Origin: a virus
Reading direction: 5' to 3' (one strand)
Length of the DNA stretch: 64,000 nucleotides
Virus record (IMG/VR): IMGVR_UViG_3300046820_001050
Coordinates: 1-64,000 of that record
A program made the translations under genes and the position numbers. Under the pieces are notes generated by a model. That model did not search any database. It was given only the letters and a program-made list of their open reading frames with translations, and was not told where the DNA came from. Positions 1-64,000 of this stretch are shown in pieces. Numbering within the stretch: position 1 is the first letter of the stretch; the number at the start of each line of letters is the position of its first letter.

Positions 1-41
1 TGACGAGTATCACAATGAGCCTAAGCAAATAAGTGCCCAAT

Positions 42-64
42 TTGTCAGCCCCCTCTGTTAAACT
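42..64 (+). promoter_or_regulatory. class I promoter (TGTCAG box plus extended -10)
   Basis: TTGTCA at 42-47 lies 11 bp before a TAAACT -10 at 59-64 that carries an upstream TG (extended -10). No -35 is seen at the usual 17-bp distance. The same spacing recurs at five other sites before 5130. It precedes the gene starting at 97, which has a GAAAGG ribosome binding site. Confidence 0.6.
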
Positions 65-96
65 TACTATACAAACAAACGAAAGGTAGTCAATAA

Positions 97-282
97 ATGA
101 CATACACTATAACACTCGAAACCTTTAGCGGTTCGACTAAGAAAATCAACCTCGCCTCTCGTGGTGCGGTTGCTCAATTCATCTCAACATACCCAACACA
201 ATTACCTGTTGGCGTATCTGTTAAAGTCGCTTGCGACTCTCTTGGTATTCGTGGAACTCTTAGAGGTAAGGCGGTCTTATAG
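97..282 (+). CDS. hypothetical 61-aa protein
   Basis: Unrecognised small soluble protein. The ATG at 97 follows GAAAGG with 11 nt spacing and sits about 33 nt downstream of a class I promoter, so it is probably the first gene of a short unit. The C-terminus is basic (ends RGKAVL). The stop overlaps a possible GTG start of a zinc-binding peptide. No homologous family is recognised. Confidence 0.7.
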   Translation: MTYTITLETFSGSTKKINLASRGAVAQFISTYPTQLPVGVSVKVACDSLGIRGTLRGKAVL

Positions 283-380
283 TGCAACTCTTTATCTGCG
301 ACTCATGCGATACCCTCGCAATTTTGTCAGTGGTAGGCGATACAATTAAATTAACAAAATGCTCATGTCAAACAAACTAA
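282..380 (+). CDS. possible 32-aa CxxC peptide, GTG start
   Basis: A GTG overlaps the TAG of the preceding gene (TAGTG arrangement) and opens a 32-codon frame with ICDSCD near the N-terminus and KCSCQ near the C-terminus, which could form a tetracysteine zinc site. Translational coupling and similarity to other CxxC microproteins in this window support it. The next promoter lies inside its 3' half, which is a reason for caution. Confidence 0.4.
   Translation: MQLFICDSCDTLAILSVVGDTIKLTKCSCQTN
324..346 (+). promoter_or_regulatory. class I promoter
   Basis: TTGTCA at 324-329, an 11-bp spacer and TACAAT at 341-346. It precedes the gene at 400. Spacing is identical to the other class I sites, but the TG of the extended -10 is not perfect here. 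Confidence 0.55.
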
Positions 381-399
381 GAATAGGAAAACTAAAACA

Positions 400-606
400 A
401 TGGTAAAAATCCCACACGCTTTGCACTTTGTAACAGAAGTAGACGAAACTCATCCAACAGGTAAGCAATTACTTGAACTAAATCATGAAATGCAAATTAC
501 TTTGCTTGAAGGAATGCTAAAGGACCTGCTTGCGCCTGCACTAAAAGAGGCTTTGGCAACAATTAACGAAAACGGAACTTTCGCAATTCTTAAGGTGGCC
601 GACTAA
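400..606 (+). CDS. hypothetical 68-aa protein
   Basis: Small helical protein with no recognised domain. The middle (LLELNHEMQITLLEGMLK) reads as amphipathic helix. The stop TAA overlaps the next gene (TAATG), so the two are probably co-translated from the promoter at 324-346. Confidence 0.7.
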   Translation: MVKIPHALHFVTEVDETHPTGKQLLELNHEMQITLLEGMLKDLLAPALKEALATINENGTFAILKVAD

Positions 607-788
607 TGATGACTCGTAAAGACTACATCGAAACTGCAAAAATTCTAAATCAATTTGCAAATGAAATTGATTCAAAAAATTTTCAAGATTTAATTTTTGA
701 ATTTAGCGAATGGTTTGCTTCAGATAATCCAAGATTTGACGAAAATAAATTTTGGGATGCTTGCGTTAAAGAATTAGCAAACGTATAA
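606..788 (+). CDS. conserved small phage protein, 60 aa
   Basis: Begins MMTRKDYIETAKIL and contains SDNPRFDENKFWDAC. This pairing (an MTRKDY-like start and an NPRFD motif) is familiar from many short phage and plasmid proteins of unknown function. It overlaps the previous stop by 1 nt. A 25-nt hairpin element follows 8 nt after the stop. Confidence 0.75.
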   Translation: MMTRKDYIETAKILNQFANEIDSKNFQDLIFEFSEWFASDNPRFDENKFWDACVKELANV

Positions 789-795
789 AAAAGAT

Positions 796-820
796 CCTGA
801 GCATGATTTCAAACTGCTCA
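796..820 (+). repeat. 25-nt CCTGAGYA hairpin element, copy 1
   Basis: Starts CCTGAGCA and ends AAACTGCTCA, so TGAGCA pairs with TGCTCA across a 12-nt loop. Five plus-strand copies of exactly 25 nt each lie just 3' of a gene, and one 27-nt copy lies on the minus strand. An AATTTTTCC stretch follows this copy, so it could terminate transcription. Confidence 0.75.
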
Positions 821-827
821 AATTTTT

Positions 828-841
828 CCTAGGTGCCTAGG
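828..841. repeat. paired CCTAGG palindromes
   Basis: CCTAGG occurs twice, at 828-833 and 836-841, directly after hairpin copy 1. This hexamer recurs only in intergenic tails in the first 10 kb: 2180, 3342, 5001, 6301 and 9276. Possible protein-binding or terminator component. Confidence 0.45.
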
Positions 842-844
842 CCG

Positions 845-874
845 TTATCCACAGGTCAGACTAAGTTATCCACA
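845..874 (+). other. two perfect DnaA boxes
   Basis: TTATCCACA occurs at 845-853 and 866-874, in the same orientation and 21 bp apart. This is the canonical high-affinity DnaA box. They lie in a 226-bp gene-free stretch between a hairpin and a class I promoter, so they could serve replication, DnaA titration or regulation. Confidence 0.7.
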
Positions 875-949
875 GGTCATTTAAGATGTGAGATTAAACA
901 CACCCAAAACCTGTCCACATTTTGAGATTTTAAGATTTTAATTTGATAA

Positions 950-972
950 ATGTCAGACCCCCATGATAGGAT
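950..972 (+). promoter_or_regulatory. class I promoter
   Basis: ATGTCA at 950-955, an 11-bp spacer and TAGGAT at 967-972 with a preceding TG. It heads the operon 1015-2143. Confidence 0.55.
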
Positions 973-1014
973 TACAGAGTAATAAAGTAAATAAACAAAC
1001 GAAAGAGGTTGCTC

Positions 1015-1227
1015 ATGTCAGCAAATGTCTATACAATAGAAAACCTACTTGTAGGAAAAACTTATAAGTCTCGTACACTTACGGGAGAAATTATTGATGC
1101 AGAAAAAACAAATGATGTATGGTATGCAAATTGCGATACATACAGAGTGCAGGTACGCCCCCACTACTCAGCACCACTTAACTTAAAAGATACTTACCGC
1201 TATTTAGCAGTAAAGACAGGAGAATAA
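1015..1227 (+). CDS. hypothetical 70-aa protein
   Basis: The start is placed at ATG 1015 (MSANVYTIENLL), 8 nt after GAAAGAGG; an in-frame TTG six bases upstream is less likely. The sequence is beta-rich with a small-barrel look (LVGKTYKSRTLTGEIID). Function unknown. First gene of a tightly packed five-gene unit. Confidence 0.7.
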   Translation: MSANVYTIENLLVGKTYKSRTLTGEIIDAEKTNDVWYANCDTYRVQVRPHYSAPLNLKDTYRYLAVKTGE

Positions 1228-1229
1228 TA

Positions 1230-1406
1230 ATGAACACATGGAATTGCATGGAATGCTATGATGAGGGCGTACTATTTTGGGGTAGCACTAATGGCGAATA
1301 CGATACAGACTTTTGTGAGTGTAACAAGGGTGTTATGCTTTACAACGAATACACCGCATGGTATGCTGAGAACGAATTAAACGAATACACATTGGAGAAC
1401 GCATAA
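1230..1406 (+). CDS. acidic CxxC microprotein, 58 aa
   Basis: The frame opens at ATG 1230, two bases after the previous stop, and ends overlapping the next ATG. It encodes an acidic, Tyr/Trp-rich peptide with CMEC near the N-terminus and CEC about 22 residues later, suggesting a zinc site. Coupled position at both ends supports it. Function unknown. Confidence 0.65.
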   Translation: MNTWNCMECYDEGVLFWGSTNGEYDTDFCECNKGVMLYNEYTAWYAENELNEYTLENA

Positions 1407-1627
1407 TGAATAATGAATACCTATACTCAATAACAGTAACCTATGACTCAGGCACTAAGCCTAATTGGACAGGTCGCTACTCAGATGCTTTAACTGCCGT
1501 GGAAGCATACCAGCGCTTTGTTGATGTCGGGTTTGCTAACGAATACACAACAATTAATTTATCAGAGCCGTCAGGCAAAATGCATACAAAAATAATTGAC
1601 CGCATGGGAAAGGTAACAACACGATAA
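1406..1627 (+). CDS. hypothetical 73-aa protein
   Basis: Overlaps the upstream and downstream genes by one base each (TAATG junctions), indicating a translationally coupled operon. It reads as a small beta-alpha protein (YSITVTYDSG, then a helix around DALTAVEAYQRFVD). No family recognised. Confidence 0.7.
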   Translation: MNNEYLYSITVTYDSGTKPNWTGRYSDALTAVEAYQRFVDVGFANEYTTINLSEPSGKMHTKIIDRMGKVTTR

Positions 1628-1899
1628 TGGGAAGCGTAACAGCATTGGGAATACAAGATAGCGTACTTGATTTAGAAACTCAGATTGCTTATCACTTACA
1701 GGGTAATCACTATCCACCCGTTCCACTAAGCATGGTGCAACCTTGCATTGACGCTATTGATGCATACTATGATGAGGACTATGACCGATTTATTGCTATG
1801 CCTGAAGGCGTATTCTATAAGGGCATGAGTCATGCACCAGCAAGCGCAGTAATTGAACAACACCACTTATCTTTTTGGTTACCAGAAAACGAGGGGTGA
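1627..1899 (+). CDS. hypothetical 90-aa protein
   Basis: Acidic protein with an aromatic-rich C-terminal half (DAYYDEDYDRF, HHLSFWLPENEG). The start is coupled to the previous stop. No domain recognised. Confidence 0.7.
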   Translation: MGSVTALGIQDSVLDLETQIAYHLQGNHYPPVPLSMVQPCIDAIDAYYDEDYDRFIAMPEGVFYKGMSHAPASAVIEQHHLSFWLPENEG

Positions 1900-1903
1900 G
1901 TAA

Positions 1904-2143
1904 ATGTCTGATACAATGATAAGCATGGAATTGATACACGCTGATAACTTAACCGCAGATCAAATCATGATTGGTGATTTAATCAAGATTGATAATGACA
2001 TCGTTGAAGTTATTTTTATTGAAAGCGATTCAACAGGTGATAACTATGACATACAAACGCAAAATGAGTTTGGTGAAAAAGAAGTTACACAGTATGCATA
2101 CACTGATTTAATTCCGTTGTATGTTTTTACTGAAGAAGAATAG
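1904..2143 (+). CDS. hypothetical 79-aa acidic protein
   Basis: Last gene of the 1015-2143 unit; the ATG follows GAGGGG by 7 nt. The internal stretch IMIGDLIKIDNDIVEV resembles small SH3-like or Hint-like barrels in other phages. The C-terminus is very acidic (TEEE). Followed by a strong hairpin. Confidence 0.7.
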   Translation: MSDTMISMELIHADNLTADQIMIGDLIKIDNDIVEVIFIESDSTGDNYDIQTQNEFGEKEVTQYAYTDLIPLYVFTEEE

Positions 2144-2151
2144 TAAAAGTA

Positions 2152-2191
2152 TTTTTATGCACTTCCCCGCATAAAAATGCCTAGGCATTTT
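2152..2191 (+). terminator. overlapping hairpins, probable terminator
   Basis: TTTTTATGC at 2152-2160 and GCATAAAAA at 2169-2177 form a 9-bp stem with an 8-nt loop. The right arm overlaps an 18-bp perfect palindrome at 2174-2191 centred on CCTAGG. The two folds exclude each other, and TTTT ends the second. It lies 9 bp after the operon 1015-2143. Confidence 0.6.
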
Positions 2192-2243
2192 ACCTAGCGT
2201 GTCGTTTTGTTTTTGATGTGAGATTGATCACTTTACGTAGCAT

Positions 2244-2272
2244 TTGACATTTTTTCCCAAGTCTGCTAAGAT
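2244..2272 (+). promoter_or_regulatory. class II (leaderless) promoter
   Basis: TTGACA at 2244-2249, 17 bp, TAAGAT at 2267-2272, then 6 nt to the ATG at 2279. The spacing predicts transcription starting at or next to the initiation codon. Confidence 0.65.
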
Positions 2273-2278
2273 TAATTT

Positions 2279-2419
2279 ATGAAAAAAAATAAAGAGGAAT
2301 TACGTAGGCTTATGGAACTCCGTAGGTCTAACGCTGCCTCTGCCGTACCCAATAAGAAAAAGTATAACCGTAAAAAATGTCAGTCCCTTATGTTAGAATT
2401 AAAGAAAGAAAGAGAGTAG
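2279..2419 (+). CDS. basic 46-aa microprotein
   Basis: Lys/Arg-rich peptide (KKNKEELRRLMELRRSN) with predicted helices at both ends; it may bind nucleic acid. The start at 2279 is set by the leaderless promoter spacing. Function unknown. Confidence 0.6.
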   Translation: MKKNKEELRRLMELRRSNAASAVPNKKKYNRKKCQSLMLELKKERE

Positions 2420-2425
2420 CCCACC

Positions 2426-2536
2426 ATGGATTTTTATGACGATTACTATGAAACAGACATGCTACGCCCAAGCGCTAAGGCATGCTATTGTAAACTCCAT
2501 TCAATTTGCGCTAACTGCAAGGAGAGTTACAACTAA
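2426..2536 (+). CDS. 36-aa zinc-binding-like peptide
   Basis: Contains ACYC, a His, and ICANC within the last 20 residues, consistent with a small zinc knuckle. It is acidic and Tyr-rich at the N-terminus. Its stop overlaps the ATG of the GP88-family gene (TAATG), so it is probably co-translated with it. Confidence 0.55.
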   Translation: MDFYDDYYETDMLRPSAKACYCKLHSICANCKESYN

Positions 2537-3258
2537 TGACTAAATTACTAAGATCTAAAGATAGAAAGGTGGCTAACCTTGTCACACCCAACGGGAAACA
2601 AGCAAGTATTGCTAACACATTCGGACTACCTGCAGGAAAGTCTTATTCATGTCCTGGCGCAACGTCTGTCTGCGAGAGTGTTTGCTACGCAGGCAAATTG
2701 GAAAAGGTCTTTCCAACAGTAAAGAAAAACCTATTGCACAATTGGTCATTGCTTAAAGACGCAGACGGCGAAACCATGGTGCGTCTAATTAATGAAATGA
2801 TCACAGAATTCAAGGCTGATTGTGTAAAGCGTGAGGCACCTATGCTATTCCGTATCCATTGGGACGGAGATTTCTTTAACGATACTTATACATATGCGTG
2901 GAAAGTAGTTATTGATAAGCACCCTGACATTCAATTTTGGGTATACACTCGTGTGAAGAGTGCTGCACTTATTCTTAAGGATGTATCTAATCTATCATTG
3001 TATTTTTCTGCTGACAGTGAGAATGTTAAAACTGCCGTTGATCTAAAAATTAATAGTGGCGTACGTATGGCATACCTTGCTAAGAATTTTGCTATAGGTC
3101 AAGCAGATGTAAAAGAAATGATTGGCCGTCCTGCTGCTAAGTGTCCTGAGAATAATAAGCAAATTCCACTTATCTCAACTAATGGTAGCGCTTGCGTTTC
3201 TTGTTCATTGTGTGTATACTCTAAGAGTGACATAATTTTTTCTGCCACTAAGAAATGA
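2536..3258 (+). CDS. GP88-family actinophage protein
   Basis: 240-aa protein resembling the mycobacteriophage 'gene product 88' family. Visible hallmarks are the Cys-rich N-terminal segment (SCPGATSVCESVCYAGK, about residues 38-54), IHWDGDFFNDTY near residue 107, FWVYTRV near residue 134, and a C-terminal Cys cluster (CVSCSLCVYS). The Cys arrangement suggests bound metal, possibly an iron-sulfur cluster. The biochemical role of the family is not established. Downstream of two tiny genes in a leaderless unit. Confidence 0.85.
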   Translation: MTKLLRSKDRKVANLVTPNGKQASIANTFGLPAGKSYSCPGATSVCESVCYAGKLEKVFPTVKKNLLHNWSLLKDADGETMVRLINEMITEFKADCVKREAPMLFRIHWDGDFFNDTYTYAWKVVIDKHPDIQFWVYTRVKSAALILKDVSNLSLYFSADSENVKTAVDLKINSGVRMAYLAKNFAIGQADVKEMIGRPAAKCPENNKQIPLISTNGSACVSCSLCVYSKSDIIFSATKK

Positions 3259-3264
3259 GACAAG

Positions 3265-3333
3265 ATGTTTGATATAGTTATTTTATTTTTAACTGCAATA
3301 TTTTTATATGCAATGTTTGCAAGCCCGTTGTGA
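3265..3333 (+). CDS. possible 22-aa membrane peptide
   Basis: A 22-codon frame, 6 nt after the GP88-family gene, encoding one hydrophobic segment (DIVILFLTAIFLYAMFA). No clear ribosome binding site. Plausible single-pass micropeptide, but too short to be sure. Confidence 0.35.
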   Translation: MFDIVILFLTAIFLYAMFASPL

Positions 3334-3433
3334 AATGGGCACCTAGGCGCAAAACTTTTTCATTGTCAAGTTTAGACACGCACAAACTATGTGATTAAGG
3401 TCACACACAAAAAACCTCGCTAAATTGGTATTT

Positions 3434-3454
3434 TTGACATTTTTTTGCTATACT
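3434..3454 (+). promoter_or_regulatory. class I-like promoter
   Basis: TTGACA at 3434-3439 and TATACT at 3449-3454 with a TG upstream (extended -10); the interval is 9 bp instead of 11. Precedes the 56-aa gene at 3489. Confidence 0.5.
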
Positions 3455-3488
3455 TAATACATACCCAAAAACGAAAGGAAGTCCCCAC

Positions 3489-3659
3489 ATGACACTCCAC
3501 GGATACACTTACCAAATTGGTGACCTATTTACAACAAGCAAGACAGGCATTACAGGTCGTATTGCAGGTTTTGCCCCAATGTCTAATAAGGTTACCAGAG
3601 TTAGTCTTGTTTTGGCAAATGGCTCTCGTCGCCTTGCTATGGTCAAGACCTCTAAATAA
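3489..3659 (+). CDS. 56-aa small barrel-like protein (paralogue of 3758-3925)
   Basis: The ATG at 3489 follows CGAAAGGAAG. The protein aligns with the next gene along most of its length: Y-x-x-GD-x-(F/Y)-TT-x-K-x(3-4)-TG-x-I in the first half and a shared (N)-G-x-x-R pattern near the end. The alternating hydrophobic pattern suggests a five-stranded small barrel. Unknown function; a tandem duplication with its own promoter at each copy. Confidence 0.65.
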   Translation: MTLHGYTYQIGDLFTTSKTGITGRIAGFAPMSNKVTRVSLVLANGSRRLAMVKTSK

Positions 3660-3696
3660 TCTCATAATTTGAGATTTATCCCCTACGATTTGTAAA

Positions 3697-3719
3697 ATGT
3701 CAGTAGGAAATGTTATACT
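3697..3719 (+). promoter_or_regulatory. class I promoter
   Basis: ATGTCA at 3697-3702, 11 bp, TATACT at 3714-3719 preceded by TGT (extended -10). Drives 3758-3925. Confidence 0.6.
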
Positions 3720-3757
3720 TAATACATAAGCAACCAACTAATAGAAAAGGAAATAAA

Positions 3758-3925
3758 ATGTCAGTAGCAACAGCAACATACAAGGTAGGCGATACCTACA
3801 CAACTCAGAAGTCAAAGGTAACAGGCGTTATCACAGAAATCACACCTAACGCAAATGGTCAATCAGTTCGTGTTAAGTTAGATGTAAATGGACAGGCTCG
3901 TTACACAACTTGGACGGCTAAGTAA
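3758..3925 (+). CDS. 55-aa small barrel-like protein (paralogue of 3489-3659)
   Basis: The start is taken at ATG 3758, after AAAGGAAATAAA; an upstream in-frame ATG at 3710 overlaps the promoter and is rejected. It shares the GDTYTTQKSKVTGVI pattern with the upstream paralogue. Ends 15 bp before hairpin copy 2. Function unknown. Confidence 0.7.
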   Translation: MSVATATYKVGDTYTTQKSKVTGVITEITPNANGQSVRVKLDVNGQARYTTWTAK

Positions 3926-3939
3926 TTTAATTACTAATT

Positions 3940-3964
3940 CCTGAGCAAGAATACAAACTGCTCA
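3940..3964 (+). repeat. 25-nt CCTGAGYA hairpin element, copy 2
   Basis: CCTGAGCA and AAACTGCTCA at its ends, exactly 25 nt. No promoter is visible between this copy and the gene at 3999, so that gene probably needs read-through past this element. This argues against it being a complete terminator. Confidence 0.75.
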
Positions 3965-3998
3965 AACCAACCCCCTAACAGTAAAGGAACAGACCCAC

Positions 3999-4421
3999 AT
4001 GGCAAGAGGAAAAGCAATCTCAGTAAAAATCGCAACACCAAAGGTAATCAAGGCTCTCGAAGGCGCACTCGCAAAGTTAGAACTTGACTACACATCACAA
4101 GAAGCAAACGAAGCAAAGTATGAGAAGGCAAGACAGAAGTGGCAGAAGGAACTTAGTGACTATGCCGTTGCCAACATCAAGAAGGCAGAAAACTTCCGCA
4201 CATCTTATCGCTCATGGAACAATACACTAAACATTGACTATGACTTAACAGTTGCAGAGAAGGATTTGCCTAAAGAGCCTCAGCGTGACTTTGTTGTTAT
4301 GCACCAGCATACATACAATGACCAAAAAGAGGAAATGCTTAACGCAATTCGTATTCTCAAGATGACAGATGAGGAAACAGTCAATACCAGCACTTACAAT
4401 GCGGTTGCTCGTTATCTCTAA
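3999..4421 (+). CDS. hypothetical 140-aa protein
   Basis: ATG 3999 follows AAAGGAACAG. A basic N-terminus (MARGKAISVKIATPKVIKALEGALAKL is summarised, not quoted as a motif) leads into a long charged helical middle rich in Lys, Glu and Ala, probably coiled. No family recognised. Followed 15 bp later by hairpin copy 3. Confidence 0.75.
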   Translation: MARGKAISVKIATPKVIKALEGALAKLELDYTSQEANEAKYEKARQKWQKELSDYAVANIKKAENFRTSYRSWNNTLNIDYDLTVAEKDLPKEPQRDFVVMHQHTYNDQKEEMLNAIRILKMTDEETVNTSTYNAVARYL

Positions 4422-4436
4422 TTAGATAGTAAACGA

Positions 4437-4461
4437 CCTGAGTATGTCGCTAAACTGCTCA
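4437..4461 (+). repeat. 25-nt CCTGAGYA hairpin element, copy 3
   Basis: CCTGAGTA and AAACTGCTCA, 25 nt, located 15 bp after the stop of the 140-aa gene and only 4 bp before the next class I promoter. Confidence 0.75.
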
Positions 4462-4465
4462 CAAT

Positions 4466-4488
4466 TTGTCAGCGGTACATAGTACAAT
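4466..4488 (+). promoter_or_regulatory. class I promoter
   Basis: TTGTCA at 4466-4471, 11 bp, TACAAT at 4483-4488. Drives the 139-aa gene at 4521. Confidence 0.55.
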
Positions 4489-4520
4489 TAAATTAAACCA
4501 ACTAACAGAAAGAGGCCCCC

Positions 4521-4940
4521 ATGGACCAGGTAACAAAAGTAGACAATCACTACATGACACGAGAGTTTTTAGAAACTCAGTTAGTAGAAAACAAAAGTCG
4601 TATTGAACAATTAGAAAAGCACATTCAAACGGTAACCCAACGCTCATATGGCGAGGCTGCAGAACGTTCACGTATGCGTAATGAAATGCAAGAGTGGACC
4701 TTAGAAAACTTAAGCGACGGCACCCTTTCAGAAGGTACTGCAGAAGAGATTGCAAACATTTGTGGATTTGAGTTAACACAAGAATTTGAATTAGAAGTTA
4801 CAGTTCAATATTCAATTACAGTCAATGCACGTAATGAAGAAGAAGCACAGAATTTAATTCATGATATTGATTTTGATTCTGTATCAGAGCCACAAGGCGT
4901 AACATACCTGTCATCCAGCGTGGACCGTATAGATATTTAG
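4521..4940 (+). CDS. hypothetical 139-aa protein with coiled coil
   Basis: Residues about 10-60 are helical and charged (ETQLVENKSRIEQLEKHIQ), likely a coiled coil. The C-terminal half contains a beta pattern (ELEVTVQYSITVNARNEEEA) that reads like an AHH or ferredoxin-like repeat seen in small phage proteins. Function unknown. ATG preceded by AGAAAGAGG. Confidence 0.75.
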   Translation: MDQVTKVDNHYMTREFLETQLVENKSRIEQLEKHIQTVTQRSYGEAAERSRMRNEMQEWTLENLSDGTLSEGTAEEIANICGFELTQEFELEVTVQYSITVNARNEEEAQNLIHDIDFDSVSEPQGVTYLSSSVDRIDI

Positions 4941-4958
4941 TAGGGGGCTACTAATAAA

Positions 4959-4983
4959 CCTGAGCATGTTTAAAAACTGCTCC
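4959..4983 (+). repeat. 25-nt CCTGAGYA hairpin element, copy 4
   Basis: CCTGAGCA and AAACTGCTC with the last base changed to C. Located 18 bp after the 139-aa gene and followed by CCTAGG at 5001-5006. Confidence 0.7.
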
Positions 4984-5011
4984 TCATTGCCCAAAAATTT
5001 CCTAGGTGGCC

Positions 5012-5020
5012 TGTGGATAA
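5012..5020 (-). other. perfect DnaA box
   Basis: TGTGGATAA on the plus strand, which is TTATCCACA on the minus strand. It lies between hairpin copy 4 and the promoter of the DUF932 gene. Confidence 0.6.
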
Positions 5021-5104
5021 CTTTGTCAAGTCGACACGCTGAAATGTATGGTCATAGTTTACGATCTGTCCGTTTTGTCCCCGTATAACTATCCTGATTT
5101 GCAT

Positions 5105-5127
5105 TTGTCAGCCCGTCCTGTTATACT
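5105..5127 (+). promoter_or_regulatory. class I promoter
   Basis: TTGTCA at 5105-5110, 11 bp, TATACT at 5122-5127 preceded by TGT (extended -10). Drives the DUF932 gene at 5159, which has AAAGGAG as its ribosome binding site. Confidence 0.6.
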
Positions 5128-5158
5128 TAAATAATCAACAACAAAAAGGAGAAAACTC

Positions 5159-6175
5159 ATGGCACATGAACTCGAAACACAAAATGGCGTTGCATCATTT
5201 GCATCATTTCGTGAACCCGCTTGGCATGGATTGGGTACCGTATTTACAGAAGAAAAAACAACAAGCGAAATGCTTGCTGCTGCCAATCTAAATAATTGGA
5301 ATGTTCGTCTGGAAGATTTGGAAACCCCATCACATTTAACAAGCGACAAGGCGTACCAGTATGTCTTGCGTACTAACCCTACTGATAACTCTCAGACCGA
5401 CATTCTTGGTGTCGTTGGTGAGCGTTACCATGTAATGCAGAATGAAGATTTATTCTCATTCGGTGATAACATTCTTGATGGTGGTGGTCGTTGGGAAACG
5501 GCTGGCTCAATCAAGGGTGGTCGTGTCGTATTCGGTGCGTTAGCATTAGAGCGTGAAACAATTCTTGACCCTAACGGTGTCGCAGATAAGGTAAAGACTT
5601 ATTTGCTTATTAACACATCACATGATGGCTCAATCGCTATTCAAGCAAGCATTACACCTGTTCGTGTTGTGTGCGCTAATACTCTTAACCTTGCATTGAA
5701 TACAACTAAGCGCAAGGGTGGCGTTAAGCAATCTTTCAAGATTCGTCACACACAGACCGCACAAGGCAAGATTCAAGTTGCTCGTGAGACTCTTGGTCTT
5801 GCACATAAGTACATGGATTCTTTTGACCTTATGGCAAAAGCAATGATTGAAACAGAAGTTAATGCTAAGCAATTTAACGACATCATTCTTGCTGCATACC
5901 CAAAGCCTGAAAAAGACTCTAAGGGTGCTTTCAAGAAATGGGAAAACAAGGTAGATGTTATCAATGACATCTACACAGGTGAGTTTAATGGTATGATTGC
6001 TGGTAACGCATGGGGTGCTTTCAATGCACTAACAGAGCGTTTAGATTGGTACCGTTCTGCTCGTGGTGGTTCTAACGAATCTATCCTTGCATCTGCAAGT
6101 GGTTTTGACCCTGCTATCAATGCAGAAAAAAATCGTTTGCTGAAAGTTGTGCAAAGCACTTTGCAAATTGCATAA
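5159..6175 (+). CDS. DUF932 phage/plasmid-like protein
   Basis: 338-aa protein of the DUF932 family, common on phages and plasmids and sometimes annotated 'phage/plasmid-like protein'. Family traits visible here: FREPAWHGLGT near the N-terminus, YHVMQNEDLFSF around residues 93-104, GGRVVFGALAL, and CANTLNLAL around residue 173. Length is typical. The molecular role is not established. It has its own class I promoter, a good AAAGGAG site and hairpin copy 5 downstream, so it is a single-gene unit. Confidence 0.9.
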   Translation: MAHELETQNGVASFASFREPAWHGLGTVFTEEKTTSEMLAAANLNNWNVRLEDLETPSHLTSDKAYQYVLRTNPTDNSQTDILGVVGERYHVMQNEDLFSFGDNILDGGGRWETAGSIKGGRVVFGALALERETILDPNGVADKVKTYLLINTSHDGSIAIQASITPVRVVCANTLNLALNTTKRKGGVKQSFKIRHTQTAQGKIQVARETLGLAHKYMDSFDLMAKAMIETEVNAKQFNDIILAAYPKPEKDSKGAFKKWENKVDVINDIYTGEFNGMIAGNAWGAFNALTERLDWYRSARGGSNESILASASGFDPAINAEKNRLLKVVQSTLQIA

Positions 6176-6186
6176 TTAAAAAAATT

Positions 6187-6211
6187 CCTGAGTAAGAATT
6201 AAAACTGCTCA
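6187..6211 (+). repeat. 25-nt CCTGAGYA hairpin element, copy 5
   Basis: CCTGAGTA and AAACTGCTCA, 25 nt, between the DUF932 gene and tRNA-Asp. Confidence 0.75.
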
Positions 6212-6217
6212 CCATTA

Positions 6218-6291
6218 GGTCCGTTAGAATAGTTGGTTAGTTCGCCACCCTGTCACGGTGGAGGTCACGGGTTCAAGTCCCGTACGGATCG
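6218..6291 (+). tRNA. tRNA-Asp (GTC)
   Basis: 74-nt cloverleaf. The acceptor stem pairs GGTCCGT with ACGGATC (one G-U). The anticodon stem CCACC/GGTGG encloses loop CTGTCAC with anticodon GTC at 6252-6254. The T-arm contains GGTTCAAGTCC and the discriminator is G. CCA is not encoded. Confidence 0.93.
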
Positions 6292-6300
6292 CAAAAAATT

Positions 6301-6314
6301 CCTAGGTGATCTAG
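6301..6314. repeat. CCTAGGYGATCTAG repeat, copy 1
   Basis: CCTAGGTGATCTAG directly after tRNA-Asp; the same 14-mer with one change occurs at 9276-9289. Part of the intergenic CCTAGG family. Confidence 0.4.
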
Positions 6315-6408
6315 TTAGTCTAGGTGTCCGATATGTCCGAATTGACATTTTTAATAATATCTATTAAGATCATCAAATAATATTTCCTGGATTTTCCGAT
6401 TACGATAC

Positions 6409-6437
6409 TTGACATTTATCTCCCAAACCCCTATAAT
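6409..6437 (+). promoter_or_regulatory. class II (leaderless) promoter
   Basis: Consensus TTGACA at 6409-6414, 17 bp, consensus TATAAT at 6432-6437, then 6 nt to ATG 6444. The strongest promoter match in this part of the window. Confidence 0.75.
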
Positions 6438-6443
6438 TAGTAT

Positions 6444-6608
6444 ATGACCCAAACAAAACCTTACACAATAGATGAACTAATGCAAAAAATATATGATGAG
6501 AATTTTTCTCATTTTGATTTCATGGATAACATGAATGGTGGAGAGTGTGATTGTAATCTCCATGTGGCTATGGATTTAATGTATGAGTATGGGGGTGGAC
6601 TATGTTAG
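6444..6608 (+). CDS. acidic 54-aa protein
   Basis: Start fixed by promoter spacing. Acidic with a Met/Phe-rich middle and GGECDCN. Its last 7 bases overlap the next start. Unrecognised. First gene of a run of tiny overlapping genes. Confidence 0.6.
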   Translation: MTQTKPYTIDELMQKIYDENFSHFDFMDNMNGGECDCNLHVAMDLMYEYGGGLC

Positions 6609-6757
6609 GCTATACCGTTGATGATTTAGATGAAATGATTAGGGCTGTTGTCCTATCTAAGAAATCAGTACCAAGCACACAACTTAGAATCCATGCTGGA
6701 TTAGATAAAGCAGAGGAGTTCCTTAAAGGACTATGGGCAGAAGGGTACTTTGACTAA
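6602..6757 (+). CDS. hypothetical 51-aa protein
   Basis: Helical, mildly acidic protein overlapping its neighbours by 7 and 1 bases (TAATG junction downstream). Unknown function. Confidence 0.6.
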   Translation: MLGYTVDDLDEMIRAVVLSKKSVPSTQLRIHAGLDKAEEFLKGLWAEGYFD

Positions 6758-6936
6758 TGAATCGTATTAGAGTGACTCTTGAGTTAGATATTGATTTAGA
6801 TTCCTGGAAAGAAATGGGTATGGAGATAGCAGAGGATGATGCTGAGGACTTTGCTAAAGAAGAATTCATGGAGTGGATTCATGCTATGAGTGATACAGAT
6901 ATTTATGAGTGTATGGAGACTAAGTATGTGGACTAA
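6757..6936 (+). CDS. acidic 59-aa protein
   Basis: Begins MNRIRVTLELDIDL and continues strongly acidic (AEDDAEDFAKEE). The beta-then-helix pattern is typical of small phage proteins. It overlaps the next start by 11 bases. Function unknown. Confidence 0.6.
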   Translation: MNRIRVTLELDIDLDSWKEMGMEIAEDDAEDFAKEEFMEWIHAMSDTDIYECMETKYVD

Positions 6937-7141
6937 GTATGATTATCTATGTACTGATTGTGATGCTCTTATAGAGATTACTGCTTGTGCTGATAAGGTT
7001 CTTGATCCCGCCTGTATTTGCGGGGGATTAGGAATAGTTATCCTATTATCACAGGGAGATGGAACAGGACCTCTCCTGGAGCCTGTGACGAAGGTCACAC
7101 CCGCTGGACTTGTAAAAATCAACACCAACCCGTATAATTAA
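6926..7141 (+). CDS. zinc-ribbon protein, 71 aa
   Basis: The start is placed at ATG 6926 (MWTKYDYLCTDC), inside the previous gene; an earlier in-frame ATG gives a much longer overlap. CTDC and CICGG separated by about 20 residues resemble the FmdB-type regulatory zinc ribbon. Possibly DNA- or RNA-binding. The promoter for the next gene lies within its 3' end. Confidence 0.65.
   Translation: MWTKYDYLCTDCDALIEITACADKVLDPACICGGLGIVILLSQGDGTGPLLEPVTKVTPAGLVKINTNPYN
7110..7138 (+). promoter_or_regulatory. class II (leaderless) promoter
   Basis: TTGTAA at 7110-7115, 17 bp, TATAAT at 7133-7138, then 6 nt to ATG 7145. It lies inside the end of the upstream gene, so it is an internal operon promoter. 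Confidence 0.65.
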
Positions 7142-7144
7142 TAT

Positions 7145-7309
7145 ATGGACCTAAATACACTTAAAGAATATATCAGACTACATGCTATCTCCCTTGAACA
7201 GGACTTAGCCCACACACTGGAGCATGAGGACAATGCTGACGACATAACCTTTTACCTTGAAGGTTCTATTGATGTATGCAACCACCTATTGGAGGTTATC
7301 AGTGAGTGA
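7145..7309 (+). CDS. acidic 54-aa protein
   Basis: Helical (KEYIRLHAISLEQDLAHTLE) acidic peptide; start set by the leaderless promoter spacing. It overlaps the next gene by 8 bases (GTGAGTGA). Unknown. Confidence 0.6.
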   Translation: MDLNTLKEYIRLHAISLEQDLAHTLEHEDNADDITFYLEGSIDVCNHLLEVISE

Positions 7310-7553
7310 GAAGTATCCCTTTATCCCCGAACATTTGGAGAAGGGCTTAGAGGATATCTCTATCCCACTAATAGATTTATTACATGGTCACTTGAAGGTA
7401 GCCATGCTTGAATCAGAAATTAAATTAGAACGCTGTGAAGGTGATGAGCGTGAGTGGCTTGACGGCTATATGCAAGCCTTGACAGAACTATACTGCTTGA
7501 CATATAATTTATCTATAGACCGCAAGCATATTGAGGAGAAGTACTATGCCTAA
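7302..7553 (+). CDS. hypothetical 83-aa protein, GTG start
   Basis: GTG 7302 (SEKYPFIPEHLEKGL) is chosen because GGAGGTT lies 5-11 nt upstream and it overlaps the previous stop; the earlier ATG in this frame would overlap the upstream gene by 53 bases. All-helical, acidic. No family recognised. Confidence 0.65.
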   Translation: MSEKYPFIPEHLEKGLEDISIPLIDLLHGHLKVAMLESEIKLERCEGDEREWLDGYMQALTELYCLTYNLSIDRKHIEEKYYA

Positions 7554-7911
7554 TAATTTTATTGAACTTACCTTTGAAGAAGCAGATGAGCAATTCAAAT
7601 TTATGGTTAATAACTATGATGAGAATGCCTCCTTTGATGGTTTAATGTTTGAGACCTATGGCGATGAGGTAGAGTTTGTTAAGTCTCAATCCCCTGCCAA
7701 TATCTGGATGTATGGCGAGGGAGACGATGGTGGCCTCTACATTTGGTCTGGCTGGGGCTTTGTTAATAGGATTGGCTATTTTATTAGTGAGAACCCCGTG
7801 CCTGATAATACTACTATTCAGATTCAGGTTGCAGAGCCTGACTTGACATGTGATGACTGTGATGATATTATTGATATAGATGAAACCCACAAATGCGAGG
7901 AGCAAAAATGA
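7546..7911 (+). CDS. hypothetical 121-aa acidic protein
   Basis: Start at ATG 7546 (MPNNFIELTFEEA) after GAGGAG. Acidic, with an aromatic-rich middle and CDDCDD plus a distal HKC near the C-terminus that could bind metal. It overlaps both neighbours. Function unknown. Confidence 0.7.
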   Translation: MPNNFIELTFEEADEQFKFMVNNYDENASFDGLMFETYGDEVEFVKSQSPANIWMYGEGDDGGLYIWSGWGFVNRIGYFISENPVPDNTTIQIQVAEPDLTCDDCDDIIDIDETHKCEEQK

Positions 7912-8237
7912 AAACAGAAAGTATGACTCTTATTGGACAGTTTTTTGTAGATAGCGGACAAGCCATTGTTGGCGACCCATGTTATTTAGATGAGTGGCAG
8001 AATTGGGATAGTGATGTAGAACCATACGAAAACAATCTTAATAAGGTTGGAGAGTACGGATATCTTGGTGCATGTAATGCTACAGGTGGCAAGGGCTTTG
8101 GACAATTGGGCGGTATGAATGCCGTTGCATTTTCCACGGGATACGGAGACGGGCATTACCCTGTCTATGCAGACATCAATGAGGACGGACGAGTAACTAT
8201 GATTGTTATTCCTTTTATTAATGAGGAGGACAACTAA
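7908..8237 (+). CDS. conserved phage protein, 109 aa
   Basis: Start at ATG 7908 after GAGGAG. The motif VDSGQAIVGDPCYLDEW near the N-terminus recurs in small proteins from many phages and bacteria that carry a 'D-S-G-x-x-x-x-DPCY' signature, and is followed by Gly-rich beta strands. Probably a compact beta protein; function unknown. Confidence 0.7.
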   Translation: MKTESMTLIGQFFVDSGQAIVGDPCYLDEWQNWDSDVEPYENNLNKVGEYGYLGACNATGGKGFGQLGGMNAVAFSTGYGDGHYPVYADINEDGRVTMIVIPFINEEDN

Positions 8238-8599
8238 TGGGAGCACGGATTAACTATGTATTTAAAGACTCACTAACGCACCCTTCAGTTGTACTTTATA
8301 GTCATTGGGGAGAGACCGAATGGCAGCGAGACATCGCCATGGCCTTAGAGCATGCTAAACCACGATGGATTGATGCGTCATACTGTACCCGCATGATGAT
8401 TAGTTATCTTATTCAAGACTGTGTGCTTGAAGAAACAGGGTTTGGTATTTATGCAGTCAACGGTCCTAACTACGAACTAATGGAGACCACTGTAGTTATC
8501 GACATGAATAACAAGACTGTCTATGAGGTGGGCTCAGACGTACATGTTCGATGGAATGATTTCATCGCAGCATATGCACCACAAAATATTAGCGCTTAG
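8237..8599 (+). CDS. hypothetical 120-aa protein
   Basis: Coupled to the previous gene (TAATG). It contains LYSHWGETEWQRDI, followed by helices and a beta-rich C-terminus. I have seen similar 'YSHWGG' starts in phage proteins, but no function is established. Followed by two hairpins. Confidence 0.7.
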   Translation: MGARINYVFKDSLTHPSVVLYSHWGETEWQRDIAMALEHAKPRWIDASYCTRMMISYLIQDCVLEETGFGIYAVNGPNYELMETTVVIDMNNKTVYEVGSDVHVRWNDFIAAYAPQNISA

Positions 8600-8609
8600 C
8601 GCAGCATAT

Positions 8610-8636
8610 ATCAGTGTGGATGGGTCCCTCACTGAT
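8610..8636 (+). terminator. hairpin ATCAGTG/CACTGAT
   Basis: A perfect 7-bp stem with a 13-nt loop, 11 bp after the 120-aa gene. No T run, so possibly a weak terminator or RNA-stabilising 3' end. Confidence 0.45.
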
Positions 8637-8652
8637 TAACTAAATAAGGATA

Positions 8653-8690
8653 GGGAAGGCGTAGCCTGTGGGGGTTGCGCCTCCCTTCCC
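8653..8690 (+). repeat. GC-rich inverted repeat GGGAAGG/CCTTCCC
   Basis: Seven-base arms at 8653-8659 and 8684-8690 around a G-rich loop. The -35 of the next promoter (8675-8680) lies inside the loop, so the structure may affect promoter access. Confidence 0.45.
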
Positions 8691-8703
8691 CTTCCTGTAT
8701 AAT
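8675..8703 (+). promoter_or_regulatory. sigma70-like promoter, leadered
   Basis: TTGCGC at 8675-8680, 17 bp, TATAAT at 8698-8703. The ATG at 8721 is 17 nt downstream with GAGGAGAGG between, so this transcript has a leader, unlike most TATAAT promoters here. Confidence 0.6.
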
Positions 8704-8720
8704 AGATAAAGAGGAGAGGC

Positions 8721-8963
8721 ATGACTTACAGCGTTCGCAGAAAACCCGAAAGCACAAAAGAAATACAGTTCTCAAACCGTTTAGCAAAGTTGCTAACTGA
8801 GGACATGGGACTCAACTTGGAAGCACTTGGCTTTCATTTAGTACATAACCACCCTGTTATCGTATCACGCAGACTCGAAGTCGTTGCATTGACGGCGGGG
8901 GAAGAGTATGATAAACTTATGACAGGATACTTAGGAGAGGATTACACAGCACTATGGAAGTAG
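8721..8963 (+). CDS. hypothetical 80-aa protein
   Basis: ATG after GAGGAGAGGC. Basic N-terminus (SVRRKPESTKEIQF) then helices; it overlaps the next gene by 10 bases. No domain recognised. Confidence 0.7.
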   Translation: MTYSVRRKPESTKEIQFSNRLAKLLTEDMGLNLEALGFHLVHNHPVIVSRRLEVVALTAGEEYDKLMTGYLGEDYTALWK

Positions 8964-9250
8964 ACTTTGCAGATAGATGTGCCATTTTAGGACAGTTTTG
9001 GTATGAATACAGAGATGATGAGGAGTTAAAGCCTTTCATCTCATACAACGATGTGGGCTTGCCGCTTGCATGGTTTATTTCAACGGGAGTTGTAACAGCA
9101 CTGCCAATGTCAGAGGACTATGTTAATGAAACATTTGCCATGTTCCTTGATGCTTTAGAAGTTACAGAAGATGATGTTATCGATGTTGATAACCTTGAAG
9201 ATTTGCTTGCAATCGCAGAACAAAAGAAAAGCGAAAGAGAAGCAGAGTAG
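8954..9250 (+). CDS. hypothetical 98-aa acidic protein
   Basis: Two-gene unit with 8721-8963. Helical, acidic, with DFADRCAILGQFWYEYRDD at the start, a pattern common in uncharacterised actinophage proteins. Ends 8 bp before a UUCG hairpin. Confidence 0.7.
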   Translation: MEVDFADRCAILGQFWYEYRDDEELKPFISYNDVGLPLAWFISTGVVTALPMSEDYVNETFAMFLDALEVTEDDVIDVDNLEDLLAIAEQKKSEREAE

Positions 9251-9258
9251 CCACGGCT

Positions 9259-9274
9259 GCACCCTTCGGGGTGC
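9259..9274 (+). terminator. GCACCC-TTCG-GGGTGC hairpin
   Basis: A 6-bp GC-rich stem closing a cUUCGg tetraloop, 8 bp after the stop. No T tract follows; instead CCTAGG at 9276-9281. It could be a terminator or a 3'-protecting hairpin. Confidence 0.5.
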
Positions 9275-9275
9275 G

Positions 9276-9289
9276 CCTAGGCGATCTAG
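9276..9289. repeat. CCTAGGYGATCTAG repeat, copy 2
   Basis: CCTAGGCGATCTAG, one base different from 6301-6314. It stands at the left edge of the CAAACC-repeat region. Confidence 0.4.
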
Positions 9290-9420
9290 AAAATATACCA
9301 CATATATCAAACCTTGTCAAACCTCATAGCAATGTATTACGAACCAATCTAAAAATTTCCCAGAAATAGATTACGATGGTTTGAAAATTTTTCCCAGAAG
9401 TTTACCATATCAAACCTTAT

Positions 9421-9450
9421 TTGTCAAACCTTCATATCTAGGTGTATAAT
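9421..9450 (+). promoter_or_regulatory. class II (leaderless) promoter with CAAACCTT on its -35
   Basis: TTGTCA at 9421-9426, 18 bp, TATAAT at 9445-9450, then 6 nt to ATG 9457. A CAAACCTT copy (9425-9432) overlaps the -35, suggesting repression by whatever binds the repeat. Confidence 0.65.
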
Positions 9451-9456
9451 AAAGGT

Positions 9457-9675
9457 ATGTCCCCTAGACACTTTGCTAACTATGCTAAGAATAACCCACA
9501 AGACTATCAGTCTTTCTCAGATAACGTATGGAACTCTTTTGTTACTGTTACTCATACTATAGGTTTGAATAGGTTCTTTACTTTTACCCCCGATTTTTTG
9601 CAGGACAAGAAAGTTGAGCAGGCCACAGGCCGCTTCGCCGCAGGCGAAATCCCAGGGGATCAAGCAAAGCAATAA
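9457..9675 (+). CDS. hypothetical 72-aa protein
   Basis: The start at 9457 is fixed by 6-nt promoter spacing; an in-frame ATG 15 bases upstream overlaps the -10. Aromatic- and Asn-rich; the C-terminal 25 residues (VEQATGRFAAGEIPGDQAKQ) are compositionally different from the rest. It lies inside the repeat region, so it may encode a regulator or be transcribed through an origin. Unrecognised. Confidence 0.55.
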   Translation: MSPRHFANYAKNNPQDYQSFSDNVWNSFVTVTHTIGLNRFFTFTPDFLQDKKVEQATGRFAAGEIPGDQAKQ

Positions 9676-9838
9676 CAATACCCCCTATATAAGGTATTAC
9701 GAACCTTTGATTATTTTTCCCAGAGTTTTGGGATATTTTCCAAACCTTTATAAACTTTTATAAGGTTTTTTAAAAAGATTAAGATCCTTTCGTAAAAAAT
9801 CGCTGAACTTTTTAGGGCAAATCATGCATAAAAGATAC

Positions 9839-9867
9839 TTGACAAACCATGGTTTTGCATGTATAAT
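9839..9867 (+). promoter_or_regulatory. consensus sigma70-like promoter
   Basis: TTGACA at 9839-9844, 17 bp, TATAAT at 9862-9867. CAAACCAT overlaps its -35 and CAAACCTT lies just after the -10. No start codon is correctly placed for a leaderless mRNA, so the product could be a noncoding or primer RNA. Confidence 0.6.
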
Positions 9868-9888
9868 GCCCAAACCTTATATAATGGT

Positions 9889-9917
9889 TTGACACTATGG
9901 GGGATATGTGGTATAAG
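9889..9917 (+). promoter_or_regulatory. second tandem promoter-like site
   Basis: TTGACA at 9889-9894, 17 bp, TATAAG at 9912-9917, flanked by three GGTTTG words. Weaker than the site 50 bp upstream. Confidence 0.4.
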
Positions 9918-10037
9918 AGGTTTGGGGATAAGAGGTTTGATGGTTTGGCATTACGAACGCCGTCTATAAAAGCGCTCCCTACTCCACTATCCTCCACTTC
10001 ACTCCACTTCCACCCTATCTACTTATACTATCAGTAA
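9897..10037 (+). CDS. doubtful 46-aa frame in the control region
   Basis: An ATG at 9897 opens 46 codons downstream of the 9839 promoter. The product has a basic start and a Ser/Thr/Pro/His-rich end that reflects the pyrimidine tract. No ribosome binding site. Low-complexity composition makes this more likely noncoding. Confidence 0.15.
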   Translation: MGDMWYKRFGDKRFDGLALRTPSIKALPTPLSSTSLHFHPIYLYYQ

Positions 10038-10045
10038 CATTTATC

Positions 10046-10099
10046 TGTGGATAACTTGTGGATAACTATGACATTTTTAGCCTATTGTCCTGTGGATAA
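10046..10099 (-). other. three perfect DnaA boxes
   Basis: TGTGGATAA (TTATCCACA on the minus strand) at 10046-10054, 10057-10065 and 10091-10099, all in the same orientation. The third overlaps the expected -35 position of the sulfotransferase-like gene promoter. Confidence 0.75.
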
Positions 10100-10130
10100 C
10101 TATCACAACACCCTATGATAGAATAGACAT

Positions 10131-10730
10131 ATGGACTATTTCATAGAAAGCCCTGACTACTCTATAGTCACAATTCCAAGGGTTGGCTCTAACTATCTTC
10201 AAGATAGAATCTTCCAACACACTGGTATATTTGTACAAAAATATCACAAAGTTCAAGATAACAAAATGATAACGGTAGTGAGAGACCCTATTGAACTACT
10301 TACATCAGAGTTGGCTATGGGTGTTTTCTATGATCCTGAAGGCAAGAAGATAAATGATAAACAAAAAAAACTCTGGGATGTGGAACTTCAAAGAGACTAT
10401 ATGAAGTATCTTTCAGACTCAGATGACATGGCAGTAATTGATGATTTCCACACAGTTATAGACTATAGAACCCTAATAGACTTTCCATATGAAACCACTC
10501 AGGCTATAGCCTCAATAATGGGTATTGAGATAATCCAAAGGGATTACACAAACACAAGACTTAGGGATTATTCAGAGTATAACCATATCCTATCAAGTAA
10601 AAAAGTCAAGGAGTATGATGAAATTAAGGCTCACCTACAAACTATGGATCTATCAAGAATGTATGAGTTCTATCATGAAATGCTTAAAAGATGTATAGAC
10701 ATTCCTGGCACAACTAGCCAGGGTATATAA
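10131..10730 (+). CDS. sulfotransferase-like P-loop protein
   Basis: 199-aa protein resembling PAPS-dependent sulfotransferases, which move sulfate onto carbohydrate, lipid or protein hydroxyls. The 5'-phosphosulfate loop appears as TIPRVGSNYL at residues 13-22, and the 3'-phosphate-binding motif as VVRDPIELLTSEL from about residue 49. At 199 residues it is shorter than typical cellular enzymes (250-300), but similar short forms occur in phages. The start is fixed by TAGAAT at 10119-10124 ending 6 nt upstream. A cognate APS-kinase-like enzyme is encoded at 28791-29552. Substrate unknown. Confidence 0.7.
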   Translation: MDYFIESPDYSIVTIPRVGSNYLQDRIFQHTGIFVQKYHKVQDNKMITVVRDPIELLTSELAMGVFYDPEGKKINDKQKKLWDVELQRDYMKYLSDSDDMAVIDDFHTVIDYRTLIDFPYETTQAIASIMGIEIIQRDYTNTRLRDYSEYNHILSSKKVKEYDEIKAHLQTMDLSRMYEFYHEMLKRCIDIPGTTSQGI

Positions 10731-10733
10731 AGA

Positions 10734-11054
10734 TTACGACACATCCTTTATAGCCTTATTGACCATACGGATCAAGGCCCTACGGGTTATCTTTGAAGCA
10801 TCAAAGGTCTCTGTGTATCCGTTTTGAGGCATATCCGCCTTATTCAGAAAATGTCCATGTCTTTCCCTTAGTGTTTTTAGTACTATAGATTCGACCTGTC
10901 TTGCCATATCCCGTTCGAAAAAATGCCAATACTTGACGAGTATCCATCCCTTGGTCCTATGGCTTGCAAACCTTCTTCCTGATATATCTGATATCCCTAC
11001 CTTGACAGCCTTATGTAGTGGGCTATATAGTATATATAAGACTGTTGATTCCAT
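10734..11054 (-). CDS. GIY-YIG/T5orf172-like nuclease
   Basis: 106-aa protein. The start is placed at ATG 11054 (MESTVLYILYSP), 6 nt after a minus-strand TATAAT (11061-11066); the longer frame would run over the divergent promoter. The order of motifs VLYILYS, KVGISD, R-x(5)-HRTKGW, a central E, and a late TETFD matches the T5orf172/GIY-YIG group of small nucleases. A divergent gene starts 65 bp away. Confidence 0.7.
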   Translation of the reverse strand: MESTVLYILYSPLHKAVKVGISDISGRRFASHRTKGWILVKYWHFFERDMARQVESIVLKTLRERHGHFLNKADMPQNGYTETFDASKITRRALIRMVNKAIKDVS

Positions 11055-11067
11055 AGGATCATTATAC

Positions 11068-11096
11068 TTGACATACCCTGCCAAATATGGGATACT
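11068..11096 (+). promoter_or_regulatory. class II-type promoter, divergent
   Basis: TTGACA at 11068-11073, 17 bp, GATACT at 11091-11096. It lies back to back with the minus-strand -10 at 11061-11066. The ATG exactly 6 nt downstream (11103) opens only a 7-codon frame. Confidence 0.6.
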
Positions 11097-11102
11097 TAAA
11101 GT

Positions 11103-11126
11103 ATGAAAGAAGATAATAATGCCTAA
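11103..11126 (+). CDS. possible 7-codon leader peptide MKEDNNA
   Basis: An ATG with the standard 6-nt spacing to the -10 opens a 7-codon frame whose stop overlaps the start of the next gene (ATG 11119). It could couple leaderless initiation to translation of the 113-aa gene. Confidence 0.35.
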   Translation: MKEDNNA

Positions 11127-11460
11127 CAAAAAAAATAAAAAGATAGACTGGTCAAATCCAGATAGAAAGATAGATTGGACAAACGCTATAGCCAAGGCTG
11201 AGCGTCAATTGGGTAGGAATAAGGCTGCTATTGAATCATCTGTCATGGGTACCCCATCAAACTGGTCAAGACCTAACTATAACAAACCTATGGTTGCTCC
11301 AGATCAATCCCCTCCAGATGAGAAGGTTAAGAAGCCTAAGAAACTAAGTAAGAAACAACGCAGAGCACACAATAAGGTCTTTGTCCCTCAACAAAAGCAA
11401 AAGGCTAAGAGGTCTACGGAAAACCAGGGTTTGCCAATAGTGAAGAAAGTTAACCAATAG
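11119..11460 (+). CDS. basic 113-aa protein
   Basis: Very basic and disordered-looking: KKNKKIDW near the start, a Pro/Ser-rich middle, and KKPKKLSKKQRRAHNK near residue 70-85. It could bind DNA or RNA. Two near-identical short repeats (KIDWSNPDRKIDWTN) open the protein. No family recognised. Confidence 0.7.
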   Translation: MPNKKNKKIDWSNPDRKIDWTNAIAKAERQLGRNKAAIESSVMGTPSNWSRPNYNKPMVAPDQSPPDEKVKKPKKLSKKQRRAHNKVFVPQQKQKAKRSTENQGLPIVKKVNQ

Positions 11461-11475
11461 TGCCCGTTTAGGGCA
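11461..11475 (+). terminator. weak hairpin TGCCC/GGGCA
   Basis: A 5-bp stem with a 5-nt loop immediately after the stop of the 113-aa gene, followed by a T-containing tract. Weak terminator candidate. Confidence 0.35.
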
Positions 11476-11554
11476 TAGGGTGGTTTATTACTTCTATTTT
11501 GCGCCGAACTTTAAACCCATTTTTTGCCGAATCTAATATGCTATAATCTTTTAT

Positions 11555-12154
11555 ATGGACTATAAAATAAATGGAATAGGTGTTGGCAGGGATCCAAATA
11601 GCATAGAAAGAAAAGACTCGTACAGTGTCAATTTTGAAAAAATAGGAAACTCTAAAGATAACATCAAAGTGTTTAACAACTTCATATCAGATGATATTTG
11701 TGATGAACTTTTATCAGTCAAAGGGCTTCCACACAAGAATGAATCAGAATTTTGGTCCAATAGAGTATTTGCTAACAGACATATCAATGTGATTGCTGAT
11801 ACATTTAGAGAAAAAATAAGACTTATCATTGAAAAAGAATATAAAGTTGATATTTCACCTATAGCACCTGCTCAATCACAAATTAATCCAGCAATAATCT
11901 CATGGCATCCAGGAATCGATATGGGCTTACATGTTGATGACTTGGGCACTGAAGATTATCATATGGCAGCACTTATATATCTTAATGATAATTTTATTGG
12001 TGGGGAAATTTCTTTTCCAACGCATGGTATAGAAATTAAGCCTAAAAGTGGAGATCTTATTATATTCCCTGGAAATTTGAACTATGCACATAAGATAGAT
12101 CCTATTATTTCTGGTAACAGATATACCATGCCATTTTGGTTTAAGTACGAATAA
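11555..12154 (+). CDS. 2OG-Fe(II) oxygenase, prolyl-4-hydroxylase-like
   Basis: 199 aa, double-stranded beta-helix dioxygenase of the prolyl-4-hydroxylase-like group, expected to hydroxylate a substrate with 2-oxoglutarate, O2 and Fe(II). Iron ligands: HVD in GLHVDDLG and the distal His in NYAHKID; the 2OG-binding Arg is in GNRYT. YLNDNFIGGEISF is the usual mid-domain signature. The N-terminal KIGNSKDNIKVFNNF motif is shared with several paralogues in the window. Leaderless: TATAAT 11542-11547 ends 7 nt upstream. Substrate unknown. Confidence 0.85.
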   Translation: MDYKINGIGVGRDPNSIERKDSYSVNFEKIGNSKDNIKVFNNFISDDICDELLSVKGLPHKNESEFWSNRVFANRHINVIADTFREKIRLIIEKEYKVDISPIAPAQSQINPAIISWHPGIDMGLHVDDLGTEDYHMAALIYLNDNFIGGEISFPTHGIEIKPKSGDLIIFPGNLNYAHKIDPIISGNRYTMPFWFKYE

Positions 12155-12186
12155 TTGACAAAGATATCATATGATATACTTGGTCT

Positions 12187-12834
12187 ATGATAGAAAATAA
12201 CAAAGAGTTTACTGGCGCAGTCGATGGAGTCTATGTAGTCAGAAATGCAGTTGTTGGAAATCGCCCAGACATGATACCAAGAGAAAAAAGTTATTTAGAT
12301 TTTTTGAATAAAGTTGGCGACTCTACGGAAAACATTAAAATAATTCCTAACTTTATAGGTGAAGAAGAAATTAAAGACCTTATGTCTCAGGTAGAAGTAA
12401 CAAAGGTAACAAGTTTTGTTTCTCAGAAAGATGCTAATGGTGAGCCAATAAACTGGATGCATACATATATGGGCATACATGATAGATTTAGCATAATCGA
12501 CAGAGTAACAAAAGAAATCAAAGATGCATACGGTTTTGATAACATAAGAGCAAAAGAACCACATCTTCATGTTGTACGATGGGACGAAGGTTCTGCACTA
12601 AAACTTCATGTAGATGACCTTGGGTACGTTACAGATAATAATATAGCAACACTAATCTATCTTAATGATGACTATGAAGGTGGAGAGATTTCTTTTGAAC
12701 AGCACAATCTTTCGGTTAAGCCCAAGACTGGTACACTACTTATATTTCCTGGAAATTTAAACTATGCACATGAAGTTAAAGAAGTTTTGTCTGGCAAAAG
12801 ATATACAGCACCTATCTGGTTTACGATAGTTTAA
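12187..12834 (+). CDS. 2OG-Fe(II) oxygenase, prolyl-4-hydroxylase-like
   Basis: 215-aa paralogue of the preceding gene with all metal and cosubstrate residues: LHVDDLG (His, Asp), NYAHEV (distal His), GKRYTAPIW (Arg). It keeps KVGDSTENIKIIPNF at the N-terminus. TATACT at 12175-12180 ends 6 nt before the ATG; a TTGACA lies upstream but at only 14 bp. Tandem with 11555-12154, which implies local duplication. Confidence 0.85.
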   Translation: MIENNKEFTGAVDGVYVVRNAVVGNRPDMIPREKSYLDFLNKVGDSTENIKIIPNFIGEEEIKDLMSQVEVTKVTSFVSQKDANGEPINWMHTYMGIHDRFSIIDRVTKEIKDAYGFDNIRAKEPHLHVVRWDEGSALKLHVDDLGYVTDNNIATLIYLNDDYEGGEISFEQHNLSVKPKTGTLLIFPGNLNYAHEVKEVLSGKRYTAPIWFTIV

Positions 12835-12848
12835 GGTATAATTTAATA

Positions 12849-13115
12849 GTGACAACCAACTTAGAGGGAAATATGAACAAAAGAAAACTTTTAGATGGAT
12901 CTGAAGTTAATGATTACGATTATCCAATTGATTTAATACTACACACAAAGGCACCTGGCAAATGGAAGTTGATCGATCTTGAAACTGGACAAGAGTATCT
13001 TGGATCAGAAATATCTCATGATACATTCGCTGAACTTTTAAGAAGCAAAGTTTCCTACTCTAAGATAGGATCTTGGTTTAAAACTAAAGGAAGAGTAAAT
13101 AATAATGCAAAATAA
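12849..13115 (+). CDS. hypothetical 88-aa protein, GTG or internal ATG start
   Basis: A GTG at 12849 stands exactly 6 nt after TATAAT (12837-12842), matching the leaderless pattern; an in-frame ATG at 12873 has GAGGGAAAT upstream and would give 80 aa. Small, mixed-charge protein ending in KTKGRVNNNAK. It overlaps the following fusion gene by 11 bases. Function unknown; position between oxygenases suggests a related role. Confidence 0.6.
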   Translation: MTTNLEGNMNKRKLLDGSEVNDYDYPIDLILHTKAPGKWKLIDLETGQEYLGSEISHDTFAELLRSKVSYSKIGSWFKTKGRVNNNAK

Positions 13116-14547
13116 TAACAGACCAATAACCTTTCACTGGATGTGGAGAAGACACTGGCAAATAACTGACAGCATTGAGCACTTGGACCTTAACGGCATT
13201 ATGCAAATGGCAAAAGAGTTGGATGGGGCAGGAGTAAAGTCTGTTTTGCTTCCATATGGTCCAGGAGGTATTGATTTTTCATTAGTCATAAAGGAAGCAT
13301 TAGAAGAAACAAATAAACTAATAATGACAATTGCATTGCCAGCATATGGAACAAGTCCTGACTATGCTGCTAAGATTCTTGAAACTTTAAATAGATTTGC
13401 TCCTGGAAGAATTGGTGTAAACCTTGTCGCTGGAAGATGGGGTGATGAAGGAAATGGTCCTTCAGAAAAGTTAGTATTAGATCACTACATGCATGACTCA
13501 TCACTTATTGATACCCTTGAAAAAAGAGTAGGAGTATCTTCAGTTTGGATGGATAATGTTATGGACCTAATGAAAACCCATCAGCATAAAACACACATGG
13601 CTGTTGTTGGTTCTTCAGATACTACAATTGAAATAGCAAACAAGCATTGCGAATATATCTATGTAGATGATAATTTAGTTTATAGGGAACAGTTTAAGAA
13701 GATTGATCTTAGTCGTGTAAAGCCAATACTTATTATTGACCCACTTATTATTAATCATCCAGATGAAGAAAAAAATGCTACATACGATAAAAATGCAGCA
13801 CCAAGAAAACAACATCATCACGTAAAGGGTACAATAGCAGATGTTACTAGACAAATAAGAGAACTGTCAAATAAATTTGGCATATATGACTTTATGATAC
13901 ACACTGATCAAGAAGATATTAGCAAGTTACTAAAATTAGTAAAAGATTTTAACAATGTAGAACTGCCTCAGCAAAATCAGCAAAACTTTAAGAATGTTGT
14001 TACCTCTGAACTAACAAAGGAAAACTTTACTAACATTGGAAACCGTCCTGATAACATAAAGGTGTTTAACAACTATCTTAGTAAAGAAGAGTGTGCCAGC
14101 ATAATAGAACTAATTAACAAAACAGATACAAGCAACAACAGGTTATTGCAGTCAGACTCTTCTGGAAACCCAATCCTGTCCTTGTTGTACTACGATTCCC
14201 TTGATCTTTCTGAAAGATATATCCCTCAGATTAAGTCTTTCGTAGAACAAGAATACAACGTAAATCTTAAGCCAAGAAATTCTCGCTTTGCCCAATGGCA
14301 GCACATCGATAGCCATACAATACCAATAGATGACCTAGGACATAAGGACTCAAACCATTTGGCTGGCTGGGTATACTTAAACGATGACTATGAGGGTGGA
14401 GAACTATCCTTTATGCATCAGGATATATCGTTTAAGCCTAAGACTGGTGATTTGGTAATGTTCCCTGGGAATATTCACTACTGGTACAATGTAGGACCAA
14501 CAAATGGTTCAAGGTACATAATGCCTATCTGGTTTGATTTTATTTAA
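13105..14547 (+). CDS. luciferase-like monooxygenase fused to a 2OG-oxygenase-like domain
   Basis: 480 aa. Residues about 1-290 look like a luciferase-like (LLM, alkanesulfonate-monooxygenase-type) TIM barrel: FHWMWRRHWQ at the start, TIALPAYGTSPDY, then PGRIGVNLVAGRWGDEGNG near residues 108-126. These enzymes use reduced FMN or F420. Residues about 300-480 match the neighbouring oxygenases (NIGNRPDNIKVFNNY, YLNDDYEGGELSF, GSRYIMPIW). At aligned positions the iron His is Pro407 (PIDDLG) and the distal His is Tyr461 (HYWYNV), so this second domain may not bind iron normally. Substrate unknown. Confidence 0.8.
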   Translation: MQNNNRPITFHWMWRRHWQITDSIEHLDLNGIMQMAKELDGAGVKSVLLPYGPGGIDFSLVIKEALEETNKLIMTIALPAYGTSPDYAAKILETLNRFAPGRIGVNLVAGRWGDEGNGPSEKLVLDHYMHDSSLIDTLEKRVGVSSVWMDNVMDLMKTHQHKTHMAVVGSSDTTIEIANKHCEYIYVDDNLVYREQFKKIDLSRVKPILIIDPLIINHPDEEKNATYDKNAAPRKQHHHVKGTIADVTRQIRELSNKFGIYDFMIHTDQEDISKLLKLVKDFNNVELPQQNQQNFKNVVTSELTKENFTNIGNRPDNIKVFNNYLSKEECASIIELINKTDTSNNRLLQSDSSGNPILSLLYYDSLDLSERYIPQIKSFVEQEYNVNLKPRNSRFAQWQHIDSHTIPIDDLGHKDSNHLAGWVYLNDDYEGGELSFMHQDISFKPKTGDLVMFPGNIHYWYNVGPTNGSRYIMPIWFDFI

Positions 14548-14562
14548 TGATATAATAATTAG

Positions 14563-14688
14563 ATGAAAAAATCAAAATGTTTTTTTTGCACAAAAGATGC
14601 AACCCATTACGACATAGTCGTTGATCACGATGACTTTTTGGTTGCAGATGTATGTTTAGATCACCTATCTATGGGCCTAATATCTTGA
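14563..14688 (+). CDS. 41-aa zinc-finger-like peptide
   Basis: Begins MKKSKCFFCTKDATH and ends with CLDH, giving C-x2-C and C-x2-H pairs about 25 residues apart. TATAAT at 14551-14556 ends 6 nt before the ATG. Resembles the small 'C-x2-C...C-x-x-H' proteins common in actinobacteria. Confidence 0.6.
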   Translation: MKKSKCFFCTKDATHYDIVVDHDDFLVADVCLDHLSMGLIS

Positions 14689-14696
14689 TAATAAAC

Positions 14697-14725
14697 TTGA
14701 CTAAACCACTACCTTAAGGTATACT
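14697..14725 (+). promoter_or_regulatory. class II (leaderless) promoter
   Basis: TTGACT at 14697-14702, 17 bp, TATACT at 14720-14725, then 6 nt to ATG 14732. Confidence 0.7.
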
Positions 14726-14731
14726 AAATAT

Positions 14732-15016
14732 ATGGAACAATGGATGAATGACTATGCCTCATGGGTGCTTGTCATAAGTGGCGCAGCAGCCATGTTTACG
14801 ATTGGTCGTAAGAAGCGATGGGGTTGGCTTTGGTTTATATTTAATGAGTTTATGTGGACTGCCTACGCATTAATCACAAAACAATATGGATTTATTCTTG
14901 GTGCTATTCTATACGGAATAGTGGGAGTAAGGTCATACATGAGATGGAAAGATATATCATTAGACAAACACTCATGGAACAAGTTCCTTCGTTTAGTCTG
15001 GTCAAGCAATGATTAA
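14732..15016 (+). CDS. small membrane protein, PnuC-like
   Basis: 94 aa with about three hydrophobic segments (ASWVLVISGAAAMFTIG; WGWLWFIFNEFMWTAYALI; GFILGAILYGIVGVRSY) and a final Trp/Arg-rich tail. The G-W-x-x-(x)-N-x-x-W and YMRW pattern recalls half of PnuC-type nicotinamide riboside transporters, as seen in other phages. Whether it transports anything is unknown. First gene of a run of small genes. Confidence 0.6.
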   Translation: MEQWMNDYASWVLVISGAAAMFTIGRKKRWGWLWFIFNEFMWTAYALITKQYGFILGAILYGIVGVRSYMRWKDISLDKHSWNKFLRLVWSSND

Positions 15017-15215
15017 CATGGAGATTCCTGATCCATTCCAAACCTTCGTAGCCAAAAAGTATGCTAACGCCAAAGGTTATGTTCATGACTTCTTTACTGG
15101 GGAATGGTCTTATAAGTGTAGTGCTTGTAAAGATGATCTTTATGCTCCATCCCGCAAAATTATGACAAAGATTAGATTATTTCATACACGCAACGAATGC
15201 CTTGGAGGGTACTGA
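15009..15215 (+). CDS. 68-aa zinc-binding-like protein
   Basis: The start may be ATG 15009 or ATG 15018. Contains YKCSACKDDLY, a His and a late C (FHTRNEC), consistent with one zinc finger. Overlaps both neighbours. Confidence 0.6.
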   Translation: MINMEIPDPFQTFVAKKYANAKGYVHDFFTGEWSYKCSACKDDLYAPSRKIMTKIRLFHTRNECLGGY

Positions 15216-15409
15216 TGAAGATAGGTCCATATACATTACGCAAACCATGGGTTAAGTATGTTAATATTGAATTAGATATTGAAGAACAAATGACCAGAGC
15301 AATTATGAACTCAATTAGATCAGATATTGTGGCAGACATTATCTCTTTAGATCTTTGTGATATAGATTGTGATGTGATTCACTACCTTGAAAAAACGGCA
15401 CGAGCATGA
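15215..15409 (+). CDS. hypothetical 64-aa protein
   Basis: The start is placed at ATG 15215, one base overlapping the previous stop and following GGAGGG. Mixed beta and helical, with three late Cys or Asp-rich turns (DLCDIDCDV). Unknown. Confidence 0.6.
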   Translation: MKIGPYTLRKPWVKYVNIELDIEEQMTRAIMNSIRSDIVADIISLDLCDIDCDVIHYLEKTARA

Positions 15410-15546
15410 GATACTTTACAAAGGGCTGGTTAAAGGGTGGTGTTACTGATTCCTGGGGTTTTGCAATTGAGTTCTACCCAAGAGAAAGATCATTGAGCAT
15501 TACTTTTATACATTGGTATTTAATTATTGAGAAGGATTACACATGA
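15406..15546 (+). CDS. hypothetical 46-aa protein
   Basis: Overlaps neighbours by 4 bases at each end (ATGA junctions). Aromatic-rich beta-type sequence (GWLKGGVTDSWGFAIEFY). Unknown. Confidence 0.55.
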   Translation: MRYFTKGWLKGGVTDSWGFAIEFYPRERSLSITFIHWYLIIEKDYT

Positions 15547-15731
15547 GCGATGCATTAACTATTTATATATCCCGCCAACAATTTGGCTGGGCTTCAGATA
15601 TATGGCGTGGAAGCGACAATATTGGTGGATGCACTGGTCCAACACTTGTTGGTGTAATTGACTTAACGCATGAAATAATTGCAGAGAGTGACCCAACATG
15701 GGCTGATTTTAATGCGAATGAGGACTTATGA
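15543..15731 (+). CDS. hypothetical 62-aa protein
   Basis: Begins MSDALTIYISRQQFGWASDIW and carries GCTGPTLVG. Coupled by 4-base overlaps. No family recognised. Confidence 0.6.
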   Translation: MSDALTIYISRQQFGWASDIWRGSDNIGGCTGPTLVGVIDLTHEIIAESDPTWADFNANEDL

Positions 15732-15898
15732 CACACGATAAAGATTTAACAAAAGGAATGCTTAAGGGAATGGCAGTGACTGCTTTGATCTCGCCAGTAT
15801 TTGGTATTAGTTTTATGGTTCTATTATCATTCCCACTTACCTGGGTAATTTTTCAAGGTATTTATAACTTAGAAAGAGTAGACAATGACACACGATGA
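15728..15898 (+). CDS. 56-aa single-pass membrane protein
   Basis: Opens with THDKDLTKGMLKG, then a hydrophobic segment (TALISPVFGISFMVLLSF continues into LTWVIF). Overlaps the next gene by 14 bases. Both it and the next gene begin MTHD, a small internal repeat. Unknown function. Confidence 0.55.
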   Translation: MTHDKDLTKGMLKGMAVTALISPVFGISFMVLLSFPLTWVIFQGIYNLERVDNDTR

Positions 15899-16097
15899 AT
15901 TACTAATTGAAATCAATCGTAGGTTAGATGTTGCACTTTACAATGGTGATGCTCAATCAATACATGCGCTTCGTGCAGTAGTAGAATTGCATAAGCCAAC
16001 CGAGTATAGCGATTGTTCTCATTGTTTTGGGTTGCATAGTATGGGTGAAACTTATCCCTGCCCAACTGTTCAGGCTATTGAGAAGGAGTTGGGATGA
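15885..16097 (+). CDS. 70-aa protein with C-terminal zinc-like motif
   Basis: A helical N-terminus followed by CSHCFG, a His and YPCPTVQAIEKEL. This C-terminal arrangement is common in small actinophage proteins. Possible zinc-binding adaptor; function unknown. Confidence 0.65.
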   Translation: MTHDELLIEINRRLDVALYNGDAQSIHALRAVVELHKPTEYSDCSHCFGLHSMGETYPCPTVQAIEKELG

Positions 16098-16345
16098 TAA
16101 TCAAAATATTATGGCTTATCTGTTCATTGATTGTATTTAGGTACACACTAAAGAATATGATTAAAGAAGAATTAAAAATTTTTGGTGGGATAGATGCAAT
16201 CCTATTAGGAATATTTATTATCATGTCTATTATAATTGCTGCAGCAGGACCTATTGCAATAGTGGCGTTCCTTGTGTATAATGGACTTAAGGGGATTGCC
16301 AACGGTATTAGCGAAGGGTATCAAAATGAACGAAGCAGAGTTTGA
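16094..16345 (+). CDS. 83-aa membrane protein
   Basis: Two hydrophobic segments: IIKILWLICSLIVF at the N-terminus and LLGIFIIMSIIIAAAGPIAIV in the middle, followed by a charged tail. Unknown; no holin signature. Confidence 0.6.
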   Translation: MIIKILWLICSLIVFRYTLKNMIKEELKIFGGIDAILLGIFIIMSIIIAAAGPIAIVAFLVYNGLKGIANGISEGYQNERSRV

Positions 16346-16445
16346 CCAAGAGTTTAATTTAGAATACATTACGAACGCCATAGTTAATCAGGCTAAGGCT
16401 GATGTTAAGTCTAAGTTTGGTAATAAGAAACGGCATAGACAATAA
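16326..16445 (+). CDS. hypothetical 39-aa protein
   Basis: Starts inside the previous gene (20-base overlap) with an acidic N-terminus and a basic C-terminus (KSKFGNKKRHRQ). The stop overlaps the next ATG. Plausible coupled microprotein. Confidence 0.5.
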   Translation: MNEAEFDQEFNLEYITNAIVNQAKADVKSKFGNKKRHRQ

Positions 16446-16588
16446 TGATAAACTTTCTGCCAAATTCTGATAGATCCGCCTATGACTCTGATGAAGAGTG
16501 GGAAAAAGCAATGGCTATTCATAAGGAGTTAGTAAAAATTAGTGCATCTTGGAACGTAGACAACAAAGATAACTATAAGGACTGGTAA
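16445..16588 (+). CDS. hypothetical 47-aa protein
   Basis: Coupled by TAATG at both ends. Acidic with Ser/Asp-rich first half and DEEWEKAMAIHKEL helix. It immediately precedes the HNH gene. Confidence 0.5.
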   Translation: MINFLPNSDRSAYDSDEEWEKAMAIHKELVKISASWNVDNKDNYKDW

Positions 16589-17025
16589 TGATAGAAAGAC
16601 CAATCAAGTGGCATAAAGGCAAACAGGTTTGGGTTGGTAAAGATGAATATCTGTTATATTTAAAATCTAAAACATGGAGAAACAAAAAAAATAAATACAA
16701 AAAATCTGGGTTCCCAACATTTTGCTGGGCGTGTGAAGAAAAAGACAATATTCAATTTCATCACAGAACATACAATCGCTTGGGCTGGGAGCCAATGTCT
16801 GACATCATTCCTTTGTGTGCTTTATGTCATAATGAATTAAGCGATGAATATAAAACAAACAAAAGTCCTGACAAAAATAGTTTGTGGAATTTTACAACAC
16901 ACTATGTAAACAATAAAAGACTTTTGCTAAGTCTGACACCATTGTCTTTCAAACTTTTTAGTGAATCTTTGATTACAAAGCCTCATAATGTTATGCACAA
17001 GATTGTTGACAAATACTACGCTTAG
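16588..17025 (+). CDS. HNH endonuclease
   Basis: 145-aa HNH-type nuclease. CWAC, then HHRTY (catalytic His region), PLCALCHNEL give the ββα-metal fold with a C-x2-C/C-x2-C zinc site. The C-terminal 50 residues are not part of the HNH fold and may contact DNA. It could be a homing endonuclease or a packaging-linked nicking enzyme; no intron is visible next to it. Confidence 0.85.
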   Translation: MIERPIKWHKGKQVWVGKDEYLLYLKSKTWRNKKNKYKKSGFPTFCWACEEKDNIQFHHRTYNRLGWEPMSDIIPLCALCHNELSDEYKTNKSPDKNSLWNFTTHYVNNKRLLLSLTPLSFKLFSESLITKPHNVMHKIVDKYYA

Positions 17026-17034
17026 TAGTATAAT
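17006..17034 (+). promoter_or_regulatory. class II (leaderless) promoter
   Basis: Consensus TTGACA at 17006-17011, 17 bp, consensus TATAAT at 17029-17034, then 6 nt to ATG 17041. It lies inside the end of the HNH gene. Confidence 0.75.
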
Positions 17035-17040
17035 ATATTT

Positions 17041-17142
17041 ATGATCTGTAAAACCTGCGGGATGGACAAAGAAAACATCAACTACTGGGATACTCATCAA
17101 ACTATGAGTGATTATAAGGTGTGGTGTGCCAAGAGAGCCTAA
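17041..17142 (+). CDS. 33-aa zinc-knuckle-like peptide
   Basis: MICKTCGMDKEN at the start, then one His and a late Cys. Strong leaderless promoter at the correct spacing makes this tiny frame credible. Unknown. Confidence 0.55.
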   Translation: MICKTCGMDKENINYWDTHQTMSDYKVWCAKRA

Positions 17143-17152
17143 GATTACGAAG

Positions 17153-17242
17153 ATGGACTGGAGAGCCTTGGGCTATTGGCCCGTCTATAAGGATGGGAAA
17201 AAGGTTTGGGAAAAGGATGATAAAGATAGTAATTCAAAGTAA
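17153..17242 (+). CDS. 29-aa charged peptide
   Basis: Trp-rich start (MDWRALGYWPVYKDGKK) and acidic/basic tail. 10 bp after the previous gene. Plausible but short. Confidence 0.4.
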   Translation: MDWRALGYWPVYKDGKKVWEKDDKDSNSK

Positions 17243-17273
17243 AGAATTATTCCCTTTATGATATAATAAATAC

Positions 17274-18287
17274 ATGACTGATTTAACCAGAGATATTTTA
17301 AAATTTTACAAATACAATGAAAAAAATAGTTGGTACCTAACAAAATTTTTTTCAGAAACAAAAAATATTGGATACTATTCTCCATACCAAGAAGTAGGTA
17401 TCACTGGAACAAAAGAAGAAAATCAAAAGTACGCTGCAACTATAGATGAAGATAATACATATAAAATTAATGGTCTTGGTTTTCGTGGAAAAATTAATGA
17501 AGGTGCAGATGCACTTGGAGTTGGTTGCTCCATAACCTTTGGTCTTGGTGTTCCAGAATCAGGAAGATGGACAGACATATTAGCAAACAATCTTGGTAAA
17601 AGTGTTAACAATTTAGGAAGCCCTGGAGCCTCTGTAGCAACTATTTGCAAAAACATTATTCAATACTGCTTGATAAACGGAATGCCAAAAGAAATTTTTT
17701 GTTTGATGCCAGACTTTTTTAGAAGAATGGTAGTAGTAGACAAGGAATTTTACACATCTAAAAAAGGTACAGACAGAAATAGCCCTGGTAAAGGCGATCA
17801 CTTAGAGTTATTTTTTTGCAATCCAAGAGTTGCAAAATATGAAGACTCTATATTTATGGAAATAGAAGATAAAAAATATATAGAAGATTCAATTTCTCCA
17901 CATCAATTAATTTTAGATTCAGTAGAGTATCTCTATATTTTAGAATCCTTTTGTTTAACAAATGGAATAAAACTATACTGGACAACTTGGGATCGACCAA
18001 GTTCTTTAATCATGAACGAATTATCAAAAATTAAAGATTTTAAACTAAAAAGGTATACTAATCTTTTTTCAGAAACAACCGCATATGGCTATGACCCTTC
18101 ATTTAACAATACTTGCAACTCAGACCACAACTCTGAGTTTAAGGATAGTTCATGGTGGAGTCTTGGATCAGATTATTCAATTATAGATTATAAAAAAACA
18201 AATAAATATTCTCATCCAGGAATTCACTTTCATTATCACGTTTCAGATCTTTTCTATGAGTTACATAAAAAAGATTCAAACAACTAA
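17274..18287 (+). CDS. SGNH/GDSL-like hydrolase
   Basis: 337-aa protein that looks like an SGNH-fold hydrolase (esterase or acetylhydrolase group). Block I is GVGCSITFGLG (about residue 81), where the nucleophile Ser follows GC in place of the usual GD. Block II is seen in NLGSPGASV; a possible block V D-x-x-H pair appears near the C-terminus (the late IHFHYHV region). Two related proteins are encoded at 31670-33532. It could remove acetyl groups from a glycan. TATAAT at 17262-17267 ends 6 nt before the ATG. Confidence 0.6.
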   Translation: MTDLTRDILKFYKYNEKNSWYLTKFFSETKNIGYYSPYQEVGITGTKEENQKYAATIDEDNTYKINGLGFRGKINEGADALGVGCSITFGLGVPESGRWTDILANNLGKSVNNLGSPGASVATICKNIIQYCLINGMPKEIFCLMPDFFRRMVVVDKEFYTSKKGTDRNSPGKGDHLELFFCNPRVAKYEDSIFMEIEDKKYIEDSISPHQLILDSVEYLYILESFCLTNGIKLYWTTWDRPSSLIMNELSKIKDFKLKRYTNLFSETTAYGYDPSFNNTCNSDHNSEFKDSSWWSLGSDYSIIDYKKTNKYSHPGIHFHYHVSDLFYELHKKDSNN

Positions 18288-18290
18288 AAC

Positions 18291-18319
18291 TTGACACATA
18301 GGGTGTAAGAGTGTATAAT
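18291..18319 (+). promoter_or_regulatory. class II (leaderless) promoter
   Basis: TTGACA at 18291-18296, 17 bp, TATAAT at 18314-18319, then 6 nt to ATG 18326. Confidence 0.75.
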
Positions 18320-18325
18320 ATATAT

Positions 18326-18487
18326 ATGAGCATAGATGATATGAGTTTAAGAGAAGAAATAGCAAAGGCTATTGAGTCTATCCCAGTTGAGGAATCAGTT
18401 ACTAACGCAATTGGTATGCGTATCCTTGCTGCAAAGGTAGCAAGAGGAGACAATAACATTTTTGAGAGACAGGTGGATTTTGAATGA
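18326..18487 (+). CDS. hypothetical 53-aa helical protein
   Basis: Entirely helical and charged (SLREEIAKAIESIP). Start fixed by promoter spacing; overlaps the next start by 4 bases. Unknown. Confidence 0.6.
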   Translation: MSIDDMSLREEIAKAIESIPVEESVTNAIGMRILAAKVARGDNNIFERQVDFE

Positions 18488-18573
18488 TTAGTTTATTTTT
18501 TTTGATACCAGCATTTATTGCAGGATATATGGCATGTTACTTTATTATGACATACAGGGTTGATCAAAATTAA
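18484..18573 (+). CDS. 29-aa membrane peptide
   Basis: A single hydrophobic segment (MISLFFLIPAFIAGYMACYF) with a short polar tail. Coupled to the previous gene and overlapping the next one. Likely single-pass membrane micropeptide. Confidence 0.45.
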   Translation: MISLFFLIPAFIAGYMACYFIMTYRVDQN

Positions 18574-19018
18574 GCCGACAGCACACATCTATGACGTAGA
18601 TGGTACCTTGGCCAATGTAGACCCCTATCTACATCATGTTCGTGGCTCTAATAGGGATTACGATGCCTTTCATGGGGCCTCTATCAATGCCCTGCCAAAC
18701 ATAGAGGTGCTTGAAATGCTTAATAATTCTGTTAGTGATGGTCATTCTATTTTGGTCGTGACATCTCGTAAAGAAAAATATCGTGGACTTACATCTATGT
18801 GGCTTGCTAAAAATAACATTAGGTCTCATGGACTATTTATGAGAGCAGATAACGACAATAGGCCAGACTATGAGGCAAAAAAAGATATTCTTGATAAAAT
18901 AAGTGTACTGTGGGATGTAACTCATGCAGTAGACGACAATCCTAATGTAATAAAATTGTGGGAAGATCATGGTATTGCCACAACAAAAATAGGTAATTGG
19001 GATGGCAATAAAAGTTGA
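18560..19018 (+). CDS. HAD-family phosphatase, polynucleotide 3'-phosphatase-like
   Basis: 152-aa HAD hydrolase. Motif I YDVDGTLANVD (nucleophile and acid Asp), motif II VVTSRKEKYRG, and AVDDNP as motif IV. The layout with MRADNDNRPDYEAKKDIL resembles the phosphatase half of T4 polynucleotide kinase, so repair of 3'-phosphate ends of nicked RNA or DNA is the likely role. The start appears to be TTG 18560 inside the preceding frame. No kinase domain is fused to it. Confidence 0.8.
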   Translation: MIKIKPTAHIYDVDGTLANVDPYLHHVRGSNRDYDAFHGASINALPNIEVLEMLNNSVSDGHSILVVTSRKEKYRGLTSMWLAKNNIRSHGLFMRADNDNRPDYEAKKDILDKISVLWDVTHAVDDNPNVIKLWEDHGIATTKIGNWDGNKS

Positions 19019-19043
19019 CTTATAACTAAGAGGATGGTATGAT
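19015..19043 (+). promoter_or_regulatory. class II (leaderless) promoter
   Basis: TTGACT at 19015-19020, 17 bp, TATGAT at 19038-19043, then 6 nt to ATG 19050. Confidence 0.65.
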
Positions 19044-19049
19044 TAATAC

Positions 19050-19187
19050 ATGAGCAAACGAATTAAAAAGATATACAAATGTAGTCAGTGCGAAACTATG
19101 ATCACTATTGTAACAAAGGTTCACGAACTTCCAGAATCAATTATTTGTCCTTGTGACAATGTAGCAGAAAATCAGGGGTCAAAATGA
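19050..19187 (+). CDS. 45-aa zinc-ribbon peptide
   Basis: YKCSQCETM and IICPCDN give two Cys pairs about 17 residues apart, a minimal zinc ribbon. Start set by promoter spacing; 4-base overlap with the next gene. Confidence 0.6.
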   Translation: MSKRIKKIYKCSQCETMITIVTKVHELPESIICPCDNVAENQGSK

Positions 19188-19351
19188 AAAAGTCAAACAA
19201 CAAAGTATCTCAGCACAAGATTAAAAGAGCAAATAAGAATAAGAAAAGAACTCAGGCAAAGCCACAGTTGTCAAGGTTTGAGCGAAAGCAGGCTTTCTTG
19301 AGAGAACAGATTATTCTTCACTCATTGCAGCATTCAACTCAAAACTCTTAA
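19184..19351 (+). CDS. basic 55-aa protein
   Basis: Strongly basic first half (KIKRANKNKKRTQAK) and helical second half. Candidate nucleic-acid-binding microprotein. Coupled to the zinc-ribbon peptide. Confidence 0.55.
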   Translation: MKKSNNKVSQHKIKRANKNKKRTQAKPQLSRFERKQAFLREQIILHSLQHSTQNS

Positions 19352-19360
19352 GGAGTTAAA

Positions 19361-19504
19361 ATGATTGATCACGATAAGTTAAAACGAATTCCAGAAGAAA
19401 TTAAGTTATATATAATAAAAGAGCATATAAAGAAACAGTACTATTGGACTGTAGGAATTTTGTGTTTTCTTCTTGGCACATTCTTTGGATTACTAATTAA
19501 ATAA
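19361..19504 (+). CDS. 47-aa membrane peptide
   Basis: AAGGAG lies 6 nt before ATG 19361. A charged helix (KRIPEEIKLYIIKEHIKK) precedes a hydrophobic segment (WTVGILCFLLGTFFGLLI). Single-pass, N-in likely. Unknown. Confidence 0.55.
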   Translation: MIDHDKLKRIPEEIKLYIIKEHIKKQYYWTVGILCFLLGTFFGLLIK

Positions 19505-19510
19505 GGACTA

Positions 19511-19585
19511 GCACCAGTAGCCAAGTTGGTTAAGGCACCGAACTCATAATTCGGCTATTCGTAGGTTCAAGTCCTACCTGGTGTA
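19511..19585 (+). tRNA. tRNA-Met (CAT)
   Basis: 75-nt cloverleaf: acceptor GCACCAG/CTGGTGT, anticodon stem CCGAA/TTCGG with loop CTCATAA and anticodon CAT at 19545-19547, T-arm with GGTTCAAGTCC, discriminator A. It could be elongator Met or, if modified by TilS, an Ile (AUA) acceptor; since a tRNA-Ile(TAT) is also present, Met is more likely. Confidence 0.88.
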
Positions 19586-19586
19586 C

Positions 19587-19615
19587 TTGACATACCGTGC
19601 CAAAATCGGTATAAT
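19587..19615 (+). promoter_or_regulatory. consensus sigma70-like promoter, leadered
   Basis: TTGACA at 19587-19592, 17 bp, TATAAT at 19610-19615, starting 2 bp after tRNA-Met. The gene at 19645 has AAAGGAT before its ATG, so this mRNA has a leader. Confidence 0.75.
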
Positions 19616-19644
19616 TATCATATAACTACTAACAAAGGATAAAA

Positions 19645-20022
19645 ATGAAGAAAGTAATCGTATCTCTATTAGTTGCAGGACTATGTATTTTTTCTGTTGT
19701 TCCATCGCAGGCTGCTGTAAGTAAGGCAAATAAGGTTGCATGTACTCAGACCATGGGTCTAATCGCTCAAATGTATATGTCAAATATGGCTTCTGATACA
19801 CCAACTGTTCATGATGCAAAATGGGAAAAGAGTGTTAAGTTAAAGGCTACGAAATTACGCTCATATGCAAAACCAGCAACAGGCAAAATTAAGTCACAAA
19901 TCAATTCTATGGCAGCAACTTTTGATAAGGCTATTAAGTTAAAGAATGACGAAGATGCTTCTTTTGAAAATTCTTTAAATTTACTTACACAGTCAAATGT
20001 ACTTGAAGTGTTGTGCAAATAA
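19645..20022 (+). CDS. secreted 125-aa protein
   Basis: A clear Sec signal peptide (MKKVIVSLLVAGLCIFSVVP, cleavage likely after SQA near residue 23). The mature part is helical, Lys/Ala-rich, with two Cys (VACTQ near residue 33 and the penultimate Cys) that could form a disulfide. Exported phage protein of unknown role; it might act at the envelope or on superinfecting phage. It has its own consensus promoter and ribosome binding site. Confidence 0.75.
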   Translation: MKKVIVSLLVAGLCIFSVVPSQAAVSKANKVACTQTMGLIAQMYMSNMASDTPTVHDAKWEKSVKLKATKLRSYAKPATGKIKSQINSMAATFDKAIKLKNDEDASFENSLNLLTQSNVLEVLCK

Positions 20023-20150
20023 TGTACGAAGACGATAGTATATTCTCAGATTACGATAACGATACCTACGACCATAACCCTTTCTTAGGACCAAGAGATG
20101 TAATTGGATCAGAAGATAATTGGGGAATAAACGCTCCTGATTGGGCATAA
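20022..20150 (+). CDS. acidic 42-aa peptide
   Basis: Coupled to the secreted protein gene (TAATG). Highly acidic, Asp/Asn/Tyr-rich, ending in NAPDWA. No family recognised. Confidence 0.5.
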   Translation: MYEDDSIFSDYDNDTYDHNPFLGPRDVIGSEDNWGINAPDWA

Positions 20151-20168
20151 TCGGGTAGTTAAAGGTTT

Positions 20169-20242
20169 ACATCTGTAACTCAGTTGGTTAGAGTACCTGC
20201 CTTATATGCAGAGAGCCGAAGGTTCAAGTCCTTCCAGATGTA
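20169..20242 (+). tRNA. tRNA-Ile (TAT)
   Basis: 74-nt cloverleaf: acceptor ACATCTG/CAGATGT, anticodon loop CTTATAT with TAT at 20203-20205, T-arm GGTTCAAGTCC, discriminator A. The anticodon stem has one terminal mismatch. It reads AUA, a codon that is usually rare in actinobacteria but frequent in this AT-rich genome. Confidence 0.85.
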
Positions 20243-20246
20243 CTGT

Positions 20247-20319
20247 GTCTCCATCGTCTAGTGGCCTAGGACTCTGCCCTTTCACGGCAGCAACACGGAT
20301 TCGAATTCCGTTGGAGATA
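20247..20319 (+). tRNA. tRNA-Glu (TTC)
   Basis: 73-nt cloverleaf: acceptor GTCTCCA/TGGAGAT, anticodon stem CTGCC/GGCAG with loop CTTTCAC and TTC at 20281-20283, T-arm GGATTCGAATTCC, discriminator A. Confidence 0.9.
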
Positions 20320-20323
20320 CTAT

Positions 20324-20395
20324 ACCTCTGTAACTCAGCGGAAGAGTAGCGGACTTCTAATCCGTTTGTCGCAGGTTCGATTCCTGCCAGGGGTG
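20324..20395 (+). tRNA. tRNA-Arg (TCT)
   Basis: 72-nt cloverleaf: acceptor ACCTCTG/CAGGGGT, anticodon loop CTTCTAA with TCT at 20356-20358, T-arm GCAGGTTCGATTCCTGC, discriminator G. It reads AGA/AGG. Confidence 0.9.
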
Positions 20396-20397
20396 CT

Positions 20398-20526
20398 TTA
20401 CTTTTTAGGATGCTTTGGTTCGTATGGTGCAATCTTAGACTTAATGCGACCATCTTTATATAATCTAACAATCCATCCATCTTTAATCTGAATAGGATTA
20501 AACGCTAATGATTTTTTCTTTGGCAT
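20398..20526 (-). CDS. basic 42-aa protein
   Basis: Opens MPKKKSLAFNPIQIKDG and ends APYEPKHPKK; basic throughout. Its ATG overlaps the stop of the upstream minus-strand gene (TAATG), implying coupling. It ends 3 bp from tRNA-Arg. Unknown. Confidence 0.6.
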   Translation of the reverse strand: MPKKKSLAFNPIQIKDGWIVRLYKDGRIKSKIAPYEPKHPKK

Positions 20527-21593
20527 TATAGTGAGTGTCTTTCTGTTCGGTTTCTTGTATAATCTTTTCCAAAATCAGCAAACAAGGCTTTATCTTTTTC
20601 ACGATTAACAATTCCTCTTGACCAAGAGAATCCTGCATCTCCACCCCATGCCAACCACATGATGTATCCGTTAGATGGGTTTGCCTGGTTGCCCCAGTCT
20701 TTGCCCTTCTTGTCTACCTCATGACGTGAGAAGTATGAATACATTCTCTTAACAGTACTAAGAGAGATTGACTCTCCTCTTGCTAACTGCCCTGCACGAG
20801 TCCAACCAACTGCAGTTCCTGCACCAGTTGCTTTGCCATCTTCTTTAAACTTAATTGCTTTTCTTGCTGCTGCTCTTGCTCCTGCTGGAGGAGAGTATCC
20901 TTCTGCTTTTGCTACTGAGTCTGTTTCATACTCAACAGTATCATCGTCTTCCCATAAGTCATCTGCTTTTGCAGCAGGTACGCAATTAGGAACTGGCTTA
21001 CCATTATCTCCTGGCTTCATTCCACGCTGGACATAACCATCCCAACAAGGTGCTTGCTTAGAAATTTCTTCAGGGCAACATTCTGATTTGCCAATTGATG
21101 AGTCATACATTGCCATTGCAACTTCTGGATCTAGTTGTGATTCATTTTCAACAGTCTCTACTTCTAAAGCAAGAGGCTCTATCTTAGTAACCATCTTTGA
21201 TTCTGCTCCCACTAAGTATTCTGATTCTTCCCAGATACCTTCGTCTCCCTCAAGTTCAAGCATGCGAACTAGTACTACTGGATTTTCCATAGATGCTTCA
21301 AGGGCATAATCAGATGATGCAATTCCAAACATTCCTTCTGTCATAACATACTGAACAATGCCAATATATATTTCATCTTCGGATGCAACAATAACAAAGT
21401 CACCCTCTAAGACCATATCTTTTAGCAGTGTTGATGTGTCTATTGACTTGCTACCACGATACTTTTTCTTTTTCTTTCCAGCCTTTAGTGGACCAGGCTT
21501 TCTCATTCCAACGGTTGGGTTTATAGAGTCTGATGGGTTTTCTGGTGTGGCTGATGTTGATATAGAGGCTTCGCTTTTGTATAGATTTGTCAT
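20526..21593 (-). CDS. phage protein with conserved C-terminal RM-x-S-(Y/F)-F-x-RH domain
   Basis: 355 aa. The N-terminal 50 residues are Lys/Ser-rich, the middle is acidic beta-type, and the last 130 residues carry ARAAARKAIKFKEDG, WTRAGQLARGESISLSTVKRM and a C-terminal W-x-x-WGGDAG-x-x-W block. This C-terminal domain is widespread at the ends of phage head-protease or portal-associated proteins, but its role is not established. TATACT (21600-21605) ends 6 nt before the ATG, another leaderless start. Confidence 0.65.
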   Translation of the reverse strand: MTNLYKSEASISTSATPENPSDSINPTVGMRKPGPLKAGKKKKKYRGSKSIDTSTLLKDMVLEGDFVIVASEDEIYIGIVQYVMTEGMFGIASSDYALEASMENPVVLVRMLELEGDEGIWEESEYLVGAESKMVTKIEPLALEVETVENESQLDPEVAMAMYDSSIGKSECCPEEISKQAPCWDGYVQRGMKPGDNGKPVPNCVPAAKADDLWEDDDTVEYETDSVAKAEGYSPPAGARAAARKAIKFKEDGKATGAGTAVGWTRAGQLARGESISLSTVKRMYSYFSRHEVDKKGKDWGNQANPSNGYIMWLAWGGDAGFSWSRGIVNREKDKALFADFGKDYTRNRTERHSL

Positions 21594-21611
21594 ATTATCA
21601 GTATACCATAA

Positions 21612-21881
21612 CTATTGTCCAGTTAGCCTGTTATGAGTTCTTATCCTATGACAATTAGCACAGACTACCTCACACTTTTCAATCTCTTTCTTAATAGCCT
21701 TCCAGGAAAACCCATCATGGATCATTCTGGATATGTTATATTTTTTGTCTCTTATGTGGTCAAAATCTAAGATAATGTGGTTGCTTATTCCACAATCTGC
21801 ACAGCCAGAATCTTCTTTTATTTTAGCAAGCATCTTTTTATACTGTTGCTTATTATAATGGTCTAACTCTTTGTCAGTCAT
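21612..21881 (-). CDS. small HNH endonuclease
   Basis: 89 aa. The start is taken at ATG 21881 (MTDKELDHYNK), 7 nt after a minus-strand TATAAT (21889-21894). CADCG, LDFDHI and VCANCHRIRTHNRL define the HNH core with C-x2-C pairs. It is preceded by a structured noncoding element (21909-21992) on the same strand. Confidence 0.85.
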   Translation of the reverse strand: MTDKELDHYNKQQYKKMLAKIKEDSGCADCGISNHIILDFDHIRDKKYNISRMIHDGFSWKAIKKEIEKCEVVCANCHRIRTHNRLTGQ

Positions 21882-21908
21882 TGTTATTATTATACCGCCA
21901 AATGTTAG

Positions 21909-21992
21909 GTCCCACACAAGCAATTCACCTGACTTGCGCCACGGTCTCTATCCAATGGGTAACTAATCCATCACTAAGGTCCTGTGTGGGAC
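21909..21992 (-). ncRNA. structured element upstream of the HNH gene
   Basis: A 10-bp closing stem (GTCCCACACA at 21909-21918 with TGTGTGGGAC at 21983-21992) encloses about 64 nt containing two further short hairpins on the minus strand (an ATGG/CCAT stem and a GCAA/TTGC stem). It is followed by a -10 and the HNH gene. It does not fold as a tRNA. A riboswitch-like leader, a noncoding RNA or a DNA target site are all possible. Confidence 0.45.
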
Positions 21993-22014
21993 AATTATAT
22001 TGTAGCATAGGAAA

Positions 22015-22041
22015 TGAGCAGTTTATAGACGACTGCTCAGG
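22015..22041 (-). repeat. CCTGAGCA hairpin element, minus-strand copy
   Basis: On the minus strand CCTGAGCA and AAACTGCTCA lie at the ends of a 27-nt element with a 7- to 8-bp stem. It is the only copy outside 1-6211. It lies within a 290-bp gene-free interval (21882-22172). Confidence 0.65.
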
Positions 22042-22172
22042 TCTATTAGCCACGAAGATTTAACTCCTGCTAACTCTCTTCTCATAAGAGCATCCGTTGC
22101 AAAACCTTTTAAAGTCTTATAGCGGAATAGTATCTATTATACTACCTAGTTTTACATGATATACTGTTAAGC

Positions 22173-22847
22173 ATGAACGGTAAAAAAATAATAAGAGGCC
22201 AATTAGGATACAATGAAGAAAAAACATATGGAAGCGATGAAATAGAAATGGCATTTCCCATATCGCAAAATCAGTTAAATAATGCAAGACTGTTTACATC
22301 TAAAGATGAGTACGCAAAAACCCTAAATAAAAATCTATCCTATTTAGAGGTAGGCGTTGCTTGGGGCTATTCTGCTCAAATATTTATAAATACAACAAGC
22401 GCTAAAAGTGCTGACCTTGTAGACTTTTATAACAGTGCTTATGGAATTGCAGTACAAGAAGACCGTCCTTTAGAAAACATTTCAATAACACATGAACAAT
22501 ATATAAAAAATAAATTTTTGTACCACCCTAATATAAATGTAATAAAGGGAGATGCAAAAGACATAATTCCAACACTGGATAAAAGGTATGACCTTATTCT
22601 ATTAGACATGGACACAGATAGATTATTAATAAGGAACCTGCTGAGACATTGCTCTAAATTAACTAATGTTGGTGGAGTTGTGGGCCTAACTTCTTATATA
22701 AACTATGACAGTATTTTGTATAATCATCCAGTAGGGGTATTCCAAAGTGTAAATGAATTTTTACATTTTAATAGTAACTGGTCTGTAGATGCAATGGTTT
22801 TAAATGATCTTGGATTTCATGATATATACATAAAGAAAAATTCATAA
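22173..22847 (+). CDS. SAM-dependent methyltransferase-like protein
   Basis: 224 aa of class I Rossmann methyltransferase type. YLEVGVAWGYSAQIF (about residues 57-71) is the SAM-binding glycine motif, ADLVDFY the next strand, INVIKGDAKDIIP and YDLILLDMDTDR the later motifs. Similar proteins modify sugars or small molecules (Methyltransf_24-like). It is the only rightward gene between 20.4 and 64 kb. TATACT at 22160-22165 ends 7 nt before the ATG. Confidence 0.75.
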   Translation: MNGKKIIRGQLGYNEEKTYGSDEIEMAFPISQNQLNNARLFTSKDEYAKTLNKNLSYLEVGVAWGYSAQIFINTTSAKSADLVDFYNSAYGIAVQEDRPLENISITHEQYIKNKFLYHPNINVIKGDAKDIIPTLDKRYDLILLDMDTDRLLIRNLLRHCSKLTNVGGVVGLTSYINYDSILYNHPVGVFQSVNEFLHFNSNWSVDAMVLNDLGFHDIYIKKNS

Positions 22848-22869
22848 AAAATTATTGAAGCATAGAAAA

Positions 22870-22895
22870 GCAGGCCTGTAAATAAACAAGCCTGC
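22870..22895 (-). terminator. bidirectional hairpin between converging genes
   Basis: GCAGGC (22870-22875) pairs with GCCTGC (22890-22895) with an inner TGT/ACA extension. On the minus strand it is followed by TTTTC, so it should terminate the leftward transcript ending at 22911 and may also serve the methyltransferase gene. Confidence 0.65.
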
Positions 22896-22910
22896 CAGTC
22901 TATAGTAAAA

Positions 22911-23207
22911 TTACTTTACTTGGTTGATCTTTCCACCACCAGATGACTTCTTTGCAGGAGCCTTCTTAGCGGTCTTCTTAACAACCTTTGCAGACTTAAC
23001 TGCCTTATCAACTTCTTCAACGGAAGGCATTCTACCGAATGCTGCATCTGCTGGATTGGCTGCTCTTAATACTACTGGAACCAGTGCACCAAGTAGTGCA
23101 TATGCTAGTGTCTGTGGATCTGTTACTCCAGATGCGTACAACGCTGTTGCTGCACCAAGAACTGATCTTCCGTATGACGCTAGTACTGCTTTAATTTGTT
23201 CATTCAT
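22911..23207 (-). CDS. holin-like protein with KKSSGGGK tail
   Basis: 98 aa; ATG 23207 follows AAGGAGAAAT. Hydrophobic stretches YGRSVLGAATALYASGV and AYALLGALVPVVLRAA suggest one or two membrane segments, followed by a Lys-rich tail ending KKSSGGGKINQVK. The endolysin at 31003-31641 ends almost identically. Such small membrane proteins are often annotated as actinophage holins. Function inferred only. Confidence 0.6.
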   Translation of the reverse strand: MNEQIKAVLASYGRSVLGAATALYASGVTDPQTLAYALLGALVPVVLRAANPADAAFGRMPSVEEVDKAVKSAKVVKKTAKKAPAKKSSGGGKINQVK

Positions 23208-23208
23208 T

Positions 23209-23367
23209 TTATTTCTCCTTATTTTGTGTTGCTTCACTATAGTGTAGATCACACAGATCAACAATTCTGCTTTCAGAATTTGCCCATATCTGTGTACTTT
23301 CATCTTTGCACAACTCTTCCTCGCATATAAATAGGCTGAGATTGCTTATGCTTTTTAGGATGATCAT
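23209..23367 (-). CDS. 52-aa Cys/His microprotein
   Basis: ATG 23367 lies 6 nt after TAGAAT (23374-23379), the leaderless spacing. Cys residues in FICEEELC and DLCDLHY could form a zinc site like the C-x(n)-C...C-x-x-H proteins elsewhere. Its stop lies 1 bp from the holin-like start. Confidence 0.5.
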   Translation of the reverse strand: MIILKSISNLSLFICEEELCKDESTQIWANSESRIVDLCDLHYSEATQNKEK

Positions 23368-23395
23368 TATTCTATTCTATCATAGTCTTTTGTGT

Positions 23396-23959
23396 CTACT
23401 TATTCAATTTTTTATATTCATTTATATTTAGACGAATAGGCGAGCCATTAAAATTAAACCACAGGGTAGAAGAGTATCTTTCTTTGCCAATATTTTCAAG
23501 CACTTCATGCGGGTAGTCCTCATTGCTAGGGAATGTGACAAAACTGTTAGCCTTTGGCTTAATTTTTAAATTATGATTTGGAAAATTTATTTCTCCCCCC
23601 TCATAGTCATCGTTAATATAGTATATTACTGCAAAGTCTCCAGTGGTATCGGTGTGTTCATTCATTTTATGTCCTTTTTCAAATTTAATTAGATGAACTT
23701 CATTTCTTTCAAAAACACGAAGTTTTGCATCATAAATTTCTGTGCACTTGTCATAAGCAATTCTGAAAACTTTTTCTAATGAATCAACAATTTCTTTTGG
23801 CATTTCTTTTGATAGAAAGAACTTGACTCCCCATGGCTGAACCTGCCAGGAGTCAATAGCCTTTGCATAATCAAGCAGTTGTCTGTGTTCTGCTTCAGAC
23901 AAAACATTTTCTGTGAGTTGTATATTATTTGCAGAGTTTTCTAAATTTGATTTTATCAT
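23396..23959 (-). CDS. 2OG-Fe(II) oxygenase, prolyl-4-hydroxylase-like (tandem copy 3)
   Basis: 187 aa. Iron ligands EHTDT and DYPHEV, 2OG Arg in KERYSSTLW, core signature YINDDYEGGEINF. Third of three adjacent leftward paralogues. TATACT (23966-23971) ends 6 nt before its ATG, so it can also be transcribed independently as a leaderless mRNA. Substrate unknown. Confidence 0.88.
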   Translation of the reverse strand: MIKSNLENSANNIQLTENVLSEAEHRQLLDYAKAIDSWQVQPWGVKFFLSKEMPKEIVDSLEKVFRIAYDKCTEIYDAKLRVFERNEVHLIKFEKGHKMNEHTDTTGDFAVIYYINDDYEGGEINFPNHNLKIKPKANSFVTFPSNEDYPHEVLENIGKERYSSTLWFNFNGSPIRLNINEYKKLNK

Positions 23960-23962
23960 ATT

Positions 23963-24565
23963 TCAAGTATACCATTGTTTCTTTTTGTTAAAAGTGGATC
24001 CAGTAAACTGAAACCATAGAGATGAACTATATCTTTCTCCCTCTAAAATTCTAAATACTTCATGTGTATAGTTTTCATTTCCAGGAAAAATAATCAGACT
24101 GTTAGGCTTTGGCTTAATTTGAATATTGTGATCTATTAAACTTATTTCTCCACCTTCGTACTCATCATTGATGTAATAAATTGATGCAATATGCAGCGAT
24201 TCATTTGAGTTAACGTCTGCGTGTGGATGCAAAACAAAATCTTTTTCAAATTTAATTAAGTTAAATCTGTCCTTTGAAAAAATGTCAATTGGCACGTTAT
24301 AGACATCTTTGGCTTTTTCGTAAGCAATCGTAAATACCTCTTCTAATGAATCAATAACTTTGTCAGACATCTGGTCTAGCCCAATAGTCTTAGCATCCCA
24401 TGGCTGCAGCACCCAGAACTTACGACGAGTTACAAAATCAAGTATCTCATTGTGCTTATCTTTGTCCAAAACATTTTCTATATATATTACGTTTTCTGCG
24501 GAGTTTCCTATTTTAGCAACATTTGCTAAATAGATTTCATCTTTTTCAGAATAATCTTCACTCAT
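23963..24565 (-). CDS. 2OG-Fe(II) oxygenase, prolyl-4-hydroxylase-like (tandem copy 2)
   Basis: 200 aa with HPHADV, NYTHEV and GERYSSSLWF. The N-terminal EIYLANVAKIGNSAENV is nearly identical to the upstream copy (DIYLANVAKLGSSAKNI), showing recent duplication. It overlaps the upstream gene by 8 bases. Confidence 0.88.
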   Translation of the reverse strand: MSEDYSEKDEIYLANVAKIGNSAENVIYIENVLDKDKHNEILDFVTRRKFWVLQPWDAKTIGLDQMSDKVIDSLEEVFTIAYEKAKDVYNVPIDIFSKDRFNLIKFEKDFVLHPHADVNSNESLHIASIYYINDEYEGGEISLIDHNIQIKPKPNSLIIFPGNENYTHEVFRILEGERYSSSLWFQFTGSTFNKKKQWYT

Positions 24566-25181
24566 AGTTCATCCTTTGACGAGTTGTTGTTGGTCCTAAA
24601 AATGTAGATCCAGTAAAAACAAACCTTGCGCCAAAAGTATATCTAAATCCTTCTAAAACTTCAAGTACTCCGTGAACGTAGTTTTCATTACCAGGAAACA
24701 TAACTAAACTATTTGACTTGGGTTTAATTTTTAAATCATAATCTGGAAAAAATATTTCTCCTCCTTCATAATTATCGTTAATATAATACATACACACAAT
24801 ATGTTGGTGTTTTTGAGCATCTGTGTCTATATGCGGCTTCATATTGCTGCCCTTGCGCCACTTAGTCAAAAAATATTGACCCATCAAATCACTATCCACT
24901 TCTATGTCATAATAACTAATACAGTCGAGTCTAGCAGTTTTAAATATTTTTTTTAAAATTTCAACAGAATCCTCTGGCATTGCTTCAACAGGAATTCTTT
25001 CGGTAGTCCATGGCTCTTGAATCCAAGGAATATGATCTGAATTATTTACAAAATTAGATAATGTTTGATATTCTTTATCTGGTAAAAAATTATCTATAAC
25101 ATATATGTTTTTTGCAGAACTTCCTAATTTAGCGACATTTGCTAAATAGATATCATCTTTTTCAGAGTCGTGTTCCATCAT
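24558..25181 (-). CDS. 2OG-Fe(II) oxygenase, prolyl-4-hydroxylase-like (tandem copy 1)
   Basis: 207 aa with KPHIDT, NYVHGV and the Arg in GFRYTFGARF. Ends GSTFLGPTTTRQRMNYE, overlapping the second copy. The ATG pair at 25181 overlaps the upstream membrane protein gene by 4 bases. Substrate unknown; the three copies may act on different residues or partners. Confidence 0.88.
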   Translation of the reverse strand: MMEHDSEKDDIYLANVAKLGSSAKNIYVIDNFLPDKEYQTLSNFVNNSDHIPWIQEPWTTERIPVEAMPEDSVEILKKIFKTARLDCISYYDIEVDSDLMGQYFLTKWRKGSNMKPHIDTDAQKHQHIVCMYYINDNYEGGEIFFPDYDLKIKPKSNSLVMFPGNENYVHGVLEVLEGFRYTFGARFVFTGSTFLGPTTTRQRMNYE

Positions 25182-25606
25182 GTATCCATTTTACCATAAT
25201 CTTTTGGCAAAACTTTCTTTAATTCTTTGTAGGCCATAGATATTTTTTTCATTGAGTGGTAGTGTGGATAAGCAGAGCCAACCTCTCCATACTCGTCAAA
25301 GTATGATATCTCAGGCTCAATATCAGTAATAAAACTATTTAATGATTCTTGGACACCCTCAATGTATTGATAGGCCCAGTCTCTAGAATCTGAAACAAAT
25401 TTTAAAAAAGCATCTGAGTCTGTTTCTTTTTTTAATAAATTACGTGCCGATGCTTCAAAGAGTTTTTCGGCCAAAATTGTTTTGTCTATGTGTGCTTGAA
25501 TTAACTCTTTAGATATAAAAGAAAGTTTAAAACTAAACCTAATGTTATTTATTATTAAAGCAAAAAATAGCAATATAAAAACTATAAATGAAATAAACTC
25601 AATCAT
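25178..25606 (-). CDS. membrane-anchored 142-aa protein
   Basis: N-terminal hydrophobic anchor (MIEFISFIVFILLFFALII) followed by a helical cytoplasmic or periplasmic part. The stretch DSDAFLKFVSDSRDWAYQYIE recurs in many actinophage proteins of unknown function. Coupled to both neighbours by 4-base overlaps. Confidence 0.7.
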   Translation of the reverse strand: MIEFISFIVFILLFFALIINNIRFSFKLSFISKELIQAHIDKTILAEKLFEASARNLLKKETDSDAFLKFVSDSRDWAYQYIEGVQESLNSFITDIEPEISYFDEYGEVGSAYPHYHSMKKISMAYKELKKVLPKDYGKMDT

Positions 25607-25824
25607 AGATCTTTGCCCCCTTCTCTTACTAATAAAACAATTGCTCCGTTTTCTTCAAGTGCTTTTTTTGTTCTAATCATGTACTCTACAGCCTCTTTTC
25701 TTTCTTCTCCAGAAAGGCTCATAAATTGCTTTTCACTTGCCTTGACTGTTAAAAAGTTATCATGGTCAAGTATTTGAAGTTGAAAACCTTTTGGCCCTTT
25801 AATAGAATGAAATGCACGTTTCAT
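25603..25824 (-). CDS. hypothetical 73-aa protein
   Basis: The start is placed at ATG 25824 (MKRAFHSIKGPKG) because AGTATA on the plus strand (TATACT on the minus) ends 6 nt upstream; the earlier in-frame ATG overlaps that -10. Contains a beta half (FQLQILDHDNFLTVKAS) and a helical half. Unknown. Confidence 0.65.
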   Translation of the reverse strand: MKRAFHSIKGPKGFQLQILDHDNFLTVKASEKQFMSLSGEERKEAVEYMIRTKKALEENGAIVLLVREGGKDL

Positions 25825-25840
25825 AGATTCAGTATACATT

Positions 25841-26125
25841 TTATGAATCCACCGTCAATCTTTGCCAAGTATTTGCCCAATCTGATTTAGACTTGTGTTT
25901 TGAAAACTCTTTAGATATTTGTCCACCCTCCAAGTATACACCACCCCAAATTCCCCACTCTTTTTGCGAAACTCCAACTGCAAAACACATTTTTGATACT
26001 GGGCACATTGAGCATAGTTTATCTATTGCTGGTCTTAATAGTTCATCATCTTCGTACTTTTCAAAAAATAAATTTGTATCATAGTCCAAGCACAAAGCAT
26101 CATCTTTCCATTCATGTTTTGGCAT
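25841..26125 (-). CDS. whiB: WhiB-family transcriptional regulator
   Basis: 94 aa with the four WhiB cysteines: C12 (ALCLD), then C38-x2-C41 and C47 (LCSMCPVSKMC), which bind a [4Fe-4S] cluster, and the GIWGG turn followed by a short basic tail. WhiB proteins occur only in actinobacteria and their phages and contact sigma region 4. This strongly supports an actinobacterial host and is the best candidate for a phage regulator in the window. Confidence 0.92.
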   Translation of the reverse strand: MPKHEWKDDALCLDYDTNLFFEKYEDDELLRPAIDKLCSMCPVSKMCFAVGVSQKEWGIWGGVYLEGGQISKEFSKHKSKSDWANTWQRLTVDS

Positions 26126-26126
26126 A

Positions 26127-26336
26127 TTAACTCACAAACTTATCTGGTATATCCCATCCACTCTTAGAAGGCACAAAACGACGTTGCAGATGCCACTTAC
26201 CATCTACAAATGCTCCCTGCTGGGATGTTCTACCCTTCTCAGAAGGATAAGAGTTTATGACTGTCCAACCATCCCAAACCAAAGACTTGTTTTTGTTTAC
26301 AATCTTTTCCATTTGTTCTAATGATTTAATTTGCAT
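26127..26336 (-). CDS. conserved 69-aa phage protein
   Basis: Contains LVWDGWTVINSYPSEKGRTS and GKWHLQRRF, a pattern common in short actinophage proteins. One bp separates it from the whiB start. Function unknown. Confidence 0.65.
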   Translation of the reverse strand: MQIKSLEQMEKIVNKNKSLVWDGWTVINSYPSEKGRTSQQGAFVDGKWHLQRRFVPSKSGWDIPDKFVS

Positions 26337-26350
26337 TGTTATTCTTTCTG

Positions 26351-26701
26351 TTAGTATCTGAAAATGCCGTATTCGACATTATTATTTTTTGCTTCATCAA
26401 CAAGTTTAGAAACCTGTTCTCTTTCTTTACTTAAGAAAGCAAAGTAGTTTATGTCTAGAATATTTTCTGCAACCCAAGAAGGAGGAACAGCCCTATACTT
26501 AATACTTTTACCACGAGCCTTTAGCCCTCGCTCTGAAAGGTTTGCAAACTCCATAGCCATAGAGTTAATGTTTGCAGGCCCTGCAGAATAAATATAAAAA
26601 TATGGATCTTCTTCTTTCAAAGAAGACATTGTAACTGCCATCGCTCTAAGGAAAACCTGGTAGTCGTCAAAACTATTAGTTCCTTGAATCCCCACTATCA
26701 T
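26351..26701 (-). CDS. Rossmann-like protein, possible SLOG-type
   Basis: The start is set at the second Met (MIVGIQGTNSFDDY), which has GGGAAGAAA upstream. The pattern IVGIQGTNSF, YIYSAGPANINSMAMEF and KYRAVPPSW is similar to nucleotide-sensing Rossmann proteins seen across actinophages, but the assignment is uncertain. 116 aa. Confidence 0.55.
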   Translation of the reverse strand: MIVGIQGTNSFDDYQVFLRAMAVTMSSLKEEDPYFYIYSAGPANINSMAMEFANLSERGLKARGKSIKYRAVPPSWVAENILDINYFAFLSKEREQVSKLVDEAKNNNVEYGIFRY

Positions 26702-27095
26702 TTTTCTTCCCATCTCTAAGTTGATCCATTATAAAAAGCATTTTATCTAATTGTACCTTATCCATACCCATTGTGTCAACTACAGTTGCACTGTACTTAT
26801 CGATAGCATCACCATTGACATCTGCACAATAGAAACTGCCATCTTTAACAAAGTATGCCTTTTTATCAAATATTACAACCTTGATATTTATTTTTTCATC
26901 GTGTTTACTAGATTGAGTAATAGTTTTTTTCTTGTAGACCTTAAGATCTGGAAGAAGCGGCATTACTAAAGTATGTATATGGCTTTGGCTATATCTAAAA
27001 TTATTTGTTTTATTTTTTAGTGTGCGTGGCAATACTAGCCTTGTCGTAATAAACATGGCTAACATCGTTATAGCAGATCCTAAAAAATATTCCAT
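26676..27095 (-). CDS. membrane-anchored 139-aa protein
   Basis: ATG 27095 follows GGAGAAAT. N-terminal hydrophobic segment (FLGSAITMLAMFITTRLVL), then a beta-rich domain with IKVVIFDKKAYFVKDGSFYCADV and a C-terminal helix. Probably an inner-membrane protein; function unknown. It overlaps the downstream gene by 26 bases. Confidence 0.65.
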   Translation of the reverse strand: MEYFLGSAITMLAMFITTRLVLPRTLKNKTNNFRYSQSHIHTLVMPLLPDLKVYKKKTITQSSKHDEKINIKVVIFDKKAYFVKDGSFYCADVNGDAIDKYSATVVDTMGMDKVQLDKMLFIMDQLRDGKKNDSGDSRN

Positions 27096-27115
27096 ATTTC
27101 TCCAAAACAATTATA

Positions 27116-27454
27116 CTACCTATCTGACGAGATAATTCTTATTATTTCTTTTAAAGTATACTGCTTGTCTTTATTTAGGCTTGCAACGGCTATCTCATCC
27201 AATGCCTTTTGTGTAAGCCTTACTGTTGGATTCTTTTCAGTAATATCCATATCTAGGAAGCCTTCTTGCCATAAAAACATTGTTTCATTTGAAAAATATG
27301 TCGACACTTCTGTATGAAGTTCTGGACTTACATCTATAAGTTTTTCAGTAAAATTGTATACTGGCTCACCAGTATCCATATCTATGCCAGCAATCTCAAG
27401 TGCTCCAGCCAAAATTAATTGATCTATTGCATCATCTTCATCTTTAAAGTTCAT
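27116..27454 (-). CDS. hypothetical 112-aa protein (paralogue of 27451-27681)
   Basis: ATG 27454 has GGAGG 8 nt upstream and overlaps the previous stop (ATGA). It shares the pattern LILAGALEIAGIDMDTGEPVY...DVSPELH with the upstream gene and adds a C-terminal winged-helix-like stretch (VRLTQKALDEIA). Possibly an intravirion or regulatory protein; unknown. Confidence 0.7.
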   Translation of the reverse strand: MNFKDEDDAIDQLILAGALEIAGIDMDTGEPVYNFTEKLIDVSPELHTEVSTYFSNETMFLWQEGFLDMDITEKNPTVRLTQKALDEIAVASLNKDKQYTLKEIIRIISSDR

Positions 27455-27681
27455 AAGCGAATCCTCCATGTCATCCTTGTAGGACCCTGATCAATTAATT
27501 GAAACATGTGATGCTCGTACTGATCTTTTAGTTCTTTATAGATTTCTGGACTTACTTCTTTCATTTTGTCTGTAATCATATACATCATTTCACCAGTGAT
27601 ATCATCAATACCCTGAAATTCTACAGCACCTTGAAGCATCAAATGCTCAAGCATTGCCTGACTTTTTAGGTCATGACTCAT
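27451..27681 (-). CDS. hypothetical 76-aa protein (paralogue of 27116-27454)
   Basis: The start at ATG 27681 overlaps the stop of the secreted nuclease gene. LMLQGAVEFQGIDDITGEMMY...EVSPEIY aligns with the downstream paralogue, which is longer at the C-terminus. Tandem duplication; function unknown. Confidence 0.65.
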   Translation of the reverse strand: MSHDLKSQAMLEHLMLQGAVEFQGIDDITGEMMYMITDKMKEVSPEIYKELKDQYEHHMFQLIDQGPTRMTWRIRL

Positions 27682-28319
27682 TTTACAGGCACCACCAAAA
27701 TCTTTTGCTTCTTGCAAGATTTTAGGTTTGACTCTATTGCAGACTTCTCTACCTTATCTACTGTCAAAGACCATCGAACCTTAACAGATACCCATGTTGT
27801 TAGATACTCACAGGTATATGCTTTATTGGTAGGTAGCCACTCTGCTGGATCACGATCAGATTTAGATCTATTAGATCCCCCAGTTACCGCAATTAGGTGT
27901 CGTGGATCCGTTTGGTCATTAGCATACATCTCACGCTTTTCTGCAGTCCATGATGATGCGCCTGAATCCCAGGATTCTGCAAGTGGAACAAAATGATCTA
28001 CATCCAACTTTCCTGCTTCTGTAACTACAACATTATCGTAAATACTTAGCCATTCGCCACCCTTGATTACGCAACCTTTTTCAATGGTTGGTTTCTTTAC
28101 GGCTTCGGATATAATGACTGCCTTGCGAGAGTCACATCCATTACCTGCTCCAGTCCAGTGCTTAAACTTTGTGCGTACATATCCTGTGCGTGATTCATCT
28201 GCAACCTTAAGAGTATTAAGTGCTGTGATCTGATCCCTATAAACAACTGGTCCTGCTGCTTGGGCTGTTCCCCCAATAAGTGCAACACTGATGATTGCAG
28301 ATGTTAACATTTTTTTCAT
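27678..28319 (-). CDS. secreted HNH nuclease (DUF1524-like)
   Basis: 213 aa; ATG 28319 follows GGGGGAGAAAAT. A Sec signal peptide (MKKMLTSAIISVALIGGTAQA) precedes a domain with DVDHFVPLAESWDSG, YANDQTDPRHLIAV and SNRSKSDRDPAEWLP, the signature of secreted actinobacterial HNH (DUF1524) nucleases. Conserved Cys pairs (GNGCDSR, YTCEYL, KSCKK) suit an extracellular location. It could degrade DNA outside the cell or in the envelope; its role for the phage is unknown. Confidence 0.85.
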   Translation of the reverse strand: MKKMLTSAIISVALIGGTAQAAGPVVYRDQITALNTLKVADESRTGYVRTKFKHWTGAGNGCDSRKAVIISEAVKKPTIEKGCVIKGGEWLSIYDNVVVTEAGKLDVDHFVPLAESWDSGASSWTAEKREMYANDQTDPRHLIAVTGGSNRSKSDRDPAEWLPTNKAYTCEYLTTWVSVKVRWSLTVDKVEKSAIESNLKSCKKQKILVVPVK

Positions 28320-28522
28320 TATTTTCTCCCCCATTGGATATAGTTCCATCCACGCTCATGTGCGTAGTATAGAATAAAGTTAATTGTATTTGTTAGTACC
28401 GTGACTTGCAGCGCCTGCACTTCTTCTCCAGTGATCCACAAAGCAGAAACAAATGTGGTTATTAGTGCAAACACTCTCCACGTTAAGGACTTAATTAGTG
28501 ATCTTGACTTAGAAACTATCAT
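28319..28522 (-). CDS. DUF2061-like membrane protein
   Basis: 67 aa; the start at ATG 28522 overlaps the previous stop (ATGA). SLIKSLTWRVFALITTFVSA, ITGE and YYAHERGWNYIQWG match DUF2061, a two-segment inner-membrane family of unknown function. A second copy is encoded at 30784-31002. Confidence 0.8.
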   Translation of the reverse strand: MIVSKSRSLIKSLTWRVFALITTFVSALWITGEEVQALQVTVLTNTINFILYYAHERGWNYIQWGRK

Positions 28523-28794
28523 GGCAGCAGTTCTGGCCCTGGTCCTGTTTGAATTTTTGCACGAGTACCCTGCCAATAAATCTTTCCGTCGCAGGCAATG
28601 TTCATCTTTTGATCACCATTGGCAATACTTGATTCTCCGTACACATAACCATGAATTTCAATATGGCTTGCAAGCGTTTCCTCGCCATCAACTATTACAC
28701 GCCAATGCAAATCTCCATCGCCAACCTTAGTGTTGTATCTTACTTGTATATGTTGATTTGGTTTAAAGAACCACTTCTTAAACTTATCTATCAT
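28519..28794 (-). CDS. hypothetical 91-aa protein
   Basis: Basic N-terminus (MIDKFKKWFFKPNQH) and a beta-rich body (LHWRVIVDGEETLASHIEIHG). Overlaps both neighbours by 4 bases. Reads like a small single-domain beta protein; unknown. Confidence 0.65.
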   Translation of the reverse strand: MIDKFKKWFFKPNQHIQVRYNTKVGDGDLHWRVIVDGEETLASHIEIHGYVYGESSIANGDQKMNIACDGKIYWQGTRAKIQTGPGPELLP

Positions 28795-29552
28795 ATACCC
28801 ATTTCCTTACGCTTTTGCGTAGCAGAAATAGCATGAATCTCTGCCCCCAAATCTACTTGCTCAATCTTATATCCAACATCACGACCATAAACAATGTTGG
28901 TAATGTTTGGCAGTCTTAGTACTAATGCACCATCCATAAACTCATCCTTGGCAATATATTCTTTTACCTGATCAAACTTAAGGGGATCCTTTTCGCTTGT
29001 GTTGTATGTGTTGCGTACACCAAGTAGTACCTGATCAGTTCTCTTTCCAGCCTCTTTGTAAAGGGCATGGTGGCCTTCGTGCCATGGCTGGTAACGACCA
29101 AGCATCAGGGTTGTAGGTGCAGACCAATCATGCAATCCAAACTTTTCAATTATGTGAGATGACTTTGCTTCTGCATCCAAGTTGTGACTAATAAAAGATA
29201 CATCAAAATCTGTTGGTCGTTCAAACATTTTGTTGGTATCTTCAAATCGTCCTTCCGCTAAAGTGTCCATGAATACAAGTACATCTGGCTTACCAAATGC
29301 TGCACGAGTTATTTCAGTTGGGCATACAAAATCAACTATGACGGGAGCAACGCCCTGCTTGGCAATAATTCTAGCCATGTCTCCCATACGTCTTGCCTGC
29401 TCGATTCTATCTTCAGGGCTAAAGCCTAAGTCTGAGTTTACTGTTGCACGAACCTCATCTGCATTAAGATGAATGGCATTAATCCGTTCCTTTAGTGCCT
29501 TTGCTAGTTCTGTTTTTCCAGAACCTGGCAATCCTATAATCTGAATTATCAT
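28791..29552 (-). CDS. APS-kinase-like / nucleotidylyltransferase bifunctional protein
   Basis: 253 aa. Residues 1 to about 140 resemble adenylylsulfate kinase (Walker A GLPGSGKT at residues 7-14, LNADEVRATVNSDLGFSPEDR), which phosphorylates APS to PAPS. Residues about 150-253 resemble a nucleotidylyltransferase (GRYQPWHEGHHAL with the GH signature, and ISATQKRKEM). Its target nucleotide or NMN-like substrate is unclear. The same domain pair is known from other phages. It could supply PAPS to the sulfotransferase-like protein at 10131-10730, or take part in nucleotide or NAD metabolism. Confidence 0.8.
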   Translation of the reverse strand: MIIQIIGLPGSGKTELAKALKERINAIHLNADEVRATVNSDLGFSPEDRIEQARRMGDMARIIAKQGVAPVIVDFVCPTEITRAAFGKPDVLVFMDTLAEGRFEDTNKMFERPTDFDVSFISHNLDAEAKSSHIIEKFGLHDWSAPTTLMLGRYQPWHEGHHALYKEAGKRTDQVLLGVRNTYNTSEKDPLKFDQVKEYIAKDEFMDGALVLRLPNITNIVYGRDVGYKIEQVDLGAEIHAISATQKRKEMGI

Positions 29553-29806
29553 TAGTATGATTCTCCCTTTGCCCTATTCTCAACAAGTTTTTCTCGCTCA
29601 TCTGTTACTGTTATTGCAAACTTCATCATCTTGCTGTACCCTGATGGATTTGACATAATCCTGTTATAGTGATGACCACAAAACATAAGGTCACCATTTA
29701 GTCCAGTAACCTGAACCAAGGCTTCTGCAGCACAAGAATCACACCTATCTGTAGCCTTTAGAACCCACTCTTTTACCTCTTCTGCAGTATTAATCATAGT
29801 CTTCAT
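29552..29806 (-). CDS. DUF7455-like zinc-finger protein
   Basis: 84 aa. DRCDSCAAEALVQV followed by FCGHHYNRI is the Cys/Cys...Cys/His pattern of a small actinobacterial family (DUF7455-type). It overlaps the APS-kinase gene by one base. AGGAG lies 6 nt before the ATG. Function unknown; typically single-copy in hosts. Confidence 0.75.
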   Translation of the reverse strand: MKTMINTAEEVKEWVLKATDRCDSCAAEALVQVTGLNGDLMFCGHHYNRIMSNPSGYSKMMKFAITVTDEREKLVENRAKGESY

Positions 29807-29880
29807 AGTATACTCCTAATTATTAGTTTTTGTAATATATATAAATTATACACCAATACAACTACACTGTCAACATTGAA

Positions 29881-30495
29881 CTACACATAGGCTAGTCTTG
29901 ATGCTTCTTCAGCAATTGTAAATGTCATCCTAGATCTTTCATCTGCCTCTATCTCATGATAATCTTCGTATATCATTCCGTTATTATAGTATCTATAATA
30001 AGTTCTTCTAAAATGAAAATTACAATAAAAAATACTTTTTGAAATGTTGTTCCAATCTTCTATAAAAGTAAAAGTTACTTTTCCAACAGGAATTTTGATA
30101 GGCTTAACCTTTATCGTTGCCTCAGCAGTACAACCAGTACTTGGGTTAAAAGAATTAATTAGTGAGCACTTGTGACCAAGTGTTTCTGTAGTCGTTACAT
30201 TTTTTGCAAAGGTCTCTTTTACTCTTTCTCGTTCATCTATTATGAACTGTTGTACTTCTTTCCAAGTTCTGCCAGGATTTAGATACCCTTCTCGTGTCAT
30301 ATATATTTCATAGTGGTAATGATAGTCACATAAAAATTTTTTACCATGCGTTCCCTCTATGTAAACAAAAGCAGGAGCAGTACAGGATACATTGCAGTTG
30401 TCTTTAGCGTTGAAATCTTTTAATACTGATGGTGAGAAAATCATTTTTGCATCAAACGCTTGACAAATTTGTTCTTCTGGTATTTTTGTTATCAT
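29881..30495 (-). CDS. tandem zinc-finger-like protein, 204 aa
   Basis: Two similar halves. In the first, NVSCTAPAFVYIEG is followed by FLCDYHYHYE; in the second, STGCTAEATIKVK is followed by FYCNFHFRRT. Both resemble the DUF7455-type pattern (C...A...V, then C-x-x-H) of the neighbouring gene. Looks like an internal duplication of that domain. Function unknown. Confidence 0.65.
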   Translation of the reverse strand: MITKIPEEQICQAFDAKMIFSPSVLKDFNAKDNCNVSCTAPAFVYIEGTHGKKFLCDYHYHYEIYMTREGYLNPGRTWKEVQQFIIDERERVKETFAKNVTTTETLGHKCSLINSFNPSTGCTAEATIKVKPIKIPVGKVTFTFIEDWNNISKSIFYCNFHFRRTYYRYYNNGMIYEDYHEIEADERSRMTFTIAEEASRLAYV

Positions 30496-30677
30496 TTTTT
30501 TCTGTTGTCAGTAGAATAAAATCCACTACCGTTAAACACTGCTCCTACATTAGAGTATACACGAACCAGCGGTAGAGTGCAAAACTCACACTCATACCCT
30601 GGATCGGCATCTTTTATACTACGAACTTTAGTATAGTCTTTATTGCATGACTCACATATATATTCGTAGGCTGGCAT
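30492..30677 (-). CDS. FmdB-family zinc ribbon protein
   Basis: 61 aa starting MPAYEYICESCNKDY, with YECEFC as the second Cys pair and a short tail. Matches the FmdB regulatory zinc-ribbon family; its role here is unknown. Coupled to the next gene (ATGA). Confidence 0.8.
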   Translation of the reverse strand: MPAYEYICESCNKDYTKVRSIKDADPGYECEFCTLPLVRVYSNVGAVFNGSGFYSTDNRKK

Positions 30678-30784
30678 TACTTCTTTTTCTTTTCTTTTAC
30701 TGTCCAGATAGGGGCATTAAGTTTGTCCCCGCCCCATTCATAACCAAGTAGTCTTACTACCGCTCTAATTATTTTAATACGCAT
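30677..30784 (-). CDS. basic 35-aa peptide
   Basis: Starts MRIKIIRAVVRLLGYEWGG and ends VKEKKKK. Both junctions are coupled (TAATG upstream, overlap downstream). Possibly an amphipathic membrane-binding peptide. Unknown. Confidence 0.5.
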   Translation of the reverse strand: MRIKIIRAVVRLLGYEWGGDKLNAPIWTVKEKKKK

Positions 30785-31002
30785 TACTTGATACCTTTCC
30801 CGAACTTTGCCCAAACTCTTTCATGCAAGAAATATCCAAGTGCTTCCCAAGCAATATATCCAAGGGCACCAAGAGTCGCATACTCATACTCAACCTGACC
30901 AGTTAAAGCATATGTAACTATTGCAATAATTCCAGCAACACCAATAAGATGAAATGTTTCCCAACTTAATGTCTTAAGCAGTGTTCTTTTAGTTGATTCC
31001 AT
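30784..31002 (-). CDS. DUF2061-like membrane protein, second copy
   Basis: 72 aa. MESTKRTLLKTLSWETFHLIG opens the domain and LHERVWAKFGKG closes it, as in DUF2061. Two hydrophobic segments. It directly follows the endolysin gene (stop-start within 1 bp), so it may help lysis. Confidence 0.75.
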   Translation of the reverse strand: MESTKRTLLKTLSWETFHLIGVAGIIAIVTYALTGQVEYEYATLGALGYIAWEALGYFLHERVWAKFGKGIK

Positions 31003-31641
31003 TTATGCTACCTGATTTGACTTTCCGCCACCTGATGACTTCTTGGCTGCTGGCTTTGCAGCAGCCTTCTTTGGTGCAGGTGTTGATGTTGTTGCAGATG
31101 CTACAACCTTGTTTAGTAGTGGAGCATTCTCTTCACCAGCATACACTGGACGACCCCAACCAACAACAGCGTTAACCAACTTCTTTTTATTATTCTTTAC
31201 ATAACCACGAGTCTTCTCAACGCACATTCCTCCATTGCGCTGATCTCCCTTTGCAGTTCCCGAAGTATTTCCTTCAATAACCTGAATTGTTCCATCTCCA
31301 TTGTTCTTAATGCAAAGACCAACATGCGAAATACGATTTACACCGTCTTCTGGAAAATCAAAATAGATCCAGTCTCCTGGAGTTGGATCATCGTTACGAG
31401 CATCTGACCAACGCTCAGCCTTCTTGAACCATTCTGCTGCTGCAACTGTTGATGCAGTCTTTGGGAATGACTTTACTCCCGCAGTAAATGCTGACCAAGA
31501 AACAAATGACTGGCACCATGGTTGGAAGTTTACCTTGATCCATGCACCGTACTTTGTTTCGTTATCCTTTGGGCCTTCAATTGTGCCCACTTCCTTCTTT
31601 GCAACCTCAATGATTGCTTCTAGACTACCTTTTGCTGCCAT
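31003..31641 (-). CDS. CHAP-domain endolysin
   Basis: 212-aa peptidoglycan hydrolase. The CHAP catalytic Cys lies in QPWCQSFVSW (residue about 43) and the His in ISHVGLCI, with GDWIYFDF between. It should cleave cell-wall peptide or amide bonds at lysis. The C-terminal Pro/Ala/Lys-rich region ends KKSSGGGKSNQVA, nearly the same tail as the holin-like protein at 22911-23207. ATG 31641 follows AGGAGG and a consensus promoter (TTGACA/TATAAT at 31689-31661). Confidence 0.9.
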   Translation of the reverse strand: MAAKGSLEAIIEVAKKEVGTIEGPKDNETKYGAWIKVNFQPWCQSFVSWSAFTAGVKSFPKTASTVAAAEWFKKAERWSDARNDDPTPGDWIYFDFPEDGVNRISHVGLCIKNNGDGTIQVIEGNTSGTAKGDQRNGGMCVEKTRGYVKNNKKKLVNAVVGWGRPVYAGEENAPLLNKVVASATTSTPAPKKAAAKPAAKKSSGGGKSNQVA

Positions 31642-31660
31642 TGTATTTCCTCCTATATTC

Positions 31661-31689
31661 ATTATATCATTATTCATTCTTTGTGTCAA
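31661..31689 (-). promoter_or_regulatory. consensus endolysin promoter
   Basis: On the minus strand TTGACA (plus 31684-31689), 17 bp, TATAAT (plus 31661-31666). The ATG is 19 nt further with AGGAGG, so the lysin mRNA is leadered. Confidence 0.75.
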
Positions 31690-32587
31690 CTAGACCCAAA
31701 AGACCCTGTGCCCACCTGTAGTGATAGTAATAGCCATGGTGACTATCTCTTTTATTAAGTAATGTTTTCATTTTATAAGCATCTTCAATAAAAAAATCTC
31801 TACTTTCTAAAATAATTTCAGTCATAGTTGGTAAAGTTACAAAATTTTTAAAGACATTTAATGACTTATAATTATCGTGATCAGGTTCTGACCAGGTTGA
31901 CCAGACAAGTTTTATATTGTTAGAGATGCAATATTCTTCAAACAACTTTACCAAAATTATAAATGGCGGTATCATAGATCTTTGATCTTCTATTGTTTGC
32001 CTTGTTCTTTTTGTTCCATCTTTTTCTATAACATCATTCTTAGCCCAAAACGGAGTATACAGAACATGTCTGTATCGTTCAAAATCTTTTTCATCATCAA
32101 ACCATCTAAATTTTCTTCCAATATTTGGCAACAGCATATAAATTTTATCTGGTTTTCCGTATTTATTAATATACTCTATTACGTTTGGTATGATGGCTTC
32201 GTGTCCCCAACCAGCCCTTGATAAATTAAAAAATCCAGACAACTTTGTTTTTTTAGAAAGTTCTGTATAAATAATATGTGACCAAGCAGCATCTATGTTA
32301 CCACCGACACCTTCTCCCTCTGAGCAACCAGTGAACAAAACATGTTCTCCGTCATGACTTTCTATAAATTCGTCAGACCTAAAACCCATGGAGTTAAAGT
32401 AGTATCTTACATCATTATCATTCTCAAACCCAGAATACATTTTTTCTCCGCTGACCTGAAACTCTTCTTCTGGCAATCTATGCTGTGTGTCCATCTTATT
32501 AAAAAATGTTGCATGATTGTTCCACTCATCCTTTACTGGCTTCATCAAATAGTCAGTTACGTCTTTTTGCATAAAATATTTTCTCAT
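31670..32587 (-). CDS. SGNH/GDSL-like hydrolase, paralogue
   Basis: 305 aa. Block I FTGCSEGEGVGG (Ser nucleophile after GC), GFFNLSRAGWGHE as block II-like Gly, KIYMLLPN as block III, and a late D-S-H-H pair (RDSHHGYYYH) as the catalytic Asp/His. Very similar to the next gene and more distantly to 17274-18287. Expected to hydrolyse esters such as O-acetyl groups; target unknown. Confidence 0.65.
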   Translation of the reverse strand: MRKYFMQKDVTDYLMKPVKDEWNNHATFFNKMDTQHRLPEEEFQVSGEKMYSGFENDNDVRYYFNSMGFRSDEFIESHDGEHVLFTGCSEGEGVGGNIDAAWSHIIYTELSKKTKLSGFFNLSRAGWGHEAIIPNVIEYINKYGKPDKIYMLLPNIGRKFRWFDDEKDFERYRHVLYTPFWAKNDVIEKDGTKRTRQTIEDQRSMIPPFIILVKLFEEYCISNNIKLVWSTWSEPDHDNYKSLNVFKNFVTLPTMTEIILESRDFFIEDAYKMKTLLNKRDSHHGYYYHYRWAQGLLGLVDTKNE

Positions 32588-32638
32588 ACACTAGCCTATA
32601 TTTTTAATTATAGACATTCCTTTCTTTTATTCATTATA

Positions 32639-33532
32639 TCATGCTTTGTCTTTGTGGTAAGTTTGATCTAAAAATCTTTTTGACCAAATGTGGTGGTATA
32701 GATACCCATGATGTCCGTCTCTTTTTTTAAGTAAATACTTTTTCTTTGATTCATCATTTGTTACAAAGGTTTTGCTTTCTAAAAAAACATCCCCGTCGTC
32801 TGGAAGTGTAATAAAACTATTAAACACATTTAAATTTTTATAGTTTTTCCCATCTTCTTGTGACCATGTTGCCCATCGCAAGTCTATGCTATTGGATATA
32901 CAATACTCTTCAAATAGTTTTACCAAAATTATAAATGATGGAATCATATTCCTTTGATGCTCTATGGTCTGTCTTTTTCTATTTTCTCCATTGAGTTCTT
33001 TTAAGTCTTTTTTTGACCAGTGTGGCGTTAGTTGTATATGTCGATATTTTTCTAAGTTTTCTGACTGCCCAACATACTCAAATATTCTTGAAAGATTTGG
33101 CAACAGCATGTAAATCTTATCTGGTTTGCCATACATATTAATATATTGAATAATGTTTGCTATTATTATTTCATTTCCCCATCCGCCTCTTGAGAGATTA
33201 AAGAATCCAGATAGTTTTTCTGTTTTACAAAGTTCTGTGTAAACCATATGTGGCCAGGAAAATTCTAAATTACCACCAAAGCCTTCTGTCTCTGAGCAAC
33301 CAGCAAATAGAACGTGTGTACGTTTGTGTGTTTTTGTAAACTCATCTGAGCGAAAGCCTAAAGAGTTAAAGGAATAACGTACGCTATCGTCTCCTTCAAA
33401 TTCTGGCAATATTGTTTCACCGTTGATTAAAAACTCTTCCTCTTTTGATCTTTTAAAATCATCTATTTCATTAAAGAACAGTGCCTTCATGTTTACAGAT
33501 TTTGCAATTTTTTTCATTAAATATTCTTGCAT
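32639..33532 (-). CDS. SGNH/GDSL-like hydrolase, paralogue
   Basis: 297 aa, close paralogue of 31670-32587: GCSETEGFGG, NLSRGGWGNE, YMLLPNLSR and KRDGHHGYLYHH occupy the same positions. Tandem duplication. It lies immediately downstream of the carbamoyltransferase gene (4-bp gap), suggesting action on the same substrate. Confidence 0.65.
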   Translation of the reverse strand: MQEYLMKKIAKSVNMKALFFNEIDDFKRSKEEEFLINGETILPEFEGDDSVRYSFNSLGFRSDEFTKTHKRTHVLFAGCSETEGFGGNLEFSWPHMVYTELCKTEKLSGFFNLSRGGWGNEIIIANIIQYINMYGKPDKIYMLLPNLSRIFEYVGQSENLEKYRHIQLTPHWSKKDLKELNGENRKRQTIEHQRNMIPSFIILVKLFEEYCISNSIDLRWATWSQEDGKNYKNLNVFNSFITLPDDGDVFLESKTFVTNDESKKKYLLKKRDGHHGYLYHHIWSKRFLDQTYHKDKA

Positions 33533-33535
33533 ACG

Positions 33536-34969
33536 CTACCCTATAATTTTTGTATTATAGGTATCCTCCCAAGCAACAATATCTATCTCATCATTTAAAA
33601 GTGGTTGTCCTTTAATGTTTAGGCTTGTATTTAATAAAACTGGAACACCAGTTTCAAGATAAAATTTATTTAAAACCCTGTATAGTCCACGATGCTGTTC
33701 TCTATTTACAGTTTGCACTCTTGATGTTCCGTCAGCATGAACCACAGAAGGTATCTTTTCTGGCTGTAGGCATTTAACTGTATACTGCATGTAGGGGCTT
33801 GTAAAGTCCATATCAAACCACTTAGATGCACACTCCTCCATAACTACTGGAGCAAACGGTCTAAACAACTCTCTTTGTTTAATTAAATTAACTTTGTCTT
33901 TAATATTGGGATCTCTTGGATCAGCAAGAATACTTCTATTTCCCAATGCTCTTGGACCGTACTCTGCTCTACCTGCTGCTACTGCTACTATTCCATCCTT
34001 TAATATACCCTCCACAATTTGCTGAACTGGATACTCTCCACCAAGGTCATAACCAAGATATGGGGTCTTCCAGTTAAGGTGCTTTCCGTATAGTGCTGCA
34101 GCAGCCCCTAAAGAACTGCCAGCATCTCCAGGGTTTGGCATAATCCAAATCATATCAAAGATGTTCCATAGCGTCGTGTTTGCTGAAGAATTAAGAGCAC
34201 ACCCACCCATAAACACTAAGTTATTTTTGCCAGTTAAATCTTTAGCCATTTTCATAAACTCTGCAAGCCTTAGTTCATAAACATATTGTACTGCTGCCGC
34301 TATGTCAAACTTATCCTGCTCTGTGATTGGTTCATTCCAGTCAATGATGCCTTTATGAAAATTGTATTTTTGCATATCATGTCTAAGAAAGTAGTTAGAT
34401 ACTTTGGCTGAATACCTTTCTGGATTTCCATAGGCTGCCATTCCCATCATAATGTACTCTTCTTGGTTAGGCATTAAGCCTATTAATTGAGTAAATGCTG
34501 AGTAAAATAGCCCAAAAGATACTGGATAGTTTTTTTTGTACTTTAACCTTATCTTTTCACCTTCACCAACCCAAATTGTAGATGTATTAAATTCACCAAT
34601 TGCATCTAATACCACGATACAAGCATCATTAAATGCGCTTGTGTAGTATCCTGCTGCAGCATGAGAATAGTGATGACCAAAGTTTTTTCTTGGAAGATCA
34701 TCTAATTCTGTACCTTCAAACCATGGAGTACCTCCACCAAAACCACCCCTAGTCTTTACTCTAAGTTTTTTAAGCAAAGGCTTTTCATAGTATGCAATTT
34801 GGTCTGGATATCCGTACTGAAGAGCATCTTTAATAAGTTCTCTGTTTGTAAACCAGTCATTTTTTTGCTTACTATATCTTTCTGCATGCCCTGCAAAAAG
34901 TATCTCACCATTTTTTATTAGGGATACTGAAGCATCATGGGTGGTTTCATTTATACCAAGAATTATCAT
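33536..34969 (-). CDS. carbamoyltransferase (NodU/CmcH-type)
   Basis: 477 aa. The Kae1-like N-terminal domain begins MIILGINETTHDASVSLI and has NFGHHYSHAAAGYY (metal-binding His) and VVLDAIGEFNTS; the C-terminal YrdC-like part has EYGPRALGNRSILADPR, FRPFAPVV and VLLNTSLNIKGQPL. Such enzymes transfer carbamoyl from carbamoyl phosphate to a hydroxyl on a sugar or antibiotic. It is somewhat shorter than many family members (about 530-600 aa). Coupled by 4 bases to the upstream oxygenase gene. Confidence 0.88.
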   Translation of the reverse strand: MIILGINETTHDASVSLIKNGEILFAGHAERYSKQKNDWFTNRELIKDALQYGYPDQIAYYEKPLLKKLRVKTRGGFGGGTPWFEGTELDDLPRKNFGHHYSHAAAGYYTSAFNDACIVVLDAIGEFNTSTIWVGEGEKIRLKYKKNYPVSFGLFYSAFTQLIGLMPNQEEYIMMGMAAYGNPERYSAKVSNYFLRHDMQKYNFHKGIIDWNEPITEQDKFDIAAAVQYVYELRLAEFMKMAKDLTGKNNLVFMGGCALNSSANTTLWNIFDMIWIMPNPGDAGSSLGAAAALYGKHLNWKTPYLGYDLGGEYPVQQIVEGILKDGIVAVAAGRAEYGPRALGNRSILADPRDPNIKDKVNLIKQRELFRPFAPVVMEECASKWFDMDFTSPYMQYTVKCLQPEKIPSVVHADGTSRVQTVNREQHRGLYRVLNKFYLETGVPVLLNTSLNIKGQPLLNDEIDIVAWEDTYNTKIIG

Positions 34970-35637
34970 TCTGCACCATACGACTCTCTTTTTTCATCAA
35001 ATTTTATATTATGATACCAGTTTGGTAGAGCATATCTTGGTCCTTTTGTAACTGGGTGAACCTCATGAACATATAGGAAGTTGGATGGAAAAAATAAAAT
35101 GCTGCCAGCCTTTGGTTTTATCTTAATTCCAGAGTGCTTAAACTCTATCTCTCCACCCTCATAGTCATCATTTAAATAAAGCAAAACGGAAAGCACACGA
35201 CTGCTAACCCCTTGATCTTGATGTGCTGGCAGGTATCCACTTTCCTGATACTTTAATATATGCATTTTTGATTCTCTAGATTTAATATTTTTTTCTGCAA
35301 ATGGATATAGTTCAGTAGAATAGTGGCTAAGTGTTTTTTCTAGTGCTCCAAAAAGTTGATCGGATATACTTTTTTGCTCTTCATAATAAGGATCTTTTAA
35401 GTCAATATTCTCAACTTGTGGTATAAACTTTTGCAAACAAAACATTAGTTCATTTTTACCCTTGCCAAAAGTTCTAGGGATCCAAGGCTTAACACATGTA
35501 TCTTTGTAATTTTCTGATACACACTTACTATCTAATTCTTCTATTTGCTTAATTAAAAAATCTGGATTTTCTATTACATTTGTATAGTATACCAACCCTA
35601 GGTCAAGCACCTCACAGTTAAAATCTGGCATGTCCAT
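34966..35637 (-). CDS. 2OG-Fe(II) oxygenase, prolyl-4-hydroxylase-like
   Basis: 223 aa with LPAHQDQG (His and Asp ligands), LYVHEVH (distal His), KGPRYALPNW (Arg) and YLNDDYEGGEIEF. It is longer at the N-terminus than the rightward copies and lacks their IGNSxxNI motif. It directly precedes and overlaps the carbamoyltransferase gene; hydroxylation followed by carbamoylation is a plausible order. ATG after AGAAGGGA. Confidence 0.88.
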   Translation of the reverse strand: MDMPDFNCEVLDLGLVYYTNVIENPDFLIKQIEELDSKCVSENYKDTCVKPWIPRTFGKGKNELMFCLQKFIPQVENIDLKDPYYEEQKSISDQLFGALEKTLSHYSTELYPFAEKNIKSRESKMHILKYQESGYLPAHQDQGVSSRVLSVLLYLNDDYEGGEIEFKHSGIKIKPKAGSILFFPSNFLYVHEVHPVTKGPRYALPNWYHNIKFDEKRESYGAE

Positions 35638-35649
35638 GTCCCTTCTTAA

Positions 35650-35736
35650 CTAGTAGATAAAGTTATTATCTCTAGGATTTTTTCTAATTTTTCTTTTAAT
35701 AAAATAATATCTTATAGTTCTGATTATTTTTTTCAT
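35650..35736 (-). CDS. basic 28-aa peptide
   Basis: A frame starting at ATG 35736 after GTGGGAGAAAAT encodes MKKIIRTIRYYFIKRKIRK followed by a polar tail: highly basic, possibly amphipathic. Small basic peptides like this occur between genes in related phages. Unknown. Confidence 0.45.
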   Translation of the reverse strand: MKKIIRTIRYYFIKRKIRKNPRDNNFIY

Positions 35737-35748
35737 AATTTTCTCCCA

Positions 35749-36312
35749 CTAGTTTAAATCTGGATCTATTGTAACATAGCCCTTTGGATGCTCTGTTTGA
35801 GTTGTATGCATATAAAGCAGTGTTGATCTGTGTCCACTTTCTATTGGAGATATTCCATGCCTCCACAATTCCCCATCACTTGGGAAAAATACTCCATCAT
35901 ATTTTTTTGGTTTATAAGTAAAATTAAGTGCTGGAAAATATAAATCTCCACCAGTAAAATTGTCATCAAGATATATTACAGTGCTATACTCTATAAATTC
36001 CTCTGGCGGTTGATCATCAACGTGTGCATCTCCCTGCATTCCTGTTTGCCAGACCGAACCAAATGACTTGAATGTCTTTATTTTTTTTGTTTCTTCTGGA
36101 TGCAGTCTATGGTGAACATCAATAGATAGTAAAGAATATTTTTTTTGAATAGCAAGAACAGTCTTGTTGTATGGATAGGCAGTTCCTCCGTACCTAGTGC
36201 TGTAGTATTCTGGGTATGGATTTTTTTCTGAAGGGCTTTTTATTTCACTCAATAAAATATCAGCATCTGCAGGACTAATAAAATTCTCAATTATAACTGG
36301 CTGCTTTATCAT
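35749..36312 (-). CDS. 2OG-Fe(II) oxygenase
   Basis: 187 aa. GDAHVDD supplies His and Asp, ELWRHGISP the distal His, GHRSTLLY the Arg. YLDDNFTGGDLYFP replaces the usual YLNDDYEGG signature, so it belongs to a more divergent subgroup. Begins MIKQPVIIENFISPADADILL. Part of the modification cassette. Confidence 0.85.
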   Translation of the reverse strand: MIKQPVIIENFISPADADILLSEIKSPSEKNPYPEYYSTRYGGTAYPYNKTVLAIQKKYSLLSIDVHHRLHPEETKKIKTFKSFGSVWQTGMQGDAHVDDQPPEEFIEYSTVIYLDDNFTGGDLYFPALNFTYKPKKYDGVFFPSDGELWRHGISPIESGHRSTLLYMHTTQTEHPKGYVTIDPDLN

Positions 36313-36345
36313 TTCTTTCTCCCTAAACTAATTATAGCACAGACA

Positions 36346-37179
36346 TCAATAAATACTTTTTTGCACTTCATGAAATCTTCTTTCGGACATGCCGTCTAGA
36401 TTTGTTAGTGGTACATACTCAACATCATCCATAGGGTATGGAAAATATGCCAACCTGCTGAAATCATAATCAATAATTTTCATAAGTTGATCAACCCCTA
36501 AAATATCAGAACTCTTATTTTTAAAAGAGTCTATGATTTTTGAATAGTTGTGTCGCAATGCAAATGGTACAAAATCTTTTTCCAGTATACTAGGTTCTTC
36601 ATCATTGACTAAACTAGTCGCAACTGATAGGATTGGAATGCTTTCATGTGCAGCAAACATAGACAAACACTCCTCAACCCCATAGTACTTAAACATTGAT
36701 ATATCTGGCAACCTTTTAAATAATCCAAAAGGAATAAAGAAAAACTCTTTAACTAGCCAATTGGTTAGTGTTGCTGAGCCTGTCTCTATCTTTTTATATT
36801 CTGGATAAAACTTGTAATTGTTTTTATCAAATACAATATTATGATTGCCAGATATAATTATCTCTGCTTGATTACTGTTTAACAATAATTCAGAATCCCA
36901 ATTTTTTTCAAACATTTTAGCGCCATCAATATACATAAAAAAATCAAAGCCTTTTCTTTTCTTTAAGTAATTTAAATGTATAAATCTAGATATTAAACTG
37001 TCCCAGTGTATATGGTTATATTCTATGTCTAAAAATTTATCTGGCCTTGATACATTTGTCTGATCATATACGATGATATGAACAGAGTTTTCACCACTTT
37101 GATTTTTTATAAGTTGCTCTACTGCTTGTGGTAACAACTTACTTTTGTAGCCATAAAAATAAACCAGTATACTTTTCAT
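36346..37179 (-). CDS. glycosyltransferase-like protein
   Basis: 277 aa. The start at ATG 37179 follows the upstream stop by 1 bp; an earlier in-frame ATG would overlap that gene. SILVYFYGYKSKLLPQAVEQL then HIIVYDQTN and FFMYIDGAKMFEKNWDSELL are laid out like a GT-A glycosyltransferase, with YIDGAKMF near the DxD position. No close family assigned. It could add a sugar to the substrate of the cassette. Confidence 0.6.
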   Translation of the reverse strand: MKSILVYFYGYKSKLLPQAVEQLIKNQSGENSVHIIVYDQTNVSRPDKFLDIEYNHIHWDSLISRFIHLNYLKKRKGFDFFMYIDGAKMFEKNWDSELLLNSNQAEIIISGNHNIVFDKNNYKFYPEYKKIETGSATLTNWLVKEFFFIPFGLFKRLPDISMFKYYGVEECLSMFAAHESIPILSVATSLVNDEEPSILEKDFVPFALRHNYSKIIDSFKNKSSDILGVDQLMKIIDYDFSRLAYFPYPMDDVEYVPLTNLDGMSERRFHEVQKSIY

Positions 37180-37180
37180 T

Positions 37181-37846
37181 TTACAACAATGGTATCCAGT
37201 GCTGCTCGATTGTTTGATCTCCACCTCTAAGTAAAGACTCTAAAGGCTGAATGTCATAGGCAACTGTAATTCTTGATCCAGACCAGTCCCAATCACCCTG
37301 TGCATGCGGATGACCCATTTCAGAAACAATCATCCTATTGTCAATATTATGATTTGCAACTTCTTTGTTTGGATCCCCATAAAGTCTATAGTATGTTATT
37401 GATGGCTCAGCCTTTACACAATAATACCCATGAAAATTAGGAGCACCAGGTGCGCCGTGATCATGCCAGTTTAACTTTCCATTTCCTGCTTTATTTATAT
37501 TGAACCAACCCTGAACGTAGTACTGTTGCTTTTCAAAATCTACACCATAATATTCGCAGGCTTCCTTAACAGTTTTTGACAGTTCAGAATACAACTTGTA
37601 TAAAGAAGGATGGTAAAGTTGAAATACATTATATTCTCTCCACTTTACAGTTGACAAACTTCCAGACTCTAGCCAGTACCCTGGATCATTTTCCATTGTT
37701 TCAACGCCACGAAGTTTTGCGTTTTCAATCAGTTTGTACTTTTCTTCTAAAAACCTAGCCAGTTCTTCTAGATCATTGTCTAGATATTTTTCAAAAAACT
37801 TATGTTCTTTGTTGTTTCTTAACATAGGCCCGTTTGAGTTTAGCAT
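37181..37846 (-). CDS. probable 2OG-Fe(II) oxygenase, cupin-type
   Basis: 221 aa. NWHDHGAPG could supply His/Asp iron ligands, GHPHAQGD a second His, and SRITVAYDI an Arg. The overall pattern resembles the putative 2OG-FeII oxygenase group with an HxH-type motif more than the prolyl-hydroxylase group. Overlaps the upstream stop by one base (TAATG). Substrate unknown. Confidence 0.6.
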   Translation of the reverse strand: MLNSNGPMLRNNKEHKFFEKYLDNDLEELARFLEEKYKLIENAKLRGVETMENDPGYWLESGSLSTVKWREYNVFQLYHPSLYKLYSELSKTVKEACEYYGVDFEKQQYYVQGWFNINKAGNGKLNWHDHGAPGAPNFHGYYCVKAEPSITYYRLYGDPNKEVANHNIDNRMIVSEMGHPHAQGDWDWSGSRITVAYDIQPLESLLRGGDQTIEQHWIPLL

Positions 37847-38610
37847 TACTTATCTCCTTTATTATTTACTTGCTCTTTATTGTATTTTGCATATTCTTTT
37901 TTTCTCCATGCAAATTTTCTGTAGTGTGCAGTTATATCAGACCTTCTGTTTTCTGATCTTAACTGATGCTTTTCTATAGAATCAGATGAGTCATCAACTA
38001 CCAGATTCCAAGGCTCTCTTTTGATTGGAATCATTTGAAACACTGGTGTTCCCATAGGTATTACTCCTTCAAAATCTTTTTTTATAAAGAATGGTATAAA
38101 TGCAGGCAGTCCCCAAATATCTGAGTCTACTAATCCAGAAGGAACCCAAAACGGTAGATCTGGTCTGTTTATTGGCATTGTTAGCAATATAGAATATCCT
38201 TCAGGTGTTTCATAAAACCAATTCATCTTTACACCAAAATGTATTGGATGAACATCTTTTGGAATTGCCATATCAACATTTGGTCTTTTGTCCATCAACA
38301 TAAAATCTTTTTTCCAAGACAGAGAAGGCTTTCCGTGTAAATCTAGTTTTACCTCTAGATCATCTTCTAGTACATACATATACCCAAGAGACATTGCATC
38401 CTGGAATGGTAAACAAAGTTTTGTAGAAACATTTGATCCATCCCCACCTCTATCATTTACTGGGTGCAAATCTTTTAAGTCATTGCTGTTAAAATGTTTT
38501 GCTAAATCTCTATACCACTGAGGTATTTTTTTATATGACGGCTCTGGAGATATAAAATTGTCAATGTTCCCGCTTGGAATAAAGGTTAACTCTAAATCAT
38601 TGTTTTCCAT
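37846..38610 (-). CDS. phage protein of unknown function, 254 aa
   Basis: Contains KKIPQWYRDLAKH near the N-terminus, KLCLPFQDAMSLGYMYVLEDDLEV around residue 64-87 and several Trp/Pro-rich beta segments (LPFWVPSGLVDSDIWGLP). Similar proteins occur next to oxygenase genes in marine and freshwater phages, but no role is established. Cassette member by position. Confidence 0.6.
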   Translation of the reverse strand: MENNDLELTFIPSGNIDNFISPEPSYKKIPQWYRDLAKHFNSNDLKDLHPVNDRGGDGSNVSTKLCLPFQDAMSLGYMYVLEDDLEVKLDLHGKPSLSWKKDFMLMDKRPNVDMAIPKDVHPIHFGVKMNWFYETPEGYSILLTMPINRPDLPFWVPSGLVDSDIWGLPAFIPFFIKKDFEGVIPMGTPVFQMIPIKREPWNLVVDDSSDSIEKHQLRSENRRSDITAHYRKFAWRKKEYAKYNKEQVNNKGDK

Positions 38611-39256
38611 AATCTTCTTTTAACCTTTCTATCTCTTCATCACTTAAAATAACAGACATGTCATACATTGGAGTATTCTTACTAATGATAGCATACTTTT
38701 CTTTTAGATGATATACACCAGTATTTTTAATTTTAAAATCAACAAATTCTGTATTTGCGTATGGGACATTGCTTTCGACTATTTTTCCCTTAAAAATTTT
38801 TTGAACTACATAAAAAGGAGTTTGCTCATCCATCACTGGATCAATAATAATATTAGCATTCTTATTTATAAACCAGGGTACATAAAATTTATATGTTGGC
38901 TTAAAGCATTCATTACTTTCTAGATTATTTTCAGAAGGATAGAACTGTCTTTGATTGCATTTGTCTAAGGCGTATATGACATCTTTGTCTTTTTCCTCAA
39001 CCCATATCTCTGCGTGAGTTCTTTGTCTAAAAGTAACCAAATTATTATCTATTTTTAATATTGTTGGCCTTGTGTATAAACTAAATGCATATCTGTTTAT
39101 TGGGTGCAAAACACTTTTGATATTTTGCATGTATCCTGAGTCATACCTGGCCCAATGATCTGGCATTTTTGATTGACGGACTATTACTGAAAAAGGTAAG
39201 TTTTCAGAATTAAGCCACCATTCAGATCCTGAAATATAATTCTTGCTTTTTATCAT
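38597..39256 (-). CDS. phage protein of unknown function, 219 aa
   Basis: Beta-rich, with WWLNSENLPFSV, PINRYAFSLYTRPTIL, FYVPWFIN and PFYVVQKIF. Shares a general layout with the downstream gene, which it overlaps by 14 bases. No catalytic motif visible. First gene of the leftward modification cassette; the next upstream feature is tRNA-Asn. Confidence 0.6.
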   Translation of the reverse strand: MIKSKNYISGSEWWLNSENLPFSVIVRQSKMPDHWARYDSGYMQNIKSVLHPINRYAFSLYTRPTILKIDNNLVTFRQRTHAEIWVEEKDKDVIYALDKCNQRQFYPSENNLESNECFKPTYKFYVPWFINKNANIIIDPVMDEQTPFYVVQKIFKGKIVESNVPYANTEFVDFKIKNTGVYHLKEKYAIISKNTPMYDMSVILSDEEIERLKEDYGKQ

Positions 39257-39303
39257 TTTCCCTTATTCTAAAATATTAATACAATAATTATACACCACTC
39301 TTG

Positions 39304-39376
39304 CTGCCCCACCTGGCCTCGATCCAGGGACATCCGAATTAACAGTTCGGCACTCTACCAACTGAGTTATAGGGCA
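39304..39376 (-). tRNA. tRNA-Asn (GTT)
   Basis: 73-nt minus-strand cloverleaf: acceptor TGCCCTA/TGGGGCA (one G-U), anticodon stem CCGAA/TTCGG with loop CTGTTAA and anticodon GTT (plus 39341-39343), discriminator G. CCA not encoded. The only tRNA on this strand. Confidence 0.9.
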
Positions 39377-39411
39377 ATAGGGCAGTTTTAAGTCATGCCT
39401 AGGACTATTTT

Positions 39412-40311
39412 TTAATTACGAATATATGATGCAGAACCAATCAAAATCTTTGGCAGAGAAGTTAGATAATCTCCAAAAGTTTTGTCTGTATTTCTACTCA
39501 CGTATGATGCTGCTGATACCACGGTTGCTACAGAACTTCCAGCAGTATCTGTTGTTGAGCCATTGTACTTGGTAATAGTTACCTTTCCAGGTGCAACCAT
39601 ATCAAGTCCAGGACCTGTATTTGTTGCTGTCTCTAGTTGCGTTGCAATAGAAAAAGGTCCTGAAACAGTATTAGCCAAAGCACCAACACCAATTACTCCC
39701 TCAATACATGCAGGAAATCCAACAATATCTCTTCGTCTGTCATTGCCTGTTGCAACAAATACTGGGATATTGCTCTTACCTAAAGATGCTACTGCATTAA
39801 TAGCGACTGTGTTTGTTGAGCATAGTGCAAGGTTACCTGCACTGACTGAAGACTGACTAATCGATAGAGCATCAATGCTGTACTTTGCTGCGTTCTGTGA
39901 TACCCAATTCATTGCTGAAACTAATGATGTTACCTGGCTAGAAAGCATATTTTGATTTCCATTTTTGTCTGTATTTGAAATTCTTATGAATACAATTTTA
40001 ATATTGGGGTTAGCAGTAAGGGCAGACTTAACCATCTGATCTCCATGATAAATTCCATTATTAATAGATGTTGGCCATGCTACTGCTGCTGCACCTTTGC
40101 CTTCCATAAAAGTGTTGCCGTTGGGACATGCTACTGGATTTGCAATCACATTTTGTCCTGTAAAACAAACCTCATGAATAATTGATGGAAAGTTATTTGA
40201 GTTAATAGCAGAGTCAATGACTGCTAATACTCTTTCATCTTGTGCTTGCGCTGGCTGAATTGCTGTAAATGCAATTGTAATTGATAGTAGTGCTAGTAGT
40301 AACTTCTTCAT
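39412..40311 (-). CDS. secreted subtilisin-like serine protease
   Basis: 299 aa; ATG 40311 after AAGGAGAAAAT. Signal peptide (MKKLLLALLSITIAFTA, cleavage after QAQ). S8 family triad: Asp in LAVIDSAIN, His in NNGIYHGDQMVKSA, oxyanion Asn in VATGNDR, Ser in GSSVATVVSAA (in place of the usual GTSMA). Four Cys suggest disulfides. An exported protease is unusual in a phage; it could process surface proteins, virion proteins or the exported proteins encoded nearby. Confidence 0.85.
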   Translation of the reverse strand: MKKLLLALLSITIAFTAIQPAQAQDERVLAVIDSAINSNNFPSIIHEVCFTGQNVIANPVACPNGNTFMEGKGAAAVAWPTSINNGIYHGDQMVKSALTANPNIKIVFIRISNTDKNGNQNMLSSQVTSLVSAMNWVSQNAAKYSIDALSISQSSVSAGNLALCSTNTVAINAVASLGKSNIPVFVATGNDRRRDIVGFPACIEGVIGVGALANTVSGPFSIATQLETATNTGPGLDMVAPGKVTITKYNGSTTDTAGSSVATVVSAASYVSRNTDKTFGDYLTSLPKILIGSASYIRN

Positions 40312-40331
40312 TATTTTCTCCTTGTTATTAT

Positions 40332-40550
40332 TTATTGTTTGATTTTTAAAACTAATTGGCATGGGTCTCCGCCTTCTTCCCACTCTTGCTGTTCTTCTTT
40401 AGTCATGTAAGGATCTCCTTCATGTGTATTGCAGAATGGCTCTGTTATCCATCCCCGCTCAATTCCATTTTCAAGCCAGATCTCAAACTCATCAAAGTCT
40501 GACTCCATATTCTGAATGTCCTTTAGGATCTCTTCAAATTCTTCGTTCAT
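40332..40550 (-). CDS. conserved acidic 72-aa actinophage protein
   Basis: GWITEPFCNTHEGDPYM and EGGDPC near the C-terminus form a pattern recurrent in actinophages (PFC-x-THDG ... DPC). Very acidic. Cys/His placement suggests zinc. Function unknown. Confidence 0.75.
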   Translation of the reverse strand: MNEEFEEILKDIQNMESDFDEFEIWLENGIERGWITEPFCNTHEGDPYMTKEEQQEWEEGGDPCQLVLKIKQ

Positions 40551-40565
40551 ATACTAAGTATACTC

Positions 40566-41090
40566 CTAAGCGCTTATGATGTCAACTGGGCCCATGCATG
40601 ACGGGTTAAATTTGATTGCTGCAGAAACTGCTTGATTAACTCTGTTCCTTGCATTTTTTTGCTTATCTGTTGCATATAAAACCCCATATGCATACTCTGA
40701 TCCAGAGCCAATAGAAACATATGGCAATGAGTATTTAGATAATGACATATCTCCAGAACTGTGCTCATAGATTTCACCACGAATACCAATAATTAAACTA
40801 AGTTCGCCCTCTTTTGATGTGTCAATCCAGAACTCGTTGTAAAACTCACGAAGTTCTTTGATAAACTTTGTATGCATAAATTTATCTGTATCTTTAATGT
40901 TGGGTGCTGATGGTCTAAAGTTGTGTCTAATTCTGTCGCCATCCATTGATCCAGCATAACCAATTAGATATGGACCGACTCTCCAAACCTTTGGGGATTC
41001 AAGTGAAAGAATAACTCCATCATCTGATGCTCCACGATCTCCAGCCATATAAATCTTATCTTCATGGCGCAAAGCAACAATACAGGTCAT
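40566..41090 (-). CDS. proteasome beta-subunit-like Ntn hydrolase
   Basis: 174 aa. If Met1 is removed, Thr2 (MTCIVAL) would be the N-terminal nucleophile; Asp in AGDRGAS and Lys in SPKVWRVG take the places of the conserved catalytic Asp17 and Lys33, and SIGSGSEYAYGVLYAT matches the GSG-x-x-A signature. Similar Ntn-hydrolase proteins are known in several phages; actinobacteria own a 20S proteasome, so this may be a self-assembling peptidase or a modifier of host proteolysis. An inverted repeat surrounds its promoter. Confidence 0.75.
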   Translation of the reverse strand: MTCIVALRHEDKIYMAGDRGASDDGVILSLESPKVWRVGPYLIGYAGSMDGDRIRHNFRPSAPNIKDTDKFMHTKFIKELREFYNEFWIDTSKEGELSLIIGIRGEIYEHSSGDMSLSKYSLPYVSIGSGSEYAYGVLYATDKQKNARNRVNQAVSAAIKFNPSCMGPVDIISA

Positions 41091-41095
41091 GACAA

Positions 41096-41146
41096 AGCCC
41101 TCTCCAGATAGGTGATACTTAAGTATACCATTGCCCAGAGAGGGCT
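41096..41146. repeat. 9-bp inverted repeat around the proteasome-like gene promoter
   Basis: AGCCCTCTC (41096-41104) and GAGAGGGCT (41138-41146) are perfect 9-base arms separated by 33 bp that contain the -10. The upstream arm lies before the transcription start, so this is more likely a DNA operator than an RNA hairpin. Confidence 0.6.
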
Positions 41147-41151
41147 GTCAA
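41122..41151 (-). promoter_or_regulatory. promoter of the proteasome-like gene
   Basis: TTGACA on the minus strand (plus 41146-41151), 18 bp, TATACT (plus 41122-41127). Leader of about 25 nt with GGAGAGGG before the ATG. Confidence 0.65.
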
Positions 41152-41167
41152 CTACCGTCAATAATGA

Positions 41168-41452
41168 CTAATTAGCCTTTTTGTCTACCGTCTTAAACGC
41201 ATCATTGATCTCTGCCAATGTGAGTTTTCCATCGTCCAAAAAAGCCCTTGCAAGCCTTTCAATAACGGTGGCTACTCCTAATAGTCCTGCAAGCATTACT
41301 GCCTGAATTGTATCAATTCCAACTACTGCTCCAGCACCAAGTACTGATAGACCAGATGCTGCGAACACTGCTACAATTCTCATTAGTACATTTGTTAATG
41401 CCTTCTGTGGGTGCTCCTTCTTAGGAGGCTCTACTACCTTTTTAGTTGCCAT
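41168..41452 (-). CDS. holin-like membrane protein (r1t-type)
   Basis: 94 aa; ATG 41452 follows GGAGGACTAAAT. Two hydrophobic segments (IVAVFAASGLSVLGAGAVV, AVMLAGLLGVATVIERLARA) and the RAFLDDGKLTLAEINDAF tail typical of r1t-like holins in actinophages. Likely makes membrane lesions that release the endolysin. Adjacent to a second small membrane protein. Confidence 0.75.
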   Translation of the reverse strand: MATKKVVEPPKKEHPQKALTNVLMRIVAVFAASGLSVLGAGAVVGIDTIQAVMLAGLLGVATVIERLARAFLDDGKLTLAEINDAFKTVDKKAN

Positions 41453-41454
41453 AT

Positions 41455-41661
41455 TTAGTCCTCCTTTCTTAGCGGGATTGTGATAAGCCAAATTACTGTG
41501 GTTGCAAGTACTGCAATACCAACAATGTCTCTTGCTGATCCCGTCAAAGTTAGCCATGCGATGAAGAAGCCAAGGAGAGTAAAGGCCTGTGCAATCACTT
41601 CCACCCCTGCATCTTTAAGCCATGTGAAGAATCCCTTCACAACCTTTTTGATTATTTTCAT
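41455..41661 (-). CDS. small membrane protein, holin-like
   Basis: 68 aa with an amphipathic N-terminus (MKIIKKVVKGFFTWLKDAG) and two hydrophobic segments (AFTLLGFFIAWLTL, VGIAVLATTVIWLITI). It directly precedes the r1t-type holin gene (2-bp gap). Candidate second lysis component. ATG after GAGGT. Confidence 0.65.
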   Translation of the reverse strand: MKIIKKVVKGFFTWLKDAGVEVIAQAFTLLGFFIAWLTLTGSARDIVGIAVLATTVIWLITIPLRKED

Positions 41662-41663
41662 TT

Positions 41664-43799
41664 TTACCTCCTCATCCCAATCATTACATTTGCAATCTGT
41701 GAAACAATGATTACTGGGATAATGACTTCCTGGGCTTTTTCTCTCTGATCGTCTGTCATGTCCATACCCAACTCAGAGAAATTGGATAGGAGTTCTGTAA
41801 CATCCACATTGAATACTGCTCCAAGTGGATCTTCAAGAAATGCTTCTGTTTGTACTTCTGTTACTGCGTCTGCTAATGTAAATGGCATTGGGGTTTCTCC
41901 TGCATCCCCTGCTCTTTCTGCGAACTCAACAAACGCTGAAGCAAGTGCTGGATTGCCCTTCATCTGCTCAGCAATCTGTGCGACTTCTGATGCCTTGATA
42001 CCAAGGTCTCCAGCAATTTCTGCCTTTGCTTCTTGTGTTAAAGACTTTAGAGTTTGGCTAACTGCTGCTACCTGCTCTGCAGAAAGTTTAACTAATTTGT
42101 TATCCTTGCTTGTAAGGTTAGCAATAACTCCAGATAAATCTTCTGATGTACCAGTTCCCTTTTCAGGAATAAGTGCAGCAAGTTCTTCATCCTTTATTTC
42201 AGGATTCTTTTCTGGCTCTGGTGTTGGTTCTGGCAATGGCTCTGGAGAAGGCTCTATAGAAGGCTCTATGGTAGGCTCTGGCTTTGGCTTAGGCTCTTCT
42301 GTAGGTGTTGGCTTTGGCTCCTCTGGCTTTGTAGGTTCAGGCTTTGGATTCTCTGTTGGATCTGGCTTAGGGCCTGGCTGTGTTGGCTTTGGACCTGGCT
42401 CTTCTGTTCCAGTAACATTAGTTGGCTTTGGCTCTGGTTTATCTGTTGGTGGTGTAGAAGGCTTTGGCTTTTCTGGTTCAACAGTAGGCTTTGGTGAAGG
42501 CTCTGGCTTAGGTTGATTTGCTGCAGCGTTTGCTGCTGCTTGCGCTATAGCCATTTGAATTTCTCTTTGCAACTGCTTGTCATAATAATTCCAGGCATCT
42601 TGAATTGCATTATTAACATCATTAACTGCTTCATTAAAATCATTTATCGCATTATCTTTTTCAGACAAAGCATCTGCTGTATTATTTACTGCGTTGTCGT
42701 ACTCAGATTCTTTGTTTATTAGTGTTTGATTCAAGGAGTTTAGTATTGCGACTTCTTGGTTGTATACATTTAACTTATCATTATATTCTGACAAGGCATT
42801 ATTATAATCTTGTTGTGCTGCATTTCGTGTTGCAAGTGCTTGATTATAGGCATCTATTTCTGACTGTGTTGGTCCTGATCCAGATGAGAATGTATTAAGA
42901 TTACAAGAGAATCCTACTCCCCATCCACCAGTATAATCACAACCTGCTCCAGTCCACCCTCCAGGTATTGCCCATCCAAGATGATAAGATCCTGGTCCGC
43001 CTCCGTTATACCACCATACCTCTACATTTAAAGTTTTGTTTTGACTTACATCATATACTGGAGAGTATGCACTCCATGTTGCCCCTTGCTCACGCCAGTT
43101 ATTAACTGCAAGATTTCCATTAACAAACATTCTAAAACCATCGTCTGTGTATCCTGCAAAATATGTTGATGTCCAGTGATTCGGCACTGTTATTTGTCCA
43201 GTAAACTTAACTATAAAATTTTGATATCTATTTCCACAAACTGGAAGTTGCATTGAGTTAGAGTTCCAAGTTCCTTCGCATAGCACAGATCCTGGGGTAG
43301 CGACATTACCCTGTCTAACAAGAGTATAAACAGTGTATGCCAAACCTGGACCTCCAGAAGACTGCATATTAGACTGTGTGGTTTGGAGATTGATGTTGGC
43401 TATATTCAGAGAATCCTGGGCATCGTTCTTATCCTTAAAGGCATTGTTTCTATTCTCAAGAGCAATTGCTACTGTGGCTGTCTGCCCATCTACATTTGAC
43501 TGGGCAAGTTCTACTTCTTCTAATGCTAATTCTTCTGCTTCTACTGCATCTTCATAGTCTTTAATTGAGGCATCTCTTACATCCAGCAGATTTTTGGCGT
43601 ACATAAACTTGTTCTCTGCTATGTCAATCATGTCTATTAGACCATCTTTATAGTCTAATTTATCTACTGCGCTATTGAGGTTTTCAATCTGCTTGGCTGC
43701 AACAGTTAGAGGGTCGTCAGAATGAGCCTCTGTAGGGGCTATTATGAGCCATCCAAAGGCTAATATTGTAGCGATTGCTATGCGTGATAATCGTTTTAT
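41664..43799 (-). CDS. exported PA14 and proline-rich protein, probable ATA start
   Basis: 711 aa if translated from ATA 43799. Upstream of the first in-frame ATG (43631) the frame stays open through 56 codons encoding a textbook signal peptide (KRLSRIAIATILAFGWLII then A-P-T-E-A) preceded by AGGGGG with 7 nt spacing, so initiation at ATA is proposed. Order: signal peptide, coiled coil (about 60-150), PA14-like beta domain (about 153-301, WTSTYFAGYTDDGFRMFVNG), coiled coil (305-425), a 104-residue Pro/Lys/Glu repeat (about 430-533, PKPEP type), helical domain and hydrophobic C-terminal end. Probable surface or virion protein and a possible prolyl-hydroxylase substrate. Confidence 0.7.
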   Translation of the reverse strand: MKRLSRIAIATILAFGWLIIAPTEAHSDDPLTVAAKQIENLNSAVDKLDYKDGLIDMIDIAENKFMYAKNLLDVRDASIKDYEDAVEAEELALEEVELAQSNVDGQTATVAIALENRNNAFKDKNDAQDSLNIANINLQTTQSNMQSSGGPGLAYTVYTLVRQGNVATPGSVLCEGTWNSNSMQLPVCGNRYQNFIVKFTGQITVPNHWTSTYFAGYTDDGFRMFVNGNLAVNNWREQGATWSAYSPVYDVSQNKTLNVEVWWYNGGGPGSYHLGWAIPGGWTGAGCDYTGGWGVGFSCNLNTFSSGSGPTQSEIDAYNQALATRNAAQQDYNNALSEYNDKLNVYNQEVAILNSLNQTLINKESEYDNAVNNTADALSEKDNAINDFNEAVNDVNNAIQDAWNYYDKQLQREIQMAIAQAAANAAANQPKPEPSPKPTVEPEKPKPSTPPTDKPEPKPTNVTGTEEPGPKPTQPGPKPDPTENPKPEPTKPEEPKPTPTEEPKPKPEPTIEPSIEPSPEPLPEPTPEPEKNPEIKDEELAALIPEKGTGTSEDLSGVIANLTSKDNKLVKLSAEQVAAVSQTLKSLTQEAKAEIAGDLGIKASEVAQIAEQMKGNPALASAFVEFAERAGDAGETPMPFTLADAVTEVQTEAFLEDPLGAVFNVDVTELLSNFSELGMDMTDDQREKAQEVIIPVIIVSQIANVMIGMRR

Positions 43800-43837
43800 T
43801 TGCCTTCCCCCTTGCAGACGACATGTCTGATAGGATG

Positions 43838-43843
43838 ATTATA
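43838..43843 (-). promoter_or_regulatory. TATAAT -10 of the PA14 protein gene
   Basis: TATAAT on the minus strand, 38 nt before the proposed ATA start with AGGGGGAAGG between. No convincing -35, which would lie in the upstream terminator. Confidence 0.45.
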
Positions 43844-43856
43844 CCATTTTATTGCA

Positions 43857-43893
43857 CAAAAAAAGGGCTACCGTAATTGGTAACCCCTTTAAT
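43857..43893 (-). terminator. strong rho-independent terminator
   Basis: On the minus strand an approximately 12-bp stem (GGTTACC/GGTAGCC core plus flanking A/T and G/C pairs, loop AATTAC) is followed by eight T. It closes the exported Ig-domain protein gene at 43904 and separates it from the PA14 gene. Confidence 0.88.
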
Positions 43894-43903
43894 GTTGGAC
43901 TAA

Positions 43904-45043
43904 TTACTTAACAAGAGTAACCTTAGCCTTTGGATTCTTTGCATTCCATTGGCGAGCCAACTTGTTGAAAGCATCCTTAAGTGACTTGATTGCTGCAGCA
44001 TTATCTGCTGTCAACTTAGCAACGACTGCATCATGTGCAACCTTTACATCAGCAAGTGCCTTATCTGAAGCAACCTTTGCATCTGCTAGTGCCTTTGCTG
44101 AAGCAGCCTTCTCTGCTGCTAGAGCAGCATCTGAAGCAACCTTTGCAGCAGCAGCATCCACAGCAGCCTTTAGAACTGCAGCATCTGCTACAGCCTTAGC
44201 AGCAAGTGCTGCATCCTTAGCAGCCTTTTCTGCAGCAAGTTCTGTGATTAGATCACGAACAGCAATTTCTGCAAATGGTGCAAGTGTACGAGCAGTTAGA
44301 CCTACTACGTCTGCAGAAGCAGCATCAGAAGATGTTGTTGGTGCAAATGTGATAAGTGCTCGTGAGCCAGTTGTTGGAAGAGTTGCCTTGAAGGTTGCTG
44401 TTCCAAAATCTGCAAGTGTAGCACCAGTTGTTACTGTTGCTGTGTCTAGTGTTGCTGTTGCAGCAAAGACTGTTGCAGTAATTGACTTACCAGATACCTT
44501 ATTACCAAATGCATCTGTTGCAGTTACTGTAATGTCCTGCTTTGTTCCTGCTGCACCTGATGTAGGTGCTGCAACTGTTAGGTTATTAATCTTTCCAGCA
44601 GTTCCCTGTACATAGTATGTAAGGGTTGTTCCACCGTTGTTGATTACAACTGTACCAATTGCTGTTGTCTTTGTGTAGACAAAAAATGTTGCAGTTGTTC
44701 CAGTACCTGTTGCAATTGTCAAAGATGATGATCCTGACGATGCTCCTACTGGTGCTGCTGATGTGTTTAGTGCTGATACGATTGTTGCGTTAGTTGCTAC
44801 TGCAGAAACTGATGTTCCTGCTGCTACTGTTGCTACAAAACGCAATGCATCTGTTGCATCAATTACGTTATCTTCTGGGACTGGCAATGCAGCAGGTGTA
44901 GCAATTACACCGTTAGTGGTGTTTGCTGTACCATTTAGCGTTACTGCGACTGTCATTACTGTAGCATTTGCAGGTGCTACTGCGACCATGCCCAAAGTCA
45001 TGGCTGCAACCACGGCTAGTGCGATCTTCTTGAATGAATTCAT
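43904..45043 (-). CDS. secreted Ig-fold, alanine-rich surface protein
   Basis: 379 aa; ATG 45043 after AAGGAGAAATACGA. Signal peptide (FKKIALAVVAAMTLGMVAV, cleavage after ANA), Thr/Ala-rich beta region, one bacterial Ig-like domain (about 160-245: GTKQDITVTATDAFGN), then a long Ala/Lys/Asp coiled coil with near-repeats (KALADAKVASDKALADVK). Similar to cell-surface proteins of low-GC freshwater actinobacteria, so possibly acquired from a host. Role could be virion decoration, surface masking or adsorption interference. Confidence 0.75.
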   Translation of the reverse strand: MNSFKKIALAVVAAMTLGMVAVAPANATVMTVAVTLNGTANTTNGVIATPAALPVPEDNVIDATDALRFVATVAAGTSVSAVATNATIVSALNTSAAPVGASSGSSSLTIATGTGTTATFFVYTKTTAIGTVVINNGGTTLTYYVQGTAGKINNLTVAAPTSGAAGTKQDITVTATDAFGNKVSGKSITATVFAATATLDTATVTTGATLADFGTATFKATLPTTGSRALITFAPTTSSDAASADVVGLTARTLAPFAEIAVRDLITELAAEKAAKDAALAAKAVADAAVLKAAVDAAAAKVASDAALAAEKAASAKALADAKVASDKALADVKVAHDAVVAKLTADNAAAIKSLKDAFNKLARQWNAKNPKAKVTLVK

Positions 45044-45059
45044 TCGTATTTCTCCTTAT

Positions 45060-46832
45060 TTATAGTAGATTAAATCTATCCAGATAATCTTTTACATCAT
45101 CTGGCATAGGTTTATATTGTATCACGTTGTCAGGTAGTTCGTCAACTCGCTTAGATCTATCTCTAAAAGTGTGAACCTCTACCTCAGTGTCTATATTTTT
45201 AGGGGTATGAGATATAGCCCCAAAAATAGCACCACACACAGCATCAGCCAAGTCCTTTGACTTTTTGCGTGGGTGGTCAACTCTATCATTTTTCATAATT
45301 TTTAACTGTGTTAGTTCATCAAATAATAAATCAATTGCTGGCATGGCAAGTCTTTCCTCGTAAACAAGCATAGCCATATCTTCGTAGTGCTTCTTAGCAA
45401 CAGAAACAGTATCTGTTCTCATTCCAACCTGCTTCAACTCATTCTGAATATCAAAGGATTGCCAGCGGTCAAAAGAAACCATGCCAATATCAAACCCAAG
45501 TCTTCTAAGGTTCTGAATCCACTGTTTAACCTCAGATAGGTTAACTGGGCCCTCAACCTTTGGCTCCCACCATGCTACTGCATCTACTACTACTATAGGG
45601 GCCACCTGTTCATAATTGTTAATTACTTGAATGTTTACCCATTTTTCTACATGTGCAATTGCTACGGCACACTTGTCATGCTTTTGTGCAAGGTCAGCGT
45701 GTACATAATATTTCTTAGTTGGGTCTGGTTTAAATGCTTCATCAAACCTTTTAAATGTATCTACTGGGTTTCTTAATGTCATGCAGGCTCTTACTTTATC
45801 TGCCTGCTTAAAGAATGCATCCGATGCAAATGTTGGTACACATGCAAAACGCATCATTGCATCACCAAGGTCTGTCATGAATGCAATCATGAAATCATCT
45901 ATCTTACGAGTAGGGTTTACTTCCCATGTAGGTCTCTTTAGTGCAAATACTCCAGGATATTTGTATGATGTAATCTGATCTTCATCCCACGAAATTTCAA
46001 ATGTGTTGTCTGGGCTATCTTCTGGAAGCAATGGATTAATAGTAAACTTGTGTGTTCTTTCTATTACTTCCTTTTCAGCAACAACATCATCATATCTTTC
46101 TGAAATAAAGTCACCTGGATAGCGTGGGAATGAAAGCAAAACAACCTTGCCAAGGTCTGGGAATCGAGAGTCTACTGATCCACGGAAAGCCTTGTAGATA
46201 TTATCAGCAGTCTTTCCTTGTTCATTGCCTGTTCCGACCTCAGATGCAAAACCAGAAATCTCATCAAGCACTGCAAGAAGAAGGTTCAAGCCCTCATGTG
46301 ATTCACGCTCTGAGTGACCAGAGTAAACAGTAATTGATTTATCAAATTCAATTGAGTCAGCCTTTGCATAATACTTTCCAGCAAACCAAGGAGATCTTTC
46401 AATCTTTGATTTAAAACCTTTAAAGAAAACATTCTTAGCCTGTTGAGCGTTAATCGCTACGTTAATCAAGTCAATAGCATCTCCAGAGGGCTTACCAAAA
46501 TACTTTGCTGGGTCTTTAAGGCATAGAAGTTTATATACGATATATGAACAGGCTACAGTTGATGTGAAGTCTTTTCCAGATCCCTTGCCAAGTTGCAGGA
46601 TAATCTCGTTCTTTGTGTACTTATTATAGTACTGGGTTCCTTTTTCTTCCCCCATAATATTTATCAAATCCTCTTTGCGGTAGATCTGACTCATTGCTTC
46701 TACGATATCGTATTGAATATCAGAAAGTGGGGGCTGTCCAAGGTATGCTTCACCTTCTACAAACGTTCTTGCATCTACTGGGGTCTCATTAAAATGATCA
46801 TCCTGTAGTGCCTCTAAGAACTCATTGAACAT
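45060..46832 (-). CDS. terminase large subunit
   Basis: 590 aa; ATG 46832 is chosen over a TTG three codons upstream. Walker A-like LQLGKGSGKD (residue about 80), Walker B LLAVLDEISGF, then an RNase H-like nuclease with YYVHADLAQKHD (Asp), FDRWQSF and KDLADAVCGA (late Asp). It pumps DNA into proheads and cuts it at headful or defined ends. Overlaps the small subunit gene by 11 bases. Confidence 0.93.
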   Translation of the reverse strand: MFNEFLEALQDDHFNETPVDARTFVEGEAYLGQPPLSDIQYDIVEAMSQIYRKEDLINIMGEEKGTQYYNKYTKNEIILQLGKGSGKDFTSTVACSYIVYKLLCLKDPAKYFGKPSGDAIDLINVAINAQQAKNVFFKGFKSKIERSPWFAGKYYAKADSIEFDKSITVYSGHSERESHEGLNLLLAVLDEISGFASEVGTGNEQGKTADNIYKAFRGSVDSRFPDLGKVVLLSFPRYPGDFISERYDDVVAEKEVIERTHKFTINPLLPEDSPDNTFEISWDEDQITSYKYPGVFALKRPTWEVNPTRKIDDFMIAFMTDLGDAMMRFACVPTFASDAFFKQADKVRACMTLRNPVDTFKRFDEAFKPDPTKKYYVHADLAQKHDKCAVAIAHVEKWVNIQVINNYEQVAPIVVVDAVAWWEPKVEGPVNLSEVKQWIQNLRRLGFDIGMVSFDRWQSFDIQNELKQVGMRTDTVSVAKKHYEDMAMLVYEERLAMPAIDLLFDELTQLKIMKNDRVDHPRKKSKDLADAVCGAIFGAISHTPKNIDTEVEVHTFRDRSKRVDELPDNVIQYKPMPDDVKDYLDRFNLL

Positions 46833-47358
46833 CGTGGACAACGGTAATCACCTCATTGTTTTTTGCAAATGAAGATAGCCTACGCATAATCTCATCACGA
46901 ACCTGTGGGTACTCTGAGGCAATATCTTTTAGAATAAGAACAAGGATCTCTTGACGCTTTTCAATTTCCATCATCTCTTCTGCAAGTTCTTTATTCTCAA
47001 GAAGTCCAGCCTTTTGTAGCATGTCAATACGCTTAGACTCAATGTCCATTACAAGTTTGATGGCAGCAGTCTTTGCGCTAAGGTTATTTGTCATAGACGC
47101 TTCATCAATAACTTCGTATGTACGAGACACTAACTTGCTATAGTGTGTGTCTGCTGCTGCTAGTGCCTCTTTAGCACGAGCACGGATAGCATCGTTAGCA
47201 GATGCCATAACCTTCCACTCATTGATAAGTGTAACGACTCTTTGTCTTGGAATATCAAGTTGTTTTGAAATTACAGTTGGGTCGTTGCCCTTTAGGTATT
47301 CTTCTACTACTTGATTAACTTGGTCAAGGTGCTTAACTAAATCATCTTCAGTTGACAT
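46822..47358 (-). CDS. terminase small subunit
   Basis: 178 aa with an N-terminal helix-turn-helix (VVEEYLKGNDPTVISKQLDIPRQRV), a central helical oligomerisation part and an acidic C-terminus. Position just upstream of the large subunit and overlapping it supports the call. It should bind the packaging site. The overlapping DUF3310 gene precedes it. Confidence 0.8.
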   Translation of the reverse strand: MSTEDDLVKHLDQVNQVVEEYLKGNDPTVISKQLDIPRQRVVTLINEWKVMASANDAIRARAKEALAAADTHYSKLVSRTYEVIDEASMTNNLSAKTAAIKLVMDIESKRIDMLQKAGLLENKELAEEMMEIEKRQEILVLILKDIASEYPQVRDEIMRRLSSFAKNNEVITVVHDVQ

Positions 47359-47590
47359 ACTTGCCCTCTAGCCTATTTATTTCATCTTTTATGTAGAAGA
47401 TTGCTTTCTCAAGATCCTGAATGGTTTTTGATTCATCCTTGATTCCTGCTCTCCATAAATACTTAAATGCATTTCCAATGTTGAAGTTGCGATGTCTTGT
47501 TATCTGAATACACTCTACACCAGAAGGATCTGTTGTGTAGTGAGTTGGATGATTGACTTGATCAACAGTTATATTTAGGCTCTCACTCAT
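47348..47590 (-). CDS. DUF3310 protein
   Basis: 80 aa; the start is placed at ATG 47590 (MSESLNITVDQV), which overlaps the upstream gene. VNHPTHYT, GVECIQITRHRNFNIGNAFKYLWRAG and DLEKAIFYIKDEI are the DUF3310 hallmark, a small phage family possibly linked to nucleotide metabolism; role unproven. Confidence 0.9.
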   Translation of the reverse strand: MSESLNITVDQVNHPTHYTTDPSGVECIQITRHRNFNIGNAFKYLWRAGIKDESKTIQDLEKAIFYIKDEINRLEGKYVN

Positions 47591-47705
47591 CGTCTTCCTC
47601 CCAATCAAACTCCTGTGGCATATTCCGCAGTGTTGCAGTTGCATACGAAATACCAACTGCTGCTACCAATGATAATACAAAAAGAATGTACTTAATCTTT
47701 TTCAT
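47583..47705 (-). CDS. 40-aa membrane peptide
   Basis: ATG 47705 within the upstream gene. One hydrophobic segment (KYILFVLSLVAAVGISYATA) followed by PQEFDWEEDDE, an acidic tail ending seen in other actinophage peptides. Overlaps both neighbours. Unknown. Confidence 0.6.
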   Translation of the reverse strand: MKKIKYILFVLSLVAAVGISYATATLRNMPQEFDWEEDDE

Positions 47706-47857
47706 CGCTTTGATTTCCTTAATCCAAATTTAGCAAGGTAAACATAGACAGTTTCTAATGAGCATCCACATTCCTTTGCAATATCTTCTGGTGTTTTTTT
47801 ATCCATAAGATATCTCTTACGCATAAATGTTTCACTTGTATATAGTTTAGCACCCAT
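47702..47857 (-). CDS. 51-aa helix-turn-helix protein
   Basis: TPEDIAKECGCSLETVYVYLAKFGLRK reads as a helix-turn-helix; start at ATG 47857. Small DNA-binding protein, possibly a regulator of late or replication genes. Overlaps the membrane peptide gene by 4 bases. Confidence 0.65.
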   Translation of the reverse strand: MGAKLYTSETFMRKRYLMDKKTPEDIAKECGCSLETVYVYLAKFGLRKSKR

Positions 47858-47868
47858 GAGATTAATTG

Positions 47869-48507
47869 TCAAGCCTCCATCTCATTAATTTCATAATTGA
47901 ATCTGTCAGAGTTTTCTAAGATCCATTTATCCTGATTTTCAACGTCATATTTTCTTTCATTAATTATTCTATCAATCAAGTATTCTTTTTCAAGGGTAAA
48001 TGAAGGCTCATAAATACGCACTCTATTGTTAGGTTGAATCGCAAAGTTTCCGTCATCTCTTTGTATTACGTGTCCACACTTATGATCTGCAGGGCTTTCA
48101 GAGTATCCGTCATCTAAAACATTTGTATCTGGATTGTGCCAGTCTAATGTAAATAGATATGTACCCTTGTGCATTGTCTTTGTTCTGTCAATGTAAGACA
48201 TTCTAAGATTTGTTAGATTTTCAAATCTTGTTACAGCAATGTGATGACTGAAAGAATTCCATAATACCAGGTTGTGTAGGTCTGGCTCAGGTATACCTGG
48301 CTCTGTGCAAAAGGCAGAGATAGGAAGTCTCCACCAAAGACCACCATCTGGCATCATAATATGAAATAGTGGGCTTCTAGACTTTAAACTTGATACGCCA
48401 AAGACGACACACTCAAAGTATTTGTCATGACTATCTTGGTGATTTCTTAAATAATTTCCTCTTACATAGCAATGTATTGGTGGTATGTTTGCATTTAACT
48501 CTGGCAT
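47869..48507 (-). CDS. conserved phage protein of unknown function, 212 aa
   Basis: Aromatic-rich beta protein with CYVRGNYLRNHQDSHDKYFECVVFGV at the N-terminus and DGGLWWRLPISAFC. Similar sequences occur in other actino- and cyanophages without assigned role. Coupled to the resolvase gene upstream (TAATG). Confidence 0.75.
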   Translation of the reverse strand: MPELNANIPPIHCYVRGNYLRNHQDSHDKYFECVVFGVSSLKSRSPLFHIMMPDGGLWWRLPISAFCTEPGIPEPDLHNLVLWNSFSHHIAVTRFENLTNLRMSYIDRTKTMHKGTYLFTLDWHNPDTNVLDDGYSESPADHKCGHVIQRDDGNFAIQPNNRVRIYEPSFTLEKEYLIDRIINERKYDVENQDKWILENSDRFNYEINEMEA

Positions 48508-49103
48508 TATTCAGTCCCTCCTACTGCTTTATTCCAATTCTTCATTGCCCAGTGGCCAATACCACAGGCATCTGCTACATCATTATCTGTAATTGTTCTA
48601 TCGTATTGCATGTTAATAAAACTAATCGTTCTTTGCTTTCGTATTTCTCTTTCGTAAGACTTGAGCCATGACTCTGACTTCCCTGGATTTTGTGACTTAA
48701 TAAATAGTTTTTCATCTTTAGAAATCTTCTTGTTTCCAATAAAGTTCTGCCAAGTAATTGGTGCTACCTTGCCTATAATCTTAGTACCAGACTGTCCTGC
48801 TGCTCCAAGTATTGCACCCTGAACAAGAGCAAGATCTGCAGCAGTCTTAGGGCTATTCATAAATACTGTGTGCTCAATAACGATAGCCTCAAAGCCTTCA
48901 TATATATCAAGGAAAGCCTTTACTTTTTGTCCAGCATCCATAACCTTTTCGTAGGTATTCTTGCCTTTAAAATTAATCTTGCCTACCGACTTTAATGTTT
49001 TTTCTTGAGTATTGAAAATAGCAAAGGCAAGACTATTAGTGCTTGCATCTATAGCACAAATAGTTTTTGGAGGTTTATTTCCTATTGCCTCTGCTAGTTT
49101 CAT
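48507..49103 (-). CDS. RuvC-like Holliday junction resolvase
   Basis: 198 aa, RNase H fold. Acidic catalytic residues lie in ICAIDASTNSLAFAIF (first Asp), AIVIEHTVF (Glu) and DNDVADACGIGHWA (late Asp pair). It should cut four-way junctions during replication or packaging. Part of the recombination block with RecA and a Cas4-like nuclease. Confidence 0.88.
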   Translation of the reverse strand: MKLAEAIGNKPPKTICAIDASTNSLAFAIFNTQEKTLKSVGKINFKGKNTYEKVMDAGQKVKAFLDIYEGFEAIVIEHTVFMNSPKTAADLALVQGAILGAAGQSGTKIIGKVAPITWQNFIGNKKISKDEKLFIKSQNPGKSESWLKSYEREIRKQRTISFINMQYDRTITDNDVADACGIGHWAMKNWNKAVGGTE

Positions 49104-49375
49104 TTTAAATTATCCTTTATTTCTTTTAGTGCTTTTGCTACGTCAGAAGGATTTACATTACACTTTACACAAAGACTTTCATCATTATATATTGACAAAG
49201 GTTCTTTGCATGACTTGCAAGTTCTTTCCTTCCCCTTTCTTTTTTGTCGTCTATAAATTATATACCTTGCAGCAATTTTTTCTTTAGTAGACATATCTCT
49301 ACATTCAGGTGAACAATATATCTGATAAGTTATATCTGTTTTAAATTGTTTGTCACACCATTGACAATGTTTCAT
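49100..49375 (-). CDS. double zinc-ribbon protein
   Basis: 91 aa with HCQWCDK ... YCSPECRD and TCKSCKE ... LCVKCN, two four-Cys sites. Basic middle (RRQKRKGKE). Recurrent in actinophages near recombination genes; may bind DNA. Overlaps the exonuclease gene by 23 bases. Confidence 0.75.
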   Translation of the reverse strand: MKHCQWCDKQFKTDITYQIYCSPECRDMSTKEKIAARYIIYRRQKRKGKERTCKSCKEPLSIYNDESLCVKCNVNPSDVAKALKEIKDNLK

Positions 49376-50153
49376 CTAGTGGCTCCAAGGACTTTAGTTT
49401 AAAGTCTCCCTTACCAGCATCTGCACAAGCCTTTTTAATAGGACATGATTTGCAAATTTTTGAATTTGAGCGATAGTTCTTTTCAGGAAGGGTTCTGTCG
49501 ACCCAAGCCTTACGAACTGATCTCATCCATTCAAACGTCTGGTCTACCCACCGACGATAATAATCATTTACTTCTACTGGAAGGATTAGCAACTCATGGT
49601 TATTTTTATTCTCATAAATAAGAACTGCCTTAGCCTTCTTCAGAATTTTCATATAAATTAACAACTGAATAAGGTGACCGCTCTTAGGCTTATTGTGTGC
49701 CTTGCGGTATTCAAACCCTTCGTTCATCATTGTTTTAATTTCACCAAGGAGTTCTTCTCCCTGCCAATTAACAATAACATCTCCATAGCCAAAGATTGGT
49801 GGATCATTATGTGTGATCTTAAATTCAGAATCTACAAGGAAGTCTGGAACATTACCCATTGCTTCTTGAATTCTTTCGTGTGACTTTGTTCCTGCAGTCA
49901 TGTTTGCTGCGCTGTATGGTGTTGCATCATCTTCAAACATTTGTCCATCAAAAGCAAGGTACCAGTATCTTGGGCACTCTCCATGCCCATAGGCAATGGT
50001 TGATGGAGCAAAGGTTTTCTTTTGTGTTTGCTTGTCTATGCGGGTTACAGTATAGCCAGACTGAATTTTTTCAGTAAGACCAGCAACATCTATTGCGTGT
50101 ACTGGTGGCTTTTCCTGCTTAACCATAATCTGCTGTAATAAACTTTTTGTCAT
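49353..50153 (-). CDS. Cas4-like PD-(D/E)XK exonuclease
   Basis: 266 aa. GTKSHERI, then GYGDVIVNWQGEELLGEIKTM provide the Asp, Glu and Lys of the nuclease core; GECPRYWYLA upstream and CKSCPIKKAC at the C-terminus could hold a [4Fe-4S] cluster as in Cas4/AddB. It would resect DNA ends for recombination. No CRISPR locus is present, so it is a phage recombination enzyme. Confidence 0.85.
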   Translation of the reverse strand: MTKSLLQQIMVKQEKPPVHAIDVAGLTEKIQSGYTVTRIDKQTQKKTFAPSTIAYGHGECPRYWYLAFDGQMFEDDATPYSAANMTAGTKSHERIQEAMGNVPDFLVDSEFKITHNDPPIFGYGDVIVNWQGEELLGEIKTMMNEGFEYRKAHNKPKSGHLIQLLIYMKILKKAKAVLIYENKNNHELLILPVEVNDYYRRWVDQTFEWMRSVRKAWVDRTLPEKNYRSNSKICKSCPIKKACADAGKGDFKLKSLEPLDETLSMV

Positions 50154-50188
50154 GTTTTACTCGTTTCTATTAGTATAAGTATAGCAGA

Positions 50189-50494
50189 TTAACGTGTGAT
50201 GTACTTGAGTGCAGACACCAAATTATTAAGCGACTCTGCTGCCGTATAATAAAGATTCTTCTTTCCACGATCCGATTTGTCTACATTAGCCATCCATGTT
50301 GCCTTAAATGCCATCTTTGCTGCGATGGCCTGCAATCTTACAATCTCCACGTGGGCAACATTGATTGGAATATCTGGCTTTATAATTAGTTTAGCAATCA
50401 TTGTTAGTGCTATTGTTAATTCTTCGTCTTGCATATAGTCTGCAATCTCTGACAAACCATTTACCATATCAATTGTAGTATTTTCGTTTTGCAA
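50189..50494 (-). CDS. conserved 101-aa phage protein
   Basis: Helical, with FKATWMANVDKSDRGKKNLYYTAAESLNNL, a segment recurrent in actinophages. Unknown function. Stands alone between the exonuclease and an oxygenase gene. Confidence 0.7.
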   Translation of the reverse strand: MQNENTTIDMVNGLSEIADYMQDEELTIALTMIAKLIIKPDIPINVAHVEIVRLQAIAAKMAFKATWMANVDKSDRGKKNLYYTAAESLNNLVSALKYITR

Positions 50495-50549
50495 TTTTTT
50501 TCCGATCTAGTAGTTATTTTAAATTATTATAAATTATTTACCGATATTG

Positions 50550-51218
50550 TTATTGTAAAGACTGTTCTTTTTTACTAAAGTCTTCTTTATATTTTGCAAA
50601 TACTGGATCTGCATTCCATTTATCAAGTCTTTCTTTTCTTGCTTCTGGAGATCTAGCAGGAAGGTTTAATTCTTCAAAGTCTTTCTTTGTTGAAAAATGC
50701 ATAGTCAAAACCTCAGTGTTGTTTCCTTCTTTAAAAAGCACTGGCTCTCTCCAATGTGCCTGACCTGCACCCCAAAAAACAAGAAGGTCTCCATACTGAA
50801 GATTAAAACTTTCATCTTCAATTACTATTGGCCAATCAATATTTGCGTCTAACTGATAGTCCATTGTTAGTTTAGAAAAATAATTATCTGAATCATAGTG
50901 CACTGGAAGTTTTGGATTTACTCCTGGACTATGCTCTTGATTATAACTAAGGTAACTATTGTGGTACATAAAAACATCTTCTCCAACTAATGTTGAAGCA
51001 AACTTTTCAAGTTTTCTACGTATGTGCTCTGGGTACATAACTTCTATTTGCATTCTTGCCATAGTTGGCAAAACAAGTGGAGAATAAAACTCACTTAAAT
51101 CTTTAGCATTTTTTTGATACTTAATAATTGCAAGAAGAACTTCTATTTCTTCATCAGTAAAAAAGTTTTTAACAATGTGTGGAACTATCTTATTTTTTGG
51201 TTCATGTCCTGTATTCAT
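50550..51218 (-). CDS. 2OG-Fe(II) oxygenase, divergent
   Basis: 222 aa. The start is placed at the second in-frame ATG (51218) because TATAAT (plus 51225-51230) ends 6 nt upstream. PVHYDSD supplies His/Asp, GQAHWREPV the distal His. The 2OG-binding Arg is less obvious than in the paralogues. LNLQYGDLLVFWG resembles the late core strand. Located inside the replication region, away from the other oxygenases. Confidence 0.75.
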   Translation of the reverse strand: MNTGHEPKNKIVPHIVKNFFTDEEIEVLLAIIKYQKNAKDLSEFYSPLVLPTMARMQIEVMYPEHIRRKLEKFASTLVGEDVFMYHNSYLSYNQEHSPGVNPKLPVHYDSDNYFSKLTMDYQLDANIDWPIVIEDESFNLQYGDLLVFWGAGQAHWREPVLFKEGNNTEVLTMHFSTKKDFEELNLPARSPEARKERLDKWNADPVFAKYKEDFSKKEQSLQ

Positions 51219-51225
51219 AATACTA

Positions 51226-51513
51226 TTATACACCATCCTCTGAAAGTTGTTCTAAAATGCTCATCTCAATTATAGCAAGTCTTACCTTTGCATTCCCCTC
51301 GCCTATTACTACAACAATGGCTGGATCTTTTCCGTTCTTCATAGCATCTGTTGTGGCCTTAGCCCAAACCTCTTTATTCAAAGTAAAAGATTTTCCAACC
51401 TCTTTAAAGTCTACAACAAAGTTTTTCCAGGATGCATCACCCTTTTGAGTATTACGACCAGAATTCTTATGCTGCTTAGCACCTATTCTCTTGGACTCAC
51501 TCTTCTCTGTCAT
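51226..51513 (-). CDS. Hjc-like PD-(D/E)XK nuclease
   Basis: 95 aa; ATG 51513 (MTEKSESKRIGAKQ) overlaps the upstream gene. KGDASWKNFVVDFKEV gives the Asp...Asp-x-Lys core, after RIGAKQHKNSGRN. Resembles archaeal-type or phage Holliday junction resolvases. A second resolvase beside RuvC is unusual but known in phages. Confidence 0.7.
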   Translation of the reverse strand: MTEKSESKRIGAKQHKNSGRNTQKGDASWKNFVVDFKEVGKSFTLNKEVWAKATTDAMKNGKDPAIVVVIGEGNAKVRLAIIEMSILEQLSEDGV

Positions 51514-51673
51514 TACCCTTCCATTTCTGCTTTCCAAACTTAACACTGCTTAGGTGTTTGCTGGGGCACATCCATGTTGCAGTCTTTGTGTCTGCATAAA
51601 GTCTTAAAGATCTTACCTCTGCCTTGCACTCGTGGCATGTAAACTTGCCAGTATATACTGTGTAACTAGCCAT
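51497..51673 (-). CDS. 58-aa zinc-ribbon protein
   Basis: FTCHECKAEV and MCPSKHLSSVKFGKQKWKG: one Cys pair and a Cys/His-containing second half. Start ATG 51673 overlaps the RecA gene stop. It overlaps the resolvase start by 17 bases. Conserved pattern in actinophages; role unknown. Confidence 0.65.
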   Translation of the reverse strand: MASYTVYTGKFTCHECKAEVRSLRLYADTKTATWMCPSKHLSSVKFGKQKWKGNDREE

Positions 51674-52676
51674 TTAGTTTTGCCTTGATTGATTCTTGCA
51701 AGTCAAGATCCTCTCTTACACGATTAACGAATGCTTCTTTACCCTGGACCTTTGACCCATCAGGAAGTATGTACCAAGCACCTGTGCGCTCCACGATGCC
51801 GTTTAGTTCTGCTGTAGTAACCAGATCACCAATGGTATCAAGACCAATATTGTCACCTCTAAAGTAAAAATCATACTCACCAGACTGGAACCCTGGAGAG
51901 GTTTTGGAGAACTGGAGTTCCCACTTAATAGTTCTACCAATTTTTTCTTCAATTAATTTATCTCCTACCTTGATCTTGCCCTTAATCGCTTGATTGTCTG
52001 ACTCTGAAGAAAAGAGTTTAACAATACATGAGGAATAAAACTTAGTAGCCTGACCACCAGAAGGCTGCTGGCTAGTATACATAGCATTAATATTATTACG
52101 AGACTGAGAAATGAGAACAAGCAAAGTTGGCTTAACTTTATTGTTTGCATAGTTAAGCATTTTCCATGCGTTACTAAAGTCACGGGATTCTGCTCCAATC
52201 TGTTTTGTATTTTCTAATGCTTTCATTTCATCTGTATCTTTTTCAAAATAAATTGCTGGAAGCATTGATGTAATAGAGTCTACCACAATTAGGTCAACGC
52301 CAGCGTTCATTAATCCAACACCTACATCCACCATGTCGCTAATAGTTCTTGCTTGCGAATAGATTAGTTTTTCTGGATCTACCCCAAGAGTTCTGGCCCA
52401 GTCTTCTGAGTATGACATCTCTGAGTCAATCCACGCACACAGTTTGCCATCTGCCTGTGCAAGAGCAATCATCTGAAGGCACATAGAAGACTTTGCAGAA
52501 GACTTAGAGCCCCAGATCAGTACCTGCCTTCCATAAGGAAGACCACCACCAAGAGCACGGTTTAATCCAAAACTAGGAGTAGGTTGGTATTCATAGTTAA
52601 CACCAACCCCACTACCCAATCTCTTTCTTAACTTAGGGTCTAACTGTGCTAATGCTTCTTCGATACTAACTGACAT
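51666..52676 (-). CDS. recA: RecA-like recombinase
   Basis: 336 aa; ATG 52676 has GGAGG 6 nt upst. Walker A is GSKSSAKSS (variant of GPESSGKTT), Walker B LIVVDSI, loop and filament segments follow (VLISQSRNNI, GGQATKFYSS). It pairs homologous DNA during replication-linked recombination. Most of the sequence is phage-type and diverged from bacterial RecA. Follows the polymerase gene with a 4-base-class overlap. Confidence 0.92.
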   Translation of the reverse strand: MSVSIEEALAQLDPKLRKRLGSGVGVNYEYQPTPSFGLNRALGGGLPYGRQVLIWGSKSSAKSSMCLQMIALAQADGKLCAWIDSEMSYSEDWARTLGVDPEKLIYSQARTISDMVDVGVGLMNAGVDLIVVDSITSMLPAIYFEKDTDEMKALENTKQIGAESRDFSNAWKMLNYANNKVKPTLLVLISQSRNNINAMYTSQQPSGGQATKFYSSCIVKLFSSESDNQAIKGKIKVGDKLIEEKIGRTIKWELQFSKTSPGFQSGEYDFYFRGDNIGLDTIGDLVTTAELNGIVERTGAWYILPDGSKVQGKEAFVNRVREDLDLQESIKAKLNG

Positions 52677-55600
52677 GTACATCCTCCAATGTTACTGTTC
52701 CGTCTTTAGTCTTGCCAAAATCAAACTTATAAGATTTGCCTTCTTCAATATGCATATACGCTTTTGCAAAAGATGTAGGAAATACTGTAATAGAATGTAG
52801 GTCTCTACTTGTATCTGCAAGTGTAAGTGATGCCATTTTCTTTCCAGTCTTTGTAATTCTTGGTTTAAAAGAAACTACAAACATTTCATCATCTTTATAT
52901 GGAAGTTGCTTATAACTTAAGAACTTCACAAGAGCATGGGATGATTCTTTTATCTCATCTGAAGGTATGAAAGAAACAATCCTGTTATCATTACACAGAA
53001 CCAGATAAGAGCGACCTGTCTCAATAGTTGTATTTTCATCATCAAATATACCGACACTGCCAGTTTTGTCCAAAATTTCAACTCGTGACCATCCTGTTCC
53101 TCGTTTAATAGATTTTACCATACCCATAAAAATGTATGATCCTTTTTCTTCAAAGTCTACAATATCTTGAATAAATGCATAGTAGTGAGAGGGAATAGTA
53201 ATATTAAACTCTGGAAGGTTTAAGTATTCATACAGGTTCTCTTTAATCTCCTGGTCATTTCTAGGATTGTCATTAAATGTTGCTGCACCAATGACCCTTA
53301 GTGCTTGTAGTGCACGACTGTTTACTCCGTTTCCTTTTGTAAAGGTAAACTCTTCAAGTTCTTTATATGAACTAAATGGTCGTGCTGATATATATCTTTC
53401 ACCAATTTTGTCAGATATAAACTTGATAGCGCTGAGTCCAAACCGAATACCTTTACCCTCAATCTTAAAATCAATATCCGAATCATTAATGTGAGGCAAC
53501 TTAATGCTAATGCCCATTCTCTTTGCTTCAATAAGATATTCAGTTCTTGCATCTTTATCCTTTTCGTTCTTTAGCACTGAGTACATAAACTCAAGTGGGT
53601 AATAATACTTTAGCCATGCTGTCCAATAGGATAGCGTTGAGTATGCTACTGCGTGAGATTTGTTAAATGAATACCCTGCGTGAGCCTCAAAGTCATGCCA
53701 TAGATCACGAGCAGCATTAGGAGCAATAAACTTAGATGCTCCCTCTACGAACTTCTCTTTAAACTGATCAAATTCTTTAGCATCCTTTTTCTTTCCAATG
53801 ATCTTTCTAACTTTATCTGCTTCCGACATGGACATACCGCCAAGGTGTACGCATGCTTGCATAACCTGTTCCTGGTAAAGAATACAGCCATAAGTGTCCT
53901 CCGTAAATTGTTTTAGTACTTGGTGTGTATAAGATATGTTTTGACGACCATGTTTACGATCAACATAGTCCTTTCCGATAGTGTTCATTGCACCTGGACG
54001 GACAAGAGCATTAGATGCTGCAAGTTCATTTAAATTCTTTACACCCATCTTAACAAGAAGGTTTGTATATGGTGCTGCTTCACACTGGAATACGCCCTTA
54101 GTGTATCCATCTGAAAGCATCTGATAAACATTTGCATCATCCATCTTGATTTTAAGAAGGTCAATCTTCTTGCCGTCTCTTTCTTTAATAATATCAATTG
54201 TGTTCTTGAGAACAGACAATGTTTTCAGTCCCAAAGCATCAATCTTGATTAGACCAATTCTTTCAGCCTCTTCCATGTCAACACCAACTACTGGAATTCT
54301 TTCGTCAGATCCAGTAGACGATCTTGTTTCAAGTGGTGCATATCTAAAGATTGGTTCCTTTGCAGTCACAACACCTGCTGCGTGGATACCTGTACCACGG
54401 ATACGACCACGAAGTTGTTCTCCGTAAATCTCTACCTCTGGATACTTCTCACGAAACTCTCTTGTTGATTTAGATGTGCAGAAATCATCCCATGTATCTA
54501 CGGTTTTTAACACCTTATTTACATCTGATAGAGGAATATTTAATACTCGTGCAACATCTCTAACAATTCCCTTGCCTGTAAACTCAAGAAAGGTAGCGAT
54601 AGATGCAACATGTCTATACTGTCTAACAAGATAGTCTTTTACTTCTTCACGACGAGTATCCTGAATGTCTGTGTCAATATCTGGAAAGTCATTACGCTCT
54701 GGATTAATAAAGCGAAAGAACAAAAGGTTGTGCTCAATAGGATCAATGTCTGTAATCTTTAGTGCATAACAAACAAGAGAGCCAGCAGATGATCCACGAC
54801 CAGGACCAACCATGATCTCTTCTTTCTTAGCCCAGTTGATCATGTTACTCACAACAAGGAAGTATGGAGCAAACTTCTTATCTTTAATGATCTTTAACTC
54901 TTCTTCAAGTCTATCAAGATACTCTTGATTTTCTGACAAACCTCGCTCTGCCAAACCTTCCAATGCAGCCTTTGCAAGTTCCTTGTCAGGACTCTTATAC
55001 TGTACTGGTAAAAGGTTTAATCCTTCTTGAATGCCATAGTCTCCTACTGTCTCTGCTAATAGGAGTGTGTTTGAATATATGTCAGGTCGATCAATACCCT
55101 GCGCTTCCATGGCTGCTTTAATCTCTTCATATGAGAGCAGGTGTATGTCAAACTTGTTAAATGTAATCTGACGGTCTTCGCCATAAAGGTAGTCAAGGCG
55201 TTCCATCATGCTGCCCTTTTTCTTTGACTTTTCATATGTTGCATCTTTTACGAACTTGCCGTGTGTGTTCATGAGCAACTTAAACTCTTGAACTTCTTTT
55301 TGTGATGGATCAACATGGTGGCAGTCTGGTGTAACAATAACTTTAATACCAAACTCGTCTGCTAGTTCTATCAGATACTTATTAATGTGTGCTTCATTAT
55401 GAGGCATAACTTCAACGTAGTAGTCATCTCCAAAGCGTTCCTTGAACCAAGTTAAATACTTCTTGGCAAGAGCAAACTCTTCTTCTTCTAATGCTTTTAC
55501 AAGTACGCTACTTGGGCAAGCAGAGGATACGATAATCCCCTCTTTATACTTTTCTAGTATAGTAAAATCAAATCGTGGCTTCTTAAAGAAACCATCTGTC

Positions 55601-55941
55601 CAGGATAGTTCACTAATCTTGTTAAGGTTTTCTAAACCAATTTGATTCTTGGCTAGAAGGATAATGTGATTATAGACAAGATCTTGCTGACCTTCTCTTT
55701 CAGACTTATCTCGTGTGTCAGATATGTCTGCACACATGTATCCTTCTAGACCTAGAATTGGCTTAATGCCCTTTGCTTTTGCAATACGGTGCAGTTCCCT
55801 ATGCCCAGATAAAGTACCGTGGTCAGTGATGGCAATTGCTGGCATCCCTAACTCAACTGCACGGTCAACGTATTCTTCTGGAGTAGCAATCCCATCAAAT
55901 AAACTAAAATGGGTATGGACATGTAAGCCGACGTAGTTCAT
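52666..55941 (-). CDS. dnaE: DNA polymerase III alpha subunit (DnaE-type)
   Basis: 1091 aa; ATG 55941 (MNYVGLHVHTHFSLFDG) is selected since earlier in-frame ATGs overlap the SSB gene. PHP domain at residues 1-280 (HVHTHFS, TDHGTLSG), catalytic DFPDIDTDIQDTRREEV in the palm, GGMSMSEADKVRK and an OB-like C-terminal part (FMGMVKSIKRGTGWS). It is slightly shorter than bacterial DnaE. No separate proofreading exonuclease is visible in the window. Replicates the phage genome. Confidence 0.94.
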   Translation of the reverse strand: MNYVGLHVHTHFSLFDGIATPEEYVDRAVELGMPAIAITDHGTLSGHRELHRIAKAKGIKPILGLEGYMCADISDTRDKSEREGQQDLVYNHIILLAKNQIGLENLNKISELSWTDGFFKKPRFDFTILEKYKEGIIVSSACPSSVLVKALEEEEFALAKKYLTWFKERFGDDYYVEVMPHNEAHINKYLIELADEFGIKVIVTPDCHHVDPSQKEVQEFKLLMNTHGKFVKDATYEKSKKKGSMMERLDYLYGEDRQITFNKFDIHLLSYEEIKAAMEAQGIDRPDIYSNTLLLAETVGDYGIQEGLNLLPVQYKSPDKELAKAALEGLAERGLSENQEYLDRLEEELKIIKDKKFAPYFLVVSNMINWAKKEEIMVGPGRGSSAGSLVCYALKITDIDPIEHNLLFFRFINPERNDFPDIDTDIQDTRREEVKDYLVRQYRHVASIATFLEFTGKGIVRDVARVLNIPLSDVNKVLKTVDTWDDFCTSKSTREFREKYPEVEIYGEQLRGRIRGTGIHAAGVVTAKEPIFRYAPLETRSSTGSDERIPVVGVDMEEAERIGLIKIDALGLKTLSVLKNTIDIIKERDGKKIDLLKIKMDDANVYQMLSDGYTKGVFQCEAAPYTNLLVKMGVKNLNELAASNALVRPGAMNTIGKDYVDRKHGRQNISYTHQVLKQFTEDTYGCILYQEQVMQACVHLGGMSMSEADKVRKIIGKKKDAKEFDQFKEKFVEGASKFIAPNAARDLWHDFEAHAGYSFNKSHAVAYSTLSYWTAWLKYYYPLEFMYSVLKNEKDKDARTEYLIEAKRMGISIKLPHINDSDIDFKIEGKGIRFGLSAIKFISDKIGERYISARPFSSYKELEEFTFTKGNGVNSRALQALRVIGAATFNDNPRNDQEIKENLYEYLNLPEFNITIPSHYYAFIQDIVDFEEKGSYIFMGMVKSIKRGTGWSRVEILDKTGSVGIFDDENTTIETGRSYLVLCNDNRIVSFIPSDEIKESSHALVKFLSYKQLPYKDDEMFVVSFKPRITKTGKKMASLTLADTSRDLHSITVFPTSFAKAYMHIEEGKSYKFDFGKTKDGTVTLEDVHVS

Positions 55942-55942
55942 A

Positions 55943-56596
55943 TTACCAATCAGCGTTAGTTGCTGAAGTGGCAGATGGGCCATCAAAGCCCAAGTAGAAC
56001 GCTTCTTGTTCTGCGTAAGGAACCTTGCGTAGTGCAGACTCTAGTGGGTAAGGCTTAATCTCTCCCCAGTTGAATGGCTCCTTGTCTGGTGCAGATGGAA
56101 TCAATGTGTAATTGGTTTCAGTTCCCTGTCCGTTACGCTTTAACTTCCACTGTACATTTGAGATGCTTCCTGTTTCAAGAGCATACTCACGAATTGTGTT
56201 GAATGATGATTGCTTACTGATACCCATTGACCAGATTGCAACATATGGTGCTTCGATGCCGTCGTCTACAAGAACGTTGCAGTAGAAACGAAGACGTGCT
56301 CTCCAGCCAGCCTTTGGATCCTTGCGGTGCATCTCTTCAGCCCAGTCACGACCTTCTGTATCCATTGTATCTACAGCCTTACGCTTGTAGTCCTTTGGGT
56401 TTGTATGTTCTGATACAACAATTGCTAGTCCACGCTCTGCGTTATAGTTTGCTGAATCTTCATCGAGTTCTTCTAAGAACCTAATCTTTACTGATTGTCC
56501 ATCGGCAAGTTTTAACCACTTAACCTTTGGGCCATCTCCACCCTTTGGGCCATCTAGTACTGGACCCATTTCCTTTATTCCTCTTAGTATTGCCAT
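55943..56596 (-). CDS. single-stranded DNA-binding protein
   Basis: 217 aa, gp32-like OB-fold protein of actinophages. KWLKLADGQSVKIRFLEEL begins the OB fold; RARLRFYCNVLVDDG and WSMGISKQSSFNTI follow, with an acidic C-terminal tail in the usual place for partner binding (DGPSATSATNADW). One bp gap to the polymerase gene. Confidence 0.8.
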   Translation of the reverse strand: MAILRGIKEMGPVLDGPKGGDGPKVKWLKLADGQSVKIRFLEELDEDSANYNAERGLAIVVSEHTNPKDYKRKAVDTMDTEGRDWAEEMHRKDPKAGWRARLRFYCNVLVDDGIEAPYVAIWSMGISKQSSFNTIREYALETGSISNVQWKLKRNGQGTETNYTLIPSAPDKEPFNWGEIKPYPLESALRKVPYAEQEAFYLGFDGPSATSATNADW

Positions 56597-56621
56597 GTGT
56601 TTTCTCCTTTGTGTTGTTATG

Positions 56622-57566
56622 TTAGTTTAGCATAGACTGTATTGATTTGTCAAACTGGAAGTCCAGTTCTTGAATTGACTTATCGTCCATGTCGCCTATA
56701 TCTTTGTATTGTTTATTTAGTTGTATTACAGATACACGAGAACCAAGTTTTTCAACTATCTTAGTTTTCATATTTCCACCTGCTTCATCGTTGTCTGCAA
56801 TAACAATTATATCATTAAAGTACTTCTGAAGCAATTCTATTTGTATATTTGATACATTGGACCCAAGTGTTGCTACTGCAGCGAAACCACACTGGTCAAG
56901 CCTGATAGCATCAAATGATGACTCTACAACGTATACCTTGCCATAACTTTTTACTCTATGCAAATTAAACAGTGTTTTTGATTTTGGTAAGCCTGGAGTA
57001 TTCTTAAATTCTTTTCCTTCAATTGATCTTCCAACAAATCCAATTGGCAAACCTTCTGGGCTATGAACTGGAACTGTAACCATGTCTTGCTTGTCTGAGT
57101 ATCCCAAAGAAAACTTTGATGCAGAAGTCTTTGTTATTTTTCTATAATTAAAATAATCTTTTGCTCTATCAGATGAAAGAAGATTATTGTGCAAGCGCTT
57201 AAGAACTAATTCATCAAACATTGCAAACTCAGGCTTCTGATAAAGAGCCTTATCGATATCTGTTTCAATGCTTGTTTCTGTTTCTTTACTTTTGATAAAT
57301 CTTGCAGCCTCAAAGTAGGTCCTGTTAGACATATGCATAACAAATTCAATAAATCCAGTTACGTGATGACATGCAAAACAAAAAAATGTTCCGTTATTCT
57401 TATCTATTTCTCCTGCTGGGGTTCTGTTGTTATTGTGATATGGACAAAAAATAATATAGTCTGAGTCGACCTCAGACTCAATAGTTACACCTGTTCCTGT
57501 GAGAACTCTTTTGATTTGCTCTTTTGTGTATACACTACTTTGCTTCCGTCTATTCCTGCTATCCAT
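56622..57566 (-). CDS. dnaG: DnaG-type DNA primase
   Basis: 314 aa. The zinc finger FCPYHNNNRTP and FFCFACHHV lies at residues 40-75; the TOPRIM fold shows VVESSFDAI and IADNDEAGG. It lacks a helicase-binding domain and is much shorter than bacterial DnaG. Synthesises primers for lagging-strand DNA synthesis; lies in a gene string with helicase. Confidence 0.92.
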   Translation of the reverse strand: MDSRNRRKQSSVYTKEQIKRVLTGTGVTIESEVDSDYIIFCPYHNNNRTPAGEIDKNNGTFFCFACHHVTGFIEFVMHMSNRTYFEAARFIKSKETETSIETDIDKALYQKPEFAMFDELVLKRLHNNLLSSDRAKDYFNYRKITKTSASKFSLGYSDKQDMVTVPVHSPEGLPIGFVGRSIEGKEFKNTPGLPKSKTLFNLHRVKSYGKVYVVESSFDAIRLDQCGFAAVATLGSNVSNIQIELLQKYFNDIIVIADNDEAGGNMKTKIVEKLGSRVSVIQLNKQYKDIGDMDDKSIQELDFQFDKSIQSMLN

Positions 57567-57811
57567 TCGCTTTGTTTTCTCCCCGTATATGTTCCGTGTA
57601 CTGTTAATTCAAATTCAAAATATTTTTTCTTATGGTTATAGTCTAATGTAAAATCTGGGTCTATATCAAGTCTTGGCACATATCCAGACAGGCGCATCTC
57701 AGACTCAAGTAGTCTGATATATTCCTGCTTAAGCCTGCCAAGTGCTGATTCATCATGAATGACTCCACTCAAGTTGAACTTCTTGATAGGCTTGTGGTGA
57801 TAGTTTGCCAT
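57485..57811 (-). CDS. hypothetical 108-aa protein
   Basis: Overlaps the primase gene by 82 bases. Basic N-terminus and a beta region (KKYFEFELTVHGTYTG). Recurrent between helicase and primase in actinophages, so perhaps a replication accessory factor. Unknown. Confidence 0.65.
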   Translation of the reverse strand: MANYHHKPIKKFNLSGVIHDESALGRLKQEYIRLLESEMRLSGYVPRLDIDPDFTLDYNHKKKYFEFELTVHGTYTGRKQSEWIAGIDGSKVVYTQKSKSKEFSQEQV

Positions 57812-57825
57812 GTAACATATTATAC

Positions 57826-59046
57826 CTACTTATCTTCATAGTCTTTATATCTGTAGTATCCCTTGTCAAAATCGACCTGCACAAGGAAATCTCCCATAAA
57901 TCCATTACGGTTCTTTCTAAATGCACACTCAATGATGTCGCTATTAGAGGCTCTTCCCAAAGCAATAACCCAGTCAGCATCATAGGCAATTTGTCTTGAC
58001 CAAGCAGTCTGTCCAAGTGTTGGTACTCCGCTTAGGTCATTAACATCATCTGGTGTAGCAGATGAGATAGCAATAATAGGAACTTCTTCACCAATAGCCA
58101 TAAGTTTAAGTTCTCGTGAAAGGTTCTTCATTCTTACCGTTTCATTATCTGACTTCTGATTAGGAGCCATCAACTGTAGGTAGTCTACAATTACAAAGTC
58201 TGGCTTATACTGATCAATCTTTCCACGAAGGACAGATGGGTTGATTTCTCCACCTTGATCATTTGAGATGATGTGAAACTCTGGCTTGCCCTTTAGATGT
58301 CTTTCATGCCATGCCTTAAGTGTGTCTAACTCAACATCTCCGTTAGATAGTTTTCTATGTGACCAAAGACCTTCTCCCATAATTGTGAATACACGATTAC
58401 GAACTTCTGTTTCAGACATCTCAAGCGAGATTACGAGTGGTGTCTTTCCCTGCTTCCAAGCCTGTACAGCGAAGTATAGAGCCATCCATGACTTTCCTAT
58501 ACCTGGATATGCTAAGAAAACTCCTAACTGCCCTGGCATAATTCCAGATGGAAGATAGTTATCAAACCCTGGAAGATTAGTTTTAATGCCAACATGTCCT
58601 GCTGCTTGCTGAATCTTTAAGTTTTCAAAGTATGCAATTGCAGATTCAAGGTCTGTAACATCGATGTCTCGGATTGCAGAAGTGTTTTTCTTTAACTCTG
58701 ATGTTTGTGTAATTAAATCATTTAATGCAACATTGCCCTGATTATTCTGAACATTGGTTGCTGCTGATCTTAGAATATCTTTAAGGCTATCATTTAGATA
58801 TTCTCCCTGTAACTCTTCAAGGTGATGCTTTGTTGCACCGACATTATCTATTGGAGAAAAATCTCTAAACTTTTCTGTTACAAGTTCTGCAGGAGGAAGA
58901 GACTTATTATTTTCAAAGTAAAGCCTAATGAAGTTCCAGATATCTCCGTGTGTTCTAAGAAGGTTATCTACATTTGCCTGTAAAAGAACATGGATCTGCT
59001 TATCCTGAAGAACTGCAGTAATTAGTTTGGACTCTGTATTATTCAC
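57826..59046 (-). CDS. dnaB: DnaB-type replicative helicase
   Basis: 406 aa. Walker A AYPGIGKSW (residue about 181), Walker B FVIVDYLQLM, and arginine-finger region near GQTAWSRQIA. The N-terminal 130 residues are a shortened DnaB-like collar. It unwinds DNA ahead of the fork and partners with the primase gene next to it. Confidence 0.93.
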   Translation of the reverse strand: MNNTESKLITAVLQDKQIHVLLQANVDNLLRTHGDIWNFIRLYFENNKSLPPAELVTEKFRDFSPIDNVGATKHHLEELQGEYLNDSLKDILRSAATNVQNNQGNVALNDLITQTSELKKNTSAIRDIDVTDLESAIAYFENLKIQQAAGHVGIKTNLPGFDNYLPSGIMPGQLGVFLAYPGIGKSWMALYFAVQAWKQGKTPLVISLEMSETEVRNRVFTIMGEGLWSHRKLSNGDVELDTLKAWHERHLKGKPEFHIISNDQGGEINPSVLRGKIDQYKPDFVIVDYLQLMAPNQKSDNETVRMKNLSRELKLMAIGEEVPIIAISSATPDDVNDLSGVPTLGQTAWSRQIAYDADWVIALGRASNSDIIECAFRKNRNGFMGDFLVQVDFDKGYYRYKDYEDK

Positions 59047-59347
59047 TTAGCCACTCCTTAGCCATTCTTCTACGCTCTGCTCTCTCTTCGTCGTCTCTTT
59101 TTTTATCTTTTTGTGCCTGCAATATTTTTTCTGCGTTGTATGCAAAGTAGTTCCATGATGGATTCTCTGAAACCTTAAAGTAATACTCAAGTATATCGTA
59201 ACAGCCAGATAGTCCGTATGACTCTACAAGGCCATCAGAGGCCCACTGCTCTACGTTTAGATTCAGAGATGGCTTTGATTCGTACCTTGCGGTATGATAC
59301 TTACTGTATCTTGAAAGCAAAGCCATACGGTCTTTGCGTTCAGCCAT
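59039..59347 (-). CDS. hypothetical 102-aa protein
   Basis: Basic at both ends, with a helical C-terminus (KDKKRDDEERAERRRM). Overlaps the helicase gene by 8 bases; may be a helicase loader or partner, but no motif proves this. Confidence 0.65.
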   Translation of the reverse strand: MAERKDRMALLSRYSKYHTARYESKPSLNLNVEQWASDGLVESYGLSGCYDILEYYFKVSENPSWNYFAYNAEKILQAQKDKKRDDEERAERRRMAKEWLSE

Positions 59348-59553
59348 TACTCGTTGATTTCAGACTTTGCTTCGTTAATCTTTTCAGTTAACTTGTCTTC
59401 AACAAACTTATAGACTCGCTCAAATGCTTGGTCTGGGCTTTCACCATTCCGTCTTGAGTCAACAACTCCAAGGTCAAGTCTTAGTGATTGAAAATTGCCA
59501 AGGTTAAGTGTATATCCTAATGTAACAGATATCTTTGTGTCTTCGTTTTCCAT
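59347..59553 (-). CDS. 68-aa phage protein
   Basis: The start is placed at ATG 59553 (MENEDTKISVTLGYTL), which has AAAGG 6 nt upstream. SVTLGYTLNLGNFQSLRLDLGV and a following helix are conserved in actinophages. Overlaps the next gene by 1 base. Unknown. Confidence 0.7.
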   Translation of the reverse strand: MENEDTKISVTLGYTLNLGNFQSLRLDLGVVDSRRNGESPDQAFERVYKFVEDKLTEKINEAKSEINE

Positions 59554-59566
59554 TTCATACCTTTCG

Positions 59567-60109
59567 TTAAATAGATTCAGACCAGATTGGAATGAATCGA
59601 CCATCTTCAGTTCTCGTATATGTAAGTATACCATCGCCCATTCTTCGTGTCAACTCTTGTTTGCTGGGCGTAATATCATTTGTAATTAAATTATCTTTTC
59701 TTGGTCTACCAATATGGTACGTAGCAAGTATATCACGAATCTCTCTTACTTGCGATTCTGAGTAATATGATCTTACTTGGAAGCCTCTTGCTCCACCTTT
59801 TTGAGATCCCATTGGGAAAGGAATAACTCCTCGTCTCATTAGTGATGGCATATATTTTTTATGACGATTAACTAAATCAGCAGTCTCTCTAACCGTGTAT
59901 GCTCTTTCACGTTTCTTTTTAAAATCAGAAATTAAACAACTTTCAATTTGATCTTTAGTGATATTATAAACAGACATAATTCCATTAGACTTATTGAGAT
60001 GATGTATTCTTACTAAGTCTCCATTTAAGAACCAAACCTTTTTATTCCCTGGAATTACAGGGAGGACATTGTAGCCTTCGCTCTCAATACTTCCCTTTTT
60101 AACAGCCAT
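59567..60109 (-). CDS. MerR-like DNA-binding protein
   Basis: 180 aa. A winged helix region YTVRETADLVNRHKKYMPSLMRRG and QVRSYYSESQVREIRDIL resembles MerR/excisionase-type domains; the N-terminal 60 residues are beta-rich. Probable phage regulator or nucleoid-binding protein. Overlaps the upstream zinc-ribbon gene by 55 bases. Confidence 0.65.
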   Translation of the reverse strand: MAVKKGSIESEGYNVLPVIPGNKKVWFLNGDLVRIHHLNKSNGIMSVYNITKDQIESCLISDFKKKRERAYTVRETADLVNRHKKYMPSLMRRGVIPFPMGSQKGGARGFQVRSYYSESQVREIRDILATYHIGRPRKDNLITNDITPSKQELTRRMGDGILTYTRTEDGRFIPIWSESI

Positions 60110-60246
60110 GACCCCTCCGTAGAACTTTCTGGTGGGTTATAAAAGTTTCGTGATCCACAAGACATGCAGTATGTTTCAAGGTGGCCGACTGTGCTGTATT
60201 GTCTATCAAGAAACATTCTCCCTTTGCATTTTATACACGTTAGCAT
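60055..60246 (-). CDS. zinc-ribbon protein, 63 aa
   Basis: LTCIKCKGRMF and YCMSCGSRNFYNP form a C-x2-C/C-x2-C ribbon; the last 15 residues are basic. ATG 60246 overlaps the stop of the upstream structural gene (TAATG). Common in actinophages; role unknown. Confidence 0.7.
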   Translation of the reverse strand: MLTCIKCKGRMFLDRQYSTVGHLETYCMSCGSRNFYNPPESSTEGSWLLKREVLRAKATMSSL

Positions 60247-60689
60247 TAGTTTGGTACGCCAATGATAATAAGATTAACATCAACAGACACATCTCCAGAG
60301 GTGTTAAATCTAACGACCCCTTCAAGACCTGAAGTTGTTACGCTCTTAAGAACAACCGTTACATTTTTACCAGCAACTGTGTTTCCAGTATTAATTGGTG
60401 TGGCTGTTGCAATTGGGGAGTACTTAAACTCTCCTGGGAAAGAATATGTAAAGGATTTTTCCTCACCTGCTGTTATAGTCCCGCTATTAACAACACGAAC
60501 ATATCCACCAATTACTCTTGCCTCTGTTGCTTTAATGTTTTGCTTACCAGCGTTAGGAGTGTCTATAGAAGTATACTTATAGGTTGATGGAGATATTGCT
60601 GTTGACAATTCATTGACTGCCTGGGCCAACTGAGAAATATAAGTAACATCTAAAGGTTGTCCTCTTTCGGGTAAAGGTATTTTTGCCAT
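60246..60689 (-). CDS. virion structural protein, 147 aa
   Basis: Beta-rich, Ser/Thr-rich protein, beginning MAKIPLPERGQPLDVTYISQL and with repeated strands (RVIGGYVRVVNSGTIT, VSVDVNLIIIGVPN). Follows the tail gene block, so likely a small tail or tip protein. No family recognised. Confidence 0.65.
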   Translation of the reverse strand: MAKIPLPERGQPLDVTYISQLAQAVNELSTAISPSTYKYTSIDTPNAGKQNIKATEARVIGGYVRVVNSGTITAGEEKSFTYSFPGEFKYSPIATATPINTGNTVAGKNVTVVLKSVTTSGLEGVVRFNTSGDVSVDVNLIIIGVPN

Positions 60690-60707
60690 GGTTATATAAT
60701 TATACCA

Positions 60708-61139
60708 CTAAACCGCTATTGGCGATGAGGTAAATAATGCAGCCCCAGAGAAATATTGCTTAGGATATGTTGGAAGTTGCACAGCAACACGCAGAGTTGA
60801 GACTGAATCTGCAATCAAGGTTGAAAACTGGGTTGATGATGAACTTGATATGTATGCCCAATCAGCACTATCTAATTTAAAATAAATATCATATTGCTTA
60901 ATTGCTGAGCCTGTAGGCTGCTTCCAAACCATATTTACTACATTTGCAGTTACCGTTACAGAACATTCTAATTGCTCTGGAGATGGATTTGATACATAAT
61001 AATATGGCGACCAATGAGAGGATCTGTTCTTGTCTTCTGAGATTATTCTATATCTTACAGAGTGCTTCTGTGTGGTTCCATTAAATGCTGGAAGATCTTC
61101 CTTTTTGATAACTACCTTTTTTATTTGTGAGTCTGCCAC
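60708..61139 (-). CDS. minor tail protein, FN3-like
   Basis: 143 aa. RYRIISEDKNRSSHWSPYYYV and ANVVNMVWKQPTGSAIKQYDIY match fibronectin type III-like virion proteins from actinophages. The stop of the upstream gene overlaps its start by 1 base. Confidence 0.7.
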   Translation of the reverse strand: MADSQIKKVVIKKEDLPAFNGTTQKHSVRYRIISEDKNRSSHWSPYYYVSNPSPEQLECSVTVTANVVNMVWKQPTGSAIKQYDIYFKLDSADWAYISSSSSTQFSTLIADSVSTLRVAVQLPTYPKQYFSGAALFTSSPIAV

Positions 61140-62257
61140 TATAGAACATCCATCCCAAACCTAAACTCAATATGATTAGTTGTATTAGCAGTCTTAGTAA
61201 TCGTCTCTGCATTTTTATTTTTAATGACTGAGTATCCTGTTAAACCATAGACTGGGTTTGAAGATGTAGTATTTTCTAATCGCAACGCATCTAAGCATAC
61301 GTAGTAATCATTTGATACTGCGCCATTCTTAATTACTGCAACATAAAACTTTACAACATCAACTACGCTCCAAGTAAAACCATTGCTCTTGTATAAATCT
61401 TGGAATGACTTCTGTGAAACAAAATATCTGTTAGTTGCAAAATCTATACCAGCATCAGACTCTTTAACTACTGTCTCAAACCTTGCCCATTCTCCAGTTC
61501 CATGAACATCAGACTCTGCAAACTCTATCATTATTCTAACCTCATCTGGCTGAACATTTGATTCTCCGTCTTTGTTGACTACAGAAAATGCAAGTCTGAG
61601 ATCATCTGTTGGTGCATTCTTATTAAAGTCAAGTGCTGCGCCAGTAAGGTGTATATGCTTTGAGGCAGGTGGAACAACTAAATGGCCACCAGATACAGAA
61701 AGATTTGTCATATCTCCTCTTATAACCATAATGTTATTTAAGAATCTGCATCTTTCATACCTGTTCACACGTTCTTGGTTTGTAAAAATCTTGTTGTTTG
61801 CATTTGTTTGAAACACTTGATCCGTAATATTGATAATGTTGTCGTCTGAATCTAACGGTGTATAGTATACGGGAATCGCTGTTGCTGTTGTTGTTCCATG
61901 GTATTCCCAGTTTTCATTTGAAGTAAATGAATAAATGTTCTTGCTATCATATGCTCCTGCTGTTGGATTTGATCCCGCAGACCAAACACCAACCTCTGTA
62001 ATCTCATATCTTTCTGCCGTAGGAAGTTCTGCAGTAAAGACTATCTTTGACTGTCCGCCCTCTGTAACATAGCCACGAGATGTAATTGGCACACGAAACA
62101 TTTCAAAATCTAATGCTTGTTTGCCTGAGTAGTCTCCAAGAGTTGCGTCTGTGTTTAGTGGCTTTGCTCCACAGCCTATGGCAATATATGAAGCATATGC
62201 AGGTGCTTGACCTACAAGATACTTTGCCAGAATGTTCTTACCTGTATTAGTTATCAT
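61139..62257 (-). CDS. tail fibre/baseplate-like protein, 372 aa
   Basis: MITNTGKNILAKYLVGQAPAYASYIAIGCGAKPL is the N-terminal signature of an actinophage minor tail protein. The body is a series of beta strands and ends in the FRFGMDVL tail. Probably a receptor-facing or baseplate component. Confidence 0.75.
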   Translation of the reverse strand: MITNTGKNILAKYLVGQAPAYASYIAIGCGAKPLNTDATLGDYSGKQALDFEMFRVPITSRGYVTEGGQSKIVFTAELPTAERYEITEVGVWSAGSNPTAGAYDSKNIYSFTSNENWEYHGTTTATAIPVYYTPLDSDDNIINITDQVFQTNANNKIFTNQERVNRYERCRFLNNIMVIRGDMTNLSVSGGHLVVPPASKHIHLTGAALDFNKNAPTDDLRLAFSVVNKDGESNVQPDEVRIMIEFAESDVHGTGEWARFETVVKESDAGIDFATNRYFVSQKSFQDLYKSNGFTWSVVDVVKFYVAVIKNGAVSNDYYVCLDALRLENTTSSNPVYGLTGYSVIKNKNAETITKTANTTNHIEFRFGMDVL

Positions 62258-62260
62258 TTT

Positions 62261-62755
62261 TTATACCGCCCCATATATTGTACCATTAAGTATCTCACCG
62301 TTGTTTACTATTTGAACCTCTATTTGCTCATCTGAATCAAGGTTAGTTACATTGATTACCAAGTCACCTGTTGCTTGATCTATATAGACTATCTGTCCAG
62401 CAGGTCCTGAGCCTACTGATGGTATCTTGTTCTCAAGTCTAATTGGAAAGTTCTTAAAATAAGTATCTGCTGTGTTCTCAAGTTTAATTATATTGTTAGG
62501 GTTGTATTCTAAGTAAAGGCTTTGCAGGTTTTTAATTGGGCTATACAAAACATCCTGTCCATTAATGATGTCATTTCTTGATATGTTAATTAATTCTTGG
62601 CCTCCTATATTTTCAAATATAAGATCTGACATAATATCAATTTCAAGTGGTGGGTTGCTAAGAGCAATCAAGGAAGGAGTTGCAACCTTAACCGCTGGAT
62701 TAACTACTGGCTTTGCCTGGGACGCTGGTTGATTTGCTACTGAATCAGTTGCCAT
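62261..62755 (-). CDS. structural protein, 164 aa
   Basis: Low-complexity start (NQPASQAKPVVNPAVKVATPS) and a beta-rich remainder (LIFENIGGQELINIS). Lies between the two large minor tail genes and overlaps the upstream one. Function inferred from position. Confidence 0.65.
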   Translation of the reverse strand: MATDSVANQPASQAKPVVNPAVKVATPSLIALSNPPLEIDIMSDLIFENIGGQELINISRNDIINGQDVLYSPIKNLQSLYLEYNPNNIIKLENTADTYFKNFPIRLENKIPSVGSGPAGQIVYIDQATGDLVINVTNLDSDEQIEVQIVNNGEILNGTIYGAV

Positions 62756-64000
62756 TAAACTACCTCACTTAAAAATAATGTCATTTCTGGACCATCTTTT
62801 TCTTTAGAATATTCTATATTATATACCACAAACCTTGCGTCTTTAGATCCGATCTTATCTATTTGATTTTCAACGTAGTCAACAGATACAATGTCTCCAA
62901 GTTGAATCATTGGGTTTGCAAAAACCTTAACGCCTATAGACTTTCTTGGCTTCATTATTTTTTTAATTACCCAAGCCAAAAGGTTTTCTGCGTCATCGTG
63001 TGACTGAATATATGGAGCCTCTAATGAAAAATCCTTTTTGCCATAAGTCATGCGACTTAATTTTATGTCCTCATAATCTTTTGCAATTTTATTAGGATAT
63101 GATACTAGCGAATTACCAACAAACTGTGGGTCTGCTAAATTGCTATTCTTTGAAAAGTATTCGTCAACAGTAAGATCGTTGTTTGATTGCTGAGTAAATG
63201 TAATGCCTTGAATTCTTAGATAGTTTCCGCTTGTCTCATCAAGGCTGAGTGCTGTGTCTGTAGAATTAAATATTAAAAATTCTGCTCCATATGCCCCTGC
63301 TCTAAATCCTGAAATAGCATAACCCTTTAATCTATTAAATGTTGGAGATAACTTTGCATACAAAGCAGGATATGCCTTGTCATATTTAAAATTAAATGAT
63401 GCTGCTTCTCTCATTATTGTTCCAAACTCTTCAAAGTACATGCTAAACTTTGGAGGCTCAGCAGAACTAATACCAGTAAGATAGGTTGATTGAACTGCAC
63501 CTGACATGGCGTATTTCATAAATGAATCGTTTGCATTTATTTCAGAATCTCCAAATGCTGAACTAATCGGTGCATCAATTTGAAACGCTGTATTTTGTGA
63601 ATAGTTGTTTGCCAATGCATAGATATTTTCAAACATAACTCTTGAAGATCCACGAACAAACAATGACATATTGTTATATATTGGAAGCGGGTCAGTGTCA
63701 TCTATTGTAGCGATTAGGTTATTGTTTAGATACAGAAAGAACCTTCTGCGTGAGCCTATCTCTTGATACTCAACTGCTAAGTCATATACTGTTGGGTTTT
63801 CTTCTGCAGCCATTCTGTACTGTCCCGTGAATTTTCCATCGTCTACAATTATGTTTGTAAGTCCTTCATACAGTTTTACTGGCACTGCAGATGTAGTTGC
63901 TGTTCCAGTAGTAGCAGCCTTTAGTTTATAGAATATAACATTATGAACATTGTCTTGCTCAGAATTATTAAGGTTGTTTGCTCCCAGCGCAATGATTTCA
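62755..64000 (-). CDS. minor tail protein, 5' end outside the window
   Basis: Stop at 62755; the frame stays open to the window edge, past a possible GTG at 63885. The edge residues (EIIALGANNLNN, then VHNVIFYKLKAA) and the body (VPVKLYEGLTNIIVDDGKFTG, YDLAVEYQEIG, FLYLNNNLIATIDDTDPLP) are typical of actinophage minor tail or tail tip proteins, with a LamG-like fold near the N-terminus and a phage tail domain towards the C-terminus (PRKSIGVKVFANPMIQLGDIVSV). Confidence 0.8.
   Translation of the reverse strand, partial: EIIALGANNLNNSEQDNVHNVIFYKLKAATTGTATTSAVPVKLYEGLTNIIVDDGKFTGQYRMAAEENPTVYDLAVEYQEIGSRRRFFLYLNNNLIATIDDTDPLPIYNNMSLFVRGSSRVMFENIYALANNYSQNTAFQIDAPISSAFGDSEINANDSFMKYAMSGAVQSTYLTGISSAEPPKFSMYFEEFGTIMREAASFNFKYDKAYPALYAKLSPTFNRLKGYAISGFRAGAYGAEFLIFNSTDTALSLDETSGNYLRIQGITFTQQSNNDLTVDEYFSKNSNLADPQFVGNSLVSYPNKIAKDYEDIKLSRMTYGKKDFSLEAPYIQSHDDAENLLAWVIKKIMKPRKSIGVKVFANPMIQLGDIVSVDYVENQIDKIGSKDARFVVYNIEYSKEKDGPEMTLFLSEVV

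Follow-up and report, generated by a model that had tools for sequence, protein, structure and literature searches.

What does the segment at positions 9290–10130 of this phage DNA do: does it start replication, or does it switch transcription? How DNA replication starts in large virulent actinophages is poorly known, and the available text of PMC7157519 describes the mycobacteriophage replication systems as not well characterised. The initial annotation had offered both readings, a replication origin and a genetic switch with dispersed operators. The origin was found to be well supported in silico, whereas the switch was not supported: the CAAACC words form a single cluster, and no match to PF00589 (tyrosine integrase), PF00239 (serine recombinase), or PF01381 (HTH_3) was detected in the record, which is possibly incomplete.

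Phage Record and Sets of Relatives

The window, meaning the whole stretch of 64,000 nucleotides that was analysed, corresponds to bases 1–64000 of a 98,649-bp IMG/VR virus record. The phage encodes terminase, portal, capsid protein, and maturation protease, and its replication genes comprise a DNA polymerase III-like polymerase, a DnaB-like helicase, a primase, and a UvsX-like recombinase. The DNA polymerase was 51–55% identical to those of Streptomyces phages, which belong to Stanwilliamsviridae in the records examined. This identity, together with the gene set, indicates a tailed phage; its host is probably an actinobacterium, as judged from the polymerase alone. The domain search found no DnaA domain in the record, which makes host DnaA the likely ligand of the predicted DnaA boxes. 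The Rfam search returned tRNAs and no other family. Five proteins (11555–12154, 12187–12834, 13105–14547, 24558–25181, and 34966–35637) share the same PHROGs, labelled 2OG-Fe(II) oxygenase / DNA endonuclease, and may be a multiplied family.

Relatives were collected in two ways. The small protein encoded in the region, used as a query, gave 25 loci and a ten-member alignment gave 78, in all 81 IMG/VR loci; removal of 20 duplicates and 7 loci that were too short left 54 distinct protein-selected loci. The tract-selected set (109 distinct loci among the matches listed) depends on the tract pattern itself, and the protein-selected count is therefore the fairer one. Many of the contigs carrying the module presumably come from freshwater. 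The features of the module are collected in Table 1.

Table 1. Positions of the module features in the window.
Feature	Position	Strand	Remarks
Minus-strand promoter match, 11/12	9320–9292	−	
Forward CAAACC words 5′ of the small gene	9308–9430	+	9308, 9318, 9411, 9425; 9378 reversed
Two tandem 34-bp direct repeats, ATTACGA-N15/16-CCCAGA	9336–9398	+	Units 9336–9364 and 9370–9398
Promoter of the small gene, TTGTCA-18-TATAAT, 11/12 consensus	9421–9450	+	CAAACC overlaps the −35 box
Small gene, 72 aa, probably leaderless, no known family	9457–9675	+	
Third ATTACGA...CCCAGA unit	9696–9733	+	Runs into terminator-like hairpin 9718–9733
Promoter P1, TTGACA-17-TATAAT, 12/12 consensus	9839–9867	+	−35 box inside TTGACAAACC
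Reversed CAAACC cluster	9886–9947	+	GGTTTG at 9886, 9919, 9934, 9942, with promoter-like P2
Promoter-like P2, weaker than P1	TTGACA 9889–9894, TATAAG 9912–9917	+	
Conserved ATTACGAAC directly 5′ of the tract	9950–9958	+	
Pyrimidine tract, three CTCCAC exactly 10 bp apart	9982–10007	+	9982, 9992, 10002
AT-rich interval, candidate DNA unwinding element	10008–10045		Contains conserved ATCAGTAA
Three same-strand DnaA boxes, TGTGGATAA (predicted)	10046–10099	+	10046, 10057, 10091

Repeat Words and Promoters

CAAACC was found 13 times in 9290–10130 (7 on the plus and 6 on the minus strand), compared with 74 copies in the remaining ~97.7 kb of the record, in agreement with the more than 12 such words in both orientations counted initially. 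The enrichment was the best of 578 hexamers (Poisson p = 4.8e-13) and is therefore significant after correction. The whole window held 65 copies against 31 expected from shuffles. Among the 52 window copies outside the region, 48 lay inside ORFs and 4 were intergenic; the ORF labelling accepts small spurious ORFs, so that 7 of the 13 copies inside the region were also labelled coding. In the relatives, the segments upstream held 467 forward and 141 reversed CAAACC words (109 distinct tract-selected loci among the matches listed), and the segment 3′ of promoter P1 held 369 GGTTTG and 54 CAAACC words (tract-selected, among the matches listed).

Two or three strong promoters had been proposed for the region, and we observed one with a 12/12 and one with an 11/12 consensus, while the minus strand gave a further 11/12 match. 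CAAACC overlapped the −35 boxes of three promoters, which bears out the proposed overlap of this word with promoter hexamers. Short asymmetric words of this kind over −35 hexamers would suit a lysogeny switch of the cluster A mycobacteriophage type, in which stoperators are dispersed. However, the words were clustered once, nearly all other window copies lay inside ORFs, and the three domains of integrase, serine recombinase, and HTH_3 found no match in the possibly incomplete record. The CAAACC distribution thus largely refutes dispersed stoperators, and we regard a switch of this type as very improbable. The repressor search suggested in the initial annotation gave no HTH_3 domain in the record.

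Two further words had been reported with three copies each, and both counts were recovered. ATTACGAAC had three of the record's five copies within the region (9336, 9696, and 9950), and TTTCCCAGA had all three (9356, 9390, and 9716), the third inside the terminator-like hairpin; a hairpin with a T-run like this one was also visible in relatives. TTGACAAACC and TGTCAAACC had no further copies in the window. The ATTACGA units kept a single orientation in the 54 protein-selected loci (249 forward, 0 reversed), and 34–38 was their commonest short spacing in relatives (tract-selected, among the matches listed). Direct repeats at helical spacing, by which an iteron replicon is recognised, are therefore present as ATTACGA units of 34–38 bp in one orientation. 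ATTACGA also stood at most 60 nt upstream of the tract at 100 of 108 places (tract-selected, among the matches listed).

Promoter P1 was present in 107 of the 109 distinct tract-selected loci among the matches listed, with a spacer of 17 in 107/107 where 16–18 was allowed. Both the near-perfect P1 and the weaker P2 point through the core. Elsewhere in the window, at 6399–6446, a TTGACA/TATAAT promoter lies just 5′ of an ATG at 6444, with ATTACGA upstream and CAAACC in the spacer; the gene starting there likely has another leaderless start.

The same words and promoters could instead form an early transcription control region, in which a repressor or activator on CAAACC and ATTACGA governs the small-gene promoter and P1/P2, the DnaA boxes work as a roadblock or as an operator that senses DnaA, and the replication start lies at another site. 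The CAAACC words over three −35 boxes agree with this, as does the one fixed orientation of the ATTACGA units, which are followed by CCC after ~15 nt and in this resemble a site for a transcription factor or activator. The module also lies inside a small-gene block that is read in the direction opposite to that of most genes. The evidence that weighs against such a region is given with the relatives below.

Between P1 and the tract there is a noncoding leader of ~150 nt, whose length varies among relatives. A conserved promoter followed by such a leader would be consistent with an RNA-based origin, where a noncoding RNA from P1 primes replication as proposed for RepA-less extrachromosomal mycobacterial prophages; the available text of PMC7157519 reports such systems in actinobacteriophages. 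However, no consensus fold was obtained for 78 aligned P1 leaders (RNAalifold energy 0.0, z 0.19 versus column shuffles), which argues against a structured, ColE1-like RNA primer. With leader lengths varying and DNA words conserved instead of RNA pairs, we consider priming by a P1 transcript improbable.

Tract, AT-Rich Interval, and DnaA Boxes

The asymmetric pyrimidine tract and the three perfect DnaA boxes described initially were both confirmed, the tract as three CTCCAC words. The AT-rich interval is held at a near-fixed distance between this helically phased tract and the same-strand DnaA boxes. TTATCCACA occurred seven times in the window compared with 0.84 expected, and three of the seven copies were in the region, all as TGTGGATAA on the plus strand. 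The four further perfect boxes of the window were at 845–874, 5012–5020, and 25263–25271, two of them forming an intergenic pair 21 bp apart.

The geometry of the core was nearly constant in relatives. The first DnaA box lay exactly 64 bp from the tract start in 102 of 104 tract-selected loci, and 5 of 109 were without a box (both among the matches listed). Downstream of the tract, 286 boxes were on the same strand and none on the opposite strand among the matches listed, with 11/12 and 33/34 as the commonest box spacings (tract-selected, among the matches listed). ATCAGTAA and the first two DnaA boxes were almost invariant in 105 aligned cores among the matches listed. Of 11 long relatives, whose records may be fragments, 9 carried the strict tract exactly once and 2 lacked it.

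Duplex stability was lowest inside this arrangement. The 620-bp mean profile over 106 loci among the matches listed had its minimum at tract +49, that is, between the tract and the first DnaA box (+64). The window's own 27-bp stretch was in the least stable 2.6%, and AT content across 69 distinct intervals was 77%. When the 69 intervals were examined for DnaA trios, top-strand in-frame TAA/TAG numbered 3.41 compared with 1.67 in shuffles, but runs of at least 3 were seen in only 3%, which is weak as a trio pattern.

DnaA boxes alone prove little, because 119 of 131 double-box places in an independent scan were without the tract (among the matches listed). Tandem TGTGGATAAC words were also frequent in unrelated viral contigs, often with several pairs per intergenic stretch.

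The Small Gene

The one small gene noted in the region was confirmed. Its ATG follows the −10 box by 6 nt and it therefore looks leaderless; in 51 of the 54 protein-selected loci, a −10-like box preceded the start codon by 4–9 nt. The 72-aa protein had no Pfam or PHROG match, and no PDB sequence matched it with E below 0.5. Models of two small-protein subfamilies showed low-confidence helices (pLDDT 64.1 and 57.5), the first being the two-helix model of the 72-aa protein. A linked Rep initiator with winged helices, as expected of an iteron replicon, was thus not recognised in this gene.

In the tract-selected loci, small proteins were called automatically by requiring a −10-like box before the start, and a few picks are doubtful (e.g., L068 and L070). 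Most of the 104 distinct proteins called in this way among the matches listed had an N-terminus like MSPRHFA, while the central and C-terminal parts differed between members as swapped blocks. A QLTLF/W-like C-terminal peptide was present in 15 of the 104 distinct proteins among the matches listed, and one of them (L114) combined this tail with an N-terminal part of the window's type. We take the peptide to resemble the sliding-clamp-binding motif. From the CAAACC word at its own −35 box we infer that the small gene may be autoregulated.

Conservation of the Module

Lack of a conserved repeat in relatives had been named as grounds for refuting the initial reading. It was clearly not refuted in this way, since repeats, promoter, and DnaA boxes were all found conserved in the 54 distinct protein-selected loci. 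Promoter P1 was present in 54/54, at least three ATTACGA in 54/54, at least eight CAAACC in 47/54, the strict CTCCAC tract in 46/54, and at least one same-strand DnaA box in 49/54. As background, 1009 stretches of 1250 bp taken elsewhere in these loci had a mean of 1.42 CAAACC (maximum 6) and 0.044 DnaA boxes. A perfect DnaA box was absent from the examined window of five of the 54 loci (L184, L186, L200, L201, and L205). L106, which stems from the same contig as L205, has its tract followed by two boxes, so the L205 miss may be a window effect.

The same two small genes lay upstream, in synteny, in all 88 distinct loci, and downstream genes varied, the longest ORF starting at most 450 nt after the last box being on the plus strand in 42 and on the minus strand in 41. 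The even strand distribution downstream indicates that the module is not tied to any one downstream gene; its behaviour is that of a cis element and not of a gene's promoter. Three results weigh against the early transcription control region described above: the downstream genes are variable and on either strand (42:41), conservation is highest in the tract, AT interval, and boxes and not in a promoter–gene pair, and no HTH_3 regulator was found in the record. We consider it unlikely, although it remains the strongest competitor of an origin.

Outside IMG/VR, no relative of the module was found in INPHARED by megablast of window 1–25000, blastn of the region and of a relative's core, or tblastn of the family consensus; the blastn matches of the region and of the relative's core were short and mainly over DnaA boxes. 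The strict tract pattern hit three stretches in genome_contigs, none of which had a DnaA box or more than one CAAACC per strand, and we treat them as chance matches. Mimicry of a host oriC was set aside on this account, and a looser likeness to host origins is compatible with the data. The literature searched, by titles and abstract openings, held no description of the module. The module is real and widespread, and it is so far undescribed in the literature and phage collections searched.

Proposed Replication-Origin Reading

We favour the reading that the module is where phage replication originates, together with the circuit that controls it, and consider this probable on the sequence patterns. 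Several lines of evidence lead to it. A melting-prone element that abuts same-orientation DnaA boxes and has direct repeats next to it is arranged as known from DnaA-dependent plasmid origins. The module is kept in the 54 protein-selected loci; the tract-selected loci add a nearly fixed geometry and a stability minimum, and most long relatives (9 of 11) have it once. The phage encodes its own polymerase, helicase, primase, and recombinase, and the module is not linked to one downstream gene. In all six of the nearest named phages examined, a noncoding region carries 2–4 DnaA boxes.

In the proposed mechanism, host DnaA would bind the boxes and melt the AT interval, and transcription from P1/P2 would, as in lambda, stimulate the opening. 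The promoters, and through them the rate of initiation, may be tuned by a protein that binds CAAACC, perhaps the product of the small gene. The phage's own DnaB, DnaG, and DNA polymerase would then take over.

The GC-skew check suggested initially was equivocal: a GC3 shift across the module was seen, whereas the usual sign and a skew minimum were not. No cumulative GC-skew minimum was present at the module, such a minimum being a correlate of bacterial chromosome origins and not a defining feature. The GC3 skew of same-strand genes in three long relatives was positive before the module and lower or negative after it, a shift of sign opposite to the usual for a bidirectional origin and confounded by gene content and direction. 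GC skew in the window's own record was likewise uninformative. GC skew is thus not supportive of a conventional bidirectional origin. In these three related phages (L325–L342), the module was inside a block of 20–30 kb whose small genes lie on the other strand than most of the genome's genes.

A bolder reading, which we put forward as doubtful, is a new class of phage origin, widespread in an uncultured actinophage-like group, with a host-DnaA core that transcription from CAAACC-controlled promoters would open and a fast-diversifying leaderless regulator that would target the replication machinery. This last part comes from the sliding-clamp-binding-like peptide QLTLF/W in 15 of 104 proteins among the matches listed. 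A compact module of fixed geometry in more than 100 contigs makes a precise, cloneable hypothesis, and its signature can be used to look for origins in phages that have not been cultured. Its diversifying small gene would represent a novel type of regulator linked to an origin.

Comparison with Known Systems

DnaA-dependent plasmid origins combine direct repeats, DnaA boxes of fixed orientation, and an AT-rich unwinding element (available text of PMC4980987). The module is like the iteron plasmid origins (P1 oriR, RK2 oriV, F, and pSC101) in having repeats, boxes, and an AT-rich element beside a regulated gene. It differs from them in that its repeats are of two unrelated kinds (ATTACGA 34–36-mers and CAAACC hexamers), its linked gene is only ~70–90 aa with no winged-helix match, and strong promoters run through the core. 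Like bacterial oriC, its AT-rich element abuts same-strand TGTGGATAA boxes, and the polarity of unwinding element and boxes is one we take to match E. coli oriC. Unlike oriC, it has no DnaA gene beside it and is flanked by the CTCCAC tract.

At lambda, transcription from pR through ori stimulates initiation (available text of PMC3985674). A rightward promoter likewise fires through the module core. In contrast to lambda, no O-like initiator gene surrounds the module repeats, and the promoter is not dedicated to a single gene downstream. The cluster A mycobacteriophage RNA-based prophage origins share with the module an actinobacteriophage setting and a noncoding transcribed region implicated in replication; according to the available text of PMC7157519, their regions adjoin parABS and can be deleted with lytic growth remaining normal. 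The module differs from these in having no conserved RNA fold. For RepA phages, the same available text reports no repeated motifs upstream of repA, and DnaA is not mentioned in it.

A parallel among cultured phages is found in Streptomyces phages of Stanwilliamsviridae. BillNye, Circinus, Muntaha, Moab, TunaTartare, and Blueeyedbeauty each have a region of ~1 kb with no or hardly any annotated genes, with 4 DnaA boxes in BillNye and 2–4 in each of the five others (L343–L347). The BillNye region (119.2–120.5 kb; L210 24250–25520) aligned to 35 Streptomyces phage records. The CAAACC/ATTACGA/CTCCAC module and the small gene were not detected in these phages by blastn of a relative's core or tblastn of the family consensus; their repeat words differ, boxes are in mixed orientation in some, and the region is not annotated as an origin. 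Like the module, this noncoding region has DnaA boxes together with repeat words of its own, and it offers a bench model for testing the origin hypothesis.

Follow-up and report, generated by a model that had tools for sequence, protein, structure and literature searches.

Genes for 2OG-Fe(II)/prolyl-hydroxylase-like proteins are numerous in phages, above all in aquatic ones. Their use has been called cryptic (PMC9301287), and for the 2OG oxygenases of T4-like cyanophages it has been proposed that they tune 2-oxoglutarate for NtcA (PMC3037559). In protists, Skp1 hydroxyproline glycosylation employs a P4H together with a GlcNAc-transferase (PMC8724618), and viral prolyl hydroxylation and collagen modification have been described for PBCV-1 and mimivirus (cited in PMC9301287, PMC8968730). 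A phage carbamoyltransferase, finally, carbamoylates 5-hydroxymethylcytosine (PMC8670742).

The locus that we compare with these systems belongs to a freshwater phage of an actinophage-like group, and lies in a window of 64,000 nucleotides, positions 1 to 64,000 of the 98.6-kb record IMGVR_UViG_3300046820_001050 (here G000), which may be incomplete. The original prediction had placed nine leftward genes at 31670-39256, and all nine ORFs are indeed found there (Table 1); that they have homologues in conserved order shows that they are no chance frames. The close packing described for them, with gaps or overlaps of 1 to 50 bp, does not extend to ox2 and ox1, which are 111 bp apart. No DNA matches to cultured relatives were found, nor any protein match among annotated phages for u219, ox3, sgnhB, the GT or the fibre. 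The nine genes are two adjoining units rather than one cassette: unit A, consisting of the carbamoyltransferase (CT) and its SGNH-like partners sgnhA and sgnhB, and unit B (34966-39256), consisting of u219, u7084, ox3, GT, ox2 and ox1. At a rough probability of 55%, we propose that unit B is a post-translational modification pathway for the phage's own fibre-locus repeat protein; unit A is separate.

Table 1. Features of the two units, a nearby promoter candidate and the fibre-locus repeat protein
Feature	Position	Strand	Unit	Description
Promoter candidate	31661..31689	-		Extended sigma-70 type; perfect 12/12 consensus, 17-nt spacer, TG
sgnhA	31670..32587	-	A	SGNH-like; same family as sgnhB
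sgnhB	32639..33532	-	A	SGNH-like; invariant G78, S80, G84, H274, nearly invariant D272
CT	33536..34969	-	A	NodU/CmcH-type carbamoyltransferase, apparently intact
ox1	34966..35637	-	B	Prolyl-4-hydroxylase-like 2OG-Fe(II) oxygenase; PF13640 1.7e-18
ox2	35749..36312	-	B	Prolyl-4-hydroxylase-like 2OG-Fe(II) oxygenase; PF13640 3.2e-6
GT	36346..37179	-	B	GT-A-like, related to PF11397 (GlcNAc transferase)
ox3	37181..37846	-	B	Probable 2OG-type oxygenase, no Pfam family
u7084	37846..38610	-	B	dUTPase-like fold; phrog_7084 2.2e-30
u219	38597..39256	-	B	First gene of the unit; no known family; beta-rich fold
Repeat protein	G000:95819-97372			Outside the window; fn3, aromatic low-complexity repeats, Hint-like C-terminus

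The order u219-u7084-(ox3 or second u7084)-GT-ox2-ox1 is kept in about 75 loci, where the block stands either beside CT (44 loci) or directly behind tail-fibre genes (24 loci), never both. The suggestion of a modification system holds insofar as hydroxylation and glycosylation enzymes are strictly co-conserved in this block, and co-conservation, the check that had been proposed, is found for the six-gene sub-block; the single cassette falls into pieces that occur independently, and was rejected. A common target for all nine genes is not supported, given the loci with CT and SGNH but without the block, which are the majority of CT loci, and the 24 fibre-side blocks without a nearby CT. CT, moreover, is a core gene: of the records surveyed, all 18 with a length of 85 kb or more have it, irrespective of fibre type. 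The target of unit B is therefore sought in the fibre-locus protein, which we judge a better place to look than the antibiotic or surface glycan originally suggested. Fibre-side versions of the block hold the union of both sets, with ox3 as well as a second u7084. When the block is distant from the fibre, which can mean about 60 kb, the third slot holds ox3 with u7084 located at the fibre (6 genomes), or u7084 with ox3 located at the fibre (5 genomes), so that this swap is seen in 11/11 genomes. In G000, the second u7084 copy (G000:95023-95736) comes immediately after the fibre gene.

Of the fibre genes, the first has matches to phrog tail-fibre families (2.3e-25), and the repeat protein is encoded by the gene after it. 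Fibres with FFPP/FFAPPG repeats have 5-9 P4H-like genes within 8 kb, and lack both ox3 and unit B. Fibres with FG repeats are accompanied by ox3 and usually by unit B, while of the fibres without proline, those with FGAFG have u7084 alone nearby and those with YHGF have u7084 and ox3. Over 59 non-redundant fibres, proline content correlates with the number of P4H-like genes (Spearman rho 0.66, p 2e-8, uncorrected for kinship), but shows no such correlation with ox3 or u7084. Among whole genomes, ox3 is found in 0/4 with FFPP against 17/17 of the remaining records of 75 kb or more, and unit B in 0/4 with FFPP against 14/15 CT genomes (p 0.0013), in a table that is biased in that several genomes were reached via u7084 or unit B, and records may be incomplete. 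Restricting the comparison to genomes reached via CT alone plus the window leaves unit B in 0/4 FFPP versus 5/6 FG genomes (exact p 6/252 = 0.024). Shorter CT contigs were left out; carrying no fibre gene, they could not extend the table. On the CT tree, the FFPP state amounts to three changes, each coinciding with absence of ox3, and on the tree of fibre N-termini, a change in PP repeats is matched by one in P4H arrays in 3.6 of 4 independent pairs, never by one in the opposite direction. Collagen-like GXY repeats, considered as a hydroxylase target, were dropped, as this genome has none.

Could this merely reflect the exchange of tail-fibre regions and accessory genes as blocks, without any shared function? 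We consider this unlikely. Independent evolutionary events are indeed few (2-4 supported pairs; sign tests 0.125-0.5), many of the enzymes adjoin the fibre, and arrays could be co-transferred with it. However, unit B and the fibre covary even when ~60 kb apart, ox3 and u7084 are complementary between block and fibre in 11/11 genomes, and proline content follows the proline-hydroxylase family only. Slightly further down in our estimate, and likewise improbable, is a different phage protein as substrate of unit B, for instance the nearby one with a PA14 domain and a PEPT stalk (41664-43631). It is proline-rich and at most 3 kb away, and PA14 suggests a surface role. Yet its proline-rich stalk is equally strong in phages without unit B, for which reason it was dropped as a target, and it would explain neither the tie to the fibre repeats nor the swap.

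Both ox1 and ox2 score above the curated cut-off of PF13640, with HxD...H...R readable in their translations, which identifies them as P4H-like 2OG-Fe(II) oxygenases. Of the two or three such oxygenases predicted, these two are borne out; the third, ox3, matches no Pfam family, but has invariant HDH...HPHA...R columns in 10 homologues that are compatible with, and do not prove, a 2OG oxygenase, which it probably is. Matches of ox3 to PoNi and excisionase were judged to be chance. PADLOC gave ox1 a generic 2OG model and nothing more, and a defence system was set aside. The GT of the window has no family match by itself; within its family 14/21 members match PF11397 (best 2.7e-60), and two block-B members (L008, L015) exceed the curated Pfam cut-off, while several members have lost the usual DxD/DxH motif. 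Its start is most likely the ATG at 37179, right after the ox3 stop, with GTG 37224 less likely. Solved-structure profile searches with GT, u7084 and ox3 returned nothing. Structure models, which had been called for to characterize the two unknown proteins, are confident for both. The AlphaFold model of u219 (pLDDT 88) is beta-rich and has only weak, non-significant matches to dUTPase folds. The u7084 model (pLDDT 80) does match PDB dUTPases (E 2e-4, probability 1.00), as well as viral ones. Of the five catalytic motifs of dUTPases, its GIVDSDIWG resembles motif 3, and a PRS-type motif 2 is absent from the alignment, as read by eye; despite the fold, u7084 is probably not a dUTPase. The fibre-side paralogue matches DUF6065 weakly. 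Among annotated phages, u7084 occurs in haloviruses only, where it adjoins thymidylate synthase or ribonucleotide reductase; these neighbours hint at nucleotide metabolism, and count against the fibre reading.

How, then, would modification of the fibre-locus repeat protein by unit B proceed? We propose that ox1 and ox2 hydroxylate prolines in the F-x-P-F-G repeats, and that ox3 may hydroxylate another residue of FG-type repeats. The PF11397-related GT would add a sugar to the new hydroxyl, and this relationship fits Skp1-type hydroxyproline glycosylation. The u219 and u7084 proteins might serve as a trimeric scaffold, a chaperone or some other enzyme. We propose hydroxylation of the fibre more firmly than its glycosylation, which is probable. 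Across the 21 records in which both were looked for, u219 and the block-B GT always occur together or not at all. Fibres with FGFSP/FGFTP but without u219 exist (G018, G023), showing that glycosylation is not universal.

For unit A, CT matches Pfam Carbam_trans_C (1.3e-52) and Carbam_trans_N, as well as phrog_1601 (3.5e-105), with GdmN (6.8e-54) as nearest PDB entry and TobZ also matched. Its N domain is Kae1-like (HHxxHA) and its C domain YrdC-like, as in NodU/CmcH-type O-carbamoyltransferases, and HHYSHA, GPRALGNRS, RPFAPVV and LNTSLN are conserved across 58 homologues. Its best 80 relatives are 78-90% identical; a genome scan limited in its reach to close relatives gave no cellular ones. 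An SGNH gene adjoins CT in 49/69 loci with enough flank, and in many records no oxygenase/GT block does. The SGNH pair has no direct Pfam match, while its family, which matches GDSL/TesA weakly, has an invariant GCS and D-x-H-x-G. The catalytic Ser of block I and Asp/His of block V are present (in 57 sequences, S80 and H274 do not vary and D272 is kept in at least 90%; spacing D-x-H); the block III Asn of the oxyanion hole is found in the window pair, but in less than 70% of the family. Unit A most likely O-carbamoylates a sugar hydroxyl through CT, while its SGNH proteins would trim or relocate acyl groups of that glycan. The promoter candidate (31661..31689) would, going by its consensus match, provide the endolysin downstream with a transcription start of its own.

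Carbamoylation by CT of 5-hydroxymethylcytosine in DNA, with oxygenases and GT for further base tailoring, we disfavour. The 5hmC-carbamoylating enzyme (PMC8670742) does belong to the same superfamily, ox1 matches Tet_JBP weakly, and u7084 has its dUTPase-like fold. However, thymidylate synthase/dCMP hydroxymethylase (PF00303) is absent from the 98.6-kb record, incomplete as that may be, with controls positive. Moreover, CT is 30% identical to the 5hmC enzyme and keeps RALGNRS where the latter has RALCNTT, and of three residues described as markers of activity on DNA, mapped by eye, two are TobZ-like (G421, R423) and only 408 differs (V). The oxygenases are P4H-like, not TET-like, and covariation with the fibre would be left unexplained. 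Equally doubtful is a nine-gene cassette that tailors a small molecule or a glycan of the host surface, which would suit the adjacency of all nine genes here and the antibiotic and Nod-factor tailoring by NodU/CmcH enzymes (nearest PDB entries GdmN and TobZ), but is at odds with the separate occurrence of CT and the block, and with no further biosynthetic genes being seen nearby.

Returning to unit B as a fibre-modifying pathway, the link between repeats and enzymes names a concrete substrate for phage 2OG oxygenases, one that lends itself to direct testing by mass spectrometry and with peptides. Should the reading be true, the fibres of phages would undergo hydroxylation and perhaps glycosylation after translation, which would bear on host range, on the stability of virions and on protein materials. 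A tentative extension, to which we give somewhat less than even odds, is that aquatic tailed phages carry modular, exchangeable sets, made up of hydroxylases, a glycosyltransferase and dUTPase-fold proteins, that match the low-complexity fibre repeat (FFPP, FxPFG, FGAFG, YHGF) and yield a chemically hardened or sugar-decorated fibre. Such an enzyme-repeat 'code' would amount to a previously undescribed system that modifies proteins for the attachment of phages to their hosts, and would account for a large part of the so far puzzling abundance of phage 2OG oxygenases. Like the cyanophages (PMC3037559), these phages have many 2OG oxygenases, but here they are tied to fibre repeats. The proposed virion glycosylation of mycobacteriophages (e.g. 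PMC11256854) similarly involves phage GT genes that would modify the phage's own virion; there, however, the proposed target is a capsid protein, and no hydroxylation step is described. As in PBCV-1 and mimivirus, virus-encoded hydroxylases would act on virus-encoded repeat proteins, but those are collagen GXY repeats of eukaryotic viruses, whereas here the repeats are F-x-P-F-G, FFPP or FGAFG and the viruses are tailed phages. The Skp1 system shares the pairing of a P4H-type 2OG oxygenase with a GlcNAc-transferase-type GT, to which the phage GT is remotely similar, and a hydroxyproline acceptor, proposed for the phage; it is eukaryotic and has one target proline, whereas the phage has several oxygenases, a repeat protein and, in addition, proteins with a dUTPase fold.

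The window belongs to a phage record of 98,649 bp whose large terminase shares, by sequence comparison, 55% identity with the terminases of Streptomyces phages, StarPlatinum and Karimac among them. On account of this likeness an actinobacterial host is inferred, probably a freshwater actinobacterium. The nine leftward ORFs of the original prediction are all real at the coordinates given, and are transcribed in the order u219, u7084, ox3, GT, ox2, ox1, CT (carbamoyltransferase), sgnhB and sgnhA, with the endolysin next. Their close packing, predicted with gaps of 1-50 bp or overlaps, mostly holds, the sole wide gap being the 111 bp between ox2 and ox1; the GT most likely starts at 37179, directly past the ox3 stop. 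A sigma-70 promoter would provide the endolysin with a separate transcription start, and the tRNA-Asn gene is a possible insertion hot spot. Two signal-peptide-like secreted proteins adjoin the cassette, one a subtilase (PF00082, 6.9e-7) and the other Ala-rich without a family match.

Coordinates of the features discussed, in the window, in the full record of its phage (G000) or in a locus from a relative (L021)
Feature	Coordinates	Strand	Remark
u219 to ox1	window:34966-39256	minus	
Sigma-70 promoter	window:31689-31661	leftward	perfect consensus match
tRNA-Asn gene	window:39303-39376	as u219	immediately upstream of u219
Subtilase and Ala-rich protein	window:39412-40383 and 43904-45043		next to the cassette
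PA14/PEPT protein	window:41664-43631		
Third sgnhA/B-like gene	window:17274-18287		distant from CT
Three P4H-like genes	window:11555-14547		distant from fibre and cassette
Three P4H-like genes	window:23396-25181		distant from fibre and cassette
Sulfotransferase-like protein	window:10131-10730		weak match (E 0.05)
CT with four SGNH-like genes	L021:7539-12324		three before CT, one after
Tail-fibre gene	G000:97403-98434		matches phrog tail-fibre families
Fibre-locus repeat protein	G000:95819-97372		517 residues; behind tail-fibre gene
Second u7084	G000:95023-95736		behind fibre-locus protein

The nine genes had been proposed to form a single cassette, which does not stand: CT often occurs without the six genes from u219 to ox1, and these lie beside the fibre in 24 loci. 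Instead there are two units, CT with its SGNH-like genes and, separate from it, a six-gene block. In a CT-based scan that brought up 577 relatives, of which the best 80 were read, CT identity was 78-90% throughout these 80, and an SGNH gene touched CT in 49 of the 69 loci with sufficient flank, often merely 25-35% identical to that of the window. The SGNH genes are strongly diversified beside a CT that hardly varies. In L021, two additional PF11397-like GT genes come after the CT/SGNH set. The block was found in just about a quarter of the CT loci, on one or other side of CT, and a second scan with u7084 as query recovered it immediately behind tail-fibre genes in other phages. All loci pooled, about 75 show the conserved order u219-u7084-(u7084 or ox3)-GT-ox2-ox1; of these, 44 are CT-adjacent, 24 fibre-adjacent and none near both, and in the remaining 7 the block is near neither or is truncated by a contig end. 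CT is present in 19 of 31 wholly searched records, including all 18 of at least 85 kb, 6 of which had been found via u7084 or the fibre, not via a CT locus. A search of 21 records for u219 and for a close block-type GT found both in the identical 14; the other 7 have neither, with distant GT relatives at most.

By profile and motif comparison, CT is of the NodU/CmcH type, with two domains and the conserved motifs present. ox1 and ox2 match prolyl-4-hydroxylase-like (P4H-like) 2OG oxygenases, a family numbering eight in this genome with two further clusters of three. For ox3 the profile searches matched no family; its homologues have invariant histidines and one arginine in an arrangement resembling the 2OG fold, and a 2OG-type oxygenase is no more than a lead. 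Judging by sequence, the GT family is related to PF11397, the Skp1 GlcNAc-transferase family: 14 of 21 members match it, two members from inside the block exceed its cut-off, and the window's own GT gives no match. In the SGNH family the catalytic Ser and Asp/His are kept, the block III Asn is not conserved across the alignment, and the family profile weakly retrieves GDSL/TesA-type chains. Structure models were made for u219 and u7084; structure comparison gave no significant match for the former and a predicted dUTPase-like fold for the latter, which carries GIVDSDIWG, resembling dUTPase motif 3. Because the u7084 alignment holds no PRS motif, dUTPase activity is doubtful. In the haloarchaeal tailed viruses HRTV-7 and HJTV-2 (L086, L087), the gene next to the u7084 homologue encodes thymidylate synthase or class II ribonucleotide reductase, with fibre/adhesin genes also close by; a ribonucleotide reductase gene adjoins the fibre-side u7084 in the window's phage too.

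The fibre-locus protein begins with an N-terminal segment and an fn3 domain, and its aromatic repeats (FAPFGAFGAFG...) lead into a C-terminal part. In the copies of relatives, Hint/intein profiles match this last part at scores under their curated cut-offs. Among relatives the frame is constant and the repeat exchanged (FFPPFFPP, FFAPPGFFAPPG, FGFTPFGFTP, FSVFGFSPFG, FGAFGAFG, YHGFYHGF), and the enzymes behind it differ with the repeat. Behind FFPP-like fibres come 5-9 P4H-like genes. Of the two proline-free types, FGAFG fibres have only u7084 behind them, and YHGF fibres both u7084 and ox3. FxP-FG fibres have ox3, one or two P4H-like genes and often the entire block. Across 59 non-redundant fibres, the proline content of the aromatic zone rises with the count of P4H-like genes lying within 8 kb (rho 0.66, p 2e-8, uncorrected for kinship); it shows no correlation with ox3 or u7084 in the same fibres. 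ox3 is found in 0/4 FFPP genomes versus 17/17 among the remaining records that reach 75 kb (Fisher 1.7e-4), and the block in 0/4 versus 14/15 of those remaining records that bear CT (p 0.0013). Part of these genomes had been found via the block itself; for CT-reached genomes and the window alone, the block is present in 0/4 versus 5/6 (exact p 0.024). The sole exception among the 15 (G001) has a proline-free fibre and, of the set, only ox3 and u7084.

The strongest sign that a remote block and the fibre-side genes share one target is a swap between them. In 11 genomes with the block far from the fibre, its third position holds ox3 with u7084 beside the fibre (6/11), or a second u7084 with ox3 beside the fibre (5/11), and fibre-adjacent blocks contain the union of both gene sets; the exact chance of 11/11 matching is 1/462, assuming independent genomes. 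Repeat and enzymes may also covary through kinship and co-transfer, as the independent changes are too few for significance. In the CT tree the FFPP state needs three changes, two forced by well-supported branches, each coinciding with ox3 absence. In the fibre N-terminus tree, supported branches give 4 independent pairs; PP repeats and P4H arrays change together in 3.6 of these, and the opposite change is never seen.

The chemistry that we infer for a shared fibre target is that ox1 and ox2 would hydroxylate prolines within the repeats and ox3 a different residue in FG-type repeats, and that GT, with the Skp1 pathway (PMC8724618) as the model, would place a sugar on a hydroxyl; u219 and u7084 might have a supporting or an unassigned enzymatic role. 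For CT, in its separate unit, sugar O-carbamoylation would be the default reading. DNA hypermodification by CT and its neighbours is improbable: a DNA-acting member of the CT superfamily is a real precedent (PMC8670742), but a search of the 98,649-bp record turned up neither thymidylate synthase nor dCMP hydroxymethylase, and CT is TobZ-like at two of the three positions marking the DNA enzyme. A protein with a PA14 domain, a PEPT/PKPT-rich stalk and a hydrophobic stretch at its C-terminus, conserved in CT phages whether or not these carry the block, may be located on a surface or in the virion and may be a target of O-glycosylation.

In the open-access literature searched, we found no description of the repeat-enzyme link. 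The purpose of prolyl 4-hydroxylase in viruses is still called "cryptic" (PMC9301287), and cyanophage 2OG oxygenases have been suggested to tune 2-oxoglutarate (PMC3037559). The likeness to the Skp1 pathway (PMC8724618) lies in a sugar placed on a hydroxyl by a GlcNAc-transferase-type GT, which on the phage side is proposed. Hydroxylation of viral proteins by the virus is already known from eukaryotic viruses, according to work cited in PMC9301287 and PMC8968730.
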